The position numbers were made by a program, and so were the translations under genes. Positions 1-64,000 of a stretch of 64,000 nucleotides of DNA are shown here, piece by piece. The DNA is taken from positions 1 through 64,000 of the forward strand of contig CAJYQM010000487.1 in the NCBI GenBank assembly GCA_913777025.1, given 5' to 3'. The notes below the pieces were generated by a model. The model saw nothing but the letters and a program-made list of their open reading frames with translations, made no database searches and had not been told where the DNA came from. How positions within the stretch are numbered: position 1 is the first letter of the stretch; each line of letters begins with the position of its first letter. The stretch comes from an uncultured Massilia sp. (GTDB taxonomy: Bacteria > Pseudomonadota > Gammaproteobacteria > Burkholderiales > Burkholderiaceae_D).

Positions 1-267
1 CTGCGCGACCCAGCGGCCGCCCAGCACCAGCGCTTCGATCTCGTCCTGGGTGAACATCAGCGGCGGCAGCAGGAAGCCCGGCTTCAGGACATAGCCCAGG
101 CCCGGCTCGCCCTCGATGCGCGCGCCCTGTTCGCGCAGGGCGGCGATGTCGCGGTACAGGGTGCGCAGGCTGATGGACAGTTCCGCCGCCAGCGCGTCGC
201 CGGTGACCGGGAAGCGGTGGCGGCGCAGGGCCTGGAGCAGGGCCAGCAGCCGTTCGGCGCGCGCCAT
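1..267 (-). CDS. YafY/WYL-family transcriptional regulator, N-terminal part (cut by window edge)
   Basis: Only the first 89 residues are present; the C-terminal sensor half lies beyond the left edge. The start MARAERLLALLQAL leads into a winged helix-turn-helix (LAAELSISLRTLYRDIAAL, about residues 26-44), followed by the wing (EGEPGLGYVLKPGF) and the LPPLMFTQDEIEALVLG stretch that opens the WYL part of YafY-type regulators. Family members bind DNA with this domain and sense ligands or nucleic acid with the WYL domain. The gene begins 12 bp after the mutY stop on the same strand, so it may be cotranscribed with mutY. The target is unknown. Confidence 0.82.
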   Translation of the reverse strand, partial: MARAERLLALLQALRRHRFPVTGDALAAELSISLRTLYRDIAALREQGARIEGEPGLGYVLKPGFLLPPLMFTQDEIEALVLGGRWVAQ

Positions 268-279
268 CGCCAAGGCCGG

Positions 280-1398
280 TCAGCCGAACAGGGTCGGCTG
301 GCCCAGTTGGCCGAGCAGCTTCTTGACCGGTGCCGGCAGCGGCGCGGCGTCGATGTCGGCCAGGTTCCACCAGGTGTGGCCGGCCGGCGTGCCGGCACGC
401 CGTTCCAACGCGATCCGATACGGCTGGATGTGCAGCTTGTAGTGCGTGAACCCGTGCGTGAGGGGCAGCAGCGGTTCGACCTCGGCCACCGTGCCGAACT
501 CGCCGGCGGCGCCCGCCAGCACGGACACGTCCGCATCCTCGGCTTCATCCAGGCCGACGTGGCCGTCGAATTCGGGCAGCGACAGCAGGCCGCCCCAGAT
601 CCCGGACTCAGGCCGCTGCTGCAGCAGCACCTGGCCGCCATCGATCACGGCCAGCATCAGCGCGCGCTTTTCCGGCGTCGCCTTCTTCGGCTTCGGTACC
701 GGCAGTTCGCCGGTGCGGTTCGTCGCGTAAGCCACGCAGCGCGGCTGCAGCGGGCAGCGCGCGCAATCGGGTTTGCCGCGCGTGCACAGCGTCGCGCCCA
801 AGTCCATCAAGCCCTGCGTGTAGGCTTCGATGCCTTCGCCGCGCGCCGGCAGCAAGGCTTCGGCGCGGCGCCACAGCGCGTCCTCGACCGGTTTGATGCC
901 CGGGTACTGGTCGACGCCGAACACGCGCGCGAACACGCGTTTCACGTTACCGTCCAGGATCGCGGCGCGCGTGCCGCTGGAGAAGGCGGAGATGGCGGCC
1001 GCGGTCGAGCGGCCGATGCCGGGCAGCTCGGCCAGCAGCGCCGGGTCGGACGGGAAGCTGCCGCCGTACTGCTCGACCACGCGCTTGGCGCAGGCGTGCA
1101 GGTTGCGTGCCCGGGTGTAGTAACCGAGGCCGCTCCAGTGCGCCATCACGTCTTCCAGCGGCGCCTCGGCCAGCGCCACGACGGTCGGGAAGCGTTCCAG
1201 GAAGCGCGCGTAATAGCCGAGCACCGCGGTGACCTGGGTCTGCTGCAGCATGATTTCCGAGAGCCAGATCCGGTAGGCGTCGCGCGTGTTCTGCCAGGGC
1301 AGGGCGTGGCGCCCGTGCTGCTTCTGCCAGTCGATGACGGCGCGCGAAAAGCCCGGGTCTTCCAGTTCGGTGATGTCGAATTCGGTGAGGCGGTTCAT
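280..1398 (-). CDS. mutY: A/G-specific adenine DNA glycosylase MutY
   Basis: This base-excision repair enzyme removes adenine paired with 8-oxoguanine. All hallmarks are visible in 372 residues: the catalytic Glu in LSEIMLQQTQV (E48), the helix-hairpin-helix LPGIGRSTAAAI (about 125-136), the conserved Asp in ILDGNVKRV (D149), and the [4Fe-4S] ligands C205, C212, C215 and C221 with C-x6-C-x2-C-x5-C spacing. The C-terminal third is the NUDIX-like domain that recognises 8-oxoG. Its ATG overlaps the stop of the upstream dynamin-like gene (ATGA), so the two are translationally coupled. mutM, which acts on the same lesion, is the next gene upstream of that. Confidence 0.96.
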   Translation of the reverse strand: MNRLTEFDITELEDPGFSRAVIDWQKQHGRHALPWQNTRDAYRIWLSEIMLQQTQVTAVLGYYARFLERFPTVVALAEAPLEDVMAHWSGLGYYTRARNLHACAKRVVEQYGGSFPSDPALLAELPGIGRSTAAAISAFSSGTRAAILDGNVKRVFARVFGVDQYPGIKPVEDALWRRAEALLPARGEGIEAYTQGLMDLGATLCTRGKPDCARCPLQPRCVAYATNRTGELPVPKPKKATPEKRALMLAVIDGGQVLLQQRPESGIWGGLLSLPEFDGHVGLDEAEDADVSVLAGAAGEFGTVAEVEPLLPLTHGFTHYKLHIQPYRIALERRAGTPAGHTWWNLADIDAAPLPAPVKKLLGQLGQPTLFG

Positions 1399-3350
1399 GC
1401 AGCTTCCAGTTGGGGGAGGTCGGCGTCCAGCGCGCGCGTGACGGCGCCGGACAGCCCGCTGAGGCGGCCCTTGACCTTCTCGAGGTCTTGCTGGGCGGCT
1501 TCGAAGGCGGCGATCTTCTGTTCCAGGGTGTCGGTGGCATCAAGAATGCGCTGGATCGAGACCTGCCGGCCGCGCAGCTGCTCGCGGTGCTGGCGGATCT
1601 GCGCTTCCAGCGGCGCCATGATCACCTTCAGCCAGGCTTCGACGTCGGCATTCGCCGCGCGGAAGCTGTGCCGCACGCGCGAGGCGATCGAGTCGAAGAA
1701 GCGCTCGAGCAGGGTGCCGCGGCTGGTGATGAGCAAGGTCGCGGTGCCGAACTGTTTCATGTAGATGGTTTCGATGGCGTCGATCTCTTCGCGATAACGC
1801 TGAAGCGACAGCCGCATCGGCACCGCCATGCTCAGGCCATGCTCGGCCGAGAATTTGCGGTACATGGAATCCATCATGGCGTTGATCTCGCCGATCTTGG
1901 CGGTCGAGGCGTCCAGGTTGGCGCGTGTCTCTTCGAAGAAGGCGCGCACCGGCGGGCGGGTGCCGGTGCCGAAGCGCGCGGCCTGCATCGCGTTGCGCAC
2001 GGTGTCGACCTGGCGCTGTAGCACATCCATGCCGATGCTGCTGTACAGCTCCGTCGACAGCGTGGTGAACACGGCGCGCGTACCCTGCAGCTTGAACAGG
2101 CTGGCGTCGAATTCCTTCTTTTCCATCTCGACGCGCCGCATCATGTGGGCGATCACGCCCTGGTTCTTGCCGCGCAGGCTTTGCAGCTCCTGCATCTGCT
2201 CGACCAGGTCGCGGATGCGCATGCCCAGCAAGGCCTGCTGGCCCGCCACCAGCGCCTCCAGGTCCTGGCGCAGCTGGCCGCGCAGGATGTCCTGGCGCGC
2301 CGGGATCAGTTCGTTGAACAGCGCCGATTCCAGCAGGCCCAGGCGGCTCTTCTCGAACAGGGCCATGTCGCCGTTGATCTTGCCGACCAGCGCCTTCTGC
2401 GCCGAGACCGGGAACACCTGGGTCGCGTCCACGCCCAGCAGCTGGGCCACGCTGTGCTGCTGGCGCGCGATGGCGGCGTCGTTGTCCTGGCTGGACTTCA
2501 GCTCGTCCCACATCGCATCGATCTTGTTCAGCACCACCATGCGGCCGGCGTTCGTCCCCGCATGCGTGCCCGCGTTTGTGCCAACCCCTGCGATATGGGT
2601 GCGCCAGACCTCGATGTCGCTCCTGGTCACGCCGGTCTCGGCGGCCAGGATGAACAGTACCGCGTGCGCGTTCGGAATCAGGTTCAGCGTCAGTTCCGGC
2701 TCGGTGCCGATCGCGTTCAGTCCGGGCGTGTCGAGGATCACCAGGCCTTGCTTGAGCAGCGGGTGCGGGAAGTTGATCAGCGCGTGGCGCCAGCGCGGGA
2801 TCTCGACCAGGCCGTCGGCGCCGATGGTCGCCGCCAGGTCCGGGTCCGCGGCGTCGTACAAACCGTATTCGAGCGCTTCCTCCTTGCCCACGCGGCGCGT
2901 CAGGCTCATCTGGGTGAAGGTGTCGATCATGCGCTCGGGCGAGTCGAGGTCGAGCGGCAGCACGGTCCAGGCGCCCGGATCGTCGCGGTAGTCGCCCGTC
3001 GCCAGGCGGCGCGCGCGGGTCTCGATCGGCAGCAGGCGGATGCACGGGGGCAGGGCGGGGTCGTAGGCCAGCTCGGTCGGGCACATGGTGGTGCGGCCCG
3101 GGCTGGACGGCACGATGCGCTGGCCGTAGTCGGCAAAGAAGATGGCGTTGATCAGCTCGGACTTCCCGCGCGAGAACTCGGCCACGAAGGCGACCGACAG
3201 GCGATCGTCGCGCACCCGCGCCAGCGCGTGCGCCAGGCGCTGCTCGGCCGCGGCATCGAGCAATTCGGCCGCCTGCACCCACGTGCGGTACTGTTCCAGG
3301 GCCGTGGCGACCCGTTCGCGCCAGGCGCCGTAGTGTTGTAGATCTTGCAT
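1395..3350 (-). CDS. Dynamin-family large GTPase
   Basis: The 651-residue protein has an N-terminal GTPase domain and a long helical remainder, as in bacterial dynamin-like proteins. Visible motifs are the P-loop AEFSRGKSELINAIF (about residues 57-71, with Ala in place of the first Gly), switch II ILDTPGLNAIG, and the G4 motif VVLNKIDAMW. After residue 350 the sequence is helical and charged, with heptad-like stretches that suggest a stalk or coiled coil. Bacterial dynamins remodel or tether membranes; the exact role here is unknown. A Thr/Asn/Ala/Gly-rich insert (VGTNAGTHAGTNAGR) sits just before the G4 motif. It overlaps mutY by 4 bp, and its start lacks a strong ribosome-binding site. Confidence 0.85.
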   Translation of the reverse strand: MQDLQHYGAWRERVATALEQYRTWVQAAELLDAAAEQRLAHALARVRDDRLSVAFVAEFSRGKSELINAIFFADYGQRIVPSSPGRTTMCPTELAYDPALPPCIRLLPIETRARRLATGDYRDDPGAWTVLPLDLDSPERMIDTFTQMSLTRRVGKEEALEYGLYDAADPDLAATIGADGLVEIPRWRHALINFPHPLLKQGLVILDTPGLNAIGTEPELTLNLIPNAHAVLFILAAETGVTRSDIEVWRTHIAGVGTNAGTHAGTNAGRMVVLNKIDAMWDELKSSQDNDAAIARQQHSVAQLLGVDATQVFPVSAQKALVGKINGDMALFEKSRLGLLESALFNELIPARQDILRGQLRQDLEALVAGQQALLGMRIRDLVEQMQELQSLRGKNQGVIAHMMRRVEMEKKEFDASLFKLQGTRAVFTTLSTELYSSIGMDVLQRQVDTVRNAMQAARFGTGTRPPVRAFFEETRANLDASTAKIGEINAMMDSMYRKFSAEHGLSMAVPMRLSLQRYREEIDAIETIYMKQFGTATLLITSRGTLLERFFDSIASRVRHSFRAANADVEAWLKVIMAPLEAQIRQHREQLRGRQVSIQRILDATDTLEQKIAAFEAAQQDLEKVKGRLSGLSGAVTRALDADLPQLEAA

Positions 3351-3386
3351 GATCTTTGTCGTCGGTCCGTGTTCTCTCTCTGGACC

Positions 3387-4232
3387 CTACCGCTGGCAGA
3401 TCGCGCAATAAAACGTGGAGCGCTGGCCCTGCTTGATCTGGCGGACCGGCGTACCACAGTTGCGGCAAGGCACTCCTGCACGATCATAGACGAAATATGT
3501 CTGCTGGAAATATCCAGATTGTCCATTTACAGCAATAAAGTCACGCAGTGTGCTGCCGCCCTGCACGATGGCGGCCGCCAGGATGTCGCGGATGGCTTCG
3601 GCCAGCTTGTCGTAGCGGGCGCGGCTGATGCGTGAGGCCGGCGTCTTCGGGCTGATGCCGGCGCGGAACAGGCTTTCGCAGGCGTAGATGTTGCCGACGC
3701 CGACCACGATGTCGCCGGCCAGCAGTACCTGCTTGATCGGCGCGCTGCGCTTGCGGGTTTCGCGGTGCAGCAGGGCGCCAGAGAACCCATCGCCGAGCGG
3801 CTCGATGCCGAGGCCGCGCAGCAGGATGTGCTGCTCGAGTTCGCCGTCGTCGTGGCCATGCCAGAGCACCGCGCCGAAGCGGCGCGGGTCGTGCAGGCGC
3901 AACACCCGTCGCCCTTCGGGGCCCGCATTGGTCTCATTCACCACCATATCGAAGTGGTCATGCTTCTTGAGTTCGGTCCCTTCCGGCAGCACGCGCAAAT
4001 GGCCGGACATCCCGAGGTGTACGATCAGGGTGCCATGCTCGAAGTGGATGAGCAGGTATTTGCCGCGGCGGCCGGTCGACAGGATGCGCCGCCCGGCCAG
4101 CAGTTCGGGCAAGTTGGGCGGGAAGGGCCAGCGCAAGCCTTCGCGGCGCAATTCGACATGTTCGACGATGCGGTCTTCCAAATGCGGCGCGACACCGCGC
4201 CGGGTAACTTCGACTTCCGGGAGTTCAGGCAT
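3387..4232 (-). CDS. mutM: Formamidopyrimidine-DNA glycosylase (Fpg/MutM)
   Basis: This bifunctional glycosylase/AP lyase excises 8-oxoguanine and formamidopyrimidines opposite C. The N-terminus [13 protein letters not shown] gives the nucleophile P2 and the acid E3. K58 in GRRGKYLL is the conserved lysine. The C-terminal zinc finger is complete (C256, C259, C276, C279), with R271 in its hairpin. The length of 281 is slightly longer than the E. coli enzyme. The start is set by the obligatory MPELPE sequence, since initiator Met is removed to expose P2. It is transcribed away from the TPR lipoprotein gene across an 83-bp gap. Confidence 0.97.
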
Positions 4233-4315
4233 GAAAAATGGAAAGAATGTAAATTCGTGTTGCGGCGGCGCACGCGGAATTAGCGTTCAGCGTAGAATCG
4301 GACCATCTCTTTGAA

Positions 4316-6139
4316 GTGGGACTTGCCTTGAAAAACGCTTTCGCCATTGTAACTCTCTCAGGGGTACTCTCAGTATTGCTGTCGGCATGTGCTGTGGCGC
4401 CCAAGCAGCAGGGCGCCGATACGCCCGCCGACCAACCGCTCGCCGCCGCCGAGGCCCAGCGTCAAGCGGCCGCCGGCGAACAGCCGGAACCGGCCGCAGC
4501 GCCGGCCGAGGAAAAGCTGCCCAACGTGGCCATGACACCGGCCATGATGCAGCAGCTCCTGAAGGCCGAACTGGCATTCAAGAATGGCGACTGGCAAGGC
4601 CCGTATCTCACCATGCTGAGCCTGGCCCAGCAGACCAAGGATCCACGCCTGGCCAAGCGCGCCGCCGAGATGGCGCTGTCCGCCAAGCAAGCCGACGATG
4701 CGCTCGCCGCCGTCAAGCTGTGGCGCGAGTTCTCGCCGAATTCCGATGAAGCCAACCAGTACTATCTGGGGCTGGTCATCCTGTCTGACAACCTCGCCGA
4801 AGCGGAAAAATTGCTGACCCAGCGCCTGGCCGAGGCCACGCCGGGCGCCCGCGGCCTGGTGATGTTCCAGATGCAGCAACTGCTGCTGCGCGCCAAGGAC
4901 AAGGAGGCGGCGATCGCCATGATCGAACGCCTGGTCGCGCCCTACGGCAACATGATGGAAACCCACGTGGTGCTGGCCCAGACCGCGCTGGCGCGCGGCG
5001 CCAAGCAGGATGCCGCGCGCGAAGCCCAGGCGGCGCTGAAGATCAAGCCGGATTCCGAGATCGCCGTGCTGACGCTGGCGCAAGTCACCGAGGACGAGGC
5101 GCGCGTCACCAGGATCCTGCAGGACTTCCTGGCCGCCCATCCGCAGGCGAAAGAGGTGCGCGCCGCCTACGCGCGCCTGCTGGTCAACGGCAAGCAGTTC
5201 GAAGCCGCGCGCCGCGAATTCCAGACCCTGGACAAGGCCCAGCCCGGCAATCCGGGCACCTTGTACGCGCTCGGCGTGCTGTCGATGCAGATGAACGACG
5301 CGCCGGGCGCCGAGCAGTATTTCACGCGCTTCGTCGAGGTCATGGACAAGACCCCGGACGACGAGCGCGACCCGTCGCGCGCGATCCTGACCCTGTCCCA
5401 GCTGGCCGAGGACCGCGGCGACCTGAAGGCCGCCACCGACTGGCTCGACCGCATGGACAGCCCCGACCCGAAAGTCCAGCTGAGCGTGGCGCTGCGCCGC
5501 GCCCAGCTGATGGCCAAGGGCGGCGACCTGGCCGGCGCGCGCAAGCAGCTGGCCACGCTCAAGACCGAGGACAAGGACGAGCAGGCGCAGATTACCCTGG
5601 TCGAAGCCCAGATCCTGCGCGATGCCGGCAAGGAGCAGGAAAGCTTCAAGCTGATGCAGGATGCGACCCGCCGCTTCCCGGACAACATGGACCTCCTGTA
5701 TGACTACGCGTTGATGGCCGAAAAGCAGGGCAAGGTCGACGTGATGGAAAAAGCGCTGCGCCAGGTGATGGCCAAGGCACCGGACAACCACCATGCCTAC
5801 AATGCCCTCGGCTATTCGCTGGCGGACCGCAACGTGCGTTTGCAGGAAGCCTACACGCTCATCGACAAGGCCTTGAAAATGGCGCCGGACGATCCCTTCA
5901 TCATGGACAGCATGGGCTGGGTGCAATACCGCTTGGGTAATCTCGACCAGGCCGAAGCCTCGCTACGCAAGGCCTATCAATTGCGCAGCGACGCCGAGAT
6001 CGCCGTGCACCTGGGCGAAGTGCTGTGGAAGCAGGGCAAGCAGGAGGATGCCCGCAAGCTGTGGCGCGAAGCCCGCGCCAAGGATCCGAAGAACGATGCG
6101 CTGAAGAGCACGCTCGCGCGCCTGGGCCAGAGCTTGTGA
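4316..6139 (+). CDS. TPR-repeat outer-membrane lipoprotein
   Basis: A 607-residue predicted lipoprotein. A short signal sequence ends in a lipobox (VLLSAC), a Pro/Ala/Gln-rich linker follows, and then helical tetratricopeptide-like repeats run to the C-terminus; the clearest units are near 480-600 (AYNALGYSLADRN, MGWVQYRLGNLDQAEASL). TPR arrays usually hold protein partners. The given start is a GTG. A TTG twelve bases further on, giving MKNAFAIVTLSG, has a slightly better upstream purine stretch and may be the true start. It sits directly before lolB and ispE, a conserved arrangement in Beta- and Gammaproteobacteria. Its precise function is not established. Confidence 0.88.
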   Translation: MGLALKNAFAIVTLSGVLSVLLSACAVAPKQQGADTPADQPLAAAEAQRQAAAGEQPEPAAAPAEEKLPNVAMTPAMMQQLLKAELAFKNGDWQGPYLTMLSLAQQTKDPRLAKRAAEMALSAKQADDALAAVKLWREFSPNSDEANQYYLGLVILSDNLAEAEKLLTQRLAEATPGARGLVMFQMQQLLLRAKDKEAAIAMIERLVAPYGNMMETHVVLAQTALARGAKQDAAREAQAALKIKPDSEIAVLTLAQVTEDEARVTRILQDFLAAHPQAKEVRAAYARLLVNGKQFEAARREFQTLDKAQPGNPGTLYALGVLSMQMNDAPGAEQYFTRFVEVMDKTPDDERDPSRAILTLSQLAEDRGDLKAATDWLDRMDSPDPKVQLSVALRRAQLMAKGGDLAGARKQLATLKTEDKDEQAQITLVEAQILRDAGKEQESFKLMQDATRRFPDNMDLLYDYALMAEKQGKVDVMEKALRQVMAKAPDNHHAYNALGYSLADRNVRLQEAYTLIDKALKMAPDDPFIMDSMGWVQYRLGNLDQAEASLRKAYQLRSDAEIAVHLGEVLWKQGKQEDARKLWREARAKDPKNDALKSTLARLGQSL

Positions 6140-6180
6140 AATAATCTTTCATCAATTTGCCTGTGCCGAAATAATATTCC
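6138..6180. repeat. Pair of imperfect GAAATA-N-TATTTC palindromes
   Basis: Two 13-bp AT-rich near-palindromes (GAAATAATCTTTC and GAAATAATATTCC) start exactly 30 bp apart with a 17-bp spacer. They overlap the stop codon of the TPR lipoprotein gene and precede lolB. A closely matching, more perfect pair with the same 30-bp spacing occurs at 36532-36574. Either a weak hairpin or a paired protein-binding site would fit. Confidence 0.5.
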
Positions 6181-6222
6181 ATGAGCCGGTGCGCGTCGCC
6201 GGCTCTTTCATTTTTGACCATC

Positions 6223-6837
6223 ATGATCCGACATTCAACCCGTCTCATTCCTGCGCTGACCCTGGCCGCCGTGCTGGCCGGCTGCGCCACCAGCCCCACC
6301 AATGTGCCAAACAATGTAGCCAATGCCAACGCGCCTGTCGCCCCCTACCGCGACACCGTCGACTTTACCGGGTCGCTGTCGGTGACCTACCCGCAGGACG
6401 GGCAGCAGCACAACGACACCGTGCGCTACAACTGGAGCCAGCGTCCGGGCAACATCGACGTGACGATCATCGGCGCGCTGAACACGACCCTCGCCACGAT
6501 CCAGGTCACGCCGCAATCGGCGACGCTGACCCGCTCGAACGGCGACAAGCGCAGCGCCGCCGACATCGACAGCCTGACCGTGCAGACGCTGGGCTATGCG
6601 CTGCCGGTGAACGGCCTGCGCGACTGGATGCAGGGTTACGCGACGGACGCGCAAGGCCGGCGCTTCACGGCGACGCCCGCCAACAGCGAGGTCCTCACCG
6701 GCGACGGCTGGCGCCTGCGCTTCCTGGAGTGGCAGGACAATGCGGCCACGCCGATGCCGCGCCGCATCCGCGCCGAGCGCAGCGCCAGCGCCGGCGGCGA
6801 ACTGAAGCTGAATATCTCGATTTCCCCGGCAGGCTGA
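6223..6837 (+). CDS. lolB: Outer-membrane lipoprotein receptor LolB
   Basis: LolB takes lipoproteins from periplasmic LolA and inserts them into the outer membrane. The 204-residue product starts MIRHSTRLIPALTLAAVLAGC, with lipobox LAGC, followed by a short Asn/Ala/Pro linker and the LolB body (VDFTGSLSVTYPQDG, LGYALPVNGLRDWMQG). LPVNGLRDW matches the family's conserved L-P-x-x-x-L-x-x-W region. A further in-frame ATG lies 42 bp upstream, but it would put 14 hydrophilic residues before the signal peptide, so the later ATG is preferred. ispE begins 1 bp after the stop, a compact pair typical of the group. Confidence 0.9.
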   Translation: MIRHSTRLIPALTLAAVLAGCATSPTNVPNNVANANAPVAPYRDTVDFTGSLSVTYPQDGQQHNDTVRYNWSQRPGNIDVTIIGALNTTLATIQVTPQSATLTRSNGDKRSAADIDSLTVQTLGYALPVNGLRDWMQGYATDAQGRRFTATPANSEVLTGDGWRLRFLEWQDNAATPMPRRIRAERSASAGGELKLNISISPAG

Positions 6838-6838
6838 G

Positions 6839-7738
6839 ATGGCGCCGACTTCGCTGCACCAGTGCCCGGCCCCGGCCAAGCTGAACCTGTTCCTGCACGT
6901 GACCGGCCGCCGCCCGGACGGCTACCACCTGCTGCAATCGGTATTCCAGCTCATCGACAAGAGCGACACCCTGCACTTCGACCTGCGCGCGGACGAGCAG
7001 CTCGTCCGTACCACCGACGTCCCCGGCGTGCCGGCCGAGCAGGACCTGATCGTGCGTGCGCTGCGCGCGCTGCAGGCCGAATACCAACGCCGCCATGGCC
7101 GGCTGCCGCCCGGCATCGACGTCGCCGTGGAAAAGCGCCTGCCGATGGGCGGCGGCCTCGGCGGCGGCTCGTCGGACGCGGCCACCGCGCTGATGGCGGC
7201 CAACCACCTGTGGCAGGCGGGACTCACCGACCGGGAACTGATGGGCCTGGGCCTGCCGCTGGGCGCCGACATCCCCTTCTTCCTGTTCGGCGAGACCGCG
7301 TTTGCCGAAGGGGTAGGGGAGGCCTTGCAGGCCGTCGACGGACCGGATTGCTGGTACGTGGTGATCGAACCTGGCGTCTCGGTACCGACTGCTGCAATTT
7401 TTACTGCACAGGATTTGACAAGAAACACAAAAGCCATCACAATATCGGACTTTTCCAGACGACATGAAAACCCGAGTGGTTTGATTGGCTTCGGGAAAAA
7501 TGATTTGCAGGACGTGGCGACCCGCCTGTTCCCGCCGGTAGCCGAGGCGGTCGAATGGTTGAGTGGTCACGGAGCGGCCAGGATGACTGGTTCCGGAGCG
7601 TGTGTGTTTTGCGCGTTTTCCAATGAGCAGGAAGCCGAGCAGGTATTGAACACAGTACCGGCAAAGTGGAAAGCTTGGAAAGCAAAAGCGCTGATGAGAC
7701 ATCCGATGAAATCGCTCTTGCAAATCAACGAGTTGTAG
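6839..7738 (+). CDS. ispE: 4-diphosphocytidyl-2-C-methyl-D-erythritol kinase IspE
   Basis: IspE phosphorylates CDP-ME in the MEP pathway to isoprenoid precursors. The GHMP-kinase fold is evident: the N-terminal APAKLNLFLHVTGRRPDGYH carries the catalytic Lys and substrate contacts, the ATP loop is PMGGGLGGGSSDAATAL (about 101-117), and motif III is MTGSGACVFCAF. The length of 299 is normal. The last third (from about 7380) is markedly richer in A and T than the first two thirds and than its neighbours, although the reading frame and motifs stay intact. tRNA-Gln follows 72 bp later. Confidence 0.96.
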   Translation: MAPTSLHQCPAPAKLNLFLHVTGRRPDGYHLLQSVFQLIDKSDTLHFDLRADEQLVRTTDVPGVPAEQDLIVRALRALQAEYQRRHGRLPPGIDVAVEKRLPMGGGLGGGSSDAATALMAANHLWQAGLTDRELMGLGLPLGADIPFFLFGETAFAEGVGEALQAVDGPDCWYVVIEPGVSVPTAAIFTAQDLTRNTKAITISDFSRRHENPSGLIGFGKNDLQDVATRLFPPVAEAVEWLSGHGAARMTGSGACVFCAFSNEQEAEQVLNTVPAKWKAWKAKALMRHPMKSLLQINEL

Positions 7739-7810
7739 AATAAAATTCTGTTTATCAACGCAACGACGCAATAAGTTGAAGCGGTGATAAAAAGTAGCAA
7801 GTTTCAGTGT

Positions 7811-7887
7811 AGGGGAATCGCCAAGCTGGTTAAGGCACCGGATTTTGATTCCGGCATACCAAGGTTCGAATCCTTGTTCCCCTGCCA
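7811..7887 (+). tRNA. tRNA-Gln (anticodon UUG)
   Basis: A 77-nt cloverleaf with encoded CCA. The acceptor stem is AGGGGAA/TTCCCCT with discriminator G. The anticodon stem CCGGA/TCCGG encloses the loop TTTTGAT, with UUG at 7845-7847. The T arm is AAGG-TTCGAAT-CCTT. It reads CAA and, by wobble, CAG. It stands between ispE and prs, as in many related genomes, and no integrase or duplicated 3' end is nearby. Confidence 0.97.
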
Positions 7888-7948
7888 AAGATTTTAAATT
7901 GCCTGACCTGTTGATGACTCGTGCTCCAGCAGGCAATCGACAAGTGGA

Positions 7949-7974
7949 GCCGCCTCGAGCGGCCCATTTTTTTT
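7949..7974 (+). terminator. Probable rho-independent terminator after tRNA-Gln
   Basis: A perfect 5-bp GC stem (GCCGC/GCGGC) with loop CTCGA is followed by CCA and a run of eight T. It would end the tRNA transcript before prs. Confidence 0.65.
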
Positions 7975-8049
7975 GTAGCTCAAGCGTTAATCTTCTTGTA
8001 TTAGCTGCTTATCCAGTTCTTTTCAACGCTTACTCTTCTGGGACTCCCC

Positions 8050-9000
8050 ATGGCTTATGAAAACCTGATGGTTTTTACCGGCAATGCCAATCCGGCGCTA
8101 GCAGAAGGGGTCGCAAAAAGCCTCGGCATTCCTCTCGGTAAGGCCGTGGTCTCGAAGTTCTCCGACGGTGAAGTCATGGTCGAAATCAATGAGAACGTTC
8201 GTGGCAAGGACGTTTTCGTCTTGCAGTCGACCTGCGCTCCCACCAATGACTCCCTGATGGAAATCATGCTGATGGTCGACGCTCTCAAGCGCGCATCGGC
8301 AGGCCGCATCACCGCGGCGATTCCCTACTTCGGCTATGCCCGCCAGGACCGCCGCCCGCGCTCGGCGCGCGTCGCGATCTCGGCCAAGGTCGTCGCCAAC
8401 ATGCTGGAAGAAGCCGGCGTCGAGCGCGTCCTGATCATGGACCTGCACGCCGACCAGATCCAGGGTTTCTTCGACATCCCGGTCGACAATATCTACGCAT
8501 CCCCGATCCTGCTGGGCGACCTGCAGCGCAAGAACTACGACGACCTGCTGGTCGTGTCGCCGGACGTCGGCGGCGTGGTGCGTGCGCGTGCGCTGGCCAA
8601 GCGCCTGGGCTGCGACCTGGCGATCATCGACAAGCGCCGCCCGAAGGCGAACGTGTCGGAAGTCATGAACATCATCGGCGAAGTCGAAGGCCGCAACTGC
8701 GTGATCATGGACGACATGGTCGATACCGCGGGCACGCTGACCAAGGCCGCTGAAGTCCTCAAGGAGCGTGGCGCCAAGAAAGTCGTGGCCTATTGCACGC
8801 ACCCGGTCCTGTCCGGCCCGGCGATCGACCGCATCACCAATTCGCCGCTGGACGAGCTGGTCGTGACCGACACGATCCCGCTGAGCCCGGCCGGCCAGGC
8901 TTGCAGCAAGATCCGCCAGATTTCCTGCGCACCGCTGCTGGCCGAGACCTTCAAGCGTATCGTGAAGGGTGATTCGGTCATCTCGCTGTTCGTCGACTGA
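8050..9000 (+). CDS. prs: Ribose-phosphate pyrophosphokinase (PRPP synthetase)
   Basis: Prs transfers pyrophosphate from ATP to ribose 5-phosphate, giving PRPP for purine, pyrimidine, His, Trp and NAD synthesis. The class I enzyme is full length at 316 residues. Visible motifs are [16 protein letters not shown] near the N-terminus, the flexible-loop region [16 protein letters not shown], the conserved [14 protein letters not shown], and the PRPP loop [14 protein letters not shown]. Translation starts at MAYENLMVF. The gene follows tRNA-Gln and precedes rplY and pth, a linkage conserved in Proteobacteria. Confidence 0.97.
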
Positions 9001-9196
9001 GCCGAAAACGTTTCAAGCGCGGCACGCCTGGCTGAAAAGCCGGCGCGCCGTTGACACATCAGGCAGTACGGATTTTTCTTGAGCGCGCATCAAGCGTGCT
9101 CTGTCACGGATGCCCCTGGTCGCGGGGGTATCCATTACCCTGGGCGACCGGGCCGGATCTAACCGGCATTCGGGCCCATTACACATGGAGTTTCAC

Positions 9197-9784
9197 ATGA
9201 AAGTAGTCGCATTCAACCGCGAACAGCAGGGGACCGGAGCGAGCCGCCGCCTGCGTAAAGCTGGCCAGACCCCGGGCATCATCTACGGTGGCGCCGCTGC
9301 ACCGGCACTGATCGCCGTCGACGGCAACGCCCTCTGGCACGCGCTCAAGAAAGAAGCCTTCCACGGTTCCGTCCTGGACCTGGAAATCGAAGGCCAGACC
9401 CAGCAAGTCCTGCTGCGTGACTTCCAGATGCACGCATACAAGCAACTGGTCCTGCACGTCGACTTCCAGCGCGTCGATGCTTCGCAAAAGATCCACACCA
9501 AGGTTGCGCTGCACTTCGTGAACGCCGACGTCTCGCCGGCAGTCAAGCTGGGCGGCGCCATCGTGTCGCACGTGCTGAACGAACTGGAAGTGTCCTGCCT
9601 GCCGGGCCAACTGCCGGAATTCATCACCGTCGACCTGAGCAAGCTGGAAGCCGGCGGCTCGGTCCACGTGTCCGACCTGTCGCTGCCGGAAGGCGTGACC
9701 GTGGTTGCCCACGGCCAGGACCAGACCGTCGCGACCTCGTCGATCCCGCGTGGTGCCGCTACCGCCGAAGCCGCTGCAGAGTAA
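9197..9784 (+). CDS. rplY: 50S ribosomal protein L25 (CTC type)
   Basis: L25 binds 5S rRNA in the large subunit. This is the long CTC-type form at 195 residues: the N-terminal L25 domain ([18 protein letters not shown], then TPGIIYGG) is followed by a C-terminal beta domain with the acidic Ala-rich tail common in Betaproteobacteria. The ATG is fixed by a TGGAG ribosome-binding site six bases upstream; in-frame ATGs further upstream would place that site inside the gene. The 196-bp gap after prs contains TTGACA at 9051-9056, but its -10 partner is poor. Confidence 0.95.
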
Positions 9785-9824
9785 TGCCTGCCGCCAGCCG
9801 CCCGGGTCATCGGGCGGCGCAACG

Positions 9825-9859
9825 AAAACCCGCTGCGACTCGCGTCCGGCGGGTTTTTT
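9825..9859 (+). terminator. Rho-independent terminator between rplY and pth
   Basis: The stem AAAACCCGC pairs with GCGGGTTTT across a loop that can fold further; the right arm ends in a run of six T. It lies 40 bp after the rplY stop. Confidence 0.85.
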
Positions 9860-9919
9860 GTTGTCTCGTCATCGCCGGTTTTCCGCGATAATCGAGTTTT
9901 ACGCGAACTTGACCGTTTT

Positions 9920-10504
9920 ATGCACATCCGCCTGATCGTCGGCCTCGGCAACCCCGGCCCGGAATACGAACAAACCCGCCACAACGCCGGCTTCTGGCTG
10001 GTCGATAATCTCGCCAACTCGCTGTCCGGCTGCCACTTGCAGCGTGAATCGCGCTTCAACGCCATGGTCGCCAAGACCTCGATCGGCGGCCACGACGTCT
10101 GGTTGCTGGAACCGCTGACCTTCATGAACCGCTCCGGGCAGTCGGTCGGGACGCTGGCGCGCTTCTTCAAGATCGCACCGGAAGAAATCCTGGTCGTGCA
10201 CGACGAACTCGACCTGCCGCCCGGCGCGGCCAAGCTCAAGCGCGGCGGCTCGTCCGGCGGCCACAATGGCCTGAAGGATATTACCTCGGCCCTCGGCACG
10301 CAGGATTACTGGCGCCTGCGCCTGGGGATCGGCCACCCGCGGACCTTGGGCTTGCAGCAGGCCGTCGCCGACTTCGTGCTGCACCGCCCGCGCCGCGAAG
10401 AGCAGACGCTGATCGAGGAAGCCATCGACAAGGCGTTGCGCGTCATTCCGATGGCGTGCGAGGGCAAGATGAATGCGGCGACCATGCAGCTGCATACGGA
10501 TTGA
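9920..10504 (+). CDS. pth: Peptidyl-tRNA hydrolase
   Basis: Pth releases tRNA from peptidyl-tRNAs that drop off ribosomes. The N-terminus [19 protein letters not shown] is diagnostic, and the catalytic His is in [11 protein letters not shown] (about H21). [11 protein letters not shown] and [19 protein letters not shown] are the other family signatures, the latter holding the conserved Asp. The length of 194 is standard. A GATAAT hexamer at 9887-9892 may be the -10 element of its own promoter downstream of the rplY terminator. Confidence 0.97.
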
Positions 10505-10505
10505 G

Positions 10506-11234
10506 TTACCAGGGCGTGGTGCCAGCCGCCTCCACAAAGCGCCCGGACACCGCATCCTCGCCCAGCAGCGCAAACTTGACCGGCACGGCCGCGCCTTCTT
10601 CCGGTGTGATGAAACCGTTGTGGCCGGTCAGGTCGGTTTTCACATAGCCCGGGCTGACCGAATTCACGACGACCGACGTGCCGCGCAGTTCTTCCGCCAG
10701 CTGGACGGTCAGCATATTGAGCGCCGCCTTCGAGGCGTTGTAGCCGATCAATCGTGCCGAATAGTAGGGCGAGGCCGGGTCGCCGTTGAGCGCCAGCGAG
10801 CCCAGCGAACTCGACAGGTTGACGATACGCGCCGCCGTCGACGCGCGCAGCAGTGGCAGCATGGCTTGCGTCACTGCCAGGGTTCCAATGAAATTCGTGT
10901 CCATGATGCGGCGCGCACCGTCGACGGACGCCGTGCTCGGCGGCCCGTCCCCGGCATCGACGATGCCCGCGTTATTGACCAGGATGTCGAGCCTGCCATA
11001 TCGGGTGCGGATCGTGTCCGCCGCCGCGGCGATCCCGGCCGGGTCGTTCAAATCGATGTGCAAGGCCGCTGCCTGCAGCCCCTGGCGCGCGAACTCGTCG
11101 ACGACGGCATTGGCGCGGCCGGGATCGCGGGCGCCGATGAGGACGAAAACCCCGGCTTGCGCGAGTTGCCGGGCGATCTCGCGTCCGATGCCTTTGTTTG
11201 CACCGGTCACCAGTGCGATGCGTTGGGTGGTCAT
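10506..11234 (-). CDS. Short-chain dehydrogenase/reductase (SDR)
   Basis: A 242-residue classical SDR oxidoreductase. The NAD(P)-binding TGANKGIG motif is near residue 10, NNAG is at about 88-91, Ser lies in the NLSSSLGSL strand, and the catalytic YNASK follows. The substrate cannot be read from sequence. The start is the ATG behind AAAGGA with a 6-nt gap; the preceding TTG in frame has no such site. It is divergent from a TetR regulator, and a perfect palindrome lies between them, so repression by that regulator is likely. It is convergent with pth, one base apart. Confidence 0.9.
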   Translation of the reverse strand: MTTQRIALVTGANKGIGREIARQLAQAGVFVLIGARDPGRANAVVDEFARQGLQAAALHIDLNDPAGIAAAADTIRTRYGRLDILVNNAGIVDAGDGPPSTASVDGARRIMDTNFIGTLAVTQAMLPLLRASTAARIVNLSSSLGSLALNGDPASPYYSARLIGYNASKAALNMLTVQLAEELRGTSVVVNSVSPGYVKTDLTGHNGFITPEEGAAVPVKFALLGEDAVSGRFVEAAGTTPW

Positions 11235-11268
11235 CAAAGATCCTTTCCATGTCGTGGGTGTTGCGATT

Positions 11269-11288
11269 ATTCTATGAAGGATCCTTCA
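11269..11288. promoter_or_regulatory. Palindromic operator next to the SDR -10 element
   Basis: The perfect 14-bp palindrome TGAAGGATCCTTCA (11275-11288) lies midway between the divergent SDR and tetR-like genes. Reading toward the SDR gene, a TAGAAT hexamer (11269-11274) directly abuts it, so the palindrome would occupy the promoter spacer. It ends 16 bp before the regulator's start codon. Position and symmetry fit a TetR-family operator that controls both genes. Confidence 0.65.
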
Positions 11289-11304
11289 GTTTGCGTATTC
11301 GCAT

Positions 11305-11940
11305 ATGGCCACGACACCGCCCGCTCACCTCGCACCCCGTAAAATGCCGCGCCAGGCGCGTGCACGCGTCACCGTGGATACGATTTTCGAGGCAAGCATT
11401 CAGGTTTTGCTGAGCGACGGGCTGGTCCGCCTGACCACGACCCGGGTCGCCGAGCGTGCCGGCGTGTCGGTCGGCACCATGTACCAGTATTTCCCGCACA
11501 AGCAGGCGCTCATCCATGCACTCAACGAGCGCTACCTGCAGGTGCTGGCAGACAGGATCGAAGACGCCTGCCGGAAGCAGCACGGCGCGCCGGTCGCGCA
11601 GATGGTGGAAAGCCTGGTGACGACCTATTGGCAAGCCAAGACGGAGCGTGCGGAAGTGACGCGTGTGCTCTACCAATCCGTGGTCGAACTGGACAACCGG
11701 TCCCTGATCGAGGCGTTCGGCCGGCGCGTCGATGCGGCCACCGCCGCCATGTTCGCCAGCGCATCCGACGCCGTGTTCGCCGACCTGCACACCGTCAACC
11801 TGACGCTCCTGACCTCGATCTTCGGCACCGTGAGGAGCGTGTTCGAGCGCGACTTGCCCGCGTTCGAGGCCGACGCCGTGCTGGGCCAGTTGATCGTGAT
11901 GTGCAAGGCCTATCTGGAGGCCGTGAGGCAGGCCGCTTAG
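11305..11940 (+). CDS. TetR/AcrR-family transcriptional repressor
   Basis: This 211-residue protein carries an N-terminal TetR DNA-binding domain. VDTIFEASIQVLLSDGL is helix 1, and TTTRVAERAGVSVGTMYQYF with PHKQALIHAL (about 48-77) is the helix-turn-helix and following helix. The C-terminal two thirds is a helical ligand/dimer domain with no recognisable ligand signature. Its divergent neighbour is an SDR enzyme, the usual target arrangement for this family. An alternative ATG 13 codons downstream (MPRQARARV) is possible, because neither start has a clear ribosome-binding site. Confidence 0.88.
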   Translation: MATTPPAHLAPRKMPRQARARVTVDTIFEASIQVLLSDGLVRLTTTRVAERAGVSVGTMYQYFPHKQALIHALNERYLQVLADRIEDACRKQHGAPVAQMVESLVTTYWQAKTERAEVTRVLYQSVVELDNRSLIEAFGRRVDAATAAMFASASDAVFADLHTVNLTLLTSIFGTVRSVFERDLPAFEADAVLGQLIVMCKAYLEAVRQAA

Positions 11941-11964
11941 ATCAGGCCGCTTAGATCAGGCCGC
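11929..11964. repeat. 14-bp tandem duplication spanning two convergent stop codons
   Basis: The unit CAGGCCGCTTAGAT occurs twice in tandem (11929-11942, 11943-11956), followed by a partial third copy (CAGGCCGC). The first copy holds the stop of the TetR gene and the second the stop of the convergent HD-GYP-like gene. Confidence 0.8.
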
Positions 11965-13399
11965 GCGCCAGCGCCTTGAGCGTCATCGCAGGCCGCGAAT
12001 GCGAGGCCAGCTTTTCGAAAATGCTGTCGACGTGCGCCCGCACGCTGGCCGGACTGATCTTCAGCGCACGCGCCGCCTCGCGGCTGGTTTCGCCCAGGCT
12101 GACGTGGCGCAGCACTTCGATTTCCCGTTCCGACAGCAGCGGATCACGTACCGGCCGCGCTTGTCCATGCTTCGGCGACATTGCGCGCGCCGCTTCGATC
12201 ACTGCCTGCACCGCGTGGCGGTCGAAGCGGCCGGCGGCGGCCTGGGCCGTCATCAGGGTCGCCGCGGCAGGTTCGCCATGGGCGTGGCGCCAGGGGCGGG
12301 TCGAGCGCAGGGCGGTGAAGGCCGCGGCCGCGGCCAGCAGGCGCTCCTGCATGCCGAGGGCGTCGCCGCGCAGCTTGCGGTAATAGCCGCTGCCATCCAG
12401 GCGTTCGTAGACCAGCGAGCCGAGCGTAGCCTCGGCGGCGATCGCCGGCACCTGCGTGCCCGCGCGCGCGGTCCAGAACGGCACTTTTCTCACCCTGTCC
12501 CAATCGGCCGGATCCAGCTTGCCTGCGCGCATCCACACGGCATTCGGCACGGTCACCCGGCCGATGCCGTGCAGCAGGGCCGCGCGCACCAGCGGTTTTT
12601 CTTCGAGCGCCAGCATGCCGGCCAGCGCCGCGCTGCGCTTCACGAGTTCCGCCACGCGGCGCGAGTAGCCAGCCAGCCAGGGCAGCTTGAGTTCGATCAC
12701 GTCGGCCACCAGGCTCAGCGGCACACGGCGGTCATGGCCCGGGTAGTCGGCCGCGCACGACGGCTCCTCGAGCGCGTCGAGCCAGGCTTGCGCATGCGGG
12801 ACCAGGCGCTGCACCAGCGTGGCCGGGTATTTCACGCCGGCGCGCTCCTGGACCACGCGCAGCGCGCCCTGCGTACCGTGGGCCGGTGCCAGCACTTCGA
12901 GGTCGCCGGCCAGGCGCACGTAGAACACCGAGCGCGGGATGTTCGCCGAGAACATCGCGTCCTGCATGTCGCCGCGCTGCGGGCTGCCGAACAGGTGGCG
13001 CAGGCTGTCCTCGACTTCCGGCTTGAGGCCAAGGAGGACGGCGATGTCGCCCGCCACTTCGCACTGCATCTGTGCCAGCGGCAACACGTTGGGCAGGGTC
13101 AGGTTCGGGTTGCCGGGCAGGGTGCGCGTGACCATCGCATGGCGGCCGGCGACATCGTCGCCGATCAGGTTGGCGAAGCCCGGGGCCGTCGCCGTGCTGC
13201 CCGACCAGCGCAGCAGCGCGACCAGGCGCGTGCCGGTGCAGGCGTCGGCGCCGTCGCCGTTTTCTTCGGCCAGGCGCGCGGCCAGCCGTGCCGTGCGGAT
13301 CGAATGGTCGGACGGCAGCCCCATGCTGAGGTCGCCAACCATGGCCAGCACCTGCACGGCGTCTTCCACGCTGATGGTTTCGTCGGGTTGCATGGCCAT
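11951..13399 (-). CDS. Degenerate HD-GYP domain protein with C-terminal LuxR-type HTH
   Basis: A 482-residue two-part regulator. The central region resembles an HD-GYP domain, but the metal-binding HD is HG (LLHGIGRVTVPN, about 276-287) and the GYP motif reads ERLDGSGYY (332-340), so cyclic-di-GMP hydrolysis looks unlikely. The N-terminal third contains a second HD-like helix (HSIRTARLAARLA). The C-terminus (about 422-470) is a clear LuxR/GerE helix-turn-helix: LLSEREIEVLRHVSLGETSR and ISPASVRAHVDSIFEKL. It is probably a DNA-binding protein with a sensory HD domain; ligand and targets are unknown. The start is uncertain: two ATGs (MAMQ) and one 36 bases upstream are all without a good ribosome-binding site. 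Confidence 0.8.
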   Translation of the reverse strand: MAMQPDETISVEDAVQVLAMVGDLSMGLPSDHSIRTARLAARLAEENGDGADACTGTRLVALLRWSGSTATAPGFANLIGDDVAGRHAMVTRTLPGNPNLTLPNVLPLAQMQCEVAGDIAVLLGLKPEVEDSLRHLFGSPQRGDMQDAMFSANIPRSVFYVRLAGDLEVLAPAHGTQGALRVVQERAGVKYPATLVQRLVPHAQAWLDALEEPSCAADYPGHDRRVPLSLVADVIELKLPWLAGYSRRVAELVKRSAALAGMLALEEKPLVRAALLHGIGRVTVPNAVWMRAGKLDPADWDRVRKVPFWTARAGTQVPAIAAEATLGSLVYERLDGSGYYRKLRGDALGMQERLLAAAAAFTALRSTRPWRHAHGEPAAATLMTAQAAAGRFDRHAVQAVIEAARAMSPKHGQARPVRDPLLSEREIEVLRHVSLGETSREAARALKISPASVRAHVDSIFEKLASHSRPAMTLKALARGLI

Positions 13400-13483
13400 A
13401 ATGTAACGGTCATCACGACAGTGGACAAGGAGCACATTCTGTTGTGCGCATGTCTACACGCTTGCGTTGCATGCGCTGGACGA

Positions 13484-13513
13484 AAAAAAGCCCGCGATGA
13501 AGCGGGCTTTTTA
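13484..13513 (-). terminator. Rho-independent terminator of the cold-shock gene
   Basis: The inverted repeat AAGCCCGC/GCGGGCTT with loop GATGA is flanked by an A run on one side and a T run on the other. It lies about 70 bp after the csp stop and could serve both strands. Confidence 0.85.
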
Positions 13514-13582
13514 CTTCATACCGGGAGCGCCCATGCTATCTGCGTGGTGCGGTCCGTATGTGAAGACGATGAACTGTGCGGG

Positions 13583-13792
13583 TCAGATCGCGCGGATGTT
13601 GCTCGCCTTTTCGCCCTTCGGGCTCGGCGAGCGCTCGAACGAGACGCGCTGGTTTTCGCTCAGGCTCTTGAAGCCTTCCGACTGGATATCCTTGAAGTGC
13701 GCGAACAGGTCCTCGCCGCCAGCGTCAGGGGCGATGAAGCCGAAGCCTTTTGCGTCGTTGAACCATTTCACGGTGCCGGTTTGAGTAGCCAT
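13583..13792 (-). CDS. Cold-shock domain protein (CspA family)
   Basis: A 69-residue single cold-shock domain that binds single-stranded RNA and DNA and melts mRNA structure. RNP1 is KGFGFIAP and RNP2 is DLFAHF; the start [14 protein letters not shown] is canonical. Ribosome-binding site AAAGG stands nine bases before ATG. A long untranslated leader (about 140 nt from a TATATT at 13947-13952) is typical of csp mRNAs, where it acts as a thermosensor. A close paralogue is at 62704-62907. Confidence 0.95.
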
Positions 13793-13946
13793 GATTTACA
13801 TACCTTTTGATGTTTGTTGCGGGCGAAAATGCCCAGGACGCACGATACGACCAAGAGAGATGTAACCGAGGGAAATCAAACAGGCATGCCCGGACGGGCG
13901 AGACAGGAGACCAACAATAACGACGACTTGATGTAGTGCGAGATGG

Positions 13947-13952
13947 AATATA
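13947..13952 (-). promoter_or_regulatory. Candidate -10 element for the cold-shock gene
   Basis: Reads TATATT toward csp. The -35 partner is weak (TTAGGT, 18-bp spacer). It would give a leader of about 140 nt. The rest of the 254-bp space between csp and the GNAT gene shows nothing else clear. Confidence 0.35.
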
Positions 13953-14046
13953 CAGGGGTTCGGCCGATTCACCTAATCATTTCGATTTTATTTTCGCGTA
14001 CGATGTCAGCATGTAATCGACATATCCCATCATTTTCCATAAAAAC

Positions 14047-14532
14047 ATGAAACTGCGCATCCGCCGCTACCGGCCAGAGGACCGCAAGGCCGTGCTGGCC
14101 GCCTTCCGTACCAACGTCCCCGGCCATTTCCCGGCATCCGAAGAAGCCTGGCTGCGTTCCGCCCTCGACGAGCCCGACGGTCCGCTGTTCGTGGCCCTCG
14201 ATGGCGACGAGCTGGTGGCTTTTGGCGGCTACGAGCTGTCCGATTTTTATAACCTGGGCACGCTGGTGTTCGGCCTGGTGCGCGCCGACCGCCACGGCAC
14301 CGGTATCGGCCGGGCGCTCCTCCATTACCGGCTGCTGCACATGGCTGGCAGCAGCCAGCGTCCGCGTTACGTGACGGTCGATACGCATCCGCACACGGCC
14401 GGCTTTTTCGAGCGCTGCGGGTTTGTCGAGATCGCGCGCTGGCCGGGCGGTTATCGCTCGGGGCGGGATCGCGTCGATTTGCGTTTCGAGCTGAGCGACG
14501 AGGCAGTGGCACGGCTGCGCGATGACAGCTAG
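14047..14532 (+). CDS. GNAT-family N-acetyltransferase
   Basis: A 161-residue single-domain acetyltransferase. The acetyl-CoA-binding motif A is V-R-A-D-R-H-G-T-G-I-G-R-A-L-L (about 79-93), fitting R/Q-x-x-G-x-G/A. Motif B is VDTHPHTAGFFERCGF. Family members acetylate small molecules or protein amines, and the substrate here is not predictable. The gene is divergent from csp and its 3' end overlaps the convergent DUF3857 gene by 4 bp. Confidence 0.9.
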   Translation: MKLRIRRYRPEDRKAVLAAFRTNVPGHFPASEEAWLRSALDEPDGPLFVALDGDELVAFGGYELSDFYNLGTLVFGLVRADRHGTGIGRALLHYRLLHMAGSSQRPRYVTVDTHPHTAGFFERCGFVEIARWPGGYRSGRDRVDLRFELSDEAVARLRDDS

Positions 14533-16406
14533 CTCCGGCTCACCACGATCTGGCTGCGCAAATCGCGCATGATGCGTTCCAGCGCCGGCTGCATCGCGCG
14601 GTACTCCTCCGGTGTGCAGGTGGCTCGACCGTGGCGGAAGGTCAGGCGGCGTTTCACGACGACGGCATTGCCCTGGCGCGCATACGTGGCACGGTAATAC
14701 AGGCCCCCATCCATCACGCTGGCCGATTTCGGCAGCGCCAGCACGCGCGTGCCGCGGGGCAGGCGAAAGCCGGTTTCGTCTTCGGCGTCGATGGCCGGGC
14801 AGACGAAGGCCTGGCGCCGCTCCTTTTCCCGGGCCAGCGTGAACACGGCATCGCCCAGGCCGCTCCAGGCATCGTAGGTGGTGGCCAGCGCGCTCGGTCC
14901 GGGCAGGTCGAGGAAGTGCTCGCTGGCACCCGAAAACGTCACGCTGTAGTCGTCGCCATCGCCTTCGACCAGGCCGGCGTCGAACACGCCCTGGCCGCGG
15001 CGGCCCAGGCCTTGCAGCATGCTGTGCACGAATTGCTCGCGGTCGGACAGGCGCGTTTCGCGCACCGTCCGGCGCCAGGGTTCGGCACCGGCGCCGCTGG
15101 CCGTCTTGTTGACCTTGAAGCGGCCGCGGCCGTCACGCCCGATGTCGAACCAGGCCGTCGTGCGGCTGCGTTCGGGCTGCAGGATCGGCGTCATCGCGAA
15201 GCCGCCGGTGTCCAGGCGCAGCGCCGGCTTGCCGAGGATGGCGGCGGGCAGGTAGCCGGCCGCCGTCGCCTCCGCGGTCGGATCGAGGTAGAGGTCGAGG
15301 CTGGGCACGTAGGTGATCATGTGGTTGAAGACGCCCAGCGTGGGCGTGTCCGGCAGAAGGTAGGCGTTGCCGCTGTTGACCAGCGCGCCGGTACTCTCGA
15401 TGCCGGCCGCGGCCAGCATCGCGCCCAGCAGCATGGCGTGGTCCTTGCAGTCGCCGTAGCGGTTGTCGAGCACGATGGCGGCCGGGTGCGGCACCACGCC
15501 GCCGGGGCCGATGTAGACGCCGACGTAGCGGATGTTCCTGCGCACCCAGTCGGACAGCGCCAGCGCCCGCGCGCGCGCGTCCGGCAGCCCGGCCGTGAGC
15601 TGGCGCGCCAGCGCCGCGATGGCGGGCGAGGGCACCGACTTGCCGCCGGCGCCGCCGCGGAAGGCGCGCGCAAACGCCGGATAGTCGGCGAAGGTCGATA
15701 CCGCCAGCCGCTTGCCGTAGTCGAGGTAGCTGACCGAATCGGCTTCGATGCGCTCGTTGTCGCCGTTCACGTAGCGCCACTGGTAGCGCCGCATGCCGGG
15801 CGGCGGCGCGTCCCGGGCCTGCACGGGCACCGGGGTGAAGCCGACGGCGTCCGCATGCAGCGGCATCGACGCCGGCATGTCGTAGATGAGCAGGGTGTTG
15901 GGGTTGGCGTGGAACGGGGAAAAGGCGAGGTCCTCGAACTGGCCGGGAAACAGCGGCGTGGCGCGCCGCAGCACATACTTCACCACCAGCTGGTCGCCCA
16001 CGGCGACTTCCGGGAACACCACGATCTTGAGGCGCGTGTCCTGGAACATCGGCGCATCGAGGGAGGCGGCTTCCTGCTGGTCCTTGAGCCCGCCGGGCAG
16101 CACCGGCACCCGGCGCCCGTCGGGCTTTTGCGTCCAGGCCTCCACCGAGAGCACCTCGTCGAGCGTCTGGTTGTAGAGGATGGTGTACTGGCCGTGCACC
16201 TGCACGGCGCGCTGCTCGACGATGGTCTTGGCCGTTTCCACCGTCAGCCGGTAGGCGCCGCTGGGCTCGACCACGTAGTGCTGGATGCTGCGGTCAATCA
16301 CGACCGCGGGATCGGTGCCGGTGTCTCGCGCGCGGGCCCATCCGCCCAGGAACAGGAGCGGGGACAGGAAGCAGAACAATAGCACTGCGCAATGTCTAAA
16401 AAGCAT
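14529..16406 (-). CDS. Secreted DUF3857/transglutaminase-like protein
   Basis: A 625-residue exported protein. A signal peptide (LLFCFLSPLLFLGGWARA) is followed by the DUF3857 beta region and a transglutaminase/protease-like domain. The cysteine triad is intact: C320 in RYGDCKDHAML, H362 in FNHMITYV and D375 in YLDPTAE. Proteins of this design are common in periplasm and outer envelope, but their reaction is unproven. The C-terminal 200 residues are beta-rich and lack a named domain. It lies downstream of the ABC export operon on the same strand, separated by a hairpin. Confidence 0.87.
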   Translation of the reverse strand: MLFRHCAVLLFCFLSPLLFLGGWARARDTGTDPAVVIDRSIQHYVVEPSGAYRLTVETAKTIVEQRAVQVHGQYTILYNQTLDEVLSVEAWTQKPDGRRVPVLPGGLKDQQEAASLDAPMFQDTRLKIVVFPEVAVGDQLVVKYVLRRATPLFPGQFEDLAFSPFHANPNTLLIYDMPASMPLHADAVGFTPVPVQARDAPPPGMRRYQWRYVNGDNERIEADSVSYLDYGKRLAVSTFADYPAFARAFRGGAGGKSVPSPAIAALARQLTAGLPDARARALALSDWVRRNIRYVGVYIGPGGVVPHPAAIVLDNRYGDCKDHAMLLGAMLAAAGIESTGALVNSGNAYLLPDTPTLGVFNHMITYVPSLDLYLDPTAEATAAGYLPAAILGKPALRLDTGGFAMTPILQPERSRTTAWFDIGRDGRGRFKVNKTASGAGAEPWRRTVRETRLSDREQFVHSMLQGLGRRGQGVFDAGLVEGDGDDYSVTFSGASEHFLDLPGPSALATTYDAWSGLGDAVFTLAREKERRQAFVCPAIDAEDETGFRLPRGTRVLALPKSASVMDGGLYYRATYARQGNAVVVKRRLTFRHGRATCTPEEYRAMQPALERIMRDLRSQIVVSRS

Positions 16407-16448
16407 GCGGGCTCCGGGCGCGTGAGGACGGGCGACCGGACCATGTTA

Positions 16449-16480
16449 CGTTGGCTCAAGCCCGTAAGCTTGATCCAACG
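16449..16480. repeat. Intergenic hairpin (13-bp arms, no T tract)
   Basis: CGTTGGCTCAAGC pairs with GCTTGATCCAACG (one mismatch) around the loop CCGTAA. It lies between the ABC permease stop and the DUF3857 start. With no T run it may be a REP-like element or an RNA-stabilising hairpin. Confidence 0.6.
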
Positions 16481-16502
16481 CAAGCGCACACAGGCGGCCC
16501 GC

Positions 16503-17719
16503 TCACTCGTAGCGCAGCGCCTCGATCGGATCCAGGCGCGCCGCCTGGCTGGCCGGCACCACGCCGAACACCACCCCCACGCTGCCCGAGAACAGCACGG
16601 ATAAGGCCACCGCCCACCACGGCACCACGGCCGGCGGGAAGTCCGGGATCATGGCGGCGATCGCCACCCCAAGCCCGTAGCCGATCACCAGCCCGAGCAG
16701 CCCGCCCAGCAGCGACAGCGTCACCGCCTCGATCAGGAATTGCAGCAGGATGTCGCGGCTACGCGCGCCGATCGCCTTGCAGATGCCGATCTCGCGCGTC
16801 CGCTCCTTCACGGACACCAGCATGATGTTCATGATGCCGATGCCGCCCACCAGCAGCGCGATGCCGACCACGCCGCCCATCACCAGCGTCACGGTGCTGC
16901 TGATCTTGTCGAAGGTCTTGGCCACCTGGTCCGCCGATTCGATCTCGAAATCGTCGCGCTCCTCGGCCTTCAGGCGGTGCGCCTGGCGCATCACGGCGCG
17001 GATCTGGCTGCGCGTCTCGTCCAGGCGCTCCAGGTCGCGCACCGCGACCGTGATCGACAGTTGCGGGCGCGTATTGTTGCCGATGATGCTCTGCCCGGTC
17101 TTGAACGGGATGATCATGTAGCTGTCCTGCGACATACCGAACACCTCGCCGCGCTTTTCCATCACGCCGATGACCTTGAACCACTCGTTCCCATACAGCA
17201 CGAACTGCCCGACCGGATTGGCGGGCAGGTGCAGGTCCTCGATCAGCTTTTCGCCGATCACGGCCACGCGGCGCGCGCTGGCGTTGTCGGAATCGCTGAT
17301 GAAGCGCCCCAGGCGCGCATATCGCTGGTTGACGTCCTGGTAGCTGGACGAGGTGGCCAGCACCTGGGCCGTGGCCGACATGCCCGTGTAGCGCACTTCA
17401 GACATCCCCGGCGAGAACACGGGGCTCAGGTGGCGGACCTGGTCGACGCGCGCGCGCAGCTGCTCGACGTCCTCGAAGCGCAGGTAGTTGATCTTGCCGC
17501 GCATGACCTCCTTGAACTCGTTGTGCGGGCGTACCGTCAGGCCATTGCCGCCCAGGCCGGTGAACTGGTCGCTGACGCTTTTCGACAGGCCCTGGATCAG
17601 CGAGATCACGGTGATCACCGAGGCCACGCCGATCACGATGCCGAGCGAAGTCAGGAAGCTGCGCAGCCGGTGCGCGCGGATCGAGGCCAGCGCCGAGCGC
17701 ACGCTTTCCAGGAACAGGT

Positions 17720-17723
<4 letters not shown>
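16503..17723 (-). CDS. MacB/FtsX-type ABC transporter permease
   Basis: A 406-residue membrane subunit. A first helix ([20 protein letters not shown]) is followed by a large periplasmic MacB_PCD domain and three C-terminal helices ([54 protein letters not shown]), the FtsX arrangement. MacB-type permeases pass conformational change to the periplasm rather than channel substrate. Start MNLFLESV overlaps the ATPase stop as ATGA, so the two are coupled. The substrate is unknown: exporters of this type handle antibiotics, peptides or lipoproteins. Confidence 0.92.
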
Positions 17724-18420
<697 letters not shown>

Positions 18421-18424
<4 letters not shown>

Positions 18425-19671
18425 TTGCCGGCCCCCGGCGAGGTAGCCGCATCGGCCACCGCGGCCACCTTCGCGTCCGCTTTCTTCGGCTTGATCGGAT
18501 CGCCGTCATGCAGATCGCGCAGCTGGCGCGCCGGGCCGACCACGATGGTCTGGCCGACCGCCAGGCCGCGGGTCACTTCCTGGTTGGCGTCGTCGGACAG
18601 CCCCAGTTCCACCGTCGTCTTCTTCGCTTTGCCATCGGCCACCACGTAGACGTAGCTGGTGTTTTTCACCGCGTCCTTGTCCTTGGCGCCGGTAGCCGCG
18701 ATTTCCTCGCTCAGGATCGCCTGGATCGGCACCGCCGGTTTCGCGGCGCTGCTGCCGACCACGATCTCGACGCGGCAGGTCATGCCCGAGCGCAGCGCGA
18801 TCTTCGGCTCGGCCAAGCGCAGCTTGACGACGTAGGTGCGGCCCTGGCTGGCCGCCTGGCCCATGCCCGCCGTCTTCGGCGCCATCGCCACGCTCTCGAC
18901 CTGGCCGATGACCGGCTGGTCGGGGAAGGCGGCCGGGAACACCTTGGCCTGCTGGCCGACGGACACGCGCGCGATGTCGGCTTCGTCGACGTTGACCTCG
19001 GCCATGATCGAGCCGACGTCGGCGATCGTCATCAGGGACGAGCCGGCGATGCCGGTGGCGCTGGCCACGGCCGTCTCGCCGATCTTGATCGGCACCGCGG
19101 TCACGGTACCGTCGATCGGCGCGCGCACCTCGGTCTTGGCCAGGTGCTCGCGCGACTGCGACAGCAGGGCGCTGGCCTGTTCCAGCGTCTCGCGGCTGGC
19201 GCGCAGCTCGACCTTGGCCAGGTCGACCTGGTGCACGGCGTCGTCGTATTTCGAGATGTCGATGTACTTGGCCTTGTACAGCTGGCCGGTGCGGTCCAGG
19301 CCGCGCTGCTGGTTGGCCAGGTTGATCTGGGCACGCTCGATCGCGATTGCGGCGTTGCGCCGGCTGGCTTCCTGCTGCGCCACCTCGGCCACGTAGACGG
19401 TCGGGTCCAGCTTGAGCAGGATCTGGCCGCGCTTGACCTGGTCGCCTTCCTTGACCAGCACCGCCGCCACCTTGCCGATCACTTCGGCCGACAACTGGAC
19501 TTCCTGGCGGAACACCAGGTTGCCGGTGGCCAGGATCGACGGGTGGATCTGCAGGTTCTGCACGGTCGTGACCTCGGCTTCGCGGCCGGCCGACCTGGCG
19601 TTCAGCTTGATGGCCACCGGGACGGCGAAGAAGGCGACCAGCAGGGCGCCGACAATCAGTTTCTTTTTCAT
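18421..19671 (-). CDS. MacA/HlyD-type periplasmic adaptor protein
   Basis: A 416-residue membrane-fusion protein. An N-terminal anchor ([20 protein letters not shown]) leads to two half-lipoyl motifs ([20 protein letters not shown] and [18 protein letters not shown]) that flank a long alpha-helical hairpin (about 95-180), then beta-barrel domains. It would link the inner-membrane ABC pair to an outer-membrane TolC-like channel, which is not in the window. It is the second gene of a four-gene set with overlapping ends. Confidence 0.92.
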
Positions 19672-19675
19672 GCGC

Positions 19676-20362
19676 TTAACCGAGGAAAGCGATCTTCGCG
19701 GCCCACAGGCCGTAGAGGATGACGTAGGGCAGCAGGGCGACCGTGACGCAGGTGCCGGTCGAGCGGCCGGTCCAGGCTTTCAGGCCGATCACGGCCAGGA
19801 AGATGCACCACAGGCTGGTCAGGTCGATACCGTTGGCAAAGCCCGCCCACGGGTGCGAGGCCGGCAGGTGCAGCACCAGGTAATTCAGCGACACCATGTT
19901 CAAGTCTTCGGCCACCACATGGCCGCCCGAGCTCATGATCTGGAACACCGACAGCGGCATCGCGAGCAGGCGCGGCACGCTGGTCCACACCGAGAAGCCA
20001 AACCATTTGCCGTAGCCGATATCGCTGCCGAGCACCTTGCCCGCGATCAGGTAGTAGACGGCGGTCAGCGCATACACGATCAGCGAGCCGATGATGGCGC
20101 CGATGACCGTGGTCACCATCATCGACTTCTGCGTCATCTGGCGCATCGCCGCCTGCACTTCCGGCTTGGCCTGCGCCGAGGCCATGCGGTCGACCAGCCA
20201 CGGGAAATCGACGGTCGAGATCCACCAATACATGAGGCCGACGCTCAGCACGATCATCAGCGCCAAGGGCAGCCAGGCATGCGTTTTCGCCTTGAGACGG
20301 GCGAAGGTGGACGACGGTTCCAGGAAGACGTTACCGATATCGAACAGCGCTTGCGTGGCCAT
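19676..20362 (-). CDS. Yip1-domain multi-spanning membrane protein
   Basis: A 228-residue membrane protein with about five hydrophobic spans (LPLALMIVLSVGLMYWW; VTTVIGAIIGSLIVYALTAV; FSVWTSVPRLLAMPLSVFQI; LTSLWCIFLAVIGLKAW; VTVALLPYVILYGLWAA), matching the bacterial YIP1 family. It is the first gene of the export operon, four bp before the adaptor. AAGGAG stands five bases before the chosen ATG; an upstream in-frame GTG would overlap that site. The role is unknown; cotranscription suggests it helps assemble or gate the MacAB-like exporter. Confidence 0.82.
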   Translation of the reverse strand: MATQALFDIGNVFLEPSSTFARLKAKTHAWLPLALMIVLSVGLMYWWISTVDFPWLVDRMASAQAKPEVQAAMRQMTQKSMMVTTVIGAIIGSLIVYALTAVYYLIAGKVLGSDIGYGKWFGFSVWTSVPRLLAMPLSVFQIMSSGGHVVAEDLNMVSLNYLVLHLPASHPWAGFANGIDLTSLWCIFLAVIGLKAWTGRSTGTCVTVALLPYVILYGLWAAKIAFLG

Positions 20363-20537
20363 ATGCACTCCTTGATTGAGGGAAGCCCGACGATATTGAA
20401 CGAGCCGTAAGGAACGAGTCTATGCGATTCCGATGCTGCAAATACTCTCCTATTGTCACAATGTAACTTTCGTGCGCCACTTGGTCAACATGCATATGTG
20501 ACCGCCAGGGTCGCCGTCTTCCTGCGATAATTTCCGG

Positions 20538-21635
20538 ATGAGTGCACTGACTTTTCACGCCGGGCCGCGCGCCCTGGACCGGATCCGCGCGCAAGGCCTG
20601 CGCCCCGACGACATCGCCGTGATCCCGGCCGCGGCGGGCGGTCCCAAGGGCCTGATCTTCCGCGCGCTGGACCAGTGGCTGTTCGGCGACTGGCTGCCGC
20701 GCGCGCCGCGCGAACGCATCCTGATCGGCTCCTCGATCGGCGCCTGGCGCATGGCCGCCGCCTGCCAGCGCGACCCGGTCAAGGCCTTCGAGCGGCTGGG
20801 CGAGTTGTATAGCGGCCAGCGCTATACCAGCACCAAGCCCTCGCAGGACCAGATCGACGAGGTGGTGCAGGGCCTGCTGCGCGAATTCGTGCGCGGCCAC
20901 GAGGACAACATCGTCAGCCACCCGCAGCACCGCCTGCATTTGATTACGGTGCGCGGCAAGCGCGCGCTGGCGGCGCCCGGCCACAAGTACGCCGAGATGC
21001 GCGGCTTCGCGGCGGCGGCGTTGCACAACCTGGCTTCGCGCGACCGGCTGGCCCATTTGATGGACCGGGTCGTGATCGGCGATGCGCGGGCCGACGCATC
21101 CTGGCTGCGTTCTTCCTTCGACAGTTTCACGACCGAGTTTGCGGCGCTGACGCGCGAGAACCTCGCCGCCGGCCTGCTGGCCTCGGGCACGCTGCCGATG
21201 CTGATGAAGCCGGTGCGCGACATTCCCGGCGCGCCGCCCGGCCACTACTGGGATGGCGGCATCATCGACTACAACCTGGCGCTGCCCTATGCCCGCATGG
21301 CGGAGCAGGAGCCGGGGGCGATCGTGCTGTACCCGCACTTCAGCGAGCACGTCGTCCCCGGCTGGCTGGACAAGGCGCTGCCCTGGCGCCGCGCCGCGCG
21401 CGGGCCGAACCGCGGCTGGCTGGACAACCTGCTGATCGTGGCGCCGAGCCCGGCCTTCCTGGGGCGCTTGCCGCGCGGGAAGATCATCGACCGCAGCGAT
21501 TTCCAGCATTACGGGCTGAACCACGATGCGCGGATCCTGGCGTGGAAGCAGGCGATGGAGGAGGGGGAGCGCTTGCGCGACGCGTTCGCGGCTTTCGTGG
21601 AAAAGCCGGATATTGCACGGATTTTGCCGCTTTAA
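20538..21635 (+). CDS. Patatin-like phospholipase
   Basis: A 365-residue predicted lipid acyl hydrolase. The oxyanion-hole glycine run is AAAGGPKGLIF, the nucleophile elbow is GSSIGAW (G-x-S-x-G), and the catalytic Asp is in YWDGGIIDYNL (D-G-G). Bacterial patatin-like proteins are cytosolic or secreted; no signal peptide is seen here. The gene stands alone, divergent from the Yip1-led operon across 175 bp. Confidence 0.88.
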   Translation: MSALTFHAGPRALDRIRAQGLRPDDIAVIPAAAGGPKGLIFRALDQWLFGDWLPRAPRERILIGSSIGAWRMAAACQRDPVKAFERLGELYSGQRYTSTKPSQDQIDEVVQGLLREFVRGHEDNIVSHPQHRLHLITVRGKRALAAPGHKYAEMRGFAAAALHNLASRDRLAHLMDRVVIGDARADASWLRSSFDSFTTEFAALTRENLAAGLLASGTLPMLMKPVRDIPGAPPGHYWDGGIIDYNLALPYARMAEQEPGAIVLYPHFSEHVVPGWLDKALPWRRAARGPNRGWLDNLLIVAPSPAFLGRLPRGKIIDRSDFQHYGLNHDARILAWKQAMEEGERLRDAFAAFVEKPDIARILPL

Positions 21636-21722
21636 CAGGCATGGTTGCGAGAAGGTTGCAGCCTTTGGTCACGAGCACGGGTACAATACAGGGTTTCGTA
21701 AATTCGACCCAGAAAGTTCCCC

Positions 21723-22814
21723 ATGAGCCTCAAATGCGGCATCGTCGGCCTGCCCAACGTCGGCAAGTCCACCCTGTTCAACGCCCTGACCAAGGCCGGC
21801 ATCCCGGCTGAAAACTACCCGTTCTGCACCATCGAGCCGAACGTCGGCGTCGTCGAGGTGCCGGATCCGCGCATCGACCAGCTGGCCGAGATCGTCAAGC
21901 CGGAACGCGTCGTCAAGGCGATCGTCGAGTTCGTCGACATCGCGGGCCTGGTGGCCGGCGCGTCGAAGGGCGAGGGCCTGGGCAACCAGTTCCTGTCGCA
22001 CATCCGCGAAACCGACGCCATCGTCAACGTGGTGCGCTGCTTCGAAGACGACAACGTGATCCACGTGGCCGGCAAGGTCAGCCCGATCGACGACATCGTC
22101 GTGATCCAGACCGAACTGGCGCTGGCCGACCTGGGCACCGTCGAAAAAGCGATCCACCGCGAGAACAAGAAGGCGCGCTCGGGCGACAAGGATGCCGCCA
22201 AGCTGGTCGCGCTGCTGGAAAAAGTGCTGCCGCACCTGAACGAAGGCCTGCCGGTCCGCACCCTGGGCCTGGACGCCGAGCAGATGGCGCTGATCTACCC
22301 GCTGCACCTGATCACGGCCAAGCCGGCGATGTACGTGGCCAACGTGTCGGAAAGCGGCTTCACCGACAACCCGCTGCTGGACCAGCTGACCGAATTCGCG
22401 AACAAGCAGAATGCGCCGATCGTCGCCATCTCGGCCGCCATCGAATCCGAGATCGCCAACCTGGACGACGCCGACAAGCTGGAATTCCTGGCCGACCTGG
22501 GCATGGAAGAGCCGGGCCTGGATCGCCTGATCCGCGCGGCGTTCAAGCTGCTGGGCCTGCAGACCTACTTCACTGCCGGCGTGAAGGAAGTGCGCGCGTG
22601 GACCGTGCCGATCGGTGCGACCGCACCGCAGGCGGCCGGCGTGATTCACACCGACTTCGAGCGTGGCTTCATTCGTGCGCAGACGATTTCGTTTGATGAC
22701 TTCATCACTTACAAGGGTGAGTCGGGGGCGAAGGAGGCGGGCAAGATGCGTGCTGAGGGTAAGGAATACATTGTCAAGGATGGGGATGTTTTGAACTTCT
22801 TGTTCAACGTCTAA
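21723..22814 (+). CDS. ychF: Redox-regulated ATPase YchF (Obg-like)
   Basis: YchF is a universally conserved P-loop protein that prefers ATP and binds ribosomes. The 363-residue product has Walker [15 protein letters not shown] (7-20), the [20 protein letters not shown] switch region, the unusual G4 site, and the C-terminal TGS domain ending [18 protein letters not shown] at 21682-21687 is a likely -10 element with no good -35. In many bacteria ychF follows pth; here about 11 kb of other genes lies between them. Confidence 0.97.
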
Positions 22815-22846
22815 GCCTGAAGACTGCCGGCAAACGCCGGCAATCG

Positions 22847-22879
22847 AAAGCCCGGTCTCCTGCAGAGCCGGGCTTTTTT
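22847..22879 (+). terminator. Bidirectional rho-independent terminator after ychF
   Basis: AAAGCCCGG pairs with CCGGGCTTT, with an inner CTC/GAG extension, followed by six T. It lies between the convergent ychF and XRE-regulator genes, three bases before the latter's stop. Confidence 0.9.
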
Positions 22880-22881
22880 CA

Positions 22882-23652
22882 TTACGCCGCCGCCAGGCAC
22901 ACTAGCTTGATATCCCGCTGCAACGCCACCAGCAAAGTCGTCTGCACGAACCTCAACTCTCCCTGCACCGGATGCCGAAACACCCGCTCCCCACCTTCCC
23001 GCCCCAGCACATCCTGCCTCTCCCAGCACTGCGCAAAGAACGTACTCTCCCGGCACAGCCCATCGACCAGCCCCTTCATCTCCACATCCCCCGGCCGCCG
23101 ATGAAAATCCGCCCGGAACTCGGCCGCCAGCCGCGCCGCCCGCACCTCCCAATCCGCGATGAGCGCACGCGCCGCAGGCGACAGGAACACATACCGCAGC
23201 AAATTCCGGTCCGGTGCCTGAGAATCCAGCCACCCAACAAACAGCTCCGAAGCAGCCCCGTTCCAGGCCCGCGCCGTCCACGCCGCGTCGAGCAGGTAAG
23301 CAGGCACCGCCATCAAGCCCGGCAGCGCCAGCAGGGCAGGCAACAAGCCATCATCGGGTTCGCTGCCGGCCTCGGGATCCTTCTTCCCCGCCAGGTCGAA
23401 CAGGGACGCCCGCTCCGCCCCCGACAACTGCAGCGCCTCGGACAGCCGCGACAGCGCCGCCACCGACGCCCGCACCTCGCGCCCCTGCTCGAGCCAGGTG
23501 ATCCAGGTCACGCCCAGGTCGGCCGCGTCGGCCAGTTCCTCGCGCCGCAAGCCGGGCGTGCGCCGGCGGCCGCCGGGCCTGGTAGGGCTCAAGCGCTCAC
23601 GATGGGCGCGGATGAAGGCACCGAGCATCTGCCGTTGTTCTGCATCGATCAT
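22882..23652 (-). CDS. XRE-family regulator with MmyB-like ligand domain
   Basis: A 256-residue repressor-type protein. The N-terminal helix-turn-helix contains RRTPGLRREELADAADLGVTWITWLEQGR (about 27-55, quoted in two parts: RRTPGLRREELADAADLGVT and WITWLEQGR), the signature of the MmyB group. The C-terminal part (PAYLLDAAWTARAWNGAA, then NLLRYVFLSPAAR) is the PAS-like MmyB domain that may bind a lipid or fatty-acid-like ligand. Start MIDAEQRQML follows an extended -10 box so closely that the mRNA may lack a leader. It is divergent from a methyltransferase it may control. Confidence 0.88.
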   Translation of the reverse strand: MIDAEQRQMLGAFIRAHRERLSPTRPGGRRRTPGLRREELADAADLGVTWITWLEQGREVRASVAALSRLSEALQLSGAERASLFDLAGKKDPEAGSEPDDGLLPALLALPGLMAVPAYLLDAAWTARAWNGAASELFVGWLDSQAPDRNLLRYVFLSPAARALIADWEVRAARLAAEFRADFHRRPGDVEMKGLVDGLCRESTFFAQCWERQDVLGREGGERVFRHPVQGELRFVQTTLLVALQRDIKLVCLAAA

Positions 23653-23659
23653 GGCGTAA

Positions 23660-23689
23660 TTTATACCAGGATAACCAGGCTCCTTGTAA
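23660..23689 (-). promoter_or_regulatory. Extended -10 promoter of the XRE regulator
   Basis: Reading toward the regulator, TGGTATAAA (an extended -10) ends seven bases before the ATG, with TTACAA 18 bp upstream as a weak -35. Transcription would start at or next to the A of ATG, giving a leaderless message. Confidence 0.45.
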
Positions 23690-23741
23690 CAGTTTAATAA
23701 TCGCCTGACAATCGGTTTCCACTTTCTTTTCCGGAGACGCC

Positions 23742-24542
23742 ATGAAGACCGCCACCCACGATGCAGCCGTTCTCGAACAATACGATTCCCGCGCCCAGGC
23801 CTACCTGGCGAGCAGCGTGCACGCGCAAGGCGACGATCTGGAATTGCTGGCACGCCTGGTCGGACAGCGTCCGGATGCCGTCGCGCTGGACCTGGGCTGC
23901 GGCGGCGGCCACGTCGCGTTCCGCCTGGCGGGGCTGGTCGGTAAAGTGGTCGCCTGCGACCTCTCTGGCGCCATGCTGGAGACGGTGGCGGCGGAAGCGC
24001 GCAAGCGCGGGCTGGACAACATCGTCACCAAGCAGAGCGCGGCCGAGGCGCTGCCTTGTCCGTCGGCCTCGTTCGACGTCGTCGCCACCCGCTACAGCGC
24101 GCACCATTGGGGCGACTTCAAGGCGGGCCTGGCGCAGATGGCGCGTGCCATGAAGCCGGACGGGATGGCGGTCTTCATGGACGTCGTCTCGCCCGGCATG
24201 CCCTTGCTCGACACCTGGCTGCAGTCGCTGGAACTGCTGCGCGACCCCTCGCACGTGCGCAATGCCTCGCTGGCGGACTGGCAGGCCACCCTGTCGGCGG
24301 CCGGCTTCGAAGTCGGGGAGGTGCACACCTATCAACTGCGGCTGGCCTTCGGTCCCTGGATCGAGCGCATGCGCACACCCGAGGTCCACGTCGCCGCGAT
24401 CCGCTCGCTGCAGCAGCGGGCCTCATCCGAGGTGCGCGAGCATTTCCGGATCGAGGACGATGGCAGCTTCACCGTCGATACCGCCCTGATCGTTGCGCGC
24501 AAGATGGTGAGCGAAGCGGATCGAAGCAGCCTGCCCGATTGA
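23742..24542 (+). CDS. Class I SAM-dependent methyltransferase
   Basis: A 266-residue Rossmann methyltransferase of the UbiE/Methyltransf_11 kind. Motif I is ALDLGCGGGHVAF (about 48-60), the acidic end of strand 2 is ACDLSGAML, motif II is FDVVATRYSAHHW, and the post-II region MKPDGMAVFMDVVSP fits. CCGGAG gives a good ribosome-binding site. The substrate is not predictable. It is divergent from the XRE regulator across 89 bp, so shared control is likely. Confidence 0.88.
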   Translation: MKTATHDAAVLEQYDSRAQAYLASSVHAQGDDLELLARLVGQRPDAVALDLGCGGGHVAFRLAGLVGKVVACDLSGAMLETVAAEARKRGLDNIVTKQSAAEALPCPSASFDVVATRYSAHHWGDFKAGLAQMARAMKPDGMAVFMDVVSPGMPLLDTWLQSLELLRDPSHVRNASLADWQATLSAAGFEVGEVHTYQLRLAFGPWIERMRTPEVHVAAIRSLQQRASSEVREHFRIEDDGSFTVDTALIVARKMVSEADRSSLPD

Positions 24543-24594
24543 CACTCACTACGCCCTTTGCGTAGGCTTGCCCCATCTCATCCGGAGGCAGACG

Positions 24595-25296
24595 ATGCAT
24601 TCATCCTTCTCGACCCGCCGGCGCCTGCTGGCCGCCATCCCCGCCTTGGCCGGGTTGCTTTCCCTGCCGGCCCGCGCGGCCCAGCCAAAGCAAATCCTGT
24701 GGACGTTCGACCGCCTCGACCAGATCGGCGGCCTGCGCCCGCAGGTCGAGGGGGACCCGAAGGTCATCGATGCGCCGGGCGGCAAGGCGATCCAGTTCGA
24801 CGGCGTCGACGATGCGCTGTTCATCGAGCAGCATCCGCTGGCCGGGGCCGAGACCTTCACTTTCGAGGCAGTGTTCCGGCCGGACGGCGGCGCCTTCGAG
24901 CAGCGCTGGTTCCACCTGGCCTCGAACGAGCCGGGGCAGAAGGTGCACGCGCCGAACGGCACCCGCTTCCTGTTCGAGATCCGCGTGGTCGAGAATGAGT
25001 GGTACATCGACACCTACACGCGCGGCGACGGCTACGCCCAAACGATGATCTTCCCGGACAAGCGCTATCCGATCAAGGCCTGGCACCACGTCGCGCAGAC
25101 CTTCGACGGTCGCTTCTACCGGGTCTGGGTCAACGGCCAGCTGCAGGGCGAGGCCGAGATCGCGTTCAAGCCGCAGGGACCGGGCAGGGCCTCGGTCGGC
25201 ACGCGTATCAACCGTTTAAACTATTTCAAGGGCGCGGTTCGTGAAGCACGCTTTACACACGCGGCCTTGACGCCGGCGCAGTTTTTGCGGGTTTAG
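24595..25296 (+). CDS. Exported LamG/concanavalin-like protein
   Basis: A 233-residue secreted protein. The N-terminus STRRRLLAAIPALAGLLSLP contains a twin arginine and a hydrophobic core ending in ARA-A, so Tat export is plausible. The mature part fits a LamG jellyroll: IQFDGVDDALFIEQHPLAG, then FTFEAVFRPDGG, and the final WHHVAQTFDGRFYRVWVNGQ. Such domains bind sugars or act as accessory modules; here it is the only domain. The start is chosen for CCGGAGG eight bases upstream; an earlier ATG would put MPHLIRRQT in front. Confidence 0.82.
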   Translation: MHSSFSTRRRLLAAIPALAGLLSLPARAAQPKQILWTFDRLDQIGGLRPQVEGDPKVIDAPGGKAIQFDGVDDALFIEQHPLAGAETFTFEAVFRPDGGAFEQRWFHLASNEPGQKVHAPNGTRFLFEIRVVENEWYIDTYTRGDGYAQTMIFPDKRYPIKAWHHVAQTFDGRFYRVWVNGQLQGEAEIAFKPQGPGRASVGTRINRLNYFKGAVREARFTHAALTPAQFLRV

Positions 25297-25309
25297 CGTC
25301 CAACGCGCA

Positions 25310-25340
25310 CTTGGGCCCCCGCCTTCGCGGGGGCGACGTG
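25310..25340. repeat. REP-like palindrome, single copy
   Basis: CTTGGGCCCCCGCCTTCGCG plus GGGGCGACGTG form a GC hairpin (CCCCCGC-CTTC-GCGGGGG) with the flanks CTTGG and CGACG seen in the paired elements at 48561-48645 and 60068-60166. Confidence 0.65.
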
Positions 25341-25356
25341 TTTACCGCGGGGCGGC

Positions 25357-25396
25357 GTCTTCATCGCGAGGGTGAGGTCTTCATCGCGAGGGTGAG
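25357..25396. repeat. Perfect 20-bp tandem duplication
   Basis: The unit GTCTTCATCGCGAGGGTGAG is repeated twice without a gap, ending four bases before the stop of the GMC oxidoreductase gene; the coding end begins with a third related piece (GCCTTCA). Confidence 0.85.
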
Positions 25397-25400
25397 GCCT

Positions 25401-26942
25401 TCAAACGATCCGGTCCGCCAGGTCCTGCGCCAGCCCGCACACCGTCAGGGTCGGGTTCCACGAGCCCGCCGTCGGGAACAGCGCCGCCCCGGTCACGTAC
25501 ACGTTGTCGATCCCGTGCGGCCGGTAGTCCAGCCCGACCGCCGAGCCGGCCGGATCCTCGCCGATCCACAGCGCGGAGGCTTCGTCGACGATGACCGGCA
25601 GGCGCACCTGGTGCGCTTCCGGGCGCCCGGTTTGCCAATGGCCGTCGTCGCCTTCCTCGATCCAGTATTCGATGGCGGGTGCGGCGCCGCTGCGGCTGGC
25701 CAGCGCGGCGATGGTCTGGCAGGCCGCGTCGTCCATCACGTCCCACAGCTGCAATTCCATCGGCCCAGCAAGCAGCCGCAGGTCCACCCCATCCCGGCCG
25801 ACGCCATTGCCCGGGTTGTCCTCGCCGACTTCGCCCAGCGCCGTGCACACCAGCAGCACGTGCTGTTCCGAGCCGCGCAGCTGGGCGGGCGAGGGCAAGG
25901 CCGCGGCGTCCGGGGTTTCGCAGGCGATGGCGTCGGCGTCCTGTTCCGGGTGGCTCGAGGCGAAGGCGCTCACCTGCACGTGGTACTGCAGGCCGCTGGC
26001 CGCGCGGCCGTGCAGGTAGCAGGCGCCCAGTTCCAGCGCCGACAGGTTGCGGAAAGCGGAGCGCTTCACGCGCGCGGCGATGCGCGACATCAGGTGGCCG
26101 GTGCAGCGCTTGCCGGCGTTGGGCAGGCGCGCGCCGAAGGAGCGGAGCAGCAGCGTGACCGGGGACAGCGCGCCCATCGCCAGCACGATCTTCGTGGCGC
26201 CGGCGTCGAGCGGGCCGCGGCTGGTGACCAGCGCCGTGACGCGCCCGGCGTCGTCGTGCAGCAGGCGCTCGACCGTGCAATGGTCGACGATCGCCAGCAT
26301 GGTGCCGCGCTCCTGCGCCGCGCGCGTCTTCTGGCGCTGCCACAGGCCGAGCAGCGTGCCGACGGTGCAATAGGGATGGAAGCTGGGACCCGGGCCGGCG
26401 TCGCCGCTCACCGCCAGCGGGGCGGCGTGCGCGTCCAGCGCCGAGGGCACGCAGTGGCGGAAGTTGTCGCCGAGGCGCAGGTCGAGCTGGCGCTGCAGGC
26501 AGCCGTAGACGCTGTCGTCGATGGCGTCGGCGCCGGTCACGTGCAGGAAGCTACGGGCGTCGGCCCAGAACCCCGGCTTGCGCGTGACGTCGACCAGCGC
26601 TTGCGGCCAGCCGCGCAGCAGCGCCGGTTCCGGCGCCGGGCACCAGACGCTCCAGCTGGTGGAGCGGCCGCCCAGCATCGGCGCGTGGCGGTCGAGGGCG
26701 CGGAACGGCGGCGGCAGCATCTGCACGTGCATCGGCAGCGCGTAGCCGCCGCGCTCGAGCACCAGGATGCGCGCATGCGGGTTGCGCGCCAGCGCGCGTT
26801 CGACGAAGGCGACGCCGGCCGGGCCGGTGCCGATCACGATGAAGTCGTAGGTGGCCGCCTGGACTTGCTGCCAGTCGGTGAAGAAGGTGTCGGCGGGTTG
26901 CGCCGCGGTGCCGACATGAATCTGCTCGTGATGTGAGGTCAT
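25401..26942 (-). CDS. GMC-family FAD-dependent oxidoreductase
   Basis: A 513-residue flavoprotein. The FAD-binding Rossmann motif is FIVIGTGPAGVAFVE (about 33-47), with LVLERG marking the end of strand 2. The C-terminal GMC block is VYVTGAALFPTAGSWNPTLT (about 481-500). Members oxidise alcohols, sugars or sterols; no signal peptide is present and the substrate is unknown. A GATTAC-N9-GTAATC inverted repeat (26961-26981) lies just upstream and could bind a regulator. It is divergent from phoX across 263 bp. Confidence 0.87.
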   Translation of the reverse strand: MTSHHEQIHVGTAAQPADTFFTDWQQVQAATYDFIVIGTGPAGVAFVERALARNPHARILVLERGGYALPMHVQMLPPPFRALDRHAPMLGGRSTSWSVWCPAPEPALLRGWPQALVDVTRKPGFWADARSFLHVTGADAIDDSVYGCLQRQLDLRLGDNFRHCVPSALDAHAAPLAVSGDAGPGPSFHPYCTVGTLLGLWQRQKTRAAQERGTMLAIVDHCTVERLLHDDAGRVTALVTSRGPLDAGATKIVLAMGALSPVTLLLRSFGARLPNAGKRCTGHLMSRIAARVKRSAFRNLSALELGACYLHGRAASGLQYHVQVSAFASSHPEQDADAIACETPDAAALPSPAQLRGSEQHVLLVCTALGEVGEDNPGNGVGRDGVDLRLLAGPMELQLWDVMDDAACQTIAALASRSGAAPAIEYWIEEGDDGHWQTGRPEAHQVRLPVIVDEASALWIGEDPAGSAVGLDYRPHGIDNVYVTGAALFPTAGSWNPTLTVCGLAQDLADRIV

Positions 26943-27114
26943 GGCACGCTCCTGGTGGATGATTACCTAGGAAAAGTAATCCAACAGCATTTTTCACAAT
27001 GCCGGAACGGCCCTCCGATTGTGTTACATCAAGGATTTCATGTACTTACAGCGCTTCATTTACAACACCCATCAAGATCGGCCACACCGGCCATGTCACA
27101 CAGCCGTTAAATTC

Positions 27115-27132
27115 CTGTCATCAAGTTGACAT
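27115..27132 (+). promoter_or_regulatory. Candidate Pho box (PhoB site) before phoX
   Basis: CTGTCAT-CAAG-TTGACAT: two 7-bp half sites with the 4-bp spacing of the PhoB consensus (CTGTCAT repeats every 11 bp). The first half is perfect; the second matches at five of seven. A weaker third half (CCGTTAA) precedes in phase. TAAGCT ten bases downstream could be the -10. It would couple phoX to phosphate starvation. Confidence 0.6.
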
Positions 27133-27205
27133 CTGCGTCCACTAAGCTCCTCCGGATTCCGCGCCCCAGAGCGCGGCCCTTGAATCGAATCCAGGAGCTT
27201 CAAGA

Positions 27206-29197
27206 ATGACCGCGAATACCGATCTGTCCCGCCGCCGCCTGCTGCGCATGTTTGGCGCCACCCCGATGCTGCCGATCGGCGCAGCCAGCGTCAGCGCCAT
27301 GCTGGCGGCCTGCGGCGGCAGTGACGACGGCCCGGCCACCACCACGCCGCCGGCCCAGACCACGCCGCCGGCCGTTACCCTGTCCAGCATCTCGTTCAGC
27401 TCGATGGCCGCGCCGTCGCTGGCCGATGCTGCCGCCATGGCCACGACCTCGGTCGCGTCGACCATGACGGTCAATTTCAGCGACAGCAGCAAGCTCGATT
27501 TCAAGCTGTCCTATAAACCCTTCTTCATCACCGGCGACCAGGTCCCGAACGGCAACGGCGGCACCATCCTGGCCGGCGGCTACTACGACATCAACAACAA
27601 GCCGATCATCGATGCGAGCGTGGCAGGCAAGGAGCGCCAGTTCTTCTCGGATTCGCCGGACGGCACCTCGCTGCTGACGGTCCCGAATGCGAACGTGGCC
27701 GGCGTGAAGGGCAATACCGTGTTTGCCGTGGTGCAGTTCGAGTACACCACCTGGGCCCAGGACGGCAAGACCGACATGTACGGCAAGCTGCCGTCGCCGA
27801 TCGCCGTGCTGACCCTGGACCAGGACAAAAGCACCGGCAAGCTGTCGCTGGTGAAGTACCACAACGTCGACACGTCCAGCGTGAACAGCCTGTGGATCAC
27901 CTGCGGCGCCAGCCTGTCGCCGTGGGGCACCCACCTGTCGAGCGAAGAGTACGAACCGAACGCCTTCACTGCCGCCAGCGACGCCCAGTTCAAGGGCTTC
28001 AGCAAGAACGTGTACGGCGACGAGACGAAAGCCAATCCGTACAACTACGGCCACCTGCCGGAAGTCACCGTCAACGCCGACGGCACCGGCAGCATCAAGA
28101 AGCACTACTGCATGGGCCGCATCTCGCACGAACTGGTGCAGGTGATGGGCGACAACCGCACCGTGCTGATGGGCGACGACGCCACCAACAGCGGCTACTT
28201 CGTATTCGTGGCCGACAAGGAGAAGGACCTGTCCTCGGGTTCGCTGTACGTGGCCAAGGTCGGCGCCGGCTTCTCGCTGGACCCGGCCGCCGCCGCCGCG
28301 CCGCTCACCTGGATCAAGCTCGGCTCGGCCACCAGCGACGAGATCCGCTCGCTGGCCGCCTCGATCAAGCCGACCGACATCATGGACGTGAAGACCAGCG
28401 ATCCGCAGGACACGACCTACACCAAGGTCGCCGCCAACGGCCGCGTCGAGTGGATCAAGATGAAGCCGGGCATGGAAAAGGCCGCCGCCTTCCTGGAAAC
28501 CCACCGCTACGCCGCACTGATGGGCGGCTCGATGGGCTTCACCAAGATGGAAGGCACGACCGTCAACCTGAAGGACAAGATCGCCTACTCGGCGCTGGCC
28601 AACTGCAACGGCTCGATGGTGGCCGGCAGCTCGACCAACGTGGCGGGCAACGGCATCTCGATCCCGAAGGCGCTGACCGCCGGTGCGGTGATGATGCTCA
28701 ACATGAAGGGCGGCCAGAAGGACACCGCCGGCAACGCGATCAACAGCGAGTGGATGCCGGTCGATACCAAGGCCCTGCTGGTCGGCGAGGACATCACTGC
28801 CGACGCCCTCGGCAACACCGCCAACCCGGACAAGATCGCCAGCCCGGACAACCTGAAGTTCTCGGAAAAGATGCGCACCCTGTTCATCGGCGAGGACAGC
28901 GGCAACCACGTCAACAACTTCCTGTGGGCCTACAACGTCGACACCAAGCAGCTGTCGCGTGTCCTGTCGACGCCGTCGGGCGCCGAGTCGACCGGCCTGC
29001 ATGCGGTCGACGACATCAACGGCTGGACCTACATCATGAGCAACTTCCAGCACCCGGGCGACTGGAGCAGCAGCCTGCACGGCAAGGTGAAGGACACGCT
29101 GGATCCGATGATCAAGGCGAACTACAAGGACAAGTTCGGCGCGGCCGTGGGTTACCTGACTGGCGAGCTGACGCAGTTCAAGCTGGCCAAAGCATAA
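27206..29197 (+). CDS. phoX: PhoX-family (DUF839) alkaline phosphatase, Tat-exported lipoprotein
   Basis: A 663-residue predicted phosphatase that would release phosphate from organic esters in the periplasm using Ca and Fe. The N-terminus has a twin-arginine signal (LSRRRLLRMFG) that also ends in a lipobox (MLAAC-GG), so a Tat-exported lipoprotein is likely. Family signatures include SPWGTHLSSEEYEPNAF (about 236-252), with the paired Glu used for metal binding, GRISHELVQV, and LFIGEDSGNHVNNFLW near the C-terminus. AGGAG precedes the ATG. The Pho box upstream supports the assignment. Activity on phosphate esters is inferred, since other DUF839 proteins are uncharacterised. Confidence 0.85.
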   Translation: MTANTDLSRRRLLRMFGATPMLPIGAASVSAMLAACGGSDDGPATTTPPAQTTPPAVTLSSISFSSMAAPSLADAAAMATTSVASTMTVNFSDSSKLDFKLSYKPFFITGDQVPNGNGGTILAGGYYDINNKPIIDASVAGKERQFFSDSPDGTSLLTVPNANVAGVKGNTVFAVVQFEYTTWAQDGKTDMYGKLPSPIAVLTLDQDKSTGKLSLVKYHNVDTSSVNSLWITCGASLSPWGTHLSSEEYEPNAFTAASDAQFKGFSKNVYGDETKANPYNYGHLPEVTVNADGTGSIKKHYCMGRISHELVQVMGDNRTVLMGDDATNSGYFVFVADKEKDLSSGSLYVAKVGAGFSLDPAAAAAPLTWIKLGSATSDEIRSLAASIKPTDIMDVKTSDPQDTTYTKVAANGRVEWIKMKPGMEKAAAFLETHRYAALMGGSMGFTKMEGTTVNLKDKIAYSALANCNGSMVAGSSTNVAGNGISIPKALTAGAVMMLNMKGGQKDTAGNAINSEWMPVDTKALLVGEDITADALGNTANPDKIASPDNLKFSEKMRTLFIGEDSGNHVNNFLWAYNVDTKQLSRVLSTPSGAESTGLHAVDDINGWTYIMSNFQHPGDWSSSLHGKVKDTLDPMIKANYKDKFGAAVGYLTGELTQFKLAKA

Positions 29198-29219
29198 GTA
29201 GTCGCGGTTGTTTTACGCA

Positions 29220-29303
29220 CGTTGAACGCGTGGACGGCGAGCCGTCCACCCTACCCGTAGCGTTAAGGTAGGGTGGACAGCTGCGCTGTCCACGCGTTCA
29301 ACG
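29220..29303. repeat. Long inverted repeat made of two REP-like hairpins
   Basis: Arms of about 36 bp (29220-29255 and 29267-29303) are nearly perfect inverted copies that begin CGTTGAACGCGTGGAC and are separated by an 11-bp centre. Each arm is itself a hairpin (GTGGACGGCGAGCCGTCCAC on the left). This two-unit arrangement resembles a BIME. It lies between the convergent phoX and thiE genes. Confidence 0.85.
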
Positions 29304-29323
29304 CACGCCACCATACCGGCAGC

Positions 29324-29929
29324 TCAAAACAGCGCAGCAAACGCCTGCGCCGCCCCATACGGATCAGCCGCCCTAGTCACACTGCTGATCGCCGCCACCA
29401 TATCCGCCCCCAGCCCCACCAGCGGCCGCGCATTCTCCACCGTCATCCCGCCGATCACCACCACCGGCACCGACAACGCCGCCTTCGCACGCGCCACGAT
29501 ATCGGGAGGCGTACTGACCTCGTACACCTTCACGCGCGACGGATAGAAGCCCCCGAACGCGACGTAACTCGCCCCGGCCGCCTGCGCCGCCTCGGCCAGA
29601 TCGAAGCACCCGTAGCACGAGGCGCCGACGATCTTGCCCGGCCCTAGCGCCGCGCGCACGGCCGTCAGCGGTGCATCGGTGCCGCCCACGTGCACGCCGT
29701 CCGCATCGAGCCGCATGCACAGCGCGACGTGGTCGTTGATGACCAGCGGCGTATCGAACCGCCGGCACAGCGCGAGCAGGGCACTGGCCTGCTCGAGCCG
29801 CAGCGCCTCGGCTGCCGTCTTGTTGCGGTACTGGACCAGGGCAGCCCCGCCTTCCAGCGCGCGGCGCGTCACCTCGACCAGGTGGCTCGTGTCGTCCCAG
29901 TCGGGCGTCACCAGATAAAGACCTCGCAT
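29324..29929 (-). CDS. thiE: Thiamine-phosphate synthase ThiE
   Basis: ThiE joins HMP-pyrophosphate to the thiazole phosphate to make thiamine phosphate. This is a 201-residue TIM barrel with ALVQYRNKTA, the phosphate-site VINDHVALCMRLDADGVHVG, GASCYGCFDLAEAA, and VVVIGGMTVENA near the C-terminus. The start is the ATG seven bases after GAGGAG; longer readings in the same frame run into thiD and are rejected. It is the last gene of the thi operon, 11 bp after thiD. Confidence 0.94.
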   Translation of the reverse strand: MRGLYLVTPDWDDTSHLVEVTRRALEGGAALVQYRNKTAAEALRLEQASALLALCRRFDTPLVINDHVALCMRLDADGVHVGGTDAPLTAVRAALGPGKIVGASCYGCFDLAEAAQAAGASYVAFGGFYPSRVKVYEVSTPPDIVARAKAALSVPVVVIGGMTVENARPLVGLGADMVAAISSVTRAADPYGAAQAFAALF

Positions 29930-29940
29930 ATGAATTCTCC

Positions 29941-30687
29941 TCAAGGATGGATGCGGCGCGGGATGCGCTGGCCCGGCGCGATGACGTAGGAATCGGCCAG
30001 GGACTGGTTGCAGTAGCGCTGCGCGCCTTCCAGCGCCAGCGCCATCGGCTCGCCCAGCGCCAGCCGGGCCGCCAGGCTCGAGGCCAGCGTGCAGCCGCTG
30101 CCGTGGAATTCGCCGGGCAGGCGCGGCCAGCGCCATTCGCGCGTGCCTTCGCGGCTGGTCCAGCGGTTGACAACGTCCATCCCTTCGCCATGGCCGCCGG
30201 TCACCAGCAGGTGCGGGCAGTCGACCGTGCCGAGGGCTTGCGCTTCCGGCCCGTTCGGCACCAGCACCGTGGCCAGTGCCAGCAGCGGACGCAGGTTCGC
30301 GAGCGCATCGCCGTGCGCCAGCTTGTCGCCGCGGCCGCTGGACAGCACCGGGTCGAGCACCAGCGGCAGGCCGGGTTCGCGCGCGCGCAGCGCCCGCACG
30401 ACACCGGCGATGGCTTCCGCATTGGCCAGGCTGCCCGGAATGCCGATCTTGACGGCGCGGATCGGCATGGTCTCGACCAGCAGCATGGCCTGGCGCTGCA
30501 ACAACTGGCTGTCGACCGGGACCACCTCGTGCGCGCGGTTGTTGTCCTGCACCGTGAGCGCGGTGACGATCGGCAGCGCGTGCGCGCCCTGGGCCGCGAT
30601 CGCTTCGATGTCGGCCTGGATGCCGGCCCCGCCCGAGGGGTCGAGGCCGGCGAACACCAGCACGCAGGCACGCACCGGTTCCGGCAT
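29941..30687 (-). CDS. thiD: Hydroxymethylpyrimidine (phosphate) kinase ThiD
   Basis: ThiD phosphorylates HMP and HMP-P to the pyrophosphate used by ThiE. The 248-residue ribokinase-fold protein carries FAGLDPSGGAGIQADIEAI (about 13-31), the TALTVQDNN stretch, the LDPVLSSGRGDKL substrate loop, and the nucleotide motif HGSGCTLASSLAARLA. Its ATG overlaps the thiG stop (TGATG), implying coupled translation. Confidence 0.94.
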   Translation of the reverse strand: MPEPVRACVLVFAGLDPSGGAGIQADIEAIAAQGAHALPIVTALTVQDNNRAHEVVPVDSQLLQRQAMLLVETMPIRAVKIGIPGSLANAEAIAGVVRALRAREPGLPLVLDPVLSSGRGDKLAHGDALANLRPLLALATVLVPNGPEAQALGTVDCPHLLVTGGHGEGMDVVNRWTSREGTREWRWPRLPGEFHGSGCTLASSLAARLALGEPMALALEGAQRYCNQSLADSYVIAPGQRIPRRIHP

Positions 30688-31499
30688 CACACCCGCCCCG
30701 CCATCGGCGACGAGGGCGAAGCCGCGAAGCGCCGCGGCATGCGTCCCGCCAGCCAGGCTTCGCGTCCGCCTTCCACCGCCAGCCGCATCGCGCGCGCCAT
30801 GCGCACCGGATCGCGGGCCAGGGCGATGGCGCTGTTCATCAGCACGCCGTCGCAGCCCAGTTCCATCGCCACGGCGGCGTCGGACGCGGTGCCGACGCCG
30901 GCATCGACCAGCACCGGCACCCTGGCCTGTTCGATGATCAGGGACAGGTTCCACGGGTTCAGGATGCCCATCCCCGAGCCGATCAGCGAGGCCAGCGGCA
31001 TCACGGCCACGCAGCCGATCTCCTCCAGCATCCTGGCCTGGATCGGGTCGTCGCTGCAGTAGACCATCACGTCGAAGCCGTCGCGCACCAGGGTCTCGGC
31101 GGCGCGCAGCGTTTCCGGCATGTTCGGGAACAGGGTCTTTTCGTCGCCCAGCACCTCGAGTTTCACCAGCTTGTGCCCGCCGAGCAGTTCGCGCGCCAGC
31201 TGCAGCGTGTAGACCGCGTCCTTGGCCGTGTAGCAGCCGGCGGTGTTCGGCAGGATGGTGTAGCGCGAGGGCGGCACCACGTCGAGCAGGCTCGGTTCGT
31301 TCGGGTTCTGGCCGATGTTCACGCGGCGGATCGCGACGGTGATGATCTCGGCGCCGGCGGCTTCGGTCGCTTCGCGCGTTTGTTCGAGGTCGCGGTATTT
31401 GCCGCTGCCGACCAGCAGGCGGGATTGGTACTGCTTGCCGGCGATGATCAGGGGCCGGTCTTCATGCATCGTGTTCGTCATGTCTTTGTTCCATTCCAT
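30687..31499 (-). CDS. thiG: Thiazole synthase ThiG
   Basis: ThiG condenses deoxyxylulose 5-phosphate, dehydroglycine and ThiS thiocarboxylate into the thiazole moiety. This is a 270-residue TIM barrel with [14 protein letters not shown], the conserved Lys in [32 protein letters not shown], and [20 protein letters not shown]. The start is ambiguous: this ATG and one six codons on (MTNTMHED) are both possible; the second has a GGAA-type site. No glycine oxidase (thiO), thiH or thiF lies in this operon, so the dehydroglycine source and ThiS activation are encoded elsewhere. Confidence 0.94.
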
Positions 31500-31505
31500 G
31501 AATGT

Positions 31506-31706
31506 TCAACCGCCGCCGATCGCCCGCACCACGTCGACCCTGTCGCGTGGCTGCAGGGGCGTCGCGGTCCAGCGCTCGCGCGGCACCACGCAGCGGTTCA
31601 CGGCCAGCGCGACGGCCTGGCCGGCCAGGCCCAGGCTCGTGACCAGGTCGTGCAGGCTGCCACCCTCGGGGATGGCGTGCGCGGCGCCGTTCAGCTCGAT
31701 TTCCAT
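31506..31706 (-). CDS. thiS: Sulfur-carrier protein ThiS
   Basis: A 66-residue ubiquitin-like carrier ending in Gly-Gly (RAIGGG); the terminal Gly becomes a thiocarboxylate that gives sulfur to ThiG. MEIELNGAAHAIPEGGSLHD is the typical N-terminus. The ATG is chosen for GGAG six bases upstream; in-frame ATGs further upstream overlap the thiC stop. It lies between thiC (17-bp gap) and thiG (6-bp gap). Confidence 0.92.
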   Translation of the reverse strand: MEIELNGAAHAIPEGGSLHDLVTSLGLAGQAVALAVNRCVVPRERWTATPLQPRDRVDVVRAIGGG

Positions 31707-31723
31707 GTCTGTCTCCAGCATGG

Positions 31724-33777
<2,054 letters not shown>

Positions 33778-33810
33778 CGTTGTTGCCGCCCCGGCTGGGG
33801 CGACGGCGGA

Positions 33811-33839
33811 AGTGTACGTCGGTTTTCGGGAGATGGCAA
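33811..33839 (-). promoter_or_regulatory. Sigma-70 promoter of the thi operon
   Basis: Reading toward thiC: TTGCCA (33839-33834), a 17-bp spacer, TACACT (33816-33811). Start of transcription would fall near 33804, about 27 bases ahead of the aptamer. Confidence 0.7.
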
Positions 33840-33876
33840 TGTACCTGGAGCGCCGGCGCATGCGATACTAGCGGCC

Positions 33877-34722
33877 ATGCCTACCCTCACCCAGCTCATC
33901 CTCTACCCGATCAAGTCCTGCGCCGGCATGGCCGTGGACAGCGCCACCCTGCTCGAATCCGGCCTGCAGGCCCGTGGCGTGCACGACCGCGAATGGATGC
34001 TGGTGACGGACGATGGCCAGTTCCTGACCCAGCGCGAATTCCCGCGCATGGCGCTCGTCAAGCCGCGCCCGGATGGCGACGCGCTGCGCGTGAGCTTCCC
34101 CGCGATGGACGATCTCACGCTGCCGCTGGCCTGGAACGGCGACGCCGCGCCGCGCCGGGTCCGCATCTGGGACGACCTGGTCGACGCCGCCGATTGCGGC
34201 GAGGACGCCGCGGCCTGGTTCACCCGGGCGCTGCAAACCCCATGCCGCCTGGTCCGCTTCCGCCGCGACGTGATCCGCCCGACCAGCGTCAAGTGGACCG
34301 GCGGCGTGCTGTCGCAGACGCGCTTCGCCGATGGCTATCCGCTGCTGCTGATCGGCCAGGCTTCGCTCGACGACCTGAACCTACGCCTGCGCGCCGCCGG
34401 GCGCGACGGGCTGGGCATGGACCGCTTCCGCCCGAACCTGGTGGTCGACGGCCTGGAAGCCTTCGAAGAGGACTACGTCGAGACGCTGCGCACCGAGGAC
34501 TTCGCGATCCATCCGGTGAAACCCTGCGCGCGCTGCCCGATTCCATCGATCGACCAGGCCACCGCCGTCCCCGGCCCGGACCCGCTCGACATCCTGCAAA
34601 CCTACCGCGCCAACGCTCGCATGGAAGGCGCCGTCTGCATGGGCATGAACTGCATCGTGGTGCGCGGGGCCGGCAGCGAACTGCGCGTCGGCCAACAGCT
34701 CGACAGCGAACTGGCTTTTTGA
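33877..34722 (+). CDS. MOSC domain protein (YcbX-like)
   Basis: A 281-residue protein with the MOSC N-terminal beta barrel (LTQLILYPIKSCAGMAVDSA) and a MOSC domain carrying the conserved Cys region IHPVKPCARCPIPSIDQATA (about 211-230). Relatives such as YcbX and mARC bind molybdenum cofactor and reduce N-hydroxylated compounds; YcbX also has a ferredoxin domain, which is absent here, so an external electron donor would be needed. It is cotranscribed with the following esterase (2-bp gap). Confidence 0.87.
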   Translation: MPTLTQLILYPIKSCAGMAVDSATLLESGLQARGVHDREWMLVTDDGQFLTQREFPRMALVKPRPDGDALRVSFPAMDDLTLPLAWNGDAAPRRVRIWDDLVDAADCGEDAAAWFTRALQTPCRLVRFRRDVIRPTSVKWTGGVLSQTRFADGYPLLLIGQASLDDLNLRLRAAGRDGLGMDRFRPNLVVDGLEAFEEDYVETLRTEDFAIHPVKPCARCPIPSIDQATAVPGPDPLDILQTYRANARMEGAVCMGMNCIVVRGAGSELRVGQQLDSELAF

Positions 34723-34724
34723 GC

Positions 34725-35327
34725 ATGGCGTCGCCGTTGGTCATCCTGCTGCACGGCGTGGGCGGCACCCCGGCCGACATGGCGCCGCTGGGCGAGCGCA
34801 TCGCCGCCGAACTGCCGGAGGTGCGCATCGCCGCGCTGCCGGCAGCGCATCCCTTCGACCTCGGCCCGCAGGGCTACCAATGGTTTTCGGTGGACGGCAT
34901 CACCGAGGAAAACCGCCCGGGCCGCATCCAGGCCGCGCTGGACGCCTTCATCGCGACGATCCAGGCGGTGCAGGGAGAGCACGGCGCCGCGCCCGAGACC
35001 ACCACGCTGGTCGGCTTCTCGCAAGGCGCGATCATGTCCCTGGCCGGCTGCCACGCCGCCTGGCTGGCGCGCCACGTCGTTGCCATCGCCGGCCGTTTCG
35101 CGCCGCTGCCGGCGCGCTGGCCGCAAGCAACCACGGTCAGCCTGGTGCATGGCACCATGGATGGCACGGTGCCCGCCGATCACAGCCGTCGGGCCGCCGC
35201 GCGCCTGGCTGAACTGGATGCCGAGGTCCACCTGGACCTGGTGCCGCGCGCCGTGCACATGCTGTCGCCTGGCATGCAGGACGCCGTCATCGCCGCCCTG
35301 CGTCGCCGGGGATTGGCATCGAACTGA
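34725..35327 (+). CDS. Alpha/beta-hydrolase, carboxylesterase/phospholipase family
   Basis: A 200-residue serine hydrolase. HGVGGTPADMAPLG is the oxyanion region, GFSQGAIMSL the nucleophile elbow (G-x-S-x-G, Ser near 101), GTMDGTVP holds the Asp and AVHML the His, a complete triad in the order of the YpfH/carboxylesterase 2 family. The substrate is unknown. The ATG lies 2 bp after the MOSC stop, so the two are likely one transcript. Confidence 0.88.
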   Translation: MASPLVILLHGVGGTPADMAPLGERIAAELPEVRIAALPAAHPFDLGPQGYQWFSVDGITEENRPGRIQAALDAFIATIQAVQGEHGAAPETTTLVGFSQGAIMSLAGCHAAWLARHVVAIAGRFAPLPARWPQATTVSLVHGTMDGTVPADHSRRAAARLAELDAEVHLDLVPRAVHMLSPGMQDAVIAALRRRGLASN

Positions 35328-35422
35328 CAGTTCGGCGCCGGTTACACATATGTAACGCATTTTCGGTTTTCAATACGGCCGAGTTGGCGTAATGTAGCGC
35401 GTATTGCTGAAAGGGAAGATCA

Positions 35423-36531
<1,109 letters not shown>

Positions 36532-36538
<7 letters not shown>

Positions 36539-36574
36539 TATTTCAAATTCGGCAACAAATTGAAATAATATTTC
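36532..36574. repeat. Pair of perfect GAAATA-N-TATTTC palindromes, forming a long AT-rich hairpin
   Basis: GAAATAATATTTC occurs at 36532-36544 and 36562-36574, starts 30 bp apart with a 17-bp spacer. The whole unit can also fold into an 18-bp hairpin with two mismatches and the loop CGGCAAC. It overlaps the stop codons of the convergent diguanylate cyclase and antiporter genes. The same design is at 6138-6180. Confidence 0.75.
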
Positions 36575-38567
36575 ACCTTAGTAAACGTCCCTCGGCCCGC
36601 GTCACCGCCGATCCCGTCCCGCGCAGCACCACCACGTCGCCGGCCCGCAACGTCGTCTCCGGATCCGGCTCGATCCTTTCCTGGCCGCGCCGCAGCGCCG
36701 TGACTTCGGCGCCGACCTCGTCCAGCTGCAGCTCGGCGATGCAGCGTCCGACCGCGCCGGCGTCGTCCTTCAGGGTCACCGAATGCAGGCGCACGTAGCT
36801 GTGTTCCGGGTCCTCGGCCAGGTCGCTGGCGCCGTGGAAGAAGCCGCGCAGCGAGGCATAGCGCTCGTCGCGCGCGGCCTGCACGCGGTGCACCACGCGG
36901 CGCAGCGGCACGCCCATCACGACCAGCGCGTGCGAGGCCAGCATCAGGCTCGATTCCAGCGCTTCCGGCACCACTTCGGTGGCCCCGGCCTTCTTCAACA
37001 CCTCCAGTTCGGTGTCGTCGTGCGCGCGCACGATCACCGGCAGCTTGGGTGCCAGTTCGTGCACCAGGTGCAGCACTTTCAGCGCCAGGCGGGTGTCGGC
37101 AAAGGTAATCACCAGCGCGCTGGCGCGGTTGATGCCGGCCGCGATCAGGCTTTCGCGGCGCGTGCAGTCGCCATAGGAGACGTTGATGCCGGCGCTTCTC
37201 GCTTCCTGCACCCGCTCAGGATCGAGGTCGAGCGCGTACCAGGGCAGCTTTTCCTCGGACAGCAGCGTGGCCAGGCTCTGGCCGCTGCGGCCGAAGCCGG
37301 CGATGATCACGTGCTTCTGCGCCGCCATCGTGCGGCTCGCCAGCTGGGTCAGCTGCAGCGATTGCAGCATCCATTCGTTGGACGCCACCTTCATCGCGAT
37401 TCTATCCATGTTGGCGATGATGAAGGGCGCCGCCAGCATCGACAGCACCATCGACGCCAGCACCAGCTGGATGAGAAAAGGGTCGATCAGCTTCGAGCCG
37501 GAAGCGAGGTTGAGCAGCACGAAACCGAATTCGCCGGCCTGGGCCAACGCCAGGCCGGTGCGCATGGCCACGCCGTCCGAGGAGCCGAAGGCCTTGGCAA
37601 GCGCCGCGATCAGGGCGAATTTCAGCAGCACGGGCAGTACCAGCAGCAGGAGCACGATGTACCAGTTCTCCAGCACCAGGCGCAGGTCGAGCAGCATGCC
37701 GATGGTGATGAAGAACAGGCCGAGCAGCACGTCGCGGAAGGGTTTGATATCCTCTTCCACCTGGTGCTTGTATTGCGTTTCCGAGATCAGCATGCCGGCC
37801 ACGAAAGCGCCCAGCGCCATCGACAAGCCCGCGTGCTCGGTGATCCAGGCCGCGCCAAGCGTCACCAGGAGCAGGTTCAGCATGAACAGCTCCTGCGAGC
37901 GGCGCTTGACCACGATGGTGAACCAGTTGCGCATCAGCTTCTGGCCGAAGAACAGCAGCAGGGCCAGCACGGCGGCGGCCTTGATGCCGGCCCAGGCCAG
38001 GGTCATGGCCAGTTCCTCGGCGGGTTTGGCCAGCGAGGGAATCAGGATCAGCAGCGGCACCACGGCCAGGTCCTGGAACAGCAGGATGCCGATGATGCGG
38101 CGGCCATGCTGGCTTTCCAGCTCCAGGCGCTCGGTCAGGAGTTTGGATACGATGGCGGTGGAGGACATCGCCAGCGCCCCGCCCAGGCCCAGCGCGGCCT
38201 GCCAGCTGATCCGGACCGGCAGCGGAAGCGCAGTTGCCAAAAACTGGAGCAGCAGGGCGGCCAGCACCGTCACCAGGATGGTCAGCGCGACCTGGGCCAG
38301 TCCGAGCCCGAACACGATGCGGCGCATTGCCTTGAGCTGGGCCAGCGAGAATTCTAGGCCGATCGAGAACATCAGGAATACCACGCCGAATTCGGCCAGC
38401 GCGTGGGTCGAGTCGCCGTTGTCGGCCAGTTTCAGGGCATGCGGGCCGATCAGGACGCCGACGGCCAGGTAACCCAGCATCGGCGGCAGGTGCAACATGC
38501 GGAAGACGACCACGCCGAAAACGGCGCTGCCGAGAAAAAGGAGTGTGAGTTCGAGGCCTGAAGTCAT
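36573..38567 (-). CDS. CPA2-family cation:proton antiporter with TrkA-N and TrkA-C domains
   Basis: A 664-residue KefB/YbaL-like transporter. The first 390 residues hold about twelve hydrophobic spans; the conserved GFVLLNLASG and AQAGEFGFVL region is present, with the Na/H exchanger core. A TrkA-N (RCK) domain begins at QKHVIIAGFGRSGQSL, with nucleotide fingerprint GxGxxG, and a TrkA-C domain closes the protein (about 580-660). It probably exchanges K+ or Na+ for H+. No KefF/KefG-type partner is adjacent. It is divergent from kdsD. Confidence 0.9.
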   Translation of the reverse strand: MTSGLELTLLFLGSAVFGVVVFRMLHLPPMLGYLAVGVLIGPHALKLADNGDSTHALAEFGVVFLMFSIGLEFSLAQLKAMRRIVFGLGLAQVALTILVTVLAALLLQFLATALPLPVRISWQAALGLGGALAMSSTAIVSKLLTERLELESQHGRRIIGILLFQDLAVVPLLILIPSLAKPAEELAMTLAWAGIKAAAVLALLLFFGQKLMRNWFTIVVKRRSQELFMLNLLLVTLGAAWITEHAGLSMALGAFVAGMLISETQYKHQVEEDIKPFRDVLLGLFFITIGMLLDLRLVLENWYIVLLLLVLPVLLKFALIAALAKAFGSSDGVAMRTGLALAQAGEFGFVLLNLASGSKLIDPFLIQLVLASMVLSMLAAPFIIANMDRIAMKVASNEWMLQSLQLTQLASRTMAAQKHVIIAGFGRSGQSLATLLSEEKLPWYALDLDPERVQEARSAGINVSYGDCTRRESLIAAGINRASALVITFADTRLALKVLHLVHELAPKLPVIVRAHDDTELEVLKKAGATEVVPEALESSLMLASHALVVMGVPLRRVVHRVQAARDERYASLRGFFHGASDLAEDPEHSYVRLHSVTLKDDAGAVGRCIAELQLDEVGAEVTALRRGQERIEPDPETTLRAGDVVVLRGTGSAVTRAEGRLLR

Positions 38568-38652
38568 CCAATCAAACGGCGTAGTCCGGGGATGTTGTTA
38601 TTTGTTACGTCTGGCAAGTTTCTTGCTTTCTCAATTCGGATATACTTTGTCT

Positions 38653-39675
38653 ATGAGTGTAACCCATGAAGAAATAATGCTGACAAGTTTTGACGCGGCC
38701 CAGGCGCGCCGCGCGCTGGACCTGGCCCGCGCCACGCTGGACATCGAGGGTGACGCGATCCGCAAACTGCAAGCGCGCCTGGACCAGGACGACAGCCTGC
38801 CGCGCGCGGTCGCGCTGATGCTGGCTTGCAAAGGCCGCGTGGTCGTCTCCGGCATCGGCAAGTCGGGCCACATCGGGCGCAAGATCGCCGCCACCCTGGC
38901 GTCGACCGGCACCCCGGCCCTGTTCCTGCACCCGGCCGAAGCGGCCCACGGCGACCTCGGCATGGTCACCCCGCAGGACGTGCTGATCGCGATCTCGTAT
39001 TCGGGCGAAAGCAGCGAGCTGGCGGTCGTGATCCCGGCCGTCAAGCGTATGGGCGTGCCCGTGATCGCGATGACCGGCAAGCCGGAATCGCGCCTGGCGC
39101 AGACCGCGGACGTGCACCTGGACGTCTCGGTCGAGAAGGAAGCCTGCCCCCTGAACCTGGCGCCGACCGCCAGCACCACCGTCACGCTGGCGCTGGGCGA
39201 CGCATTGGCCGTGGCGCTGCTCGAGCTGCGTGGCTTCAAGTCCGAGGATTTCGCGCTGTCGCACCCGGGCGGCGCCCTGGGCCGCCGCCTCCTGACACGC
39301 GTGGCCGACGTGATGCGCAGCGGCGACGCCGTGCCGAAGGTCGGCCCCGATGCGCTTCTGCTCGACGCACTGCTGGAAATCTCGAACAAGGGCATGGGCA
39401 TGACCGCCATCGTCGACGCGGACGGCCGCCCGGTCGGCGTGTTCACCGACGGCGACCTGCGCCGCCTGATCGCCAAGGTCCAGGACTTCAGCAAGCTCGT
39501 GATCCGCGACGTCATGCACGCCGATCCGCGCCGCATCCATCCGGAGCAGCTGGCCGTGGACGCGGTCGCGGTCATGGAAGAGTTCCGCATCAACCAGATG
39601 CTGGTGACCGACGCCGACGACAAGCTGGTGGGCGCGCTGCACATCCACGACCTGACCCGCGCGAAGGTGATCTGA
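38653..39675 (+). CDS. kdsD: D-arabinose 5-phosphate isomerase KdsD
   Basis: KdsD converts ribulose 5-phosphate to arabinose 5-phosphate, the first step to Kdo of LPS. A SIS domain (VSGIGKSGHIGRKIAATLAS, HPAEAAHGDLGMV, ISYSGESSEL) is followed by two CBS domains (about 210-335), the normal design. The start is uncertain: this ATG has no ribosome-binding site but sits seven bases after TATACT (38641-38646), which would give a leaderless mRNA; an ATG eight codons on (MLTSFDAA) is the alternative. The gene opens a five-gene LPS set and overlaps kdsC by one base. Confidence 0.94.
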   Translation: MSVTHEEIMLTSFDAAQARRALDLARATLDIEGDAIRKLQARLDQDDSLPRAVALMLACKGRVVVSGIGKSGHIGRKIAATLASTGTPALFLHPAEAAHGDLGMVTPQDVLIAISYSGESSELAVVIPAVKRMGVPVIAMTGKPESRLAQTADVHLDVSVEKEACPLNLAPTASTTVTLALGDALAVALLELRGFKSEDFALSHPGGALGRRLLTRVADVMRSGDAVPKVGPDALLLDALLEISNKGMGMTAIVDADGRPVGVFTDGDLRRLIAKVQDFSKLVIRDVMHADPRRIHPEQLAVDAVAVMEEFRINQMLVTDADDKLVGALHIHDLTRAKVI

Positions 39676-40205
39676 TGACGCCACTGGCCCACATGGAGCG
39701 CGCCGCGCGTGTAAAAGTCATGATCTTCGACGTCGACGGCGTGCTGACCGACGGCAGCCTGACCTACAACGCCGACGGCGAAATCACCAAGACCTTCTTC
39801 GTGCTGGACGGCCTGGGCATCCAGCTCTTGAACCGCACCGGGGTGAAGACCGCGATCATCAGCGCGCGGAATTCGCCGATCGTGGTCAAGCGCGCGGCCG
39901 ACCTCGGGATCACCCACGTGTTCCAGGGCCAGCACGACAAGCGCATCGCGTTTGCCGAGCTGCTTGCGGCCACCGGCGTGACGGCCGAGGAATGCGGCTA
40001 CATCGGCGACGACGTGATCGACCTGCCGCTGCTCTCGCGCGTGGGCTTTGCCGTCACGGTGCCGAGCGGGCACTCGGAAGTGCAGCACCGCGCGCATTAC
40101 GTGACCAGGAACCCGGGCGGCCGCGGCGCCGTGCGCGAAGTGTGCGACATGGTGATGCGCGCCCAGGGCACTTACGACCAGGCGCTCGCGCCTTATTTCG
40201 GATAA
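39675..40205 (+). CDS. kdsC: Kdo 8-phosphate phosphatase KdsC
   Basis: A 176-residue HAD-superfamily phosphatase that releases Kdo from Kdo 8-phosphate. Motif I is MIFDVDGVLTDGSL (D at about 19 and 21), motif II ISARNSP, motif III with HDKRIAF, and motif IV YIGDDVIDLPLL. Its small size with no cap fits the tetrameric KdsC class. TGATG coupling with kdsD, and lptC 6 bp downstream, place it in one operon. Confidence 0.95.
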   Translation: MTPLAHMERAARVKVMIFDVDGVLTDGSLTYNADGEITKTFFVLDGLGIQLLNRTGVKTAIISARNSPIVVKRAADLGITHVFQGQHDKRIAFAELLAATGVTAEECGYIGDDVIDLPLLSRVGFAVTVPSGHSEVQHRAHYVTRNPGGRGAVREVCDMVMRAQGTYDQALAPYFG

Positions 40206-40211
40206 GCTGAC

Positions 40212-40808
40212 ATGGCACCGGCGAACTATAAACGTACCGCGCACCGGGGCAAGCTGCTGGCCCTGATGCTGACCGGCCTGTTCTGCGTCTTCGGCAGCTT
40301 CTGGCTGGTCCAGATCATGGGCCGCGACGACAACGGGCCGAACCTCAACGCGGGCAACGCGCCGGACTACATCGTCGAGAATTTCAGTTTCGTGCGCATG
40401 GCGGAAACCGGCAAGCCGCGCTACGTGATCTCGGGCGAGCGCCTGACCCACCGGCCGGCCGACAATTCGTCGGTCATCGACAAACCGGTGATGCAGGGCT
40501 TGAACACCGAGCATCCGCCGATGACCACCACTGCGGAGCGCGCGCTGGTGACCCAGAACCAGAGCCAGGTCGACCTGGTCGGCAACGTCGACATCCGGCG
40601 CCCGGGCAGCGGCAAGGCCCAGCCGATGCACATCCAGACCGAGGCGCTGACCTTCTTGCCGGACGAGGACATCGCGAAGACCGACAAGCCGGTCCAGATG
40701 ACGCTTGGCGATGCGACCATGAACGGCATCGGCATGGTGGCCAACAACGCGACCCAGCAATTGCAGGTCGGCCGCGGCCACCTCAACTACCCGCCGCGCC
40801 AGCGCTGA
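40212..40808 (+). CDS. lptC: LPS export protein LptC
   Basis: LptC is the bitopic inner-membrane part of the Lpt bridge that passes LPS from LptBFG to LptA. The single N-terminal helix (LLALMLTGLFCVFGSFWLVQ) is followed by a periplasmic beta-jellyroll: YIVENFSFVRMAETGKPRY, then TTTAERALVTQNQSQVDLVG and a conserved late Gly-rich turn. 198 residues is usual. It lies between kdsC and lptA. Confidence 0.92.
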   Translation: MAPANYKRTAHRGKLLALMLTGLFCVFGSFWLVQIMGRDDNGPNLNAGNAPDYIVENFSFVRMAETGKPRYVISGERLTHRPADNSSVIDKPVMQGLNTEHPPMTTTAERALVTQNQSQVDLVGNVDIRRPGSGKAQPMHIQTEALTFLPDEDIAKTDKPVQMTLGDATMNGIGMVANNATQQLQVGRGHLNYPPRQR

Positions 40809-40833
40809 CCGCAAGCATTTCAAGGACAAGCCA

Positions 40834-41484
40834 ATGACAACAATGAAAAAAATTCTCGCCGCCGGCTGCGCCGCCCTCCTGCTCCTGCCGCTGGCCGCGC
40901 AGGCGGAGCGGGCGGATGCGCTCAAGCCGCTCAAGGTCGATTTCAACGACATCCACGTCGACAACGTCACCCAGCACACGATCGCCACCGGCAACGTCGT
41001 GATCACGCGCGGCACCATGGTGCTGAAGTCGGACCGGGCGGAAGTCGTCGAATCGCCGGAAGGCTTCCGCACCTTCATCCTGACCGCGTCGCCGGGCAAG
41101 CTCGCCACCTTCCGCCAGAAGCGCGACGGCGGTCCCGACCTGTGGGCCGAGGGCCACGCCCAGCGCATCGAATACGACGAGCGCGCGGACCTGGTCAAGC
41201 TGATGTCGAACGCCATGATCCGCCAGCTCGAAGGCCAGAAGGTCACGCAGCAGATGGAACAGACCTTCATCTCCTACGACAGCCGCAAGGAAGTCCTGCT
41301 CGGCCGTAACGATGCCGGCGGCGCCGACAACGTCGGCAAGGGCCGCGGCAGCATCACCTTCGAGCCGCGGCGTACTGCGCCAGCACCAGCGGCCCCGGCC
41401 GCAGGTGCTCGCGCAGGGTCTTCTTCCTCCGCCACGCCAGCACCAGCGGCCCCGGCCGCGGGTGCAGGCGCAGGGAAGCAATGA
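40834..41484 (+). CDS. lptA: Periplasmic LPS-transport protein LptA
   Basis: LptA forms the periplasmic bridge that carries LPS. It has a signal peptide ([20 protein letters not shown]) and an OstA-type beta-jellyroll ([20 protein letters not shown], then [17 protein letters not shown]). After about residue 183 comes an unusual Ala/Pro/Gly tail made by a 57-bp imperfect duplication; E. coli LptA lacks it. AAGGA seven bases upstream supports this ATG; another ATG three codons on is possible. The end overlaps lptB by 4 bp. Confidence 0.92.
41378..41459. repeat. 25-bp direct repeat inside lptA
   Basis: CGCCAGCACCAGCGGCCCCG plus GCCGC occurs identically at 41378-41402 and 41435-41459, a period of 57 bp (19 codons). 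It encodes the repeated [10 protein letters not shown] of the LptA tail, and flanking bases are also similar. Confidence 0.85.
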
Positions 41485-42278
41485 TGGAAGTCCGTCCAGA
41501 AGCCACCGCCACCGCCGTCGGCGCTGCTGATGCCGATTGCGGCAACACCCTCGTCGTCAAGGGCCTGCAGAAGAGCTACGGCAAGCGCCTGGTCGTGCGC
41601 GACGTTTCGCTGCAGGTGGCCTGCGGCGAAGTGGTCGGCCTGCTCGGCCCGAACGGCGCCGGCAAGACCACCTCGTTCTACATGATCGTCGGCCTGGTGC
41701 CGTCGGACGCCGGCAGCATCGACATCAACGGCAACGACGTCACCGGCCTGCCGATCCACCGCCGCGCCTTGCTCGGCCTGTCCTACCTGCCGCAGGAAGC
41801 CTCGGTGTTCCGCAAGCTGACGGTGGAGGAGAACATCCGCGCCGTGCTGGAACTGCAGCGCGAGAACGGCAAGCCATTGACCAAGGCGCGCATCACCGAA
41901 CGCCTCGACGAGCTGCTGGCCGAACTGCAGATCGAGAAGCTGCGCGAGAACCCGGCGCTGTCGCTGTCGGGCGGCGAGCGGCGCCGCGTGGAGATCGCGC
42001 GCGCGCTGGCGACCAACCCGCGCTTCGTGCTGCTCGACGAACCCTTCGCCGGCGTCGACCCGATCGCCGTGATCGAGATCCAGCGCATCGTGCGCTTCCT
42101 GAAGGAGCGTGGGATCGGGGTCCTGATCACCGACCACAACGTGCGCGAAACGCTCGGCATCTGCGACCGCGCCTACATCATCAACCAGGGCGCGGTGCTC
42201 GCATCCGGCCGCCCCGACGATATTATCGCCAACGAATCCGTACGCCGCGTCTACCTGGGTGAACACTTCCGAATGTAG
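41481..42278 (+). CDS. lptB: LPS export ABC ATPase LptB
   Basis: LptB powers LPS extraction with LptF and LptG. It has Walker [17 protein letters not shown]-loop LPQEASVFR, signature [15 protein letters not shown], Walker [14 protein letters not shown], and switch His in [10 protein letters not shown]. An extra N-terminal stretch of about 20 residues ([20 protein letters not shown]) precedes the usual start; it is not conserved in E. coli LptB and overlaps lptA. A later start is possible but no clear alternative ATG exists. Confidence 0.96.
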
Positions 42279-42280
42279 TC

Positions 42281-43762
42281 ATGAAACAGACGCTGCAACT
42301 CAAGACATCACAGCACCTTGCACTGACCCCGCAACTCCAGCAGTCGATCCGGCTGCTGCAGCTGTCCACTCTCGAATTGCACCAGGAGATCGAGCAGGTC
42401 CTGAGCGACAATCCCCTGCTCGAGCGGCTCGACGATCCGCTCGACCGCTCCGTGCGCCTGCTGGCAGACGGGGCCATCAACCACAATGCGGCCACACCGG
42501 GCGAAGCGCCTGCACCGGGCGCGCAGGCGGAAGAGGGCGGCAACGCTAACAGCGAAGGCGAAGCTTCCGAAGGCGGCGCCGACGATGCCCCGGCGGGCGA
42601 GCCCGACGCCGACTGGGGCGAGGCCGGCCGCGGCGCGGGCGGCGGCGAGGACGAGGACGGCCGCCCGCAGCTGGAAGCCAGTCCCGTCACGCTGCGCGAG
42701 CACCTGATGGAACAGGTGCGCATGACCTGCAGCGCGGCGCGCGATTGCGCGCTGGTCGAGCTGGTGGTCGATGCGCTCGACGACAACGGCTACCTGGAAG
42801 AGCCGCTCGACGACATCCATGCGCGCCTGCCGGAAGAGCTGGAGATCGAGTTCGACGAGCTGCGCACCGCGCTGGCGATGGTGCAGAGCATGGATCCGCC
42901 GGGCGTAGGCGCGCGCAGCGCGGCCGAGTGCCTGGCGCTGCAGATCCGCCGCATGCCGAACGTGCCGCTGGTCACGCGGCGCATGGCGCTGGTCATCGTC
43001 GAGAAGTACCTCAGCTGGTTCGCGCAGCGCGAATTCAACAAGCTCAAGAAGGCGCTCGACTGCGACGACGAAGACCTGCGCGAAGCCCAGGCCGTGATCC
43101 GCCAGTGCAATCCGCACCCGGGAGCGGCCTTCGCCTCGGACGTCTCGGATTTCGTCGTGCCGGACGTGATCGTGCGCCGTGCCAAGGATGGCTGGAGCGT
43201 GCAGCTGAACCCGGACGTGATGCCGCGCCTGCGCGTGAACAGCCTGTACGCGCAAGCGCTGCGCCAGGCGAAATCGGAGAGCCAGCTGAACGCGCAATTG
43301 CAGGAAGCCAAGTGGCTCATCAAGAACATGCGCCAGCGCTTCGACACCATCCTGCGCGTGGCCCAGGCCATCGTCGATCGCCAGCGCAATTTTTTCTCCC
43401 ACGGCGCGGTTGCCATGCGGCCCCTTGTTTTACGCGAGATAGCTGATACACTGGGTCTACACGAGAGCACAATTTCTCGTGTCACAACGCAGAAGTACAT
43501 GCTGACACCGCACGGCATGTTCGAGCTGAAGTACTTTTTTGGTAGCCACGTTGCGACAGAGGCGGGCGGTGAAGCGTCCTCGACGGCAATACGTGCGCTC
43601 ATCGTGCAACTCACAGGAGCCGAAGACCCCAAGAATCCATTATCCGATAGCAAGATCGCGGAAATGCTGGGGGAGCAAGGAATGGTCATCGCGCGCCGTA
43701 CGGTCGCCAAGTACCGAGAGGCGCTGAAGATTCCACCCGTCAGCCTCCGCAAATCCTTGTAA
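42281..43762 (+). CDS. rpoN: RNA polymerase sigma-54 factor RpoN
   Basis: RpoN directs transcription from -24/-12 promoters with AAA+ activators. Region I ([20 protein letters not shown], then [16 protein letters not shown]) interacts with activators. Region II is an acidic Gly/Glu/Asp-rich linker (about 68-128). The core-binding and helix-turn-helix regions follow, and the RpoN box [12 protein letters not shown] is present near the end. 493 residues is typical. It lies 3 bp after lptB. A sigma-54 site is present in this window before the PEP-CTERM gene. Confidence 0.97.
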
Positions 43763-43828
43763 CAAGTGCTGTTCATGGCGCCAAACGGAGTGCGCGCGTG
43801 AACGGCGCGCATCTTCAAAGGAGTGTGT

Positions 43829-44188
43829 ATGAATCTCACCATCAGTGGCCATCATCTCGATGTAACCCCCGCCATCCGTGAATACGTACAAAACAAGCTT
43901 GAACGGATCACCCGCCATTTCGACCAAGTGATCGACTCCCACGTCATCCTCTGCATCGACAATCTCACCGAGAAAGAAAAACGCCAGAAGGCCGAGATCA
44001 ACCTGCGTGTCGCAGGCAAGATCCTGCACATCACCAGTGCCGCCCATGACTTGTACGCCGCGATCGACATGCTGATGGATCGCCTCGACCGCCAGGTCGT
44101 CAAGTACAAACAGATGCTCCAGAATCACAGTCATACGGCGCTCAAGCGCCTGGCTGGCGATGAGGGCGAGGCGCCTGCCACGGCATAA
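43829..44188 (+). CDS. hpf: Ribosome hibernation-promoting factor Hpf
   Basis: A 119-residue short-form HPF that binds the 30S decoding centre and promotes 100S dimers. MNLTISGHHLDVTPAIREYV and KLERITRHFDQVIDSHVIL fit the family, as does AEINLRVAGKILHITSAAHD. The ATG follows AAGGAG by five bases; an in-frame GTG two codons earlier overlaps that site. The gene follows rpoN, as in most Proteobacteria, but its usual next neighbour ptsN is missing here. Confidence 0.95.
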   Translation: MNLTISGHHLDVTPAIREYVQNKLERITRHFDQVIDSHVILCIDNLTEKEKRQKAEINLRVAGKILHITSAAHDLYAAIDMLMDRLDRQVVKYKQMLQNHSHTALKRLAGDEGEAPATA

Positions 44189-44210
44189 CGCCATCCGCAA
44201 CACCAGGGAC

Positions 44211-44235
44211 AAAGGGCGCATCGGCGCCCTTTTTG
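44211..44235 (+). terminator. Rho-independent terminator after hpf
   Basis: AAAGGGCGC-ATCG-GCGCCCTTT with five T following, ending the kdsD-to-hpf transcript 22 bp after the stop. Confidence 0.9.
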
Positions 44236-44283
44236 CTTTTGCTCGTTACAATGGTGCGCATCACAATTCCGATAACGAGAGAC

Positions 44284-45366
44284 ATGAGCGAACACGTACA
44301 CGTCCGCGTTGCCAACGGCACCGGCATCCTGACCCTGGACCGTCCCAAGGCCCTGAATTCGCTGTCGCTGGACATGGTCCGCGCGCTGGCCGCGGCGCTG
44401 CTGGCCTGGCGCAGCGACCCCGCCATCGACGCCGTCTTCCTCACCAGCAGCAGCGAAAAAGCCCTGTGCGCCGGCGGCGACATCCGCTTCTTCCACCAGC
44501 TGGGCCAGCTCACGCCGCAGGGCGGCAGCGCGCTGCTCGAGGATTTCTTTACCGAGGAATACGCGCTCAACCACCTCATTCATTTTTATCCGAAACCGTA
44601 TATCGCGCTGATGGACGGCGTGGTGATGGGCGGCGGCATGGGCATCGCCCAGGGCGGGCCGGACTGCGGCCTGCGCATCGTGACCGAACGCACGAAGATG
44701 GCGATGCCCGAGGTGAACATCGGCATGTTCCCGGACGTGGGCGGCAGCCACTTCCTGGCGCACGCGCCGGGCCGCCTGGGCTGGTACCTGGGCCTCACGG
44801 GCGCGACCATCGGCGCCGCCGACGCTTTATATGTCGGCCTGGCCGACGTGTTCGTCCCTTCCGCTCAACTAGAAGCCTTGCGTGCGCTGGTCGCCGCCAC
44901 GCCGGGTGCCGGCCTGGCGGCGGCGATCCGCGCCTTTGCCGCGCCTTTCGCGGCGCAGGCGGGTGCCAGCGAACTGCAGGCGCAGCGTGAGCGCATCGAT
45001 ATGCACTTCGGCGCCGCTTCGGTGGACGGCATCATGGCCTCGCTGGGAGGCGATGCGGATCCCCTCGCGCAAAAGGCGCTGGCCCTGATGCGCCAGCGCT
45101 CGCCGCTGATGATGTGCGTGACCCACGAGATGCTGGCGCGCGGCGCATCGCTCGGCGTGGCCGACTGCCTGCGCATGGAACGGTCCCTGGTGCGCCGCAC
45201 CTTCGAGCACGGCGAGATCCTCGAAGGCGTGCGCGCGCTGGTCATCGACAAGGACAATGCGCCGGTGTGGAACCCGCCGGTGCTGGAGCAAGTGACGCCC
45301 GGGATGGTGGAACGCTTCTTCGAGCCGGTATGGCCGACGCATGCGCATCCCTTGCGCGATCTCTGA
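44284..45366 (+). CDS. 3-hydroxyisobutyryl-CoA hydrolase (crotonase superfamily)
   Basis: A 360-residue enoyl-CoA hydratase/isomerase-fold protein of the HIBYL-CoA hydrolase type, which acts in valine breakdown. ALNSLSLDMVRAL and ALCAGGDIRFFHQLG form the CoA and oxyanion region; YIALMDGVVMGGGMGIAQGG is followed by MPEVNIGMFPDVGGSHFL, with the Glu and Asp used by this subfamily. The long C-terminal part separates it from simple hydratases. An enoyl-CoA hydratase activity cannot be excluded. It is 15 bp before a 3-hydroxyacyl-CoA dehydrogenase gene. Confidence 0.85.
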   Translation: MSEHVHVRVANGTGILTLDRPKALNSLSLDMVRALAAALLAWRSDPAIDAVFLTSSSEKALCAGGDIRFFHQLGQLTPQGGSALLEDFFTEEYALNHLIHFYPKPYIALMDGVVMGGGMGIAQGGPDCGLRIVTERTKMAMPEVNIGMFPDVGGSHFLAHAPGRLGWYLGLTGATIGAADALYVGLADVFVPSAQLEALRALVAATPGAGLAAAIRAFAAPFAAQAGASELQAQRERIDMHFGAASVDGIMASLGGDADPLAQKALALMRQRSPLMMCVTHEMLARGASLGVADCLRMERSLVRRTFEHGEILEGVRALVIDKDNAPVWNPPVLEQVTPGMVERFFEPVWPTHAHPLRDL

Positions 45367-45381
45367 CAGGAAGGAGAGGTG

Positions 45382-46305
45382 ATGGCAGACCAGGATAGCA
45401 TCAGCGTCGGCATCGTCGGCGGCGGCCTGATGGGCGTCGGCATCGCGACCCGCTTCGCACTGGCCGGCATGCCCGCGCTGGTAGTCGAGGCACGCGGCGA
45501 ACGCGCGGCCGGCATCCCGCTGGTGGCGCAGGATATCCTGTCCCAGCTGCTGGACGCCGGGGTCATCGACGGGGCCCGGTGCGACGCCGCGCTGGCCCGG
45601 TTGCGCGTGACGGCGGACCTGGCCGGACTGGCCGCGGCGCCGGTCGTGATCGAGGCGATTCCCGAAGACCTGCAGGCCAAGCAGGCCCTGTATGCGCAGC
45701 TCGAAGCCGTGGTGGCGCTTGATGCCATCATCGCCAGCAATACCAGCGGCTTCCCGCCGGACGCGCTGTCCGCGCAGATGCGGGCACGCGAGCGCTTCCT
45801 GGTCGCCCATTTCTGGAATCCGCCGCATGCGATCCCGCTGGTGGAAGTCGTGCCGGGCAGTGCCACCGATCCGGACGCGGTCGAGCGCATCGTGCGCCTG
45901 CTGGACCGGGCAGGCGCCGAGCCGGTGGTGCTGAAGGCGGCCATCCCCGGCTTCATCGGCAACCGCCTGCAGTTCGCCGTGCTGCGCGAAGCCCTGCACA
46001 TCGTGCGTTCCGGCGCGGCCACGCCGGACACCGTCGACGCCGTCATGAAGGCTTGCCTGGGCCGGCGCTACAGCATCATGGGACCGTTCGAAAGCGCAGA
46101 CCTGGGCGGCCTGCACACCTTGCTCGGCATCGGCGCCAACCTGATGCCGGAACTGGCCAAGGACGAGGACGTGCTCGAACTGATGCGCGAGCACGTCGAC
46201 AAGGGCGAACTCGGCGCGGCCACCGGCCAGGGCTTTCATACCTGGGACGAGGACCGCATCGCCGACCTCAAGGCGCGCCGCCGGCGCCAGTTGCGCCAGG
46301 ATTGA
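45382..46305 (+). CDS. 3-hydroxyacyl-CoA dehydrogenase (NAD-binding)
   Basis: A 307-residue two-domain dehydrogenase. The NAD fold starts [28 protein letters not shown] and [14 protein letters not shown] are followed by the catalytic His-containing [18 protein letters not shown], and the dimer domain has [20 protein letters not shown]. It oxidises 3-hydroxyacyl-CoA with NAD. AAGGAG five bases upstream of ATG fixes the start. It forms a likely operon with the hydrolase and the following kinase. Confidence 0.9.
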
Positions 46306-46312
46306 GGCCATC

Positions 46313-47095
46313 ATGGACCCTGGGGCACATCGGGCACCGGCAGCCTGGCGCGAACGGCTGCGGGGCTACCGCTGGACGCCGGCGACGGAGGGCTGCTCGG
46401 AGGCATCCGTGTACCGGCTCGACGCGCCCGGCCGGCCGGCGCTGTTCGTGAAGACCGAAGCCGCCGGACCGCTCGCCGAATTGGGTGGCGAGGCGGAGCG
46501 CCTGCGCTGGCTGGCGGCCCAGGGCATTCCCTGCGCGCCGGTGCTCGGATTCGCCACGGAAGCGGGGCGGGACTGGATGCTGCTGGGCGCCGTCGCGGGA
46601 CGCAACCTGGAAGACGCCGGCCTCGATGCCACCACCACCGTGCGCCTGATGGCCGAAGCGCTGCGCCGCCTGCACGCGCTGGACGCCGCCGCCTGTCCCT
46701 TCGACCATCGCGCGGCAATGCGCATCGAGCATGCCCGGGCGCGCCTGCAGGCCGGCCTGGTCATCGATGCCGACCTGGACGACGAGCACCGTCACCTGGC
46801 GCCCGCCGAACTGTTCGCGCGCCTGCGCACACAGGCGCCCGCGCACGAGGACCATGTGGTCGCGCATGGCGACGCCTGCCTGCCGAACCTGATGGTGCAG
46901 GACGGGGAAGTCTCGGGCTGGATCGATTGCGGCCGCCTGGGCGTGGCCGACCGCTGGCAGGACCTGGCGCTGGCGACGCGCGATATCGGCGAAAACCTGG
47001 GCAAGAAGTGGATCACCCCCTTTTTGCAGGCCTATGGTGTGGCGCATGACGCGCGGCGCGCCGCCTTCTACCGGCTGCTGGACGAGTTCTTTTGA
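46313..47095 (+). CDS. Aminoglycoside 3'-phosphotransferase, APH(3')-II-like
   Basis: A 260-residue kinase-fold protein closely resembling APH(3')-II (NptII). Shared blocks include LFVKTE (ATP Lys K47), [21 protein letters not shown] with catalytic D187, and [20 protein letters not shown] with metal-binding D205; the C-terminus FYRLLDEFF matches the substrate-contact end. It would phosphorylate kanamycin-type drugs, but activity is untested and a housekeeping substrate is possible. It lies 7 bp after a fatty-acid-type gene with matching GC content and no mobile element, so it looks resident rather than recently acquired. Confidence 0.9.
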
Positions 47096-47151
47096 CAACA
47101 TTCACGCGTTTCATGGGATGATCGCAGCACAACCATAATGGAGGAGCTGCC

Positions 47152-48555
47152 TTGTCATTCCTGATCGTCCTGGCCGCACTGGCCTTCCTGATGGTGGCCG
47201 CCTACCGCGGCTACAGCGTCATCCTGTTCGCCCCCGTCGCCGCGCTCGCGGCGGTGCTGCTCACCGAGCCGGCCGCCGTCGCGCCAGTGTTTTCCGGGAT
47301 CTTCATGGAAAAGATGGTGGGCTTCGTGAAGCTCTACTTCCCAGTCTTCATGCTCGGCGCCGTGTTCGGCAAGGTGATCGAGATGTCGGGCTTTTCGAAA
47401 TCCATCGTGCAGGCCGCGATCCGCTACATCGGCCGCTCGCGCGCCAACGCCGTGATCGTCGCCGTGTGCGCGCTGCTGACCTACGGCGGCGTGTCGCTGT
47501 TCGTGGTGGTGTTCGCGGTCTACCCGTTCGCGGCCGAGCTTTACCGGCAGAGCAACATCCCGAAGCGCCTGATGCCGGGCGCGATCGCGCTGGGCGCGTT
47601 CTCGTTCACCATGGACTCGCTGCCCGGCACGCCGCAAATCCAGAACATCATCCCGACCACCTTCTTCAAGACCACCGGTTGGGCCGCGCCGGTACTGGGC
47701 ACGATCGGCTCGCTGTTCATCATCGTGGTCGGCCTGGCCTACCTGGAATGGCGCCGCCGCGCGGTCATGGCCAAGGGTGAAGGTTATGGCAGCTCGCTCG
47801 TCAACGAACCCGCTGCCGCCGGCACCGAAGCGCTGCCGCATCCGGCCCTGGCCATCCTGCCGCTGGTGCTGGTGGGCGTCGCCAACTTCGTGTTCACGCG
47901 GATGATCCCGGTCTGGTACGGCGCCGGCGCCTACACGGTGCCGCCCGAGGTGCTGCCCGGCGTGCACACGCCGGTGACGGCGACGGTGAAGACCGTGGTC
48001 GCGATCTGGGCGGTCGAGGCGGCGCTGCTGCTCGGGATCCTGCTGGTCGTGGTGACGGCCTTCCGCCGCATCAGCCAGAAGTTCGCGGCCGGCTCCAAGG
48101 ACGCGGTCGGCGGCGCGCTGCTGGCGGCGATGAACACCGCCTCCGAATACGGCTTCGGCGGCGTGATCGCCGCGCTGCCGGGTTTCATCGTGGTCAGCGA
48201 TGCGTTGAAAGGGATTCCGAATCCGCTGGTGAATGCGGCGGTGTCGGTCAGCTCGCTGGCCGGCATTACCGGCTCGGCCTCGGGCGGCATGAGCATCGCG
48301 CTGGCGGCCATGTCCGACCTGTTCATCCAGGGCGCGCAAGCCGCGCAGATTCCGATGGAAGTGCTGCACCGGGTGGTGGCGATGGCCAGCGGCGGCATGG
48401 ACACGCTGCCGCACAACGGCGCCGTCATCACGCTGCTGGCGGTGACGGGACTGACGCACCGCGAGTCCTACCGCGAGATCTTTGCGGTCACGGTGATCAA
48501 GACGGTGGCGGTGTTCTTCGTGATCGGCGTGTATTACGCGACCGGGCTGGTTTGA
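47152..48555 (+). CDS. GntP-family permease (TTG start)
   Basis: A 467-residue transporter of the gluconate:H+ symporter family with about twelve hydrophobic spans; characteristic pieces are FPVFMLGAVFGKVIEMSG, TYGGVSLFVVVFAVYPFA, and SFTMDSLPGTPQIQNIIPTT. The start TTG follows GGAGGAG by five bases and no ATG is nearby. It may carry a hydroxy or keto acid: the preceding genes act on 3-hydroxyacyl-CoA, but the substrate is not shown. It ends next to a REP-like element. Confidence 0.9.
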   Translation: MSFLIVLAALAFLMVAAYRGYSVILFAPVAALAAVLLTEPAAVAPVFSGIFMEKMVGFVKLYFPVFMLGAVFGKVIEMSGFSKSIVQAAIRYIGRSRANAVIVAVCALLTYGGVSLFVVVFAVYPFAAELYRQSNIPKRLMPGAIALGAFSFTMDSLPGTPQIQNIIPTTFFKTTGWAAPVLGTIGSLFIIVVGLAYLEWRRRAVMAKGEGYGSSLVNEPAAAGTEALPHPALAILPLVLVGVANFVFTRMIPVWYGAGAYTVPPEVLPGVHTPVTATVKTVVAIWAVEAALLLGILLVVVTAFRRISQKFAAGSKDAVGGALLAAMNTASEYGFGGVIAALPGFIVVSDALKGIPNPLVNAAVSVSSLAGITGSASGGMSIALAAMSDLFIQGAQAAQIPMEVLHRVVAMASGGMDTLPHNGAVITLLAVTGLTHRESYREIFAVTVIKTVAVFFVIGVYYATGLV

Positions 48556-48560
48556 GCTGA

Positions 48561-48645
48561 CGTCATCCCCGCGAAAGCGGAGAGCCATACTGAGCTGACC
48601 GGCCACGGACTCCAGGCATGGGTTCCCGCTTTCGCGGGAACGACG
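48561..48645. repeat. REP-like inverted repeat pair
   Basis: CGTCATCCCCGCGAAAGCGG at the left and the inverted copy (CCCGCTTTCGCGGGAACGACG) at the right are separated by about 40 bp. The same family is at 25310-25340 and 60068-60166. It lies between the convergent gntP-like and rapZ genes. Confidence 0.8.
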
Positions 48646-48651
48646 TGGTGG

Positions 48652-49524
48652 CTAATGCGGCACGTGCTGTTCGCGGTGCCGCACCACCACCCGCTCGGTC
48701 TCGGCGAAGTAGGCGCCGAGGCGCTCGGCCATGTAGACCGAGCGGTGCTGGCCGCCGGTGCAGCCCACCGCCACCGTCAGGTAGCTGCGGTTGTCCTTCT
48801 TGAACGAGGGCAGCCACTTGGCGACGAAGGCGCGGATGTCGGACAGCAGTTCGATCGCCTGCGGCTGGGCGTCCAGGAAGGCGATGACGGGTTCGTCCTT
48901 GCCGTTCAGCGGGCGCAGCGTCAGGTCGTAATACGGGTTCGGCACGGCGCGCACGTCGAACACGAAGTCCGCATCCAGCGGCACGCCACGCTTGAAGGCG
49001 AAGGATTCGAAGTACAGGGTCAGCGGCGCGTACTCGATCTCGGTCAGTTCCTTGACCCAGGCGCGCAGCTTGTTGGCCGACAGTTCGGAGGTGTCGATCA
49101 CGTGGCCCAGCTTTTCGATCGGCACCAGGCGGTCGCGCTCTTCCGAAATGCACTCGATGAGGGTGCGGCGCGACGATGGGTTTTCGCCAGGGTGCAGCTC
49201 GTGCGACAGCGGGTGGCTGCGGCGCGTTTCGGAAAAGCGCGCCACCAGCGAATGGGTGCTGGCGGTCAGGAAGATCACGCGGACTTCATGGCCTTCCTCG
49301 CGCAGCGATTCGACCGTGGACGGCAGCTCCGCCAGCGACTCGGCGCTGCGGGCGTCGACCGCCACGGCCACGCACTTGCTGTCGCCGCCATCGACGGTCT
49401 TGACCAGCGCGGGCAGCAGGGCAGGGGGCAGGTTGTCGACGCAATAATAACCTGCGTCTTCGAGGACGTTCAGGGCAACCGATTTGCCGGAGCCCGAGAT
49501 ACCGGTGAGGAGGACGATGCGCAT
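48652..49524 (-). CDS. rapZ: RNase adapter protein RapZ
   Basis: RapZ is a P-loop protein that in enterobacteria guides RNase E to the GlmZ sRNA and so controls glucosamine-6-phosphate synthase. The 290-residue product has Walker [18 protein letters not shown] (7-23), [22 protein letters not shown], and the C-terminal [16 protein letters not shown]. No GlmZ homologue is visible in the window. It is the last gene of the ptsN-hprK-rapZ cluster, on the strand opposite rpoN. Confidence 0.96.
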
Positions 49525-49594
49525 ACGGTAATGATACCGTAGTGACGCCCGTGATGCTCATTTACATGTCATTTTACACGCGGGCACTGCAGCA

Positions 49595-50530
49595 CTAATC
49601 GCTGCTCATTGCCTGTCTTTGACGCTCCATGAACTCCTGCAGCGTATCGATCCCGCGCAGTTGCAGGATGGTGTTGCGCACCGCGGCCTCGAGCAGCACC
49701 GCGATGTTGCGGCCGGCCGCCACCGGGATCACGACCTTGCGGATCGGCAGTCCGAGCACATCCTCGGTCGGGAAGTGGAAAGGCAGGCGTTCGACTTCCT
49801 CGTCCAGCGCGCCGCGCTTGACCAGGTGCACGATCAATTTCAGCCGCATCTTGCGGCGAACGGCGGTCTCGCCGAAGATCGCCTTGATGTCGAGCAAGCC
49901 CAGGCCGCGCACTTCGAGCAGGTTCTGCAGCAGCGGCGGGCAGCGGCCCTCGATCATGTTCGGCGCGATGCGCGAGAATTCGACGGCATCGTCGGCCACC
50001 AGGCCGTGCGAACGCGAAATCAGTTCGAGGCCCAGTTCGCTCTTGCCCAGGCCCGAATCGCCGGTGATCAAGACCCCCACGCCCAGCACGTCCATGAACA
50101 CGCCATGCATGATCACGCGCTGCGCCAGTTTCTTGGATAAATAGACGCGCAGGAAGTCGATCACCTGCGCCGCCGGCAATGGCGTCGAGAACAGCGGGAT
50201 GTTCTGCTCGTCGCAGATGGCGAGGATGTCGGGCGGCGTGTCCAGGCCCTGCGCGATGATCAGGGCCGGCGGGCCACCCCCGATCAGTTCGCCGATCACG
50301 TGGCTGCGCGAGCCCGATTTGAGGCGCTGGTAGTAATTCAGTTCCTGGTGCCCGAACACCTGGATGCGGCCCGGGTGGATCAGGTTCAGGTGGCCGACCT
50401 GGTCGGCGGCCGAGACCGCGTCGCCCGAGATCAGGCGCTCGCCGCCGGGGAAGCCCGCGAACCAGCCGAGTTGCAGGCTGTCGCGGTTGTCGTCGTACAG
50501 CCTCTGGATGGTCAGCGGGGTCTGCAGCAT
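49595..50530 (-). CDS. hprK: HPr kinase/phosphorylase HprK
   Basis: HprK phosphorylates and dephosphorylates HPr at its regulatory Ser. The 311-residue protein has Walker [16 protein letters not shown] (about 157-171), the signature [15 protein letters not shown], and the catalytic His region [15 protein letters not shown]. In betaproteobacteria it belongs to a regulatory, not sugar-transporting, PTS. Four bp separate it from ptsN. Confidence 0.95.
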
Positions 50531-50534
50531 GGCA

Positions 50535-51017
50535 TCAGCCCAGCGCCTGCAGACTCGGCTGCCAGTTGATGATGCGCTCGTGCACCGATTTCGGATCCGG
50601 ATCGGTGGCCAGCGCCGTGCGGATCGCCTCGTCGGAAAACAGCTCGGCGATCTCGGACAGGATCTCGAGGTGCTGCTGGGTCACGTGGTCGGGAATCAGG
50701 AGGAAGAACAGCAGCTTGACCGGTTCGCCGTCCGGGGATTCGAACGGGATCGGTTCGACCAGGCGCACGAAGGCCGCCAGCGGCGACTTCAGGCTCTTGC
50801 TGCCCTTGATGCGCCCGTGCGGAACGGCGACGCCATGGCCCAGGCCCGTCGAGCCCAGGCGCTCGCGCGCGAACAGGTTGTCCGACACGGTCGAGCGGGC
50901 GATGCCGCAATTGTTTTCGAAAATCAAACCAGCCTGTTCAAAGGCGCGTTTCTTGCTCGAAACTTCCAGGTCGAGCTGGACATTGTCGAGCGAGAGGATT
51001 TTGCTTAAGTTAGTCAT
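50535..51017 (-). CDS. ptsN: PTS IIA-like nitrogen-regulatory protein PtsN
   Basis: A 160-residue EIIA-Ntr protein that takes phosphate from NPr/HPr and signals nitrogen and potassium status. The phosphorylated His is H67 in [30 protein letters not shown] completes the family pattern. It is first in the ptsN-hprK-rapZ operon with a good promoter upstream. In related bacteria this gene directly follows hpf; here the whole cluster is reversed and displaced. Confidence 0.95.
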
Positions 51018-51363
51018 GACACGCTTCGATATTGCGGTGCACCACCGGTGCTTGCGAGCGGGAATTATAGGCCTGTTTCATGGCCGTGTAATACGTTTTC
51101 GCATCGCTCGATCCGGGTGCCGACACAGGGTTTGTAAGCAACCTAAGGCCGTGCGCAATTTCCTAGACAAAATATGAGATTTCGCGCACGAAATACTGCT
51201 GCCGGGGCGTCCACGCCGATTTTTGTGGCTTTGCCGACGCATTCTTGCAAGATGCGCGGTGCGCCGCCGGGTGGCTGGAGCGGCCGCAAAAAACCGCTCC
51301 TTGTCGCTGGAATCGGACACTAGATGGTGTCGATTCCATCAATTTCATCGGCCCAGTGACAGT
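51018..51363. other. Intergenic region between ptsN and queF
   Basis: 346 bp with no convincing gene. It holds the ptsN promoter. An inverted repeat, GTGCGC/GCGCAC around 51150-51192, could form a loose hairpin. Short frames here lack ribosome-binding sites and family features. Confidence 0.6.
51064..51092 (-). promoter_or_regulatory. Sigma-70 promoter of ptsN-hprK-rapZ
   Basis: Reading toward ptsN: ATTACA (51092-51087; four of six), 17-bp spacer, perfect TATAAT (51069-51064). Transcription would start about 40 bases before the ptsN ATG. Confidence 0.7.
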
Positions 51364-52194
51364 TTATTGACGGGCGGTGCGCAGGTTTGGCGGTTTGCCG
51401 GTGCTGAAATTGGCGCGCCAGGGGTTGATGTCGAGGCCGCCGCGGCGCGTGTAACGCGCGTAGACGGCCAGCTTGTTCGGCTTGCACTGACGCAGGATGT
51501 CCGTGAAGATGCGCTCAACACATTGCTCGTGGAATTCGTTGTGTTCGCGGAAGCCGATCAGGTAGCGCAACAGGCTTTCCTGGTCGATCTGCGGGCCGGC
51601 GTAATGGATCTGCACGCTGCCCCAGTCGGGCTGGCCGGTGACCAGGCAGTTCGACTTCAGCAGGTGCGACACCAGGGTTTCCTCGACCGCCGCTTCTTCG
51701 AAGTTGGCTTTGAGCAGTTCCGGTGCCGGGCTGTAGCTGTCGACCTCGATGTCGAGGCGGTCCAGCAGCAAACCGTCGAGTTCGCCCATCTTGAGCTTGC
51801 CGAAGTCTTCCGCAGGCGTCAGCGTGATGTGCACCGGGGCGCCGAAGGCATTCGACAAGTCGTCGCGCAACAGCGTCAGCAGGGCGTCGCTGTTGGCCAG
51901 GCGGGTCTGGTTGAAGGAGTTCAGGTAGAGCTTGAACGATTTCGACTCGACGATGTTCGGCGAGTCCGCCGGCGCGCTGACGGTCGCGATCGCCACCTGC
52001 GGCTTGCCGCGCAGGTTCAGCCACGACAGTTCGTAGGCATTCCAGATGTCGACGCCGAAGAAGGGCAGCGTGCCCGTCAGGCCGAGCTCGTCGCGCTTTT
52101 GCTGGCGCGGGATGGGAAACAGCAGCTCGGGGGCGTACTGGGTCTGGTAGGCCGAAGACTTGCCGAGCGGCGATTGATCGGGGGTATTGGTCAT
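51364..52194 (-). CDS. queF: NADPH-dependent 7-cyano-7-deazaguanine reductase QueF
   Basis: QueF reduces preQ0 to preQ1 for queuosine in tRNA. This is the long, tandem T-fold form (276 residues). The catalytic Cys and Asp are in [13 protein letters not shown]; the NADPH-binding motif is [16 protein letters not shown] (QueF motif E-S-K-S/L-K-x-Y). The ATG ([10 protein letters not shown]) was chosen because upstream residues in the frame are unlike the family. It follows ilvA on the same strand; no preQ1 riboswitch was recognised in the 150-bp gap. Confidence 0.95.
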
Positions 52195-52313
52195 GGTGTT
52201 ATCTCGATATGCCGGCGGGGTCAGGATGCCGTACCGGCGGCGGCAAAGCCCCGTATCGTACACCTTTCCGGATTCGGCCGCGCGTTCTGTCTGCTTGATT
52301 TGCCGATGGGCTC

Positions 52314-52334
52314 GGTGGGCACCCCGTGCCCACC
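52314..52334. repeat. Perfect 9-bp hairpin downstream of ilvA
   Basis: GGTGGGCAC-CCC-GTGCCCACC, 10 bp beyond the ilvA stop. There is no T tract, so a terminator is uncertain; a REP-like unit is the alternative. Confidence 0.65.
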
Positions 52335-52344
52335 AACGCGTGCG

Positions 52345-53877
52345 TTACAGGAACAGCTTGTAGACCGGATTCGCGCTCTCGTCCCAGTAACGATAGCCCA
52401 GCGTCGCCAGGAATTGCCGGAACTCATCCATCTCCCCGGCCGGCACTTGCAGCCCGACCAGGATGCGTCCCACATCGCCGCCCTGGTTGCGGTAGTGAAA
52501 CAGCGAGATATTCCAATTCGGCGCCATGCTGTCCAGGAAACGCATCAGCGCTCCGGGGCGTTCCGGGAACTCGAAGCGGTACAGCAACTCGTCATGCGCC
52601 AGCGGGCTCTTGCCGCCGACCAGGTGGCGCACGTGCTGCTTGGCCAGTTCGTCGTGCGTCAAATCGAGGGTGCGGAAACCGTGCTCCTCAAAGGTGCGTC
52701 CGACCACGCTCGATTCGCTGCGCCCGCCCACCTGCACGCCCACGAACACGTGGGCCTCGCGCTCGTCGCTGATGCGGTAGATGAATTCGGTGACGTTGCG
52801 CGGGCCGACCAAGCCGCAGAAGCGCTTGAAACTGCCGCGCTGCTCGGGAATGGTGACCGCGAACACGGCTTCGCGCGCTTCGCCCACCTCGGCGCGTTCG
52901 GCCACAAAGCGCAGGCGGTCGAAATTCATGTTGGCGCCGCAGGCGACGGCGACCAGGGTCTCGTTCTTCACGGGCTGGCGCGCCATCTGCGAGCGTTCGA
53001 CATAGGCCTTGGCGCCTGCCACGGCCAGCGCGCCGGCTGGTTCCAGGATGCTGCGCGTGTCCTGGAACACGTCCTGGATCGCGGCGCAGATGGCATCGGT
53101 GTCGACGATGATCACCTCGTCGACGACTTCCTTCGCGATGCGGAAGGTCTCTTCGCCCACCAGGCGCACCGCGGTGCCGTCGGAGAACAGGCCGACGTCC
53201 GGCAGCGTCACGCGCTGGCCGGCCTTCAGGCTCTTGGCCATCGCATCCGAATCGATGGTCTGCACGCCGATGATCTTGATGTCCGGCCGCACGGCCTTGA
53301 CGTAGGCGCCGATGCCGCTCACCAGCCCGCCGCCGCCGATCGCGACGAAGATCGCGTGGATCGGGCCGGCATGCTGGCGCAGGATCTCCATGCCGATCGT
53401 GCCCTGGCCGGCGATCACGTCGGGATCGTCGAAGGGGTGCACGAAGGTCAGCTTCTGTTCGCGCTCGAGCAGCAGGGCGTGGTTGTAGGCGTCGGTGTAG
53501 GAATCGCCATGCAGGACGATCTCGACGTTGGCGCCGCCGCGGGACTTGACCGCGTTGATCTTGACCGGCGGCGTGGTGGTCGGCATCACGATCAGCGCGC
53601 GGCAGCCAAGGCGGCTGGCCGACAGCGCGACACCCTGCGCATGGTTGCCGGCGGAGGCGCAGATCACGCCGCGTTTCAGCTGTTCCGCCGACAGGTGCGC
53701 CATCTTGTTGTAGGCGCCGCGCAGTTTGAACGAGAACACGCTCTGCATGTCCTCGCGCTTGAAATAGATGCGGTTGCCCATGCGCTGCGACAGCGTCGGT
53801 GCCAGTTCGAGCGGGGTTTCTTCGGCCACGTCGTAGACGCGCGCGGTCAGGATTTTCTTGAGATAGTCGTTGGTCAT
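52345..53877 (-). CDS. ilvA: Threonine ammonia-lyase, biosynthetic (IlvA)
   Basis: IlvA deaminates threonine to 2-oxobutanoate, the first step to isoleucine. PLP is bound at K51 in SVFSFKLRGAYNKM; the phosphate-binding glycine loop is VAIGGGGLVSGIGA. The C-terminal third carries two ACT-like domains (around 335-410 and 425-505) that in the E. coli enzyme sense isoleucine and valine. 510 residues equals the biosynthetic, feedback-regulated type rather than the short catabolic TdcB. Confidence 0.96.
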   Translation of the reverse strand: MTNDYLKKILTARVYDVAEETPLELAPTLSQRMGNRIYFKREDMQSVFSFKLRGAYNKMAHLSAEQLKRGVICASAGNHAQGVALSASRLGCRALIVMPTTTPPVKINAVKSRGGANVEIVLHGDSYTDAYNHALLLEREQKLTFVHPFDDPDVIAGQGTIGMEILRQHAGPIHAIFVAIGGGGLVSGIGAYVKAVRPDIKIIGVQTIDSDAMAKSLKAGQRVTLPDVGLFSDGTAVRLVGEETFRIAKEVVDEVIIVDTDAICAAIQDVFQDTRSILEPAGALAVAGAKAYVERSQMARQPVKNETLVAVACGANMNFDRLRFVAERAEVGEAREAVFAVTIPEQRGSFKRFCGLVGPRNVTEFIYRISDEREAHVFVGVQVGGRSESSVVGRTFEEHGFRTLDLTHDELAKQHVRHLVGGKSPLAHDELLYRFEFPERPGALMRFLDSMAPNWNISLFHYRNQGGDVGRILVGLQVPAGEMDEFRQFLATLGYRYWDESANPVYKLFL

Positions 53878-53989
53878 GGCGGATGGTTTCGTTACTGAGT
53901 TCCGGGCGACTGGGACTGTCCTGCAGGGTGGATAACCGAGACTTGTGCAGTACGGCGGCGGGCGCGGGGGTAGGGCGCGGCCAACCGTG

Positions 53990-54019
53990 TCGATACGATA
54001 AGGTTCGCCTCATTATAAT
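53990..54019 (+). promoter_or_regulatory. Sigma-70 promoter of the YqaA-like gene
   Basis: TCGATA (53990-53995, four of six) and a perfect TATAAT (54014-54019) with 18-bp spacing. An in-frame ATG overlaps the -10 box, which shows that translation must start further on. Confidence 0.6.
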
Positions 54020-54059
54020 GGACGCGTCCGGCCCCGCCTCCATTTCCTATCGACTATCG

Positions 54060-54563
54060 ATGATCGAATCCGCCGTCCTCTGGCTGCTCAAAATCCTTGC
54101 CGCTCCCAGCGTCGGCCTGACGTCGGTATTCCTGATCAGTTTCGTCTCCGCGACCCTGCTGCCGCTCGGCTCCGAGCCGGCCGTGTTCGCGGTCGTGAAA
54201 GCCAACCCGGCGATGTTCTGGCCGGCCGTGCTGGTGGCCACCCTCGGCAACACGCTGGGCGGCATCGTCGACTACTTCATCGGCTACCGCGCCAAGGTCG
54301 CCTTTGCCAAGGAGCGCAAGTCGCGCTGGTTCCACTGGCTCGCCAAATACGGCGCCAAGACCATGCTGCTGTCCTGGGTGCCGGGCATCGGCGATCCGCT
54401 GTGCACGCTGGCCGGCTGGCTGCACCTGCCGTTCTGGCCGAGCGTGGCGTATATGGCCATCGGCAAGTTCGGGCGCTATATCTTCATGACGGCGACCTTG
54501 CTGTATGTGCCGGATGGGTGGTGGAAGTGGCTTGGGGACATGAGCAGCCGTTTGATCGGCTGA
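54060..54563 (+). CDS. YqaA/DedA-like inner-membrane protein
   Basis: A 167-residue membrane protein of the SNARE-associated/DedA fold, YqaA branch. Hydrophobic spans include SVGLTSVFLISFVSATLLPL, FWPAVLVATLGNTLGGIVDY and WPSVAYMAIGKFGRYIFMTA. A conserved G-x-x-x-D-Y and the LLSWVPGIGDPLCTLAGW re-entrant segment match. DedA proteins flip or transport lipids; the YqaA role is unproven. Earlier in-frame ATGs precede or overlap the -10 box. Confidence 0.87.
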   Translation: MIESAVLWLLKILAAPSVGLTSVFLISFVSATLLPLGSEPAVFAVVKANPAMFWPAVLVATLGNTLGGIVDYFIGYRAKVAFAKERKSRWFHWLAKYGAKTMLLSWVPGIGDPLCTLAGWLHLPFWPSVAYMAIGKFGRYIFMTATLLYVPDGWWKWLGDMSSRLIG

Positions 54564-54569
54564 CAGGAC

Positions 54570-54587
54570 AGCCCCGCGAGCGGGGCT
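54570..54587. repeat. Perfect 8-bp GC hairpin between convergent genes
   Basis: AGCCCCGC-GA-GCGGGGCT between the YqaA-like and PEP-CTERM genes. A T run is absent on both strands, so it may act as a weak bidirectional terminator or mRNA end stabiliser. Confidence 0.6.
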
Positions 54588-54609
54588 GGGCAGGCTGCGT
54601 ATGATGCGA

Positions 54610-55236
54610 TTATTTGCTGCCGCGTGCACGGCGGCGGCGCGCAACGCCGAGGCCGGCGGCGCCGAGACCCAGCAGCGCCAGCGAAGCAGGCTCGGGAACG
54701 TCGTTCGTTTCCAGCGCGATGTTCATGAATACGAAGTTTTCGTCGTTGTAGTCGAAGTCGGTGCCGTGGGCGCGGTCCAGGTCTTCGAAGCCGATCGCGA
54801 TGCCTGCCGGGATCAGGGCGTCGCCGCTGTAGATCGAGGAGTAGATATGCTGGGTGAGGTCGGCATTCTGGGTCGGATCGGTGGACCAGGTCGGAATCGT
54901 CGAGCCGTCGTAGGTGTCCGTGGTCACCAGCTGGAAGGTCAGGACGGAGCCGGCCTGCACCACGCCGAAATCGAGCATGTCGCCGTAGGCCGAGGTGTGA
55001 TTGCCCAGTCCGTAGACGTCGGTCGGCCGGTTATTGACCAGTAAGGTGATCATGTTGGTATTGGCGGCATCGGAACCGGCAAAATACGCCACCACCTTAC
55101 CGGTTGTCGCCGCCGTAAAACTGTAGACAACCGGGTTCGGCGTGCCCGGATTCGAATACGAAGCCGGCACCGCATGTGCGGCGCTCATGGACGCAAATGC
55201 CAGGCCCAGCGCGAGGATGGTACGAATTTTTTTCAT
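54610..55236 (-). CDS. Exported PEP-CTERM sorting-signal protein
   Basis: A 208-residue secreted protein. Signal peptide KKIRTILALGLAFASMSAAH; the C-terminus has the sorting signal VPEPASLALLGLGAAGLG (from about 180), then the Arg-rich tail VARRRRARGSK. This tripartite tail is cut by exosortase in exopolysaccharide-producing Proteobacteria. The middle is beta-rich and has GFEDLDRAHGTDFDYND, a DUF4114-like acidic motif that may bind calcium. No exosortase or polysaccharide genes lie in the window. Its promoter is sigma-54 type. Confidence 0.92.
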   Translation of the reverse strand: MKKIRTILALGLAFASMSAAHAVPASYSNPGTPNPVVYSFTAATTGKVVAYFAGSDAANTNMITLLVNNRPTDVYGLGNHTSAYGDMLDFGVVQAGSVLTFQLVTTDTYDGSTIPTWSTDPTQNADLTQHIYSSIYSGDALIPAGIAIGFEDLDRAHGTDFDYNDENFVFMNIALETNDVPEPASLALLGLGAAGLGVARRRRARGSK

Positions 55237-55269
55237 GACATTCCCTTATGTAAATTGGAATCAACAACG

Positions 55270-55285
55270 AGCAACTATTGTGCCA
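55270..55285 (-). promoter_or_regulatory. Sigma-54 (-24/-12) promoter of the PEP-CTERM gene
   Basis: Reading toward the gene: TGGCAC-AATAG-TTGCT, which fits the RpoN consensus at every strongly conserved base, with correct spacing. Transcription would start around 55258, about 22 bases before the ATG. Confidence 0.8.
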
Positions 55286-55616
55286 TCAGGAATTTATTGC
55301 ATTTAAACAAAGACTTATTCTGAGATGCACAATGCTTGACGTATTTGCATGTAAAGAATTTCGACAAAAAAGACAAGAATCATGGCTGGCCTGTTGGCTT
55401 CCCGGGAACCCATCGTGGATAAGTTGCCGCCTTGTTTACGCTCCCGTGTTTTTTTCGTTAAAAATTTCTTTTAGCCAAAGTTAATTCGATCAGAATCGGC
55501 TTGCGCTGTGGTTTTCCTCTGTCCGGCCTTGACCAGGGCCGATCGATCCCCAGCGTAGTGCAGCGCAATAGGCTAGAATGGATGTCCTACGCGTCAGTTC
55601 GTCAGCCGATTTCCCC
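55286..55616. other. AT-rich regulatory region upstream of the sigma-54 promoter
   Basis: About 330 bp without a gene, clearly richer in A and T than the surroundings. Two near-identical sites TTGCATTTAAA (55297-55307) and TTGCATGTAAA (55345-55355) lie 48 bp apart and could be enhancer sites for an RpoN-dependent activator. On the plus side, TAGAAT (55574-55579) may be the -10 box of the following flavoprotein gene. Confidence 0.45.
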
Positions 55617-58600
55617 ATGAACGCTCCTGCTAATATCCACGCCCTGCTCGAAGAAAACGCGCCGGCCCGCCTGCGTGAAATCCCCTATAACTACACCTCG
55701 TTTTCCGATCGCGAGATCGTGATCCGGCTGCTGGGCGCTTCTTCCTGGGAGCTGCTCGACCAGTTACGCGGTGCCCGCCAGACCGGCCGCTCCGCGCGCA
55801 TGCTGTACGAGGTGCTGGGGGATATCTGGGTGGTACGCCGCAATCCCTACCTGCAGGACGACATGCTGGACAACCCGAAGCGGCGCGCCAAGCTGATCGA
55901 GGCCCTGCATCACCGCCTGGCGGAAGTCGACAAGCGCCGCCTGACGATCGACGCCGGCGAGAACGCCGATCCCGCGCGCAGCGCCGCCGTCGAACAACTG
56001 CTGGCCGCCGCGCGCAAGGCGGTCGACGATTTCGGCCGTGAGTTTTCCGACATGTACGACCTGCGCAAGCGCGCCAAGGCCGTTCTCGGACGCTACACCG
56101 ACAAGCGTAACATCCGCTTCGACGGCATGCACCGCACCTCGCACGTCACCGACGCCACCGACTGGCGCGTCGAATACCCGTTCCTGGTCCTGATGCCGGA
56201 CAGCGAAGACGAGATGGCCGGCCTGGTCAAGGGCTGCATCGAACTCGGGCTGACCATCATCCCGCGCGGCGGCGGCACCGGCTACACGGGCGGGGCGATT
56301 CCATTGACGCCCATGTCGGCGGTGATCAACACCGAAAAACTCATCCACATGAGCGAGGTCGAGCTGACCCGCCTGCCGGGCGTGGAGCGCGACTACGCGA
56401 CCATTTACACCGGTGCAGGCGTGGTGACCCAGCGCGTCTCGCAGGCCGCGGAAAAGGCCGGCTACGTGTTCGCGGTCGACCCGACCTCGGCGCACGCGTC
56501 CTGCGTCGGCGGCAACATCGCGATGAACGCGGGCGGCAAGAAGGCCGTCCTGTGGGGCACTGCGCTGGACAACCTGGCCTCGTGGCGCATGGTCGACCCG
56601 AACGGCGACTGGCTCGACGTCACGCGCGTCGACCACAACCTGGGCAAGATCCACGACGCCCCCGTCGCGACCTTCAAGCTGGAATGGACGCACCCGTCGG
56701 AAAAGGGCGCACCGAAGGGCGAGCCCTTCCGCACCGAGACCCTGTCGATCGAAGGCCGCCGCTTCCGCAAGGAGGGACTCGGCAAGGACGTCACCGACAA
56801 GTTCCTGGCCGGCCTGCCGGGCGTGCAGAAAGAGGGCACCGACGGCTTGATCACCTCGGGTCGCTGGATCCTGCACAAGATGCCGAAGTTCACGCGCACC
56901 GTGGCGCTGGAATTCTTCGGCCAGGCGCGCGACGCGATCCCGTCGATCGTCGAGATCAAGAATTACCTGGACAGCCTGCCCAGGAGCGGCAAGCCCGAAT
57001 TCGAGAGCCTGCGCCTGGCGGGCCTGGAGCACCTGGACGAGCGCTACCTGCGCGCGGTCGGCTACGCGACGAAATCCAAGCGCGGCACGCTGCCCAAGAT
57101 GGCGCTGTTCGGCGACATCGTCGGCGACGACGAGAACGCCGTCGCGCTGGCCACTTCGGAAGTGGTGCGCCTGGCGAACACCCGCGTGGGCGAAGGCTTC
57201 ATTGCCGTCAGCCCGGAAGCGCGCAAGAAATTCTGGCTGGACCGCTCGCGCACCGCGGCGATCGCGCGCCACACCAACGCTTTTAAAATCAACGAGGACG
57301 TCGTCATCCCGCTGAACCGGATGGGCGAGTACACCGACGGCATCGAGCGCATCAACATCGAACTGTCGATCAAGAACAAGCTGCAGCTGGTCGAGGAGTT
57401 GCACGCGTACTTCACGTCCGGCCAGCTGGAAGTGACGAAGGCCGACGATGCGACCGGCGAGGGCGTCTCGAAGGAAGAGATCCTGGGCGACCGCCCGCAG
57501 CAGGCCGACGACCTGCTGGCGCGCGTGGCCTCGCGCTGGGGCTGGGTGATGGCCAACCTGGACCAGCCGCTGACGGACGTGCGTTCGAATCTGGAAGAAT
57601 ATGGCCTGGACGGCCTGCTGGCCGCGTTCGAGGAACGCGTCGCCAGGCAGCCGCAAGCCACCTTGTTCGACGTGGTGCAGGACCACACGGTGCGCGTCTC
57701 GTGGAAGAACGAGATCCGCGCGCCGCTGCGCCAGATCTTCAATGGCGCGGCGTACAAGCCGATCCTGGACGAAGCCACCGCGATCCACCAGCGCGTGCTG
57801 CGTTCGCGCGTCTTCGTCGCCCTGCACATGCACGCCGGCGACGGCAACGTGCACACCAACCTGCCGGTGAACTCGGACGATTACGCGATGCTGCAGGACG
57901 CCCACAAGGCGGTCGAGCGCATCATGAAGCTGGCCCGCTCCCTGGACGGCGTGATTTCGGGCGAGCACGGCATCGGCATCACGAAACTGGAATTCCTGAC
58001 CGACGAGGAAATCCGCGAATTCCGCGACTACAAGCTGCGCGTCGATCCGGAAGGGCGCTTCAACAAGGGCAAGCTGCTGAACACCACCGCGGTGTCGGCA
58101 GACCTGACCAACGCCTACACGCCCTCGTTCGGCCTGATGGGCCACGAGTCGCTGATCATGCAGCAGAGCGACATCGGCGAGATCGCCCACAGCATCAAGG
58201 ACTGTCTGCGCTGCGGTAAATGCAAGCCGGTGTGCACGACCCACGTGCCGCAATCGAACCTGCTGTACTCGCCGCGCGACAAGATCCTCGCGACCTCCGC
58301 GCTGATCGAAGCCTTCCTGTACGAAGAGCAGACCCGCCGCGGCGTGTCGATCCGGCACTGGGAAGAATTCGAGGACGTGTCCGACCACTGCACCGTGTGC
58401 CACAAGTGCGTGACGCCGTGCCCGGTCAACATCGACTTCGGCGACGTCTCGATGAACATGCGTAACCTGCTGCGCAAGATGGACAAGCGCAGCTTCAAGC
58501 CGGCCAACCGCGCGGCCATGTTCTTCCTGAACGCGACCGACCCCACCACCATCAACGCCACCCGCAAGGCGATGGTGGACTTCGGCTTCAAGGCCCAGCG

Positions 58601-59615
58601 TCTGGGCAACACGCTGCTGAAGGGCCTGGCGAAAGAGACGACGAAAGCGCCGCCGCCGACCACCGGCAAGCTGCCGGTGCGCGAGCAGGTGATCCACTTC
58701 GTCAACAAGAAGATGCCGGGTAACCTGCCGAAGAAGACGGCCCGCGCGCTGCTCGACATCGAGGACGACAAGGTCATCCCGATCATCCGCAACCCGAAGG
58801 TCACCAACGCCGACACCGAAGCCGTGTTCTACTTCCCCGGCTGCGGCTCCGAGCGCCTGTTCTCGCAGGTGGGTCTCGCGACCCAGGCGATGCTGTGGGA
58901 AGTCGGCGTGCAGACCGTGATGCCGCCGGGTTACCTGTGCTGCGGCTACCCGCAGCGCGGCGCCGGCCAGTTCGACAAGGCCGACAAGATGGTGACGGAT
59001 AACCGCGTGCTGTTCCACCGCATGGCGAACACGCTGAACTACCTCGACATCAAGACGGTCGTGGTCTCGTGCGGCACCTGCTACGACTCGCTGGCGGGCT
59101 ACGAGTTCGAGAAGATCTTCCCGGGCTGCCGCATCATCGACATCCACGAGTACCTGCTTGAGAAGGGCGTCAAGCTGGAAGGCGTGACCGGTACCCGCTA
59201 CATGTACCACGACCCCTGCCACACGCCGATGAAGCTGCAGGATTCGATGAAGACCGTGAACGCGCTGGTGCAGACCGTCGACAAGGTCAAGATCGAGAAG
59301 AACGACCGCTGCTGCGGCGAGTCGGGCACCTTTGCCATTTCGCGTCCGGACATCTCGACCCAGGTCCGCTTCCGCAAGGAGCAGGAAATGGAGAAGGGTG
59401 CCGATAAACTGCGCGCCGACGGCTTCGACGGCCAGGTCAAGATCCTGACCAGCTGCCCGTCCTGCCTGCAGGGCCTGTCGCGCTACAACGAAGACGCCGG
59501 CACCACCGCCGACTACATCGTGGTCGAGATCGCGCGGCACCTGCTGGGCGAGAACTGGATGCCGGACTACGTGGCCAAGGCCAACAACGGCGGTATCGAG
59601 CGGGTGCTGGTATGA
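55617..59615 (+). CDS. Giant FAD/FMN-binding oxidoreductase with Fe-S and CCG domains (DUF3683)
   Basis: A 1332-residue fusion. The N-terminus (about 1-150) is DUF3683. A PCMH-type FAD domain follows ([17 protein letters not shown], then [20 protein letters not shown]) and an FAD-oxidase C domain ([29 protein letters not shown]). Two 4Fe-4S clusters are bound by [11 protein letters not shown] and [12 protein letters not shown], and two CCG domains end the protein ([25 protein letters not shown]). This joins in one chain what are separate GlcD/GlcF-like or Dld/LldE-type subunits. Likely substrate: a 2-hydroxy acid. An upstream in-frame ATG overlaps the TAGAAT box and is rejected. Confidence 0.92.
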
Positions 59616-60043
59616 CGCGCGTGGCCGGTTGCGAACTGTGCGAACTGTCTGTTCCCAAGGTGTTCGAGAACGACAAGTTCGCCGTCATCCTGGTCGACGA
59701 TGCCAATTATCCCGGCTTCGCGCGCGTGATCTGGAAGGATCATGTGCGCGAGATGAGCGACCTGGCGGATGAAGATCGCCTGCTCGTCAACGATGCCGTC
59801 TGGAAGCTGGAGCAGGCGGTACGCGAGGTGATGCAGCCCTTGAAGGTAAATGTCGCCAGCCTGGGCAATGTGGTGCCGCACCTGCACTGGCACGTCATTC
59901 CGCGCTACGCCGACGATGCGCATTTCCCGGCGCCGGTGTGGGCGCAGGCGGTGCGTTCGACCGATGCGGCCGTGTTGACGGAACGGAAAGCGCTATTGCC
60001 GCAATTAGTAGAGGCGATCACACGCAAGTTCGCAAGCCACTAA
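59612..60043 (+). CDS. HIT-family hydrolase
   Basis: A 143-residue histidine-triad nucleotide-binding protein. The active motif H-x-H-x-H is [10 protein letters not shown] (about 95-104), preceded by LGNVVP. A CELCEL pair near the N-terminus may bind zinc. Substrates of bacterial HIT proteins are adenylated or dinucleotide phosphates. It overlaps the flavoprotein stop by 4 bp and so is probably cotranslated. Confidence 0.92.
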
Positions 60044-60067
60044 AATACTTCTAACGTAACGCGAAAC

Positions 60068-60166
60068 CGTCGTCCCCGGCCTAGGCGGCCCCCTTGGCGG
60101 GGACCCAAGTTGGACGCGTTTCGACAGCTCATGCAAACTTGGATTCCCGCCTCCGCGGGAATGACG
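60068..60166. repeat. REP-like inverted repeat pair
   Basis: A left unit (CGTCGTCCCCGG through GGGGACCCAAGTT) and its inverted right unit (AACTTGGATTCCCGCCTCCG, then CGGGAATGACG) surround a short centre. It matches the family at 48561-48645. It lies between the HIT and DUF971 genes. Confidence 0.8.
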
Positions 60167-60195
60167 TGCTATCAATCCACGTATCTCGACATATC

Positions 60196-60624
60196 ATGCC
60201 TACCCCAACCAACCTGACCGTCCGTCAACAATCCAAACTCCTGGAAATCGCCTTCGACGACGGCAGCGAATTTTCCATCCCCTTCGAACTGCTGCGCGTG
60301 TATTCCCCGTCGGCGGCCGTCCAGGGGCACGGTCCCGGCCAGGAAGTGCTGCAGGTCGGCAAGCGCGACGTCGGTATCAAGGGTATCGAACCGGTCGGCA
60401 ACTATGGCGTCAAGCCGCTGTTTACCGATGGCCACGAATCCGGTATCTACACCTGGGATTACCTGTACAAGCTCGGCAACGAGCAACAGGCGCTTTGGCA
60501 TGACTACGTAGGCCGTTTGCATGCCGCCGGCTATTTCGGCGACACTGGCCGCGAGCCGGTGCCTGATGCGCCGGGCGCAACGTCAGGCGGCGGCTGCGGC
60601 AGCGGCAGCTGCGGTTGCCACTGA
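60196..60624 (+). CDS. DUF971 (gamma-butyrobetaine hydroxylase-like N-terminal) protein
   Basis: A 142-residue protein built of the DUF971 domain: LLEIAFDDGSEFSIPFELLR, SPSAAVQGHGPGQ, then ESGIYTWDYLYKLG. It ends with a Gly/Cys tail (GGGCGSGSCGCH) that could bind metal. DUF971 proteins are linked to iron-sulfur metabolism by neighbourhood and by similarity to a domain in gamma-butyrobetaine hydroxylase. The ATG was chosen because the longer frame would encode part of the REP element. In related genomes ubiE follows directly; here 2.6 kb intervenes. Confidence 0.88.
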   Translation: MPTPTNLTVRQQSKLLEIAFDDGSEFSIPFELLRVYSPSAAVQGHGPGQEVLQVGKRDVGIKGIEPVGNYGVKPLFTDGHESGIYTWDYLYKLGNEQQALWHDYVGRLHAAGYFGDTGREPVPDAPGATSGGGCGSGSCGCH

Positions 60625-60639
60625 CGGCTGTCTCACGCC

Positions 60640-60661
60640 ACCCGCTCCCGGAGGAGCGGGT
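60640..60661. repeat. Perfect 9-bp hairpin between convergent genes
   Basis: ACCCGCTCC-CGGA-GGAGCGGGT between the DUF971 and Ser-rich genes. No T tract follows on either strand. Confidence 0.65.
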
Positions 60662-60673
60662 CCCGCCGCGTGC

Positions 60674-61111
60674 TCAGAACTGACTGTCGCTCGACCAGCT
60701 GCTGCCGAAACTGTCGCTGCTCGATGACCAGCTGCTGCCAAAGCTGTCGCTGCTCGAGGACCAGCTGCTGCCACTGTCGAACGTCGAGTGGCTGCTGGTC
60801 ATGCCGTAGAAATTGCCATGGATATCCATGTCACCGACCATCGGCGTGCCGTCGATGTTGAACATGGGCCGGCTCGTGTCATCGAACATGCTGGTGCTGG
60901 ACATCATGTCGTCGGCCAGTACATTGTTCGTACTGTTGCTGAACATCCCTTCGAATCCCCCACCGCCGCCGACCATGCTGCCGACTCCGGTCGACCCAGC
61001 GCCCGTCAGCATTTTTTCATAGCTGGCGGCATTCCAGCTTTCATCCGTCCACTCGCTTGGTGTAGAGTTCTTGTTATTTGCACCAAAGAAATTTTTTAGC
61101 AGCTTCAGCAT
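60674..61111 (-). CDS. Small Ser/Gly-rich protein of unknown function with C-terminal 11-residue repeats
   Basis: A 145-residue protein that I do not recognise. The N-terminus MLKLLKNFFGANN is amphipathic, not a signal peptide. A Gly run follows (SMVGGGGGFEGMF, about 45-57), then a compact motif, MFNIDGTPMVGDMDIHGNFY (83-102), that looks conserved. The tail has repeats of SSWSSSSDSFG (2.8 copies, 115-143), encoded by 33-bp DNA repeats. GAGGA is a good ribosome-binding site. It is divergent from the HEPN-like gene with only 30 bp between start codons, so they probably share control. Confidence 0.72.
   Translation of the reverse strand: MLKLLKNFFGANNKNSTPSEWTDESWNAASYEKMLTGAGSTGVGSMVGGGGGFEGMFSNSTNNVLADDMMSSTSMFDDTSRPMFNIDGTPMVGDMDIHGNFYGMTSSHSTFDSGSSWSSSSDSFGSSWSSSSDSFGSSWSSDSQF
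60684..60776. repeat. 33-bp tandem repeat in the Ser-rich gene
   Basis: Two full 33-bp units (60711-60743, 60744-60776) and a 27-bp partial unit (60684-60710), differing at few positions; each begins CTGTCGCTGCTCGA. In-frame copies encode SSWSSSSDSFG, so length changes keep the frame. Confidence 0.85.
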
Positions 61112-61141
61112 AGCTTTCCTCAATATTTCTAAGAATAAACA

Positions 61142-62623
61142 ATGACGGATCTTAACAAGATTATTGCCGGTGCGAAATCTATTGAACGCATATTGACCGA
61201 GCAGTTCGGTGGTACGGGCCGGGGCATGCGGGAAAAGCTGGACAGTGCCCGCTATCCGATTCCCCAGCCGCTGCAGCAGCGCATCGCCTATCTGGCGCGC
61301 GTGCGCAACCGCTGCGTGCATGAGGAAGGCTATGAACTCAAGGATACCGAGGATTACGTGCGCAAGTGCGAATCCGTCTGCGCGGAGTTGCAGGAAGCGC
61401 ACGCGATCGCCATGCGAGTAGCCCAGCAGCGGACGCTCAGGCGCGGCAATGGCAACGTCAGGCTCCTGAAGCTGGGCGGCGTCGCGCTGGCCCTGGCCGG
61501 CGTCTGGTGGGCGATGCAGCCGTCGAGGCCGGACGCATCGATGCCCGAGGCGGAACTGGCCACGGTGCAAAATACGGAAGCGGATGCGCCATCGCCGGCG
61601 GCACCCGTGCCGGACGCTGCGCCGGCGCGCCGCCAGCAGGACACGGGTGCACCGGCCTCCAGCGCCGGGCAGGGCGAGAAGGCAAGTCCGCCGGTCGCCA
61701 TCGGTGCCCACCAGGGTATCGGCAACGACGTGCTTGCCGTGGAGTCGGTCGAGTTCGGCTACGCCAAGGGCGGTTTCAACGACACCGAGCCCAGGATCGC
61801 GGTCACCGTGCGCAACACCTCGGACCGTACCATCTCGTCGGCCCGGGCCGACGGGCGCCTGTATGTCGGCGGTGAAGCCACGCCCCTGGTCGACACGACG
61901 GCCGGCGACAAGCCGCTCTACCTGTTCTTCGGCGACGAAGGCCTGGCGCCGGGCGCGCGCAGGAAAGTATCGGTCGGCCTGTTCGGAGACGACCGCTGGA
62001 AACTGCCGGACGCCATCAATGCCGGCAAGCGCACGCTGTTGCTGCGCATTGCGCAAGTGTCCGACGGGCGCAAGGAAGACTTCGGCGGCGGGCCGCGCGC
62101 CTGGCCCGCGGTCCAGGCCGGCGCCAGCGCGGCCGCACCGAAGGCGGCCACCCCGACGACCGACGCGGCCACCTATCGCCAGCGCTTCCAGGCCGGCGAG
62201 CACGTGGTGCTGAGCGACAGCCGCCTTGACGTCGGCAAGGTCGCGCTGTCGCTGAAGGCGGACAGCTTCGGCGACAAGGAGCCGAACATCCAGCTGACGA
62301 TGACCAACCACGCCGGCCTGACGCTGAGCGATGCGGCCTTCCACCTGCAACTGTTCATCCAGGGCGAAAACAAGCCGGTCATCGATTCCGACCACAACAC
62401 GTTTTCCAAGGACGTGCGGCTGTATTTCGGCGATGCCGGCCTGGCCGATGGCGGCACCGTGAAACGCGAGCTCTACATCAACAGCTTCCATGACACGACA
62501 TGGAAGGCGCCCGATGTGCTGAAAGCGATCCGCGAGGGCAGGGCCCAGCTCGTGTTGCGGCTGGCATCGCTGACCGACGGCCGCAACAACACCTTGCAGA
62601 GCAAGGCGATCACGATCCCCTGA
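61142..62623 (+). CDS. HEPN-like / transmembrane / duplicated beta-domain protein, function unknown
   Basis: A 493-residue protein with an unusual layout. Residues 1-100 look all-helical with RNRCVH (R55, N56, H60), the R-N-x-x-x-H signature of HEPN domains (DUF4145-like). One membrane span follows (LGGVALALAGVWWAM, about 111-125), then a Pro/Ala linker and two copies of a beta-rich domain (about 195-312 and 362-482) sharing F-x-D-x-EP-x-I, L-x-F-x-GD-x-GLA-x-G, WK-x-PD and L-x-LR-x-A-x-x-x-DGR. The HEPN part would be cytosolic and the repeats periplasmic. No known system is recognised. The start has weak AAGAA. Confidence 0.75.
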   Translation: MTDLNKIIAGAKSIERILTEQFGGTGRGMREKLDSARYPIPQPLQQRIAYLARVRNRCVHEEGYELKDTEDYVRKCESVCAELQEAHAIAMRVAQQRTLRRGNGNVRLLKLGGVALALAGVWWAMQPSRPDASMPEAELATVQNTEADAPSPAAPVPDAAPARRQQDTGAPASSAGQGEKASPPVAIGAHQGIGNDVLAVESVEFGYAKGGFNDTEPRIAVTVRNTSDRTISSARADGRLYVGGEATPLVDTTAGDKPLYLFFGDEGLAPGARRKVSVGLFGDDRWKLPDAINAGKRTLLLRIAQVSDGRKEDFGGGPRAWPAVQAGASAAAPKAATPTTDAATYRQRFQAGEHVVLSDSRLDVGKVALSLKADSFGDKEPNIQLTMTNHAGLTLSDAAFHLQLFIQGENKPVIDSDHNTFSKDVRLYFGDAGLADGGTVKRELYINSFHDTTWKAPDVLKAIREGRAQLVLRLASLTDGRNNTLQSKAITIP

Positions 62624-62646
62624 GCCGCCCGGGTAGCGGAAAAAAT

Positions 62647-62673
62647 AAAAGCGCCGCATGCGGCGCTTTTTTC
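62647..62673. terminator. Bidirectional rho-independent terminator
   Basis: A perfect palindrome, AAAAGCGCCGCATGCGGCGC followed by TTTT, with T runs on both sides, between the HEPN-like gene (plus) and csp (minus). Confidence 0.9.
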
Positions 62674-62703
62674 ATGTCCCCGAAGGGAGCGTTCCCTGAG
62701 GAA

Positions 62704-62907
62704 TTACTGCGGCTGGATGTTCGCAGCCTGCTTGCCCTTCGGACCGGTGGTCACTTCGAAGCTGACGCGCTGGTTTTCAGCCAGCGACTTGAAGCCCTGG
62801 GCGTTGATTGCCGAGAAGTGCGCAAACAGGTCCTCGCCACCGCCGTCCGGGGTGATGAAGCCAAAACCTTTTGCATCGTTGAACCATTTAACAGTGCCAG
62901 TCGCCAT
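62704..62907 (-). CDS. Cold-shock domain protein (second copy)
   Basis: A 67-residue CspA-type RNA chaperone: [26 protein letters not shown], and [16 protein letters not shown]. It differs from the copy at 13583-13792 mostly after residue 30. A leader of about 90 nt from the promoter at 63005-63032 is expected. It stands between the HEPN-like gene and ubiE. Confidence 0.95.
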
Positions 62908-63004
62908 GTTTTTACTCGCTTAAGTTATGTGTGTTAATGGACTTTGTACGTCCGCTTGCCAGCCAGGTTCGCAGCAAGCGCATCCCCTTGCAAAGCCGAG
63001 TTTG

Positions 63005-63032
63005 ATTATATGGAGCAATTTGCACTTGTGGA
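63005..63032 (-). promoter_or_regulatory. Sigma-70 promoter of the second cold-shock gene
   Basis: Reading toward csp: TCCACA (63032-63027, four of six), 16-bp spacer, perfect TATAAT (63010-63005). Confidence 0.5.
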
Positions 63033-63166
63033 GCACAATCGATATCTTTTTTTTACTGCTGAGTTAGATAAATGTAACAAAAATGTCTTGAGTGCCACTT
63101 TCGTAAGCACAGTGGCCGTTTTTGGAGGCTAAGACGGGTTTAAGCATGGGTGAATGACGCGGCTTG

Positions 63167-63172
63167 TATAAT
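63167..63172 (+). promoter_or_regulatory. -10 element of the ubiE promoter
   Basis: Perfect TATAAT preceded by CTTG; no good -35. Transcription would start about 20 bases before the ubiE ATG. The remaining 291-bp csp-ubiE gap shows an AT-rich stretch (63003-63080) and no gene. Confidence 0.6.
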
Positions 63173-63198
63173 GCGTCAACATCAAACCGGCAGAGCAT

Positions 63199-63936
63199 AT
63201 GACCAACAACACCACCCATTTCGGCTACAAGACCGTCTCGGAGGACGAGAAGGTCCACGAGGTCGCCAAGGTTTTCCACTCGGTCGCGTCGAAGTACGAC
63301 GTGATGAACGACCTCATGTCCGGCGGCCTGCACCGTATCTGGAAAGCCTTCACCATTGCCCAGGCCGGCATCCGCCCGGGCTTCAAGGTGCTCGACATCG
63401 CGGGCGGTACCGGCGACCTGTCCAAGGCCTTTGCCAAGCAGGCCGGTCCCAGCGGCGAAGTCTGGCTCACGGACATCAACGAGTCGATGCTGCGCGTCGG
63501 CCGCGACCGTCTATTGAATAAGGGTCTGGTGACCCCCACCTTGCTGTGTGACGCCGAAAAACTGCCGTTCCCGGACAATTACTTCGACCGGGTCAGCGTG
63601 GCCTTCGGCTTGCGCAACATGACGCACAAGGACCAGGCACTGGCGGAAATGCGCCGTGTGCTCAAACCGGGCGGCAAGCTGCTGGTGCTCGAATTCTCGA
63701 AAGTGGCGACGCCGCTGCAGAAACCGTACGACGTGTACTCGTTCTCGGTGCTGCCGTGGCTGGGCAAGCGCATCGCGGGCGACGCCGAGAGCTACCGCTA
63801 CCTGGCCGAGTCGATCCGCATGCATCCTGACCAGGACACGCTGAAGTCGATGATGGAAGGCGCGGGCCTGGAACGCGTCCAGTACTACAACCTGACGGCG
63901 GGTGTGGCCGCTTTACACACCGGTATCAAACTTTAA
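63199..63936 (+). CDS. ubiE: Ubiquinone/menaquinone methyltransferase UbiE
   Basis: UbiE performs the C-methylation of ubiquinone (and menaquinone) precursors with SAM. The 245-residue protein has [20 protein letters not shown], motif [16 protein letters not shown] (about 64-78), [20 protein letters not shown], and [15 protein letters not shown]. It lies on the far side of an accessory block from its usual neighbours HIT and DUF971, and is followed 19 bp later by a gene for an exported protein. Confidence 0.97.
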
Positions 63937-63955
63937 GGATGCAAAGGGGATGACC

Positions 63956-64000
63956 ATGAAAAAATTCTTGGCCAGCATGTTGATTGCAGTGACGGCGCTG
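63956..64000 (+). CDS. Start of an exported protein gene (cut by window edge)
   Basis: Only 15 codons remain: MKKFLASMLIAVTAL, a signal-peptide start behind AGGGGA five bases upstream; an ATG two codons earlier overlaps this site. In related bacteria the gene after ubiE codes for a Tim44-domain protein with a similar N-terminus, so that is the likeliest identity, by context only. Confidence 0.6.
   Translation, partial: MKKFLASMLIAVTAL

Follow-up and report, generated by a model that had tools for sequence, protein, structure and literature searches.

A membrane-tethered HEPN protein with two Ig-like domains in an uncultured Massilia sp., and its relatives with exchangeable envelope modules

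The window, by which we mean the whole stretch of 64,000 nucleotides that was analyzed, encodes a 493-aa protein of a rare layout (HEPN-TM), in which a HEPN domain comes first and is followed by one membrane span and then by Ig-like domains. The gene and the features around it are, from left to right:

60196-60621, plus strand: left conserved neighbor, presumably of DUF971 type, found in 62 of 62 genus genomes (own included)
60674-61111, minus strand: ORF of the acidic (pI 4.06), Ser-rich partner protein, 145 aa, with a GAGGA site and counterparts in Ferrimonas
60794-60868, minus strand: conserved partner motif NIDGTPMVGDMDIHGNFYG and its flanks, from sequence comparison
61142-62623, plus strand: ORF (ATG start) of the 493-aa protein with HEPN domain, membrane span, linker and two Ig-like domains
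61142-61441, plus strand: HEPN domain, residues 1-100, predicted to be cytosolic (AlphaFold model, VIA-align matches, 39-row alignment)
61304-61321, plus strand: RNxxxH motif, R55-N56-R57-C58-V59-H60, from the sequence
61457-61513, plus strand: single membrane span, residues 106-124 (hydropathy, helix in the model)
61517-61696, plus strand: Ala/Pro-rich acidic linker (pI 4.3), residues 126-185, from the sequence
61700-62107, plus strand: Ig-like beta domain 1, residues 187-322 (homology to domain 2 and to the C-terminus of the relative L035)
62177-62620, plus strand: Ig-like beta domain 2, residues 346-493 (AlphaFold model, generic beta-sandwich matches)
62647-62670, no strand: palindromic hairpin resembling a terminator, between the HEPN-TM and csp genes, a weak call (2 sites versus 2.0 expected in shuffles)
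62704-62907, minus strand: ORF of 67 aa, the right neighbor, presumably of cold-shock type (csp)
63199-63936, plus strand: right conserved neighbor, presumably a UbiE-type methyltransferase, found in 61 of 62 genus genomes (own included)

The original prediction, made from the sequence of the window, described a 493-residue ORF with an RNxxxH motif, and R55, N56, and H60 are indeed present at 61304-61321. The single membrane span also stood, as one hydrophobic helix, but hydropathy and the model place it at about residues 106-124, a few residues before the 111-125 given for it. The two C-terminal domains, described as duplicates, are homologous (47 of 142 residues identical [33%]; BLASTP E = 3e-23). 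The N-terminal HEPN domain is basic (computed pI of 8.9), and no clear Shine-Dalgarno-like site precedes the gene. This anatomy, the HEPN fold model, the domain duplication, the relatives with their varied envelope modules, the association with the partner, and the accessory site are the established part of the explanation developed below. The 493-aa query had no family in Pfam, PADLOC, NCBIfam, or PHROG beyond chance (best Pfam E = 0.1; best PHROG E = 0.095); against DUF4145 (PF13643) it scored 12.6 bits (E = 0.15) and did not reach the gathering cut-off of 23.1. No anti-phage defence model of PADLOC 2.0 matched the query or the 145-aa partner, and the same search on nine relatives and one Ferrimonas partner gave weak matches only, the best being LeoBC (E = 2e-5) for the tandem plasmid protein L008.

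The gene had been placed in an accessory block between conserved neighbors, which the comparison of genomes of the genus bore out, since the flanking genes occur in 62/62 and 61/62 genomes and the interval between them is variable. Of the 54 genomes (own included) with both genes on one contig and strand, 53 have an interval of 217 bp to about 45 kb, and the 54th has one of 1.1 Mb. At E = 0.001, the protein was matched in only two of the 61 other genus genomes, by a C-terminal fragment (G064) and by an N-terminal-only relative (G003). Weak matches above that limit were seen in G010, G033, and G037 (E = 0.0016 to 0.007). G064 retains a beta-domain fragment of about 90 residues next to its csp gene, suggesting that a HEPN-TM gene was probably once present at the same site there. 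The variable site and the rarity of the gene in the genus fit an accessory module. Between the DUF971-type and UbiE-type genes (60622-63198 in the window; L094-L113), genus members carry long ORFs that differ from one genome to another, and in several of them the cold-shock-type gene adjoins. The presence of related genes at syntenic sites of the genus was not borne out: in the 20 intervals read, the only related piece was the beta-domain fragment of G064, and searches for the HEPN profile and the partner motif came up empty. In one genus member (L002, 1219-1746), a relative of the N-terminal HEPN part that probably has two spans is encoded near a piece of an RdgC gene and a VRR-NUC gene, possibly in a mobile element.

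The proposal that the N-terminus forms a HEPN-type helical bundle was supported by a confident model, the best structural matches of which were mostly HEPN proteins. The AlphaFold model was built on a 39-row alignment (A7) in which most rows had been retrieved by the RNxxxH motif. It gave a mean pLDDT of about 96 for residues 1-100, with helices at 3-22, 29-35, 42-60 (ending at H60), and 69-101, followed by the span. The top VIA-align matches were two entries of HepS (Z = 9.7, rmsd of 3.1 over 97 aligned residues; Z = 8.9, rmsd of 2.0 over 95), and after these came 2hsb, HEPN toxins, YutE, and MntA-HepT. HEPN proteins made up 10 of the best 13 rows, six of them recognizable as such from entry titles, and the remaining three were two designed bundles and a DnaK model. 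The other four of the ten, HepS (two rows), YutE, and SO_3166-SO_3165, are ones that we take to be HEPN proteins. Foldseek gave no match to the N-terminal model at E ≤ 0.001 (best SO_3166-SO_3165; E = 0.099, probability 0.96), and profile searches of PDB sequences with the A7 and A9 alignments gave none. Since helical bundles can reach VIA-align Z values below 13 by chance, so that such values are not decisive, the HEPN assignment rests on the fold, the motif, and the bridge through two relatives that pass Pfam cut-offs, L008 for HEPN_RiboL-PSP (38.6 versus 28.4 bits) and L064 for DUF4145 (32.5 versus 23.1 bits). The structural part of the earlier interpretation is thus supported by the model, and R55, N56, and H60 are likely to be an RNA-cleaving motif.

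By its N-terminus, the protein falls into a HEPN subfamily, so far unnamed, with the signature GxG[RK]G..RNxxxH and, usually, a membrane span after the domain. Its members range over Vibrionaceae, Ferrimonas, Planctomycetota, small Escherichia coli plasmids, and two viral contigs. A scan of genome contigs with a four-row alignment, which selects on the GRG or RNxxxH patterns, yielded 60 loci out of 119 candidate stretches; 39 were in Vibrionaceae, and the others were in Ferrimonas, Colwellia, Pseudomonas protegens, Planctomycetota, Lentisphaerota, Sulfurimonas, a cyanobacterial MAG, and others. Five loci were picked up by the GRG pattern and missed by the RN pattern, and RNxxxH was present in every one of them. 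The scanned members with GxGRG...RNxxxH were mostly under curated Pfam cut-offs. The span is not universal, with no clear one in L009/L024, L023, and L085. Scans of genome and viral contigs with the single protein found no relative, but small family alignments did find some. The only other match of the family search with the A1 alignment (L016) was rejected as spurious; it falls in a frame that we take to be RmuC-like.

Relatives of the N-terminus were also found by tblastn in 13 plasmid records. Seven of these were read, the other six having the same identity and score as a read record and being taken as near-copies. Six of the seven forms keep GxG[RK]G[LM] and RNxxxH with a span after the domain; the Hydrogenophaga plasmid form has lost RNxxxH and no span was seen in it. 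Tandem HEPN domains ahead of the span occur in L008 and L013 (E. coli plasmids) and in L064, L073, and L075 (Thermoguttaceae MAGs). The two genes listed for an E. coli plasmid of 2,078 bp (L012; NZ_CP145633.1) encode a helix-turn-helix protein and a HEPN-TM protein, although the PLSDB table is incomplete. That this mini-plasmid form is common in E. coli was ruled out, as a near search found it in 1 of 5,426 genomes.

Most relatives keep R55, N56, and H60, and neither of the two outcomes named beforehand as refuting, an N-terminal fold other than a HEPN bundle or a lack of conservation of R55 and H60, was seen. A profile search without motif selection of 398 Pseudomonadota genomes gave matches in 19 of them, own included, and RNxxxH was kept in 12 of the 18 unselected relatives but missing in the other 6 (RNxxxN in 3, from genus g209; lost in 3). 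Not every member can therefore be a nuclease of the usual kind, and the catalytic motif, as read from these sequences, is usual but not universal in the subfamily. Three g209 genomes (L119, L120, and L122) show the change of the motif histidine to asparagine, as if catalysis were being lost. The Vibrionaceae HEPN-TM gene, of about 120 aa, has a fixed chromosomal place near DUF2500 and YhhN genes (e.g., L040, 6001-6366).

Such losses would be expected if the protein were a noncatalytic membrane scaffold or an RNA-binding protein, with the HEPN domain serving dimerization or RNA binding and the state of the envelope being signaled otherwise. Four of the six motif-less relatives belong to g209, with proteins that are Vibrio-like by sequence, and the steady setting of the Vibrionaceae-type gene (YhhN gene cluster at 36 and DUF2500 gene at 35 of the 60 loci) resembles that of a housekeeping gene. 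However, the motif is intact in the window protein and in both phage-borne forms, and R, N, and H are present in every one of the 39 rows of A7, most of them chosen by motif. We consider this explanation unlikely.

The part of the protein beyond the span is best understood by comparison with the relatives. The span (here taken as 108-124) is preceded by four K/R in 15 residues and followed by one in 15, which fits an inside N-terminus, and positive-inside counts were mixed in the five long relatives tested. The predicted periplasmic exposure of the beta domains is supported, at the level of sequence, by a Colwellia relative with a PG_binding_1 domain and by apparent lipoproteins with the same beta domain. 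The AlphaFold model of domain 2, from a three-row alignment, has beta strands and one helix and matched many Ig-like or beta-sandwich domains at Z values of 7 to 9 (best Foldseek E = 0.003); we limit the claim to the fold class because the mean pLDDT is only 70 and the matches are generic. At E = 0.001, the beta domain occurs in 5 of 343 family genomes: the own genome, the G064 fragment, and three apparent lipoproteins (L019-L021) with single copies of the domain and a lipobox read from the sequence.

A homologue of the same architecture was found in a Proteobacteria MAG (L035), matching over both ends (E = 3e-19) and having one Ig-like copy, and Ferrimonas and Colwellia encode the same arrangement with other periplasmic domains. 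The Ferrimonas-type proteins have a different C-terminal domain, which is also duplicated (E values between halves of 2e-22 in L028, 2e-42 in L030, and 1e-37 in L121). The Colwellia protein (L083) carries one copy of this Ferrimonas-type domain and a PG_binding_1 domain (40.7 versus 23 bits), which suggests that the C-terminus is periplasmic. When the seven long proteins are mapped on a tree of 37 HEPN domains, four label changes are required, and well supported branches force at least two of these; the envelope modules were therefore probably gained on more than one occasion. The window row, on a long branch and in no starred set, is not firmly placed on this tree.

The partner gene is divergent from the HEPN-TM gene and lies 30 bases off its start. 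The protein begins with MLKLLKNFF, a short N-terminus that looks amphipathic, continues with the motif NIDGTPMVGDMDIHGNFYG (pattern NxxGxPM..D..GN.YG), and ends in a Ser/Asp-rich stretch. The partner ORF falls within an open frame of 661 aa that runs opposite to the HEPN gene; high G+C can yield such frames, but GAGGA is found five bases before the partner's ATG at 61111. The same kind of protein is encoded directly upstream of HEPN-TM in Ferrimonas. In the Ferrimonas-containing genus of G981, the long HEPN-TM gene occurs in 5 of 14 genomes and the motif protein in exactly those 5, always within 500 bases. The probability that two independent 5-of-14 sets agree is 1/C(14,5) = 1/2,002 = 0.0005, with relatedness ignored; since the two genes are adjacent, their co-occurrence shows joint inheritance and not independent events. 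Neither the window partner nor its Ferrimonas counterparts had a Pfam match, and the partner proteins scanned belonged to no curated NCBIfam or PHROG family.

Such a pair could be a toxin-antitoxin system, in which HEPN-TM would be a constitutively capable RNase toxin, the acidic protein its antitoxin, and the periplasmic domains would only anchor or orient the toxin. The genes co-occur and adjoin in all five cases of the Ferrimonas-containing genus, the partner is acidic (pI 4.05 to 4.06 in the window, L028-L030, L121, and L136 forms) versus a basic HEPN domain, and GAGGA precedes the partner, whereas the HEPN gene lacks a clear Shine-Dalgarno site. We nevertheless regard this as unlikely: the partner motif, searched with a strict regular expression, was at none of the non-Ferrimonas loci among the 60 of the genome scan, 39 of which are from Vibrionaceae, the motif protein also exists without HEPN, and a simple toxin needs no large and varied periplasmic domains. 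L035 and L083 also gave no partner motif, with a regular expression strict enough to miss L029.

The occurrence of the motif away from HEPN-TM tells more about the partner. In the genus of the window, it was found at 7 places in 6 of the 62 genomes, own included. A HEPN profile search of the flanks of 11 motif loci away from HEPN-TM (10 distinct places, L089 and L139 being one), with three true HEPN members as positive controls, found no HEPN, which rules out that the motif is specific to HEPN genes. In L089-L093 and L141, the proteins with the motif either are short and begin with a stretch that looks amphipathic or have predicted spans ahead of the motif. It thus marks a wider class of proteins, perhaps at the membrane, that is paired with HEPN-TM, and not a HEPN-specific antitoxin. 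The partner motif, as GLPM...GN.WG, is present near the C-terminus of membrane proteins encoded between traG and traT of F-like plasmids (L090, 3587-4288; L092, 3482-4267), an interval that we take to be the usual site of the entry-exclusion gene traS.

Two IMG/VR contigs, out of 35 candidate stretches, carry HEPN-TM genes of 137 to 138 aa, and both forms keep RNxxxH. The gene order is HEPN-TM, a lipoprotein-like gene, a gene of 199 to 204 aa that is presumably tail I, and J (L026, 424-5668; L027, 4968-8033), J being recognized by Pfam FNIII-A_GpJ (162.7 bits in L026 and 111.6 in L027). In L027, there is one extra ORF after HEPN-TM and J is only an open piece of 195 aa, so that this stretch may be rearranged. 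A tblastn search of a GenBank phage collection found no phage record with a relative. Phages often carry extra genes at this place, and those found next to tail genes commonly serve in exclusion or defence.

The closest structural match points in the same direction. HepS of the Gifsy-1 prophage (PDB 9oij and 9oik; known here from entry titles), at Z values of 9.7 and 8.9, was deposited in a complex with lambda J, and the phage-borne relatives of the query sit near J. The protein might then be an effector of the superinfection-exclusion type that recognizes phage tail-tip proteins, as HepS seems to, in accordance with the two viral contigs, where J, or a piece of it, follows downstream of HEPN-TM. 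However, the J context is limited to these two forms, and the window genes in the interval of 55 to 64 kb look like housekeeping genes by their presumed names. In addition, the aligned part of HepS is scattered over residues 34-200, the profile search of PDB sequences gave no match to it at E ≤ 1, and no paper on HepS was found in the open-licence literature. A role of this type seems improbable to us.

The HEPN superfamily, with its DUF4145, RiboL-PSP, Swt1, and HepT types, shares the helical bundle and RxxxxH with the query, as far as the available part of PMC3710099 describes it; the query adds the GxGRG loop signature, a span after the domain, and periplasmic domains, and lies below every Pfam cut-off. 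The same source, in 2013, divided the membrane-spanning HEPN proteins of bacteria into three groups and proposed that their external domains sense stimuli and alter RNA stability, so that a membrane HEPN protein with external sensing was already in print. According to the part of that paper available to us, the query fits none of the three layouts. The first group has an N-terminal span with WP and then a DUF4145-like HEPN domain, and the second a span and then an Abi2/SWT1-type HEPN domain, whereas in the query the HEPN domain precedes the span, which has no WP. The third has a HEPN domain, two spans, and a C-terminal zinc ribbon, whereas the query has one span and no cysteine after it. The acidic partner is a further addition relative to these groups as described there. 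The HEPN/MNT (HepT/MntA) toxin-antitoxin systems likewise have the HEPN fold, RxxxxH, and a two-gene arrangement, but the neighbor of the query encodes an acidic low-complexity protein without a Pfam match and not a nucleotidyltransferase. In the open-licence literature on periplasmic, membrane-anchored, peptidoglycan-binding, or DUF4145 HEPN proteins, no article other than PMC3710099 describes this protein by its title or the start of its abstract, although it may be in print elsewhere, and the accessible part of PMC7159879 describes no HEPN protein with peptidoglycan binding. New in the present work are the HEPN subfamily whose envelope modules are exchangeable, the partner, and the link of the phage forms to J.

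The explanation that we prefer, and to which we give an even chance of being right, is that a HEPN ribonuclease in the inner membrane carries a sensor on the envelope side and has the partner as a silencer or coupler. It is favored by the HEPN model, the bridge to Pfam, the retention of the motif in 12/18 relatives, the same chassis with varied modules, the beta domain of the apparent lipoproteins, the adjacency of the partner, the proximity of J, and the variable site with the rarity of the gene. Against it stand the lack of a curated family for the query, the structural scores that are not decisive, the loss of the motif in 6/18 relatives, the span not being universal, the mixed positive-inside counts, the HEPN-free occurrences of the partner motif, and the negative search for that motif at L035 and L083. 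The HEPN domain would lie in the cytosol, with R55, N56, and H60 as the predicted RNA-cleaving motif, one helix would pass through the membrane, and the flexible acidic linker would hold the two Ig-like domains in the periplasm. An alteration of the envelope, for instance a phage particle, a tail protein, or damage to the cell wall, may be bound there by the Ig-like pair. HEPN enzymes work as dimers, and binding would rearrange the paired HEPN domains so that RNA is cut and growth or phage multiplication is stopped. The acidic partner would be at the inner membrane face, probably through its amphipathic N-terminus, and would either silence the basic HEPN domain or couple the signal to it.

A broader reading, which we offer tentatively and think more doubtful than the envelope-sensor explanation itself, is that of a two-gene plug-in module for immunity or alarm, not described in the literature searched. 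The HEPN-span chassis would have had its envelope sensors swapped and duplicated repeatedly, and the acidic motif protein would hold it in check at the inner membrane face. If this is true, the two genes would turn an event on the outer side, for example, phage attachment, directly into RNA cleavage inside the cell and would thus be a bacterial counterpart of Ire1. For most anti-phage RNases known so far, the trigger is intracellular. A HEPN RNase that is connected across the membrane to domains on the envelope side could come into action before DNA enters or while it does so. The suggestion of 2013 that membrane HEPN proteins mediate stimulus-dependent RNA decay (PMC3710099) would thereby become testable on a single gene that has clear predicted catalytic residues, sensor domains that can be exchanged, and a candidate for its partner.
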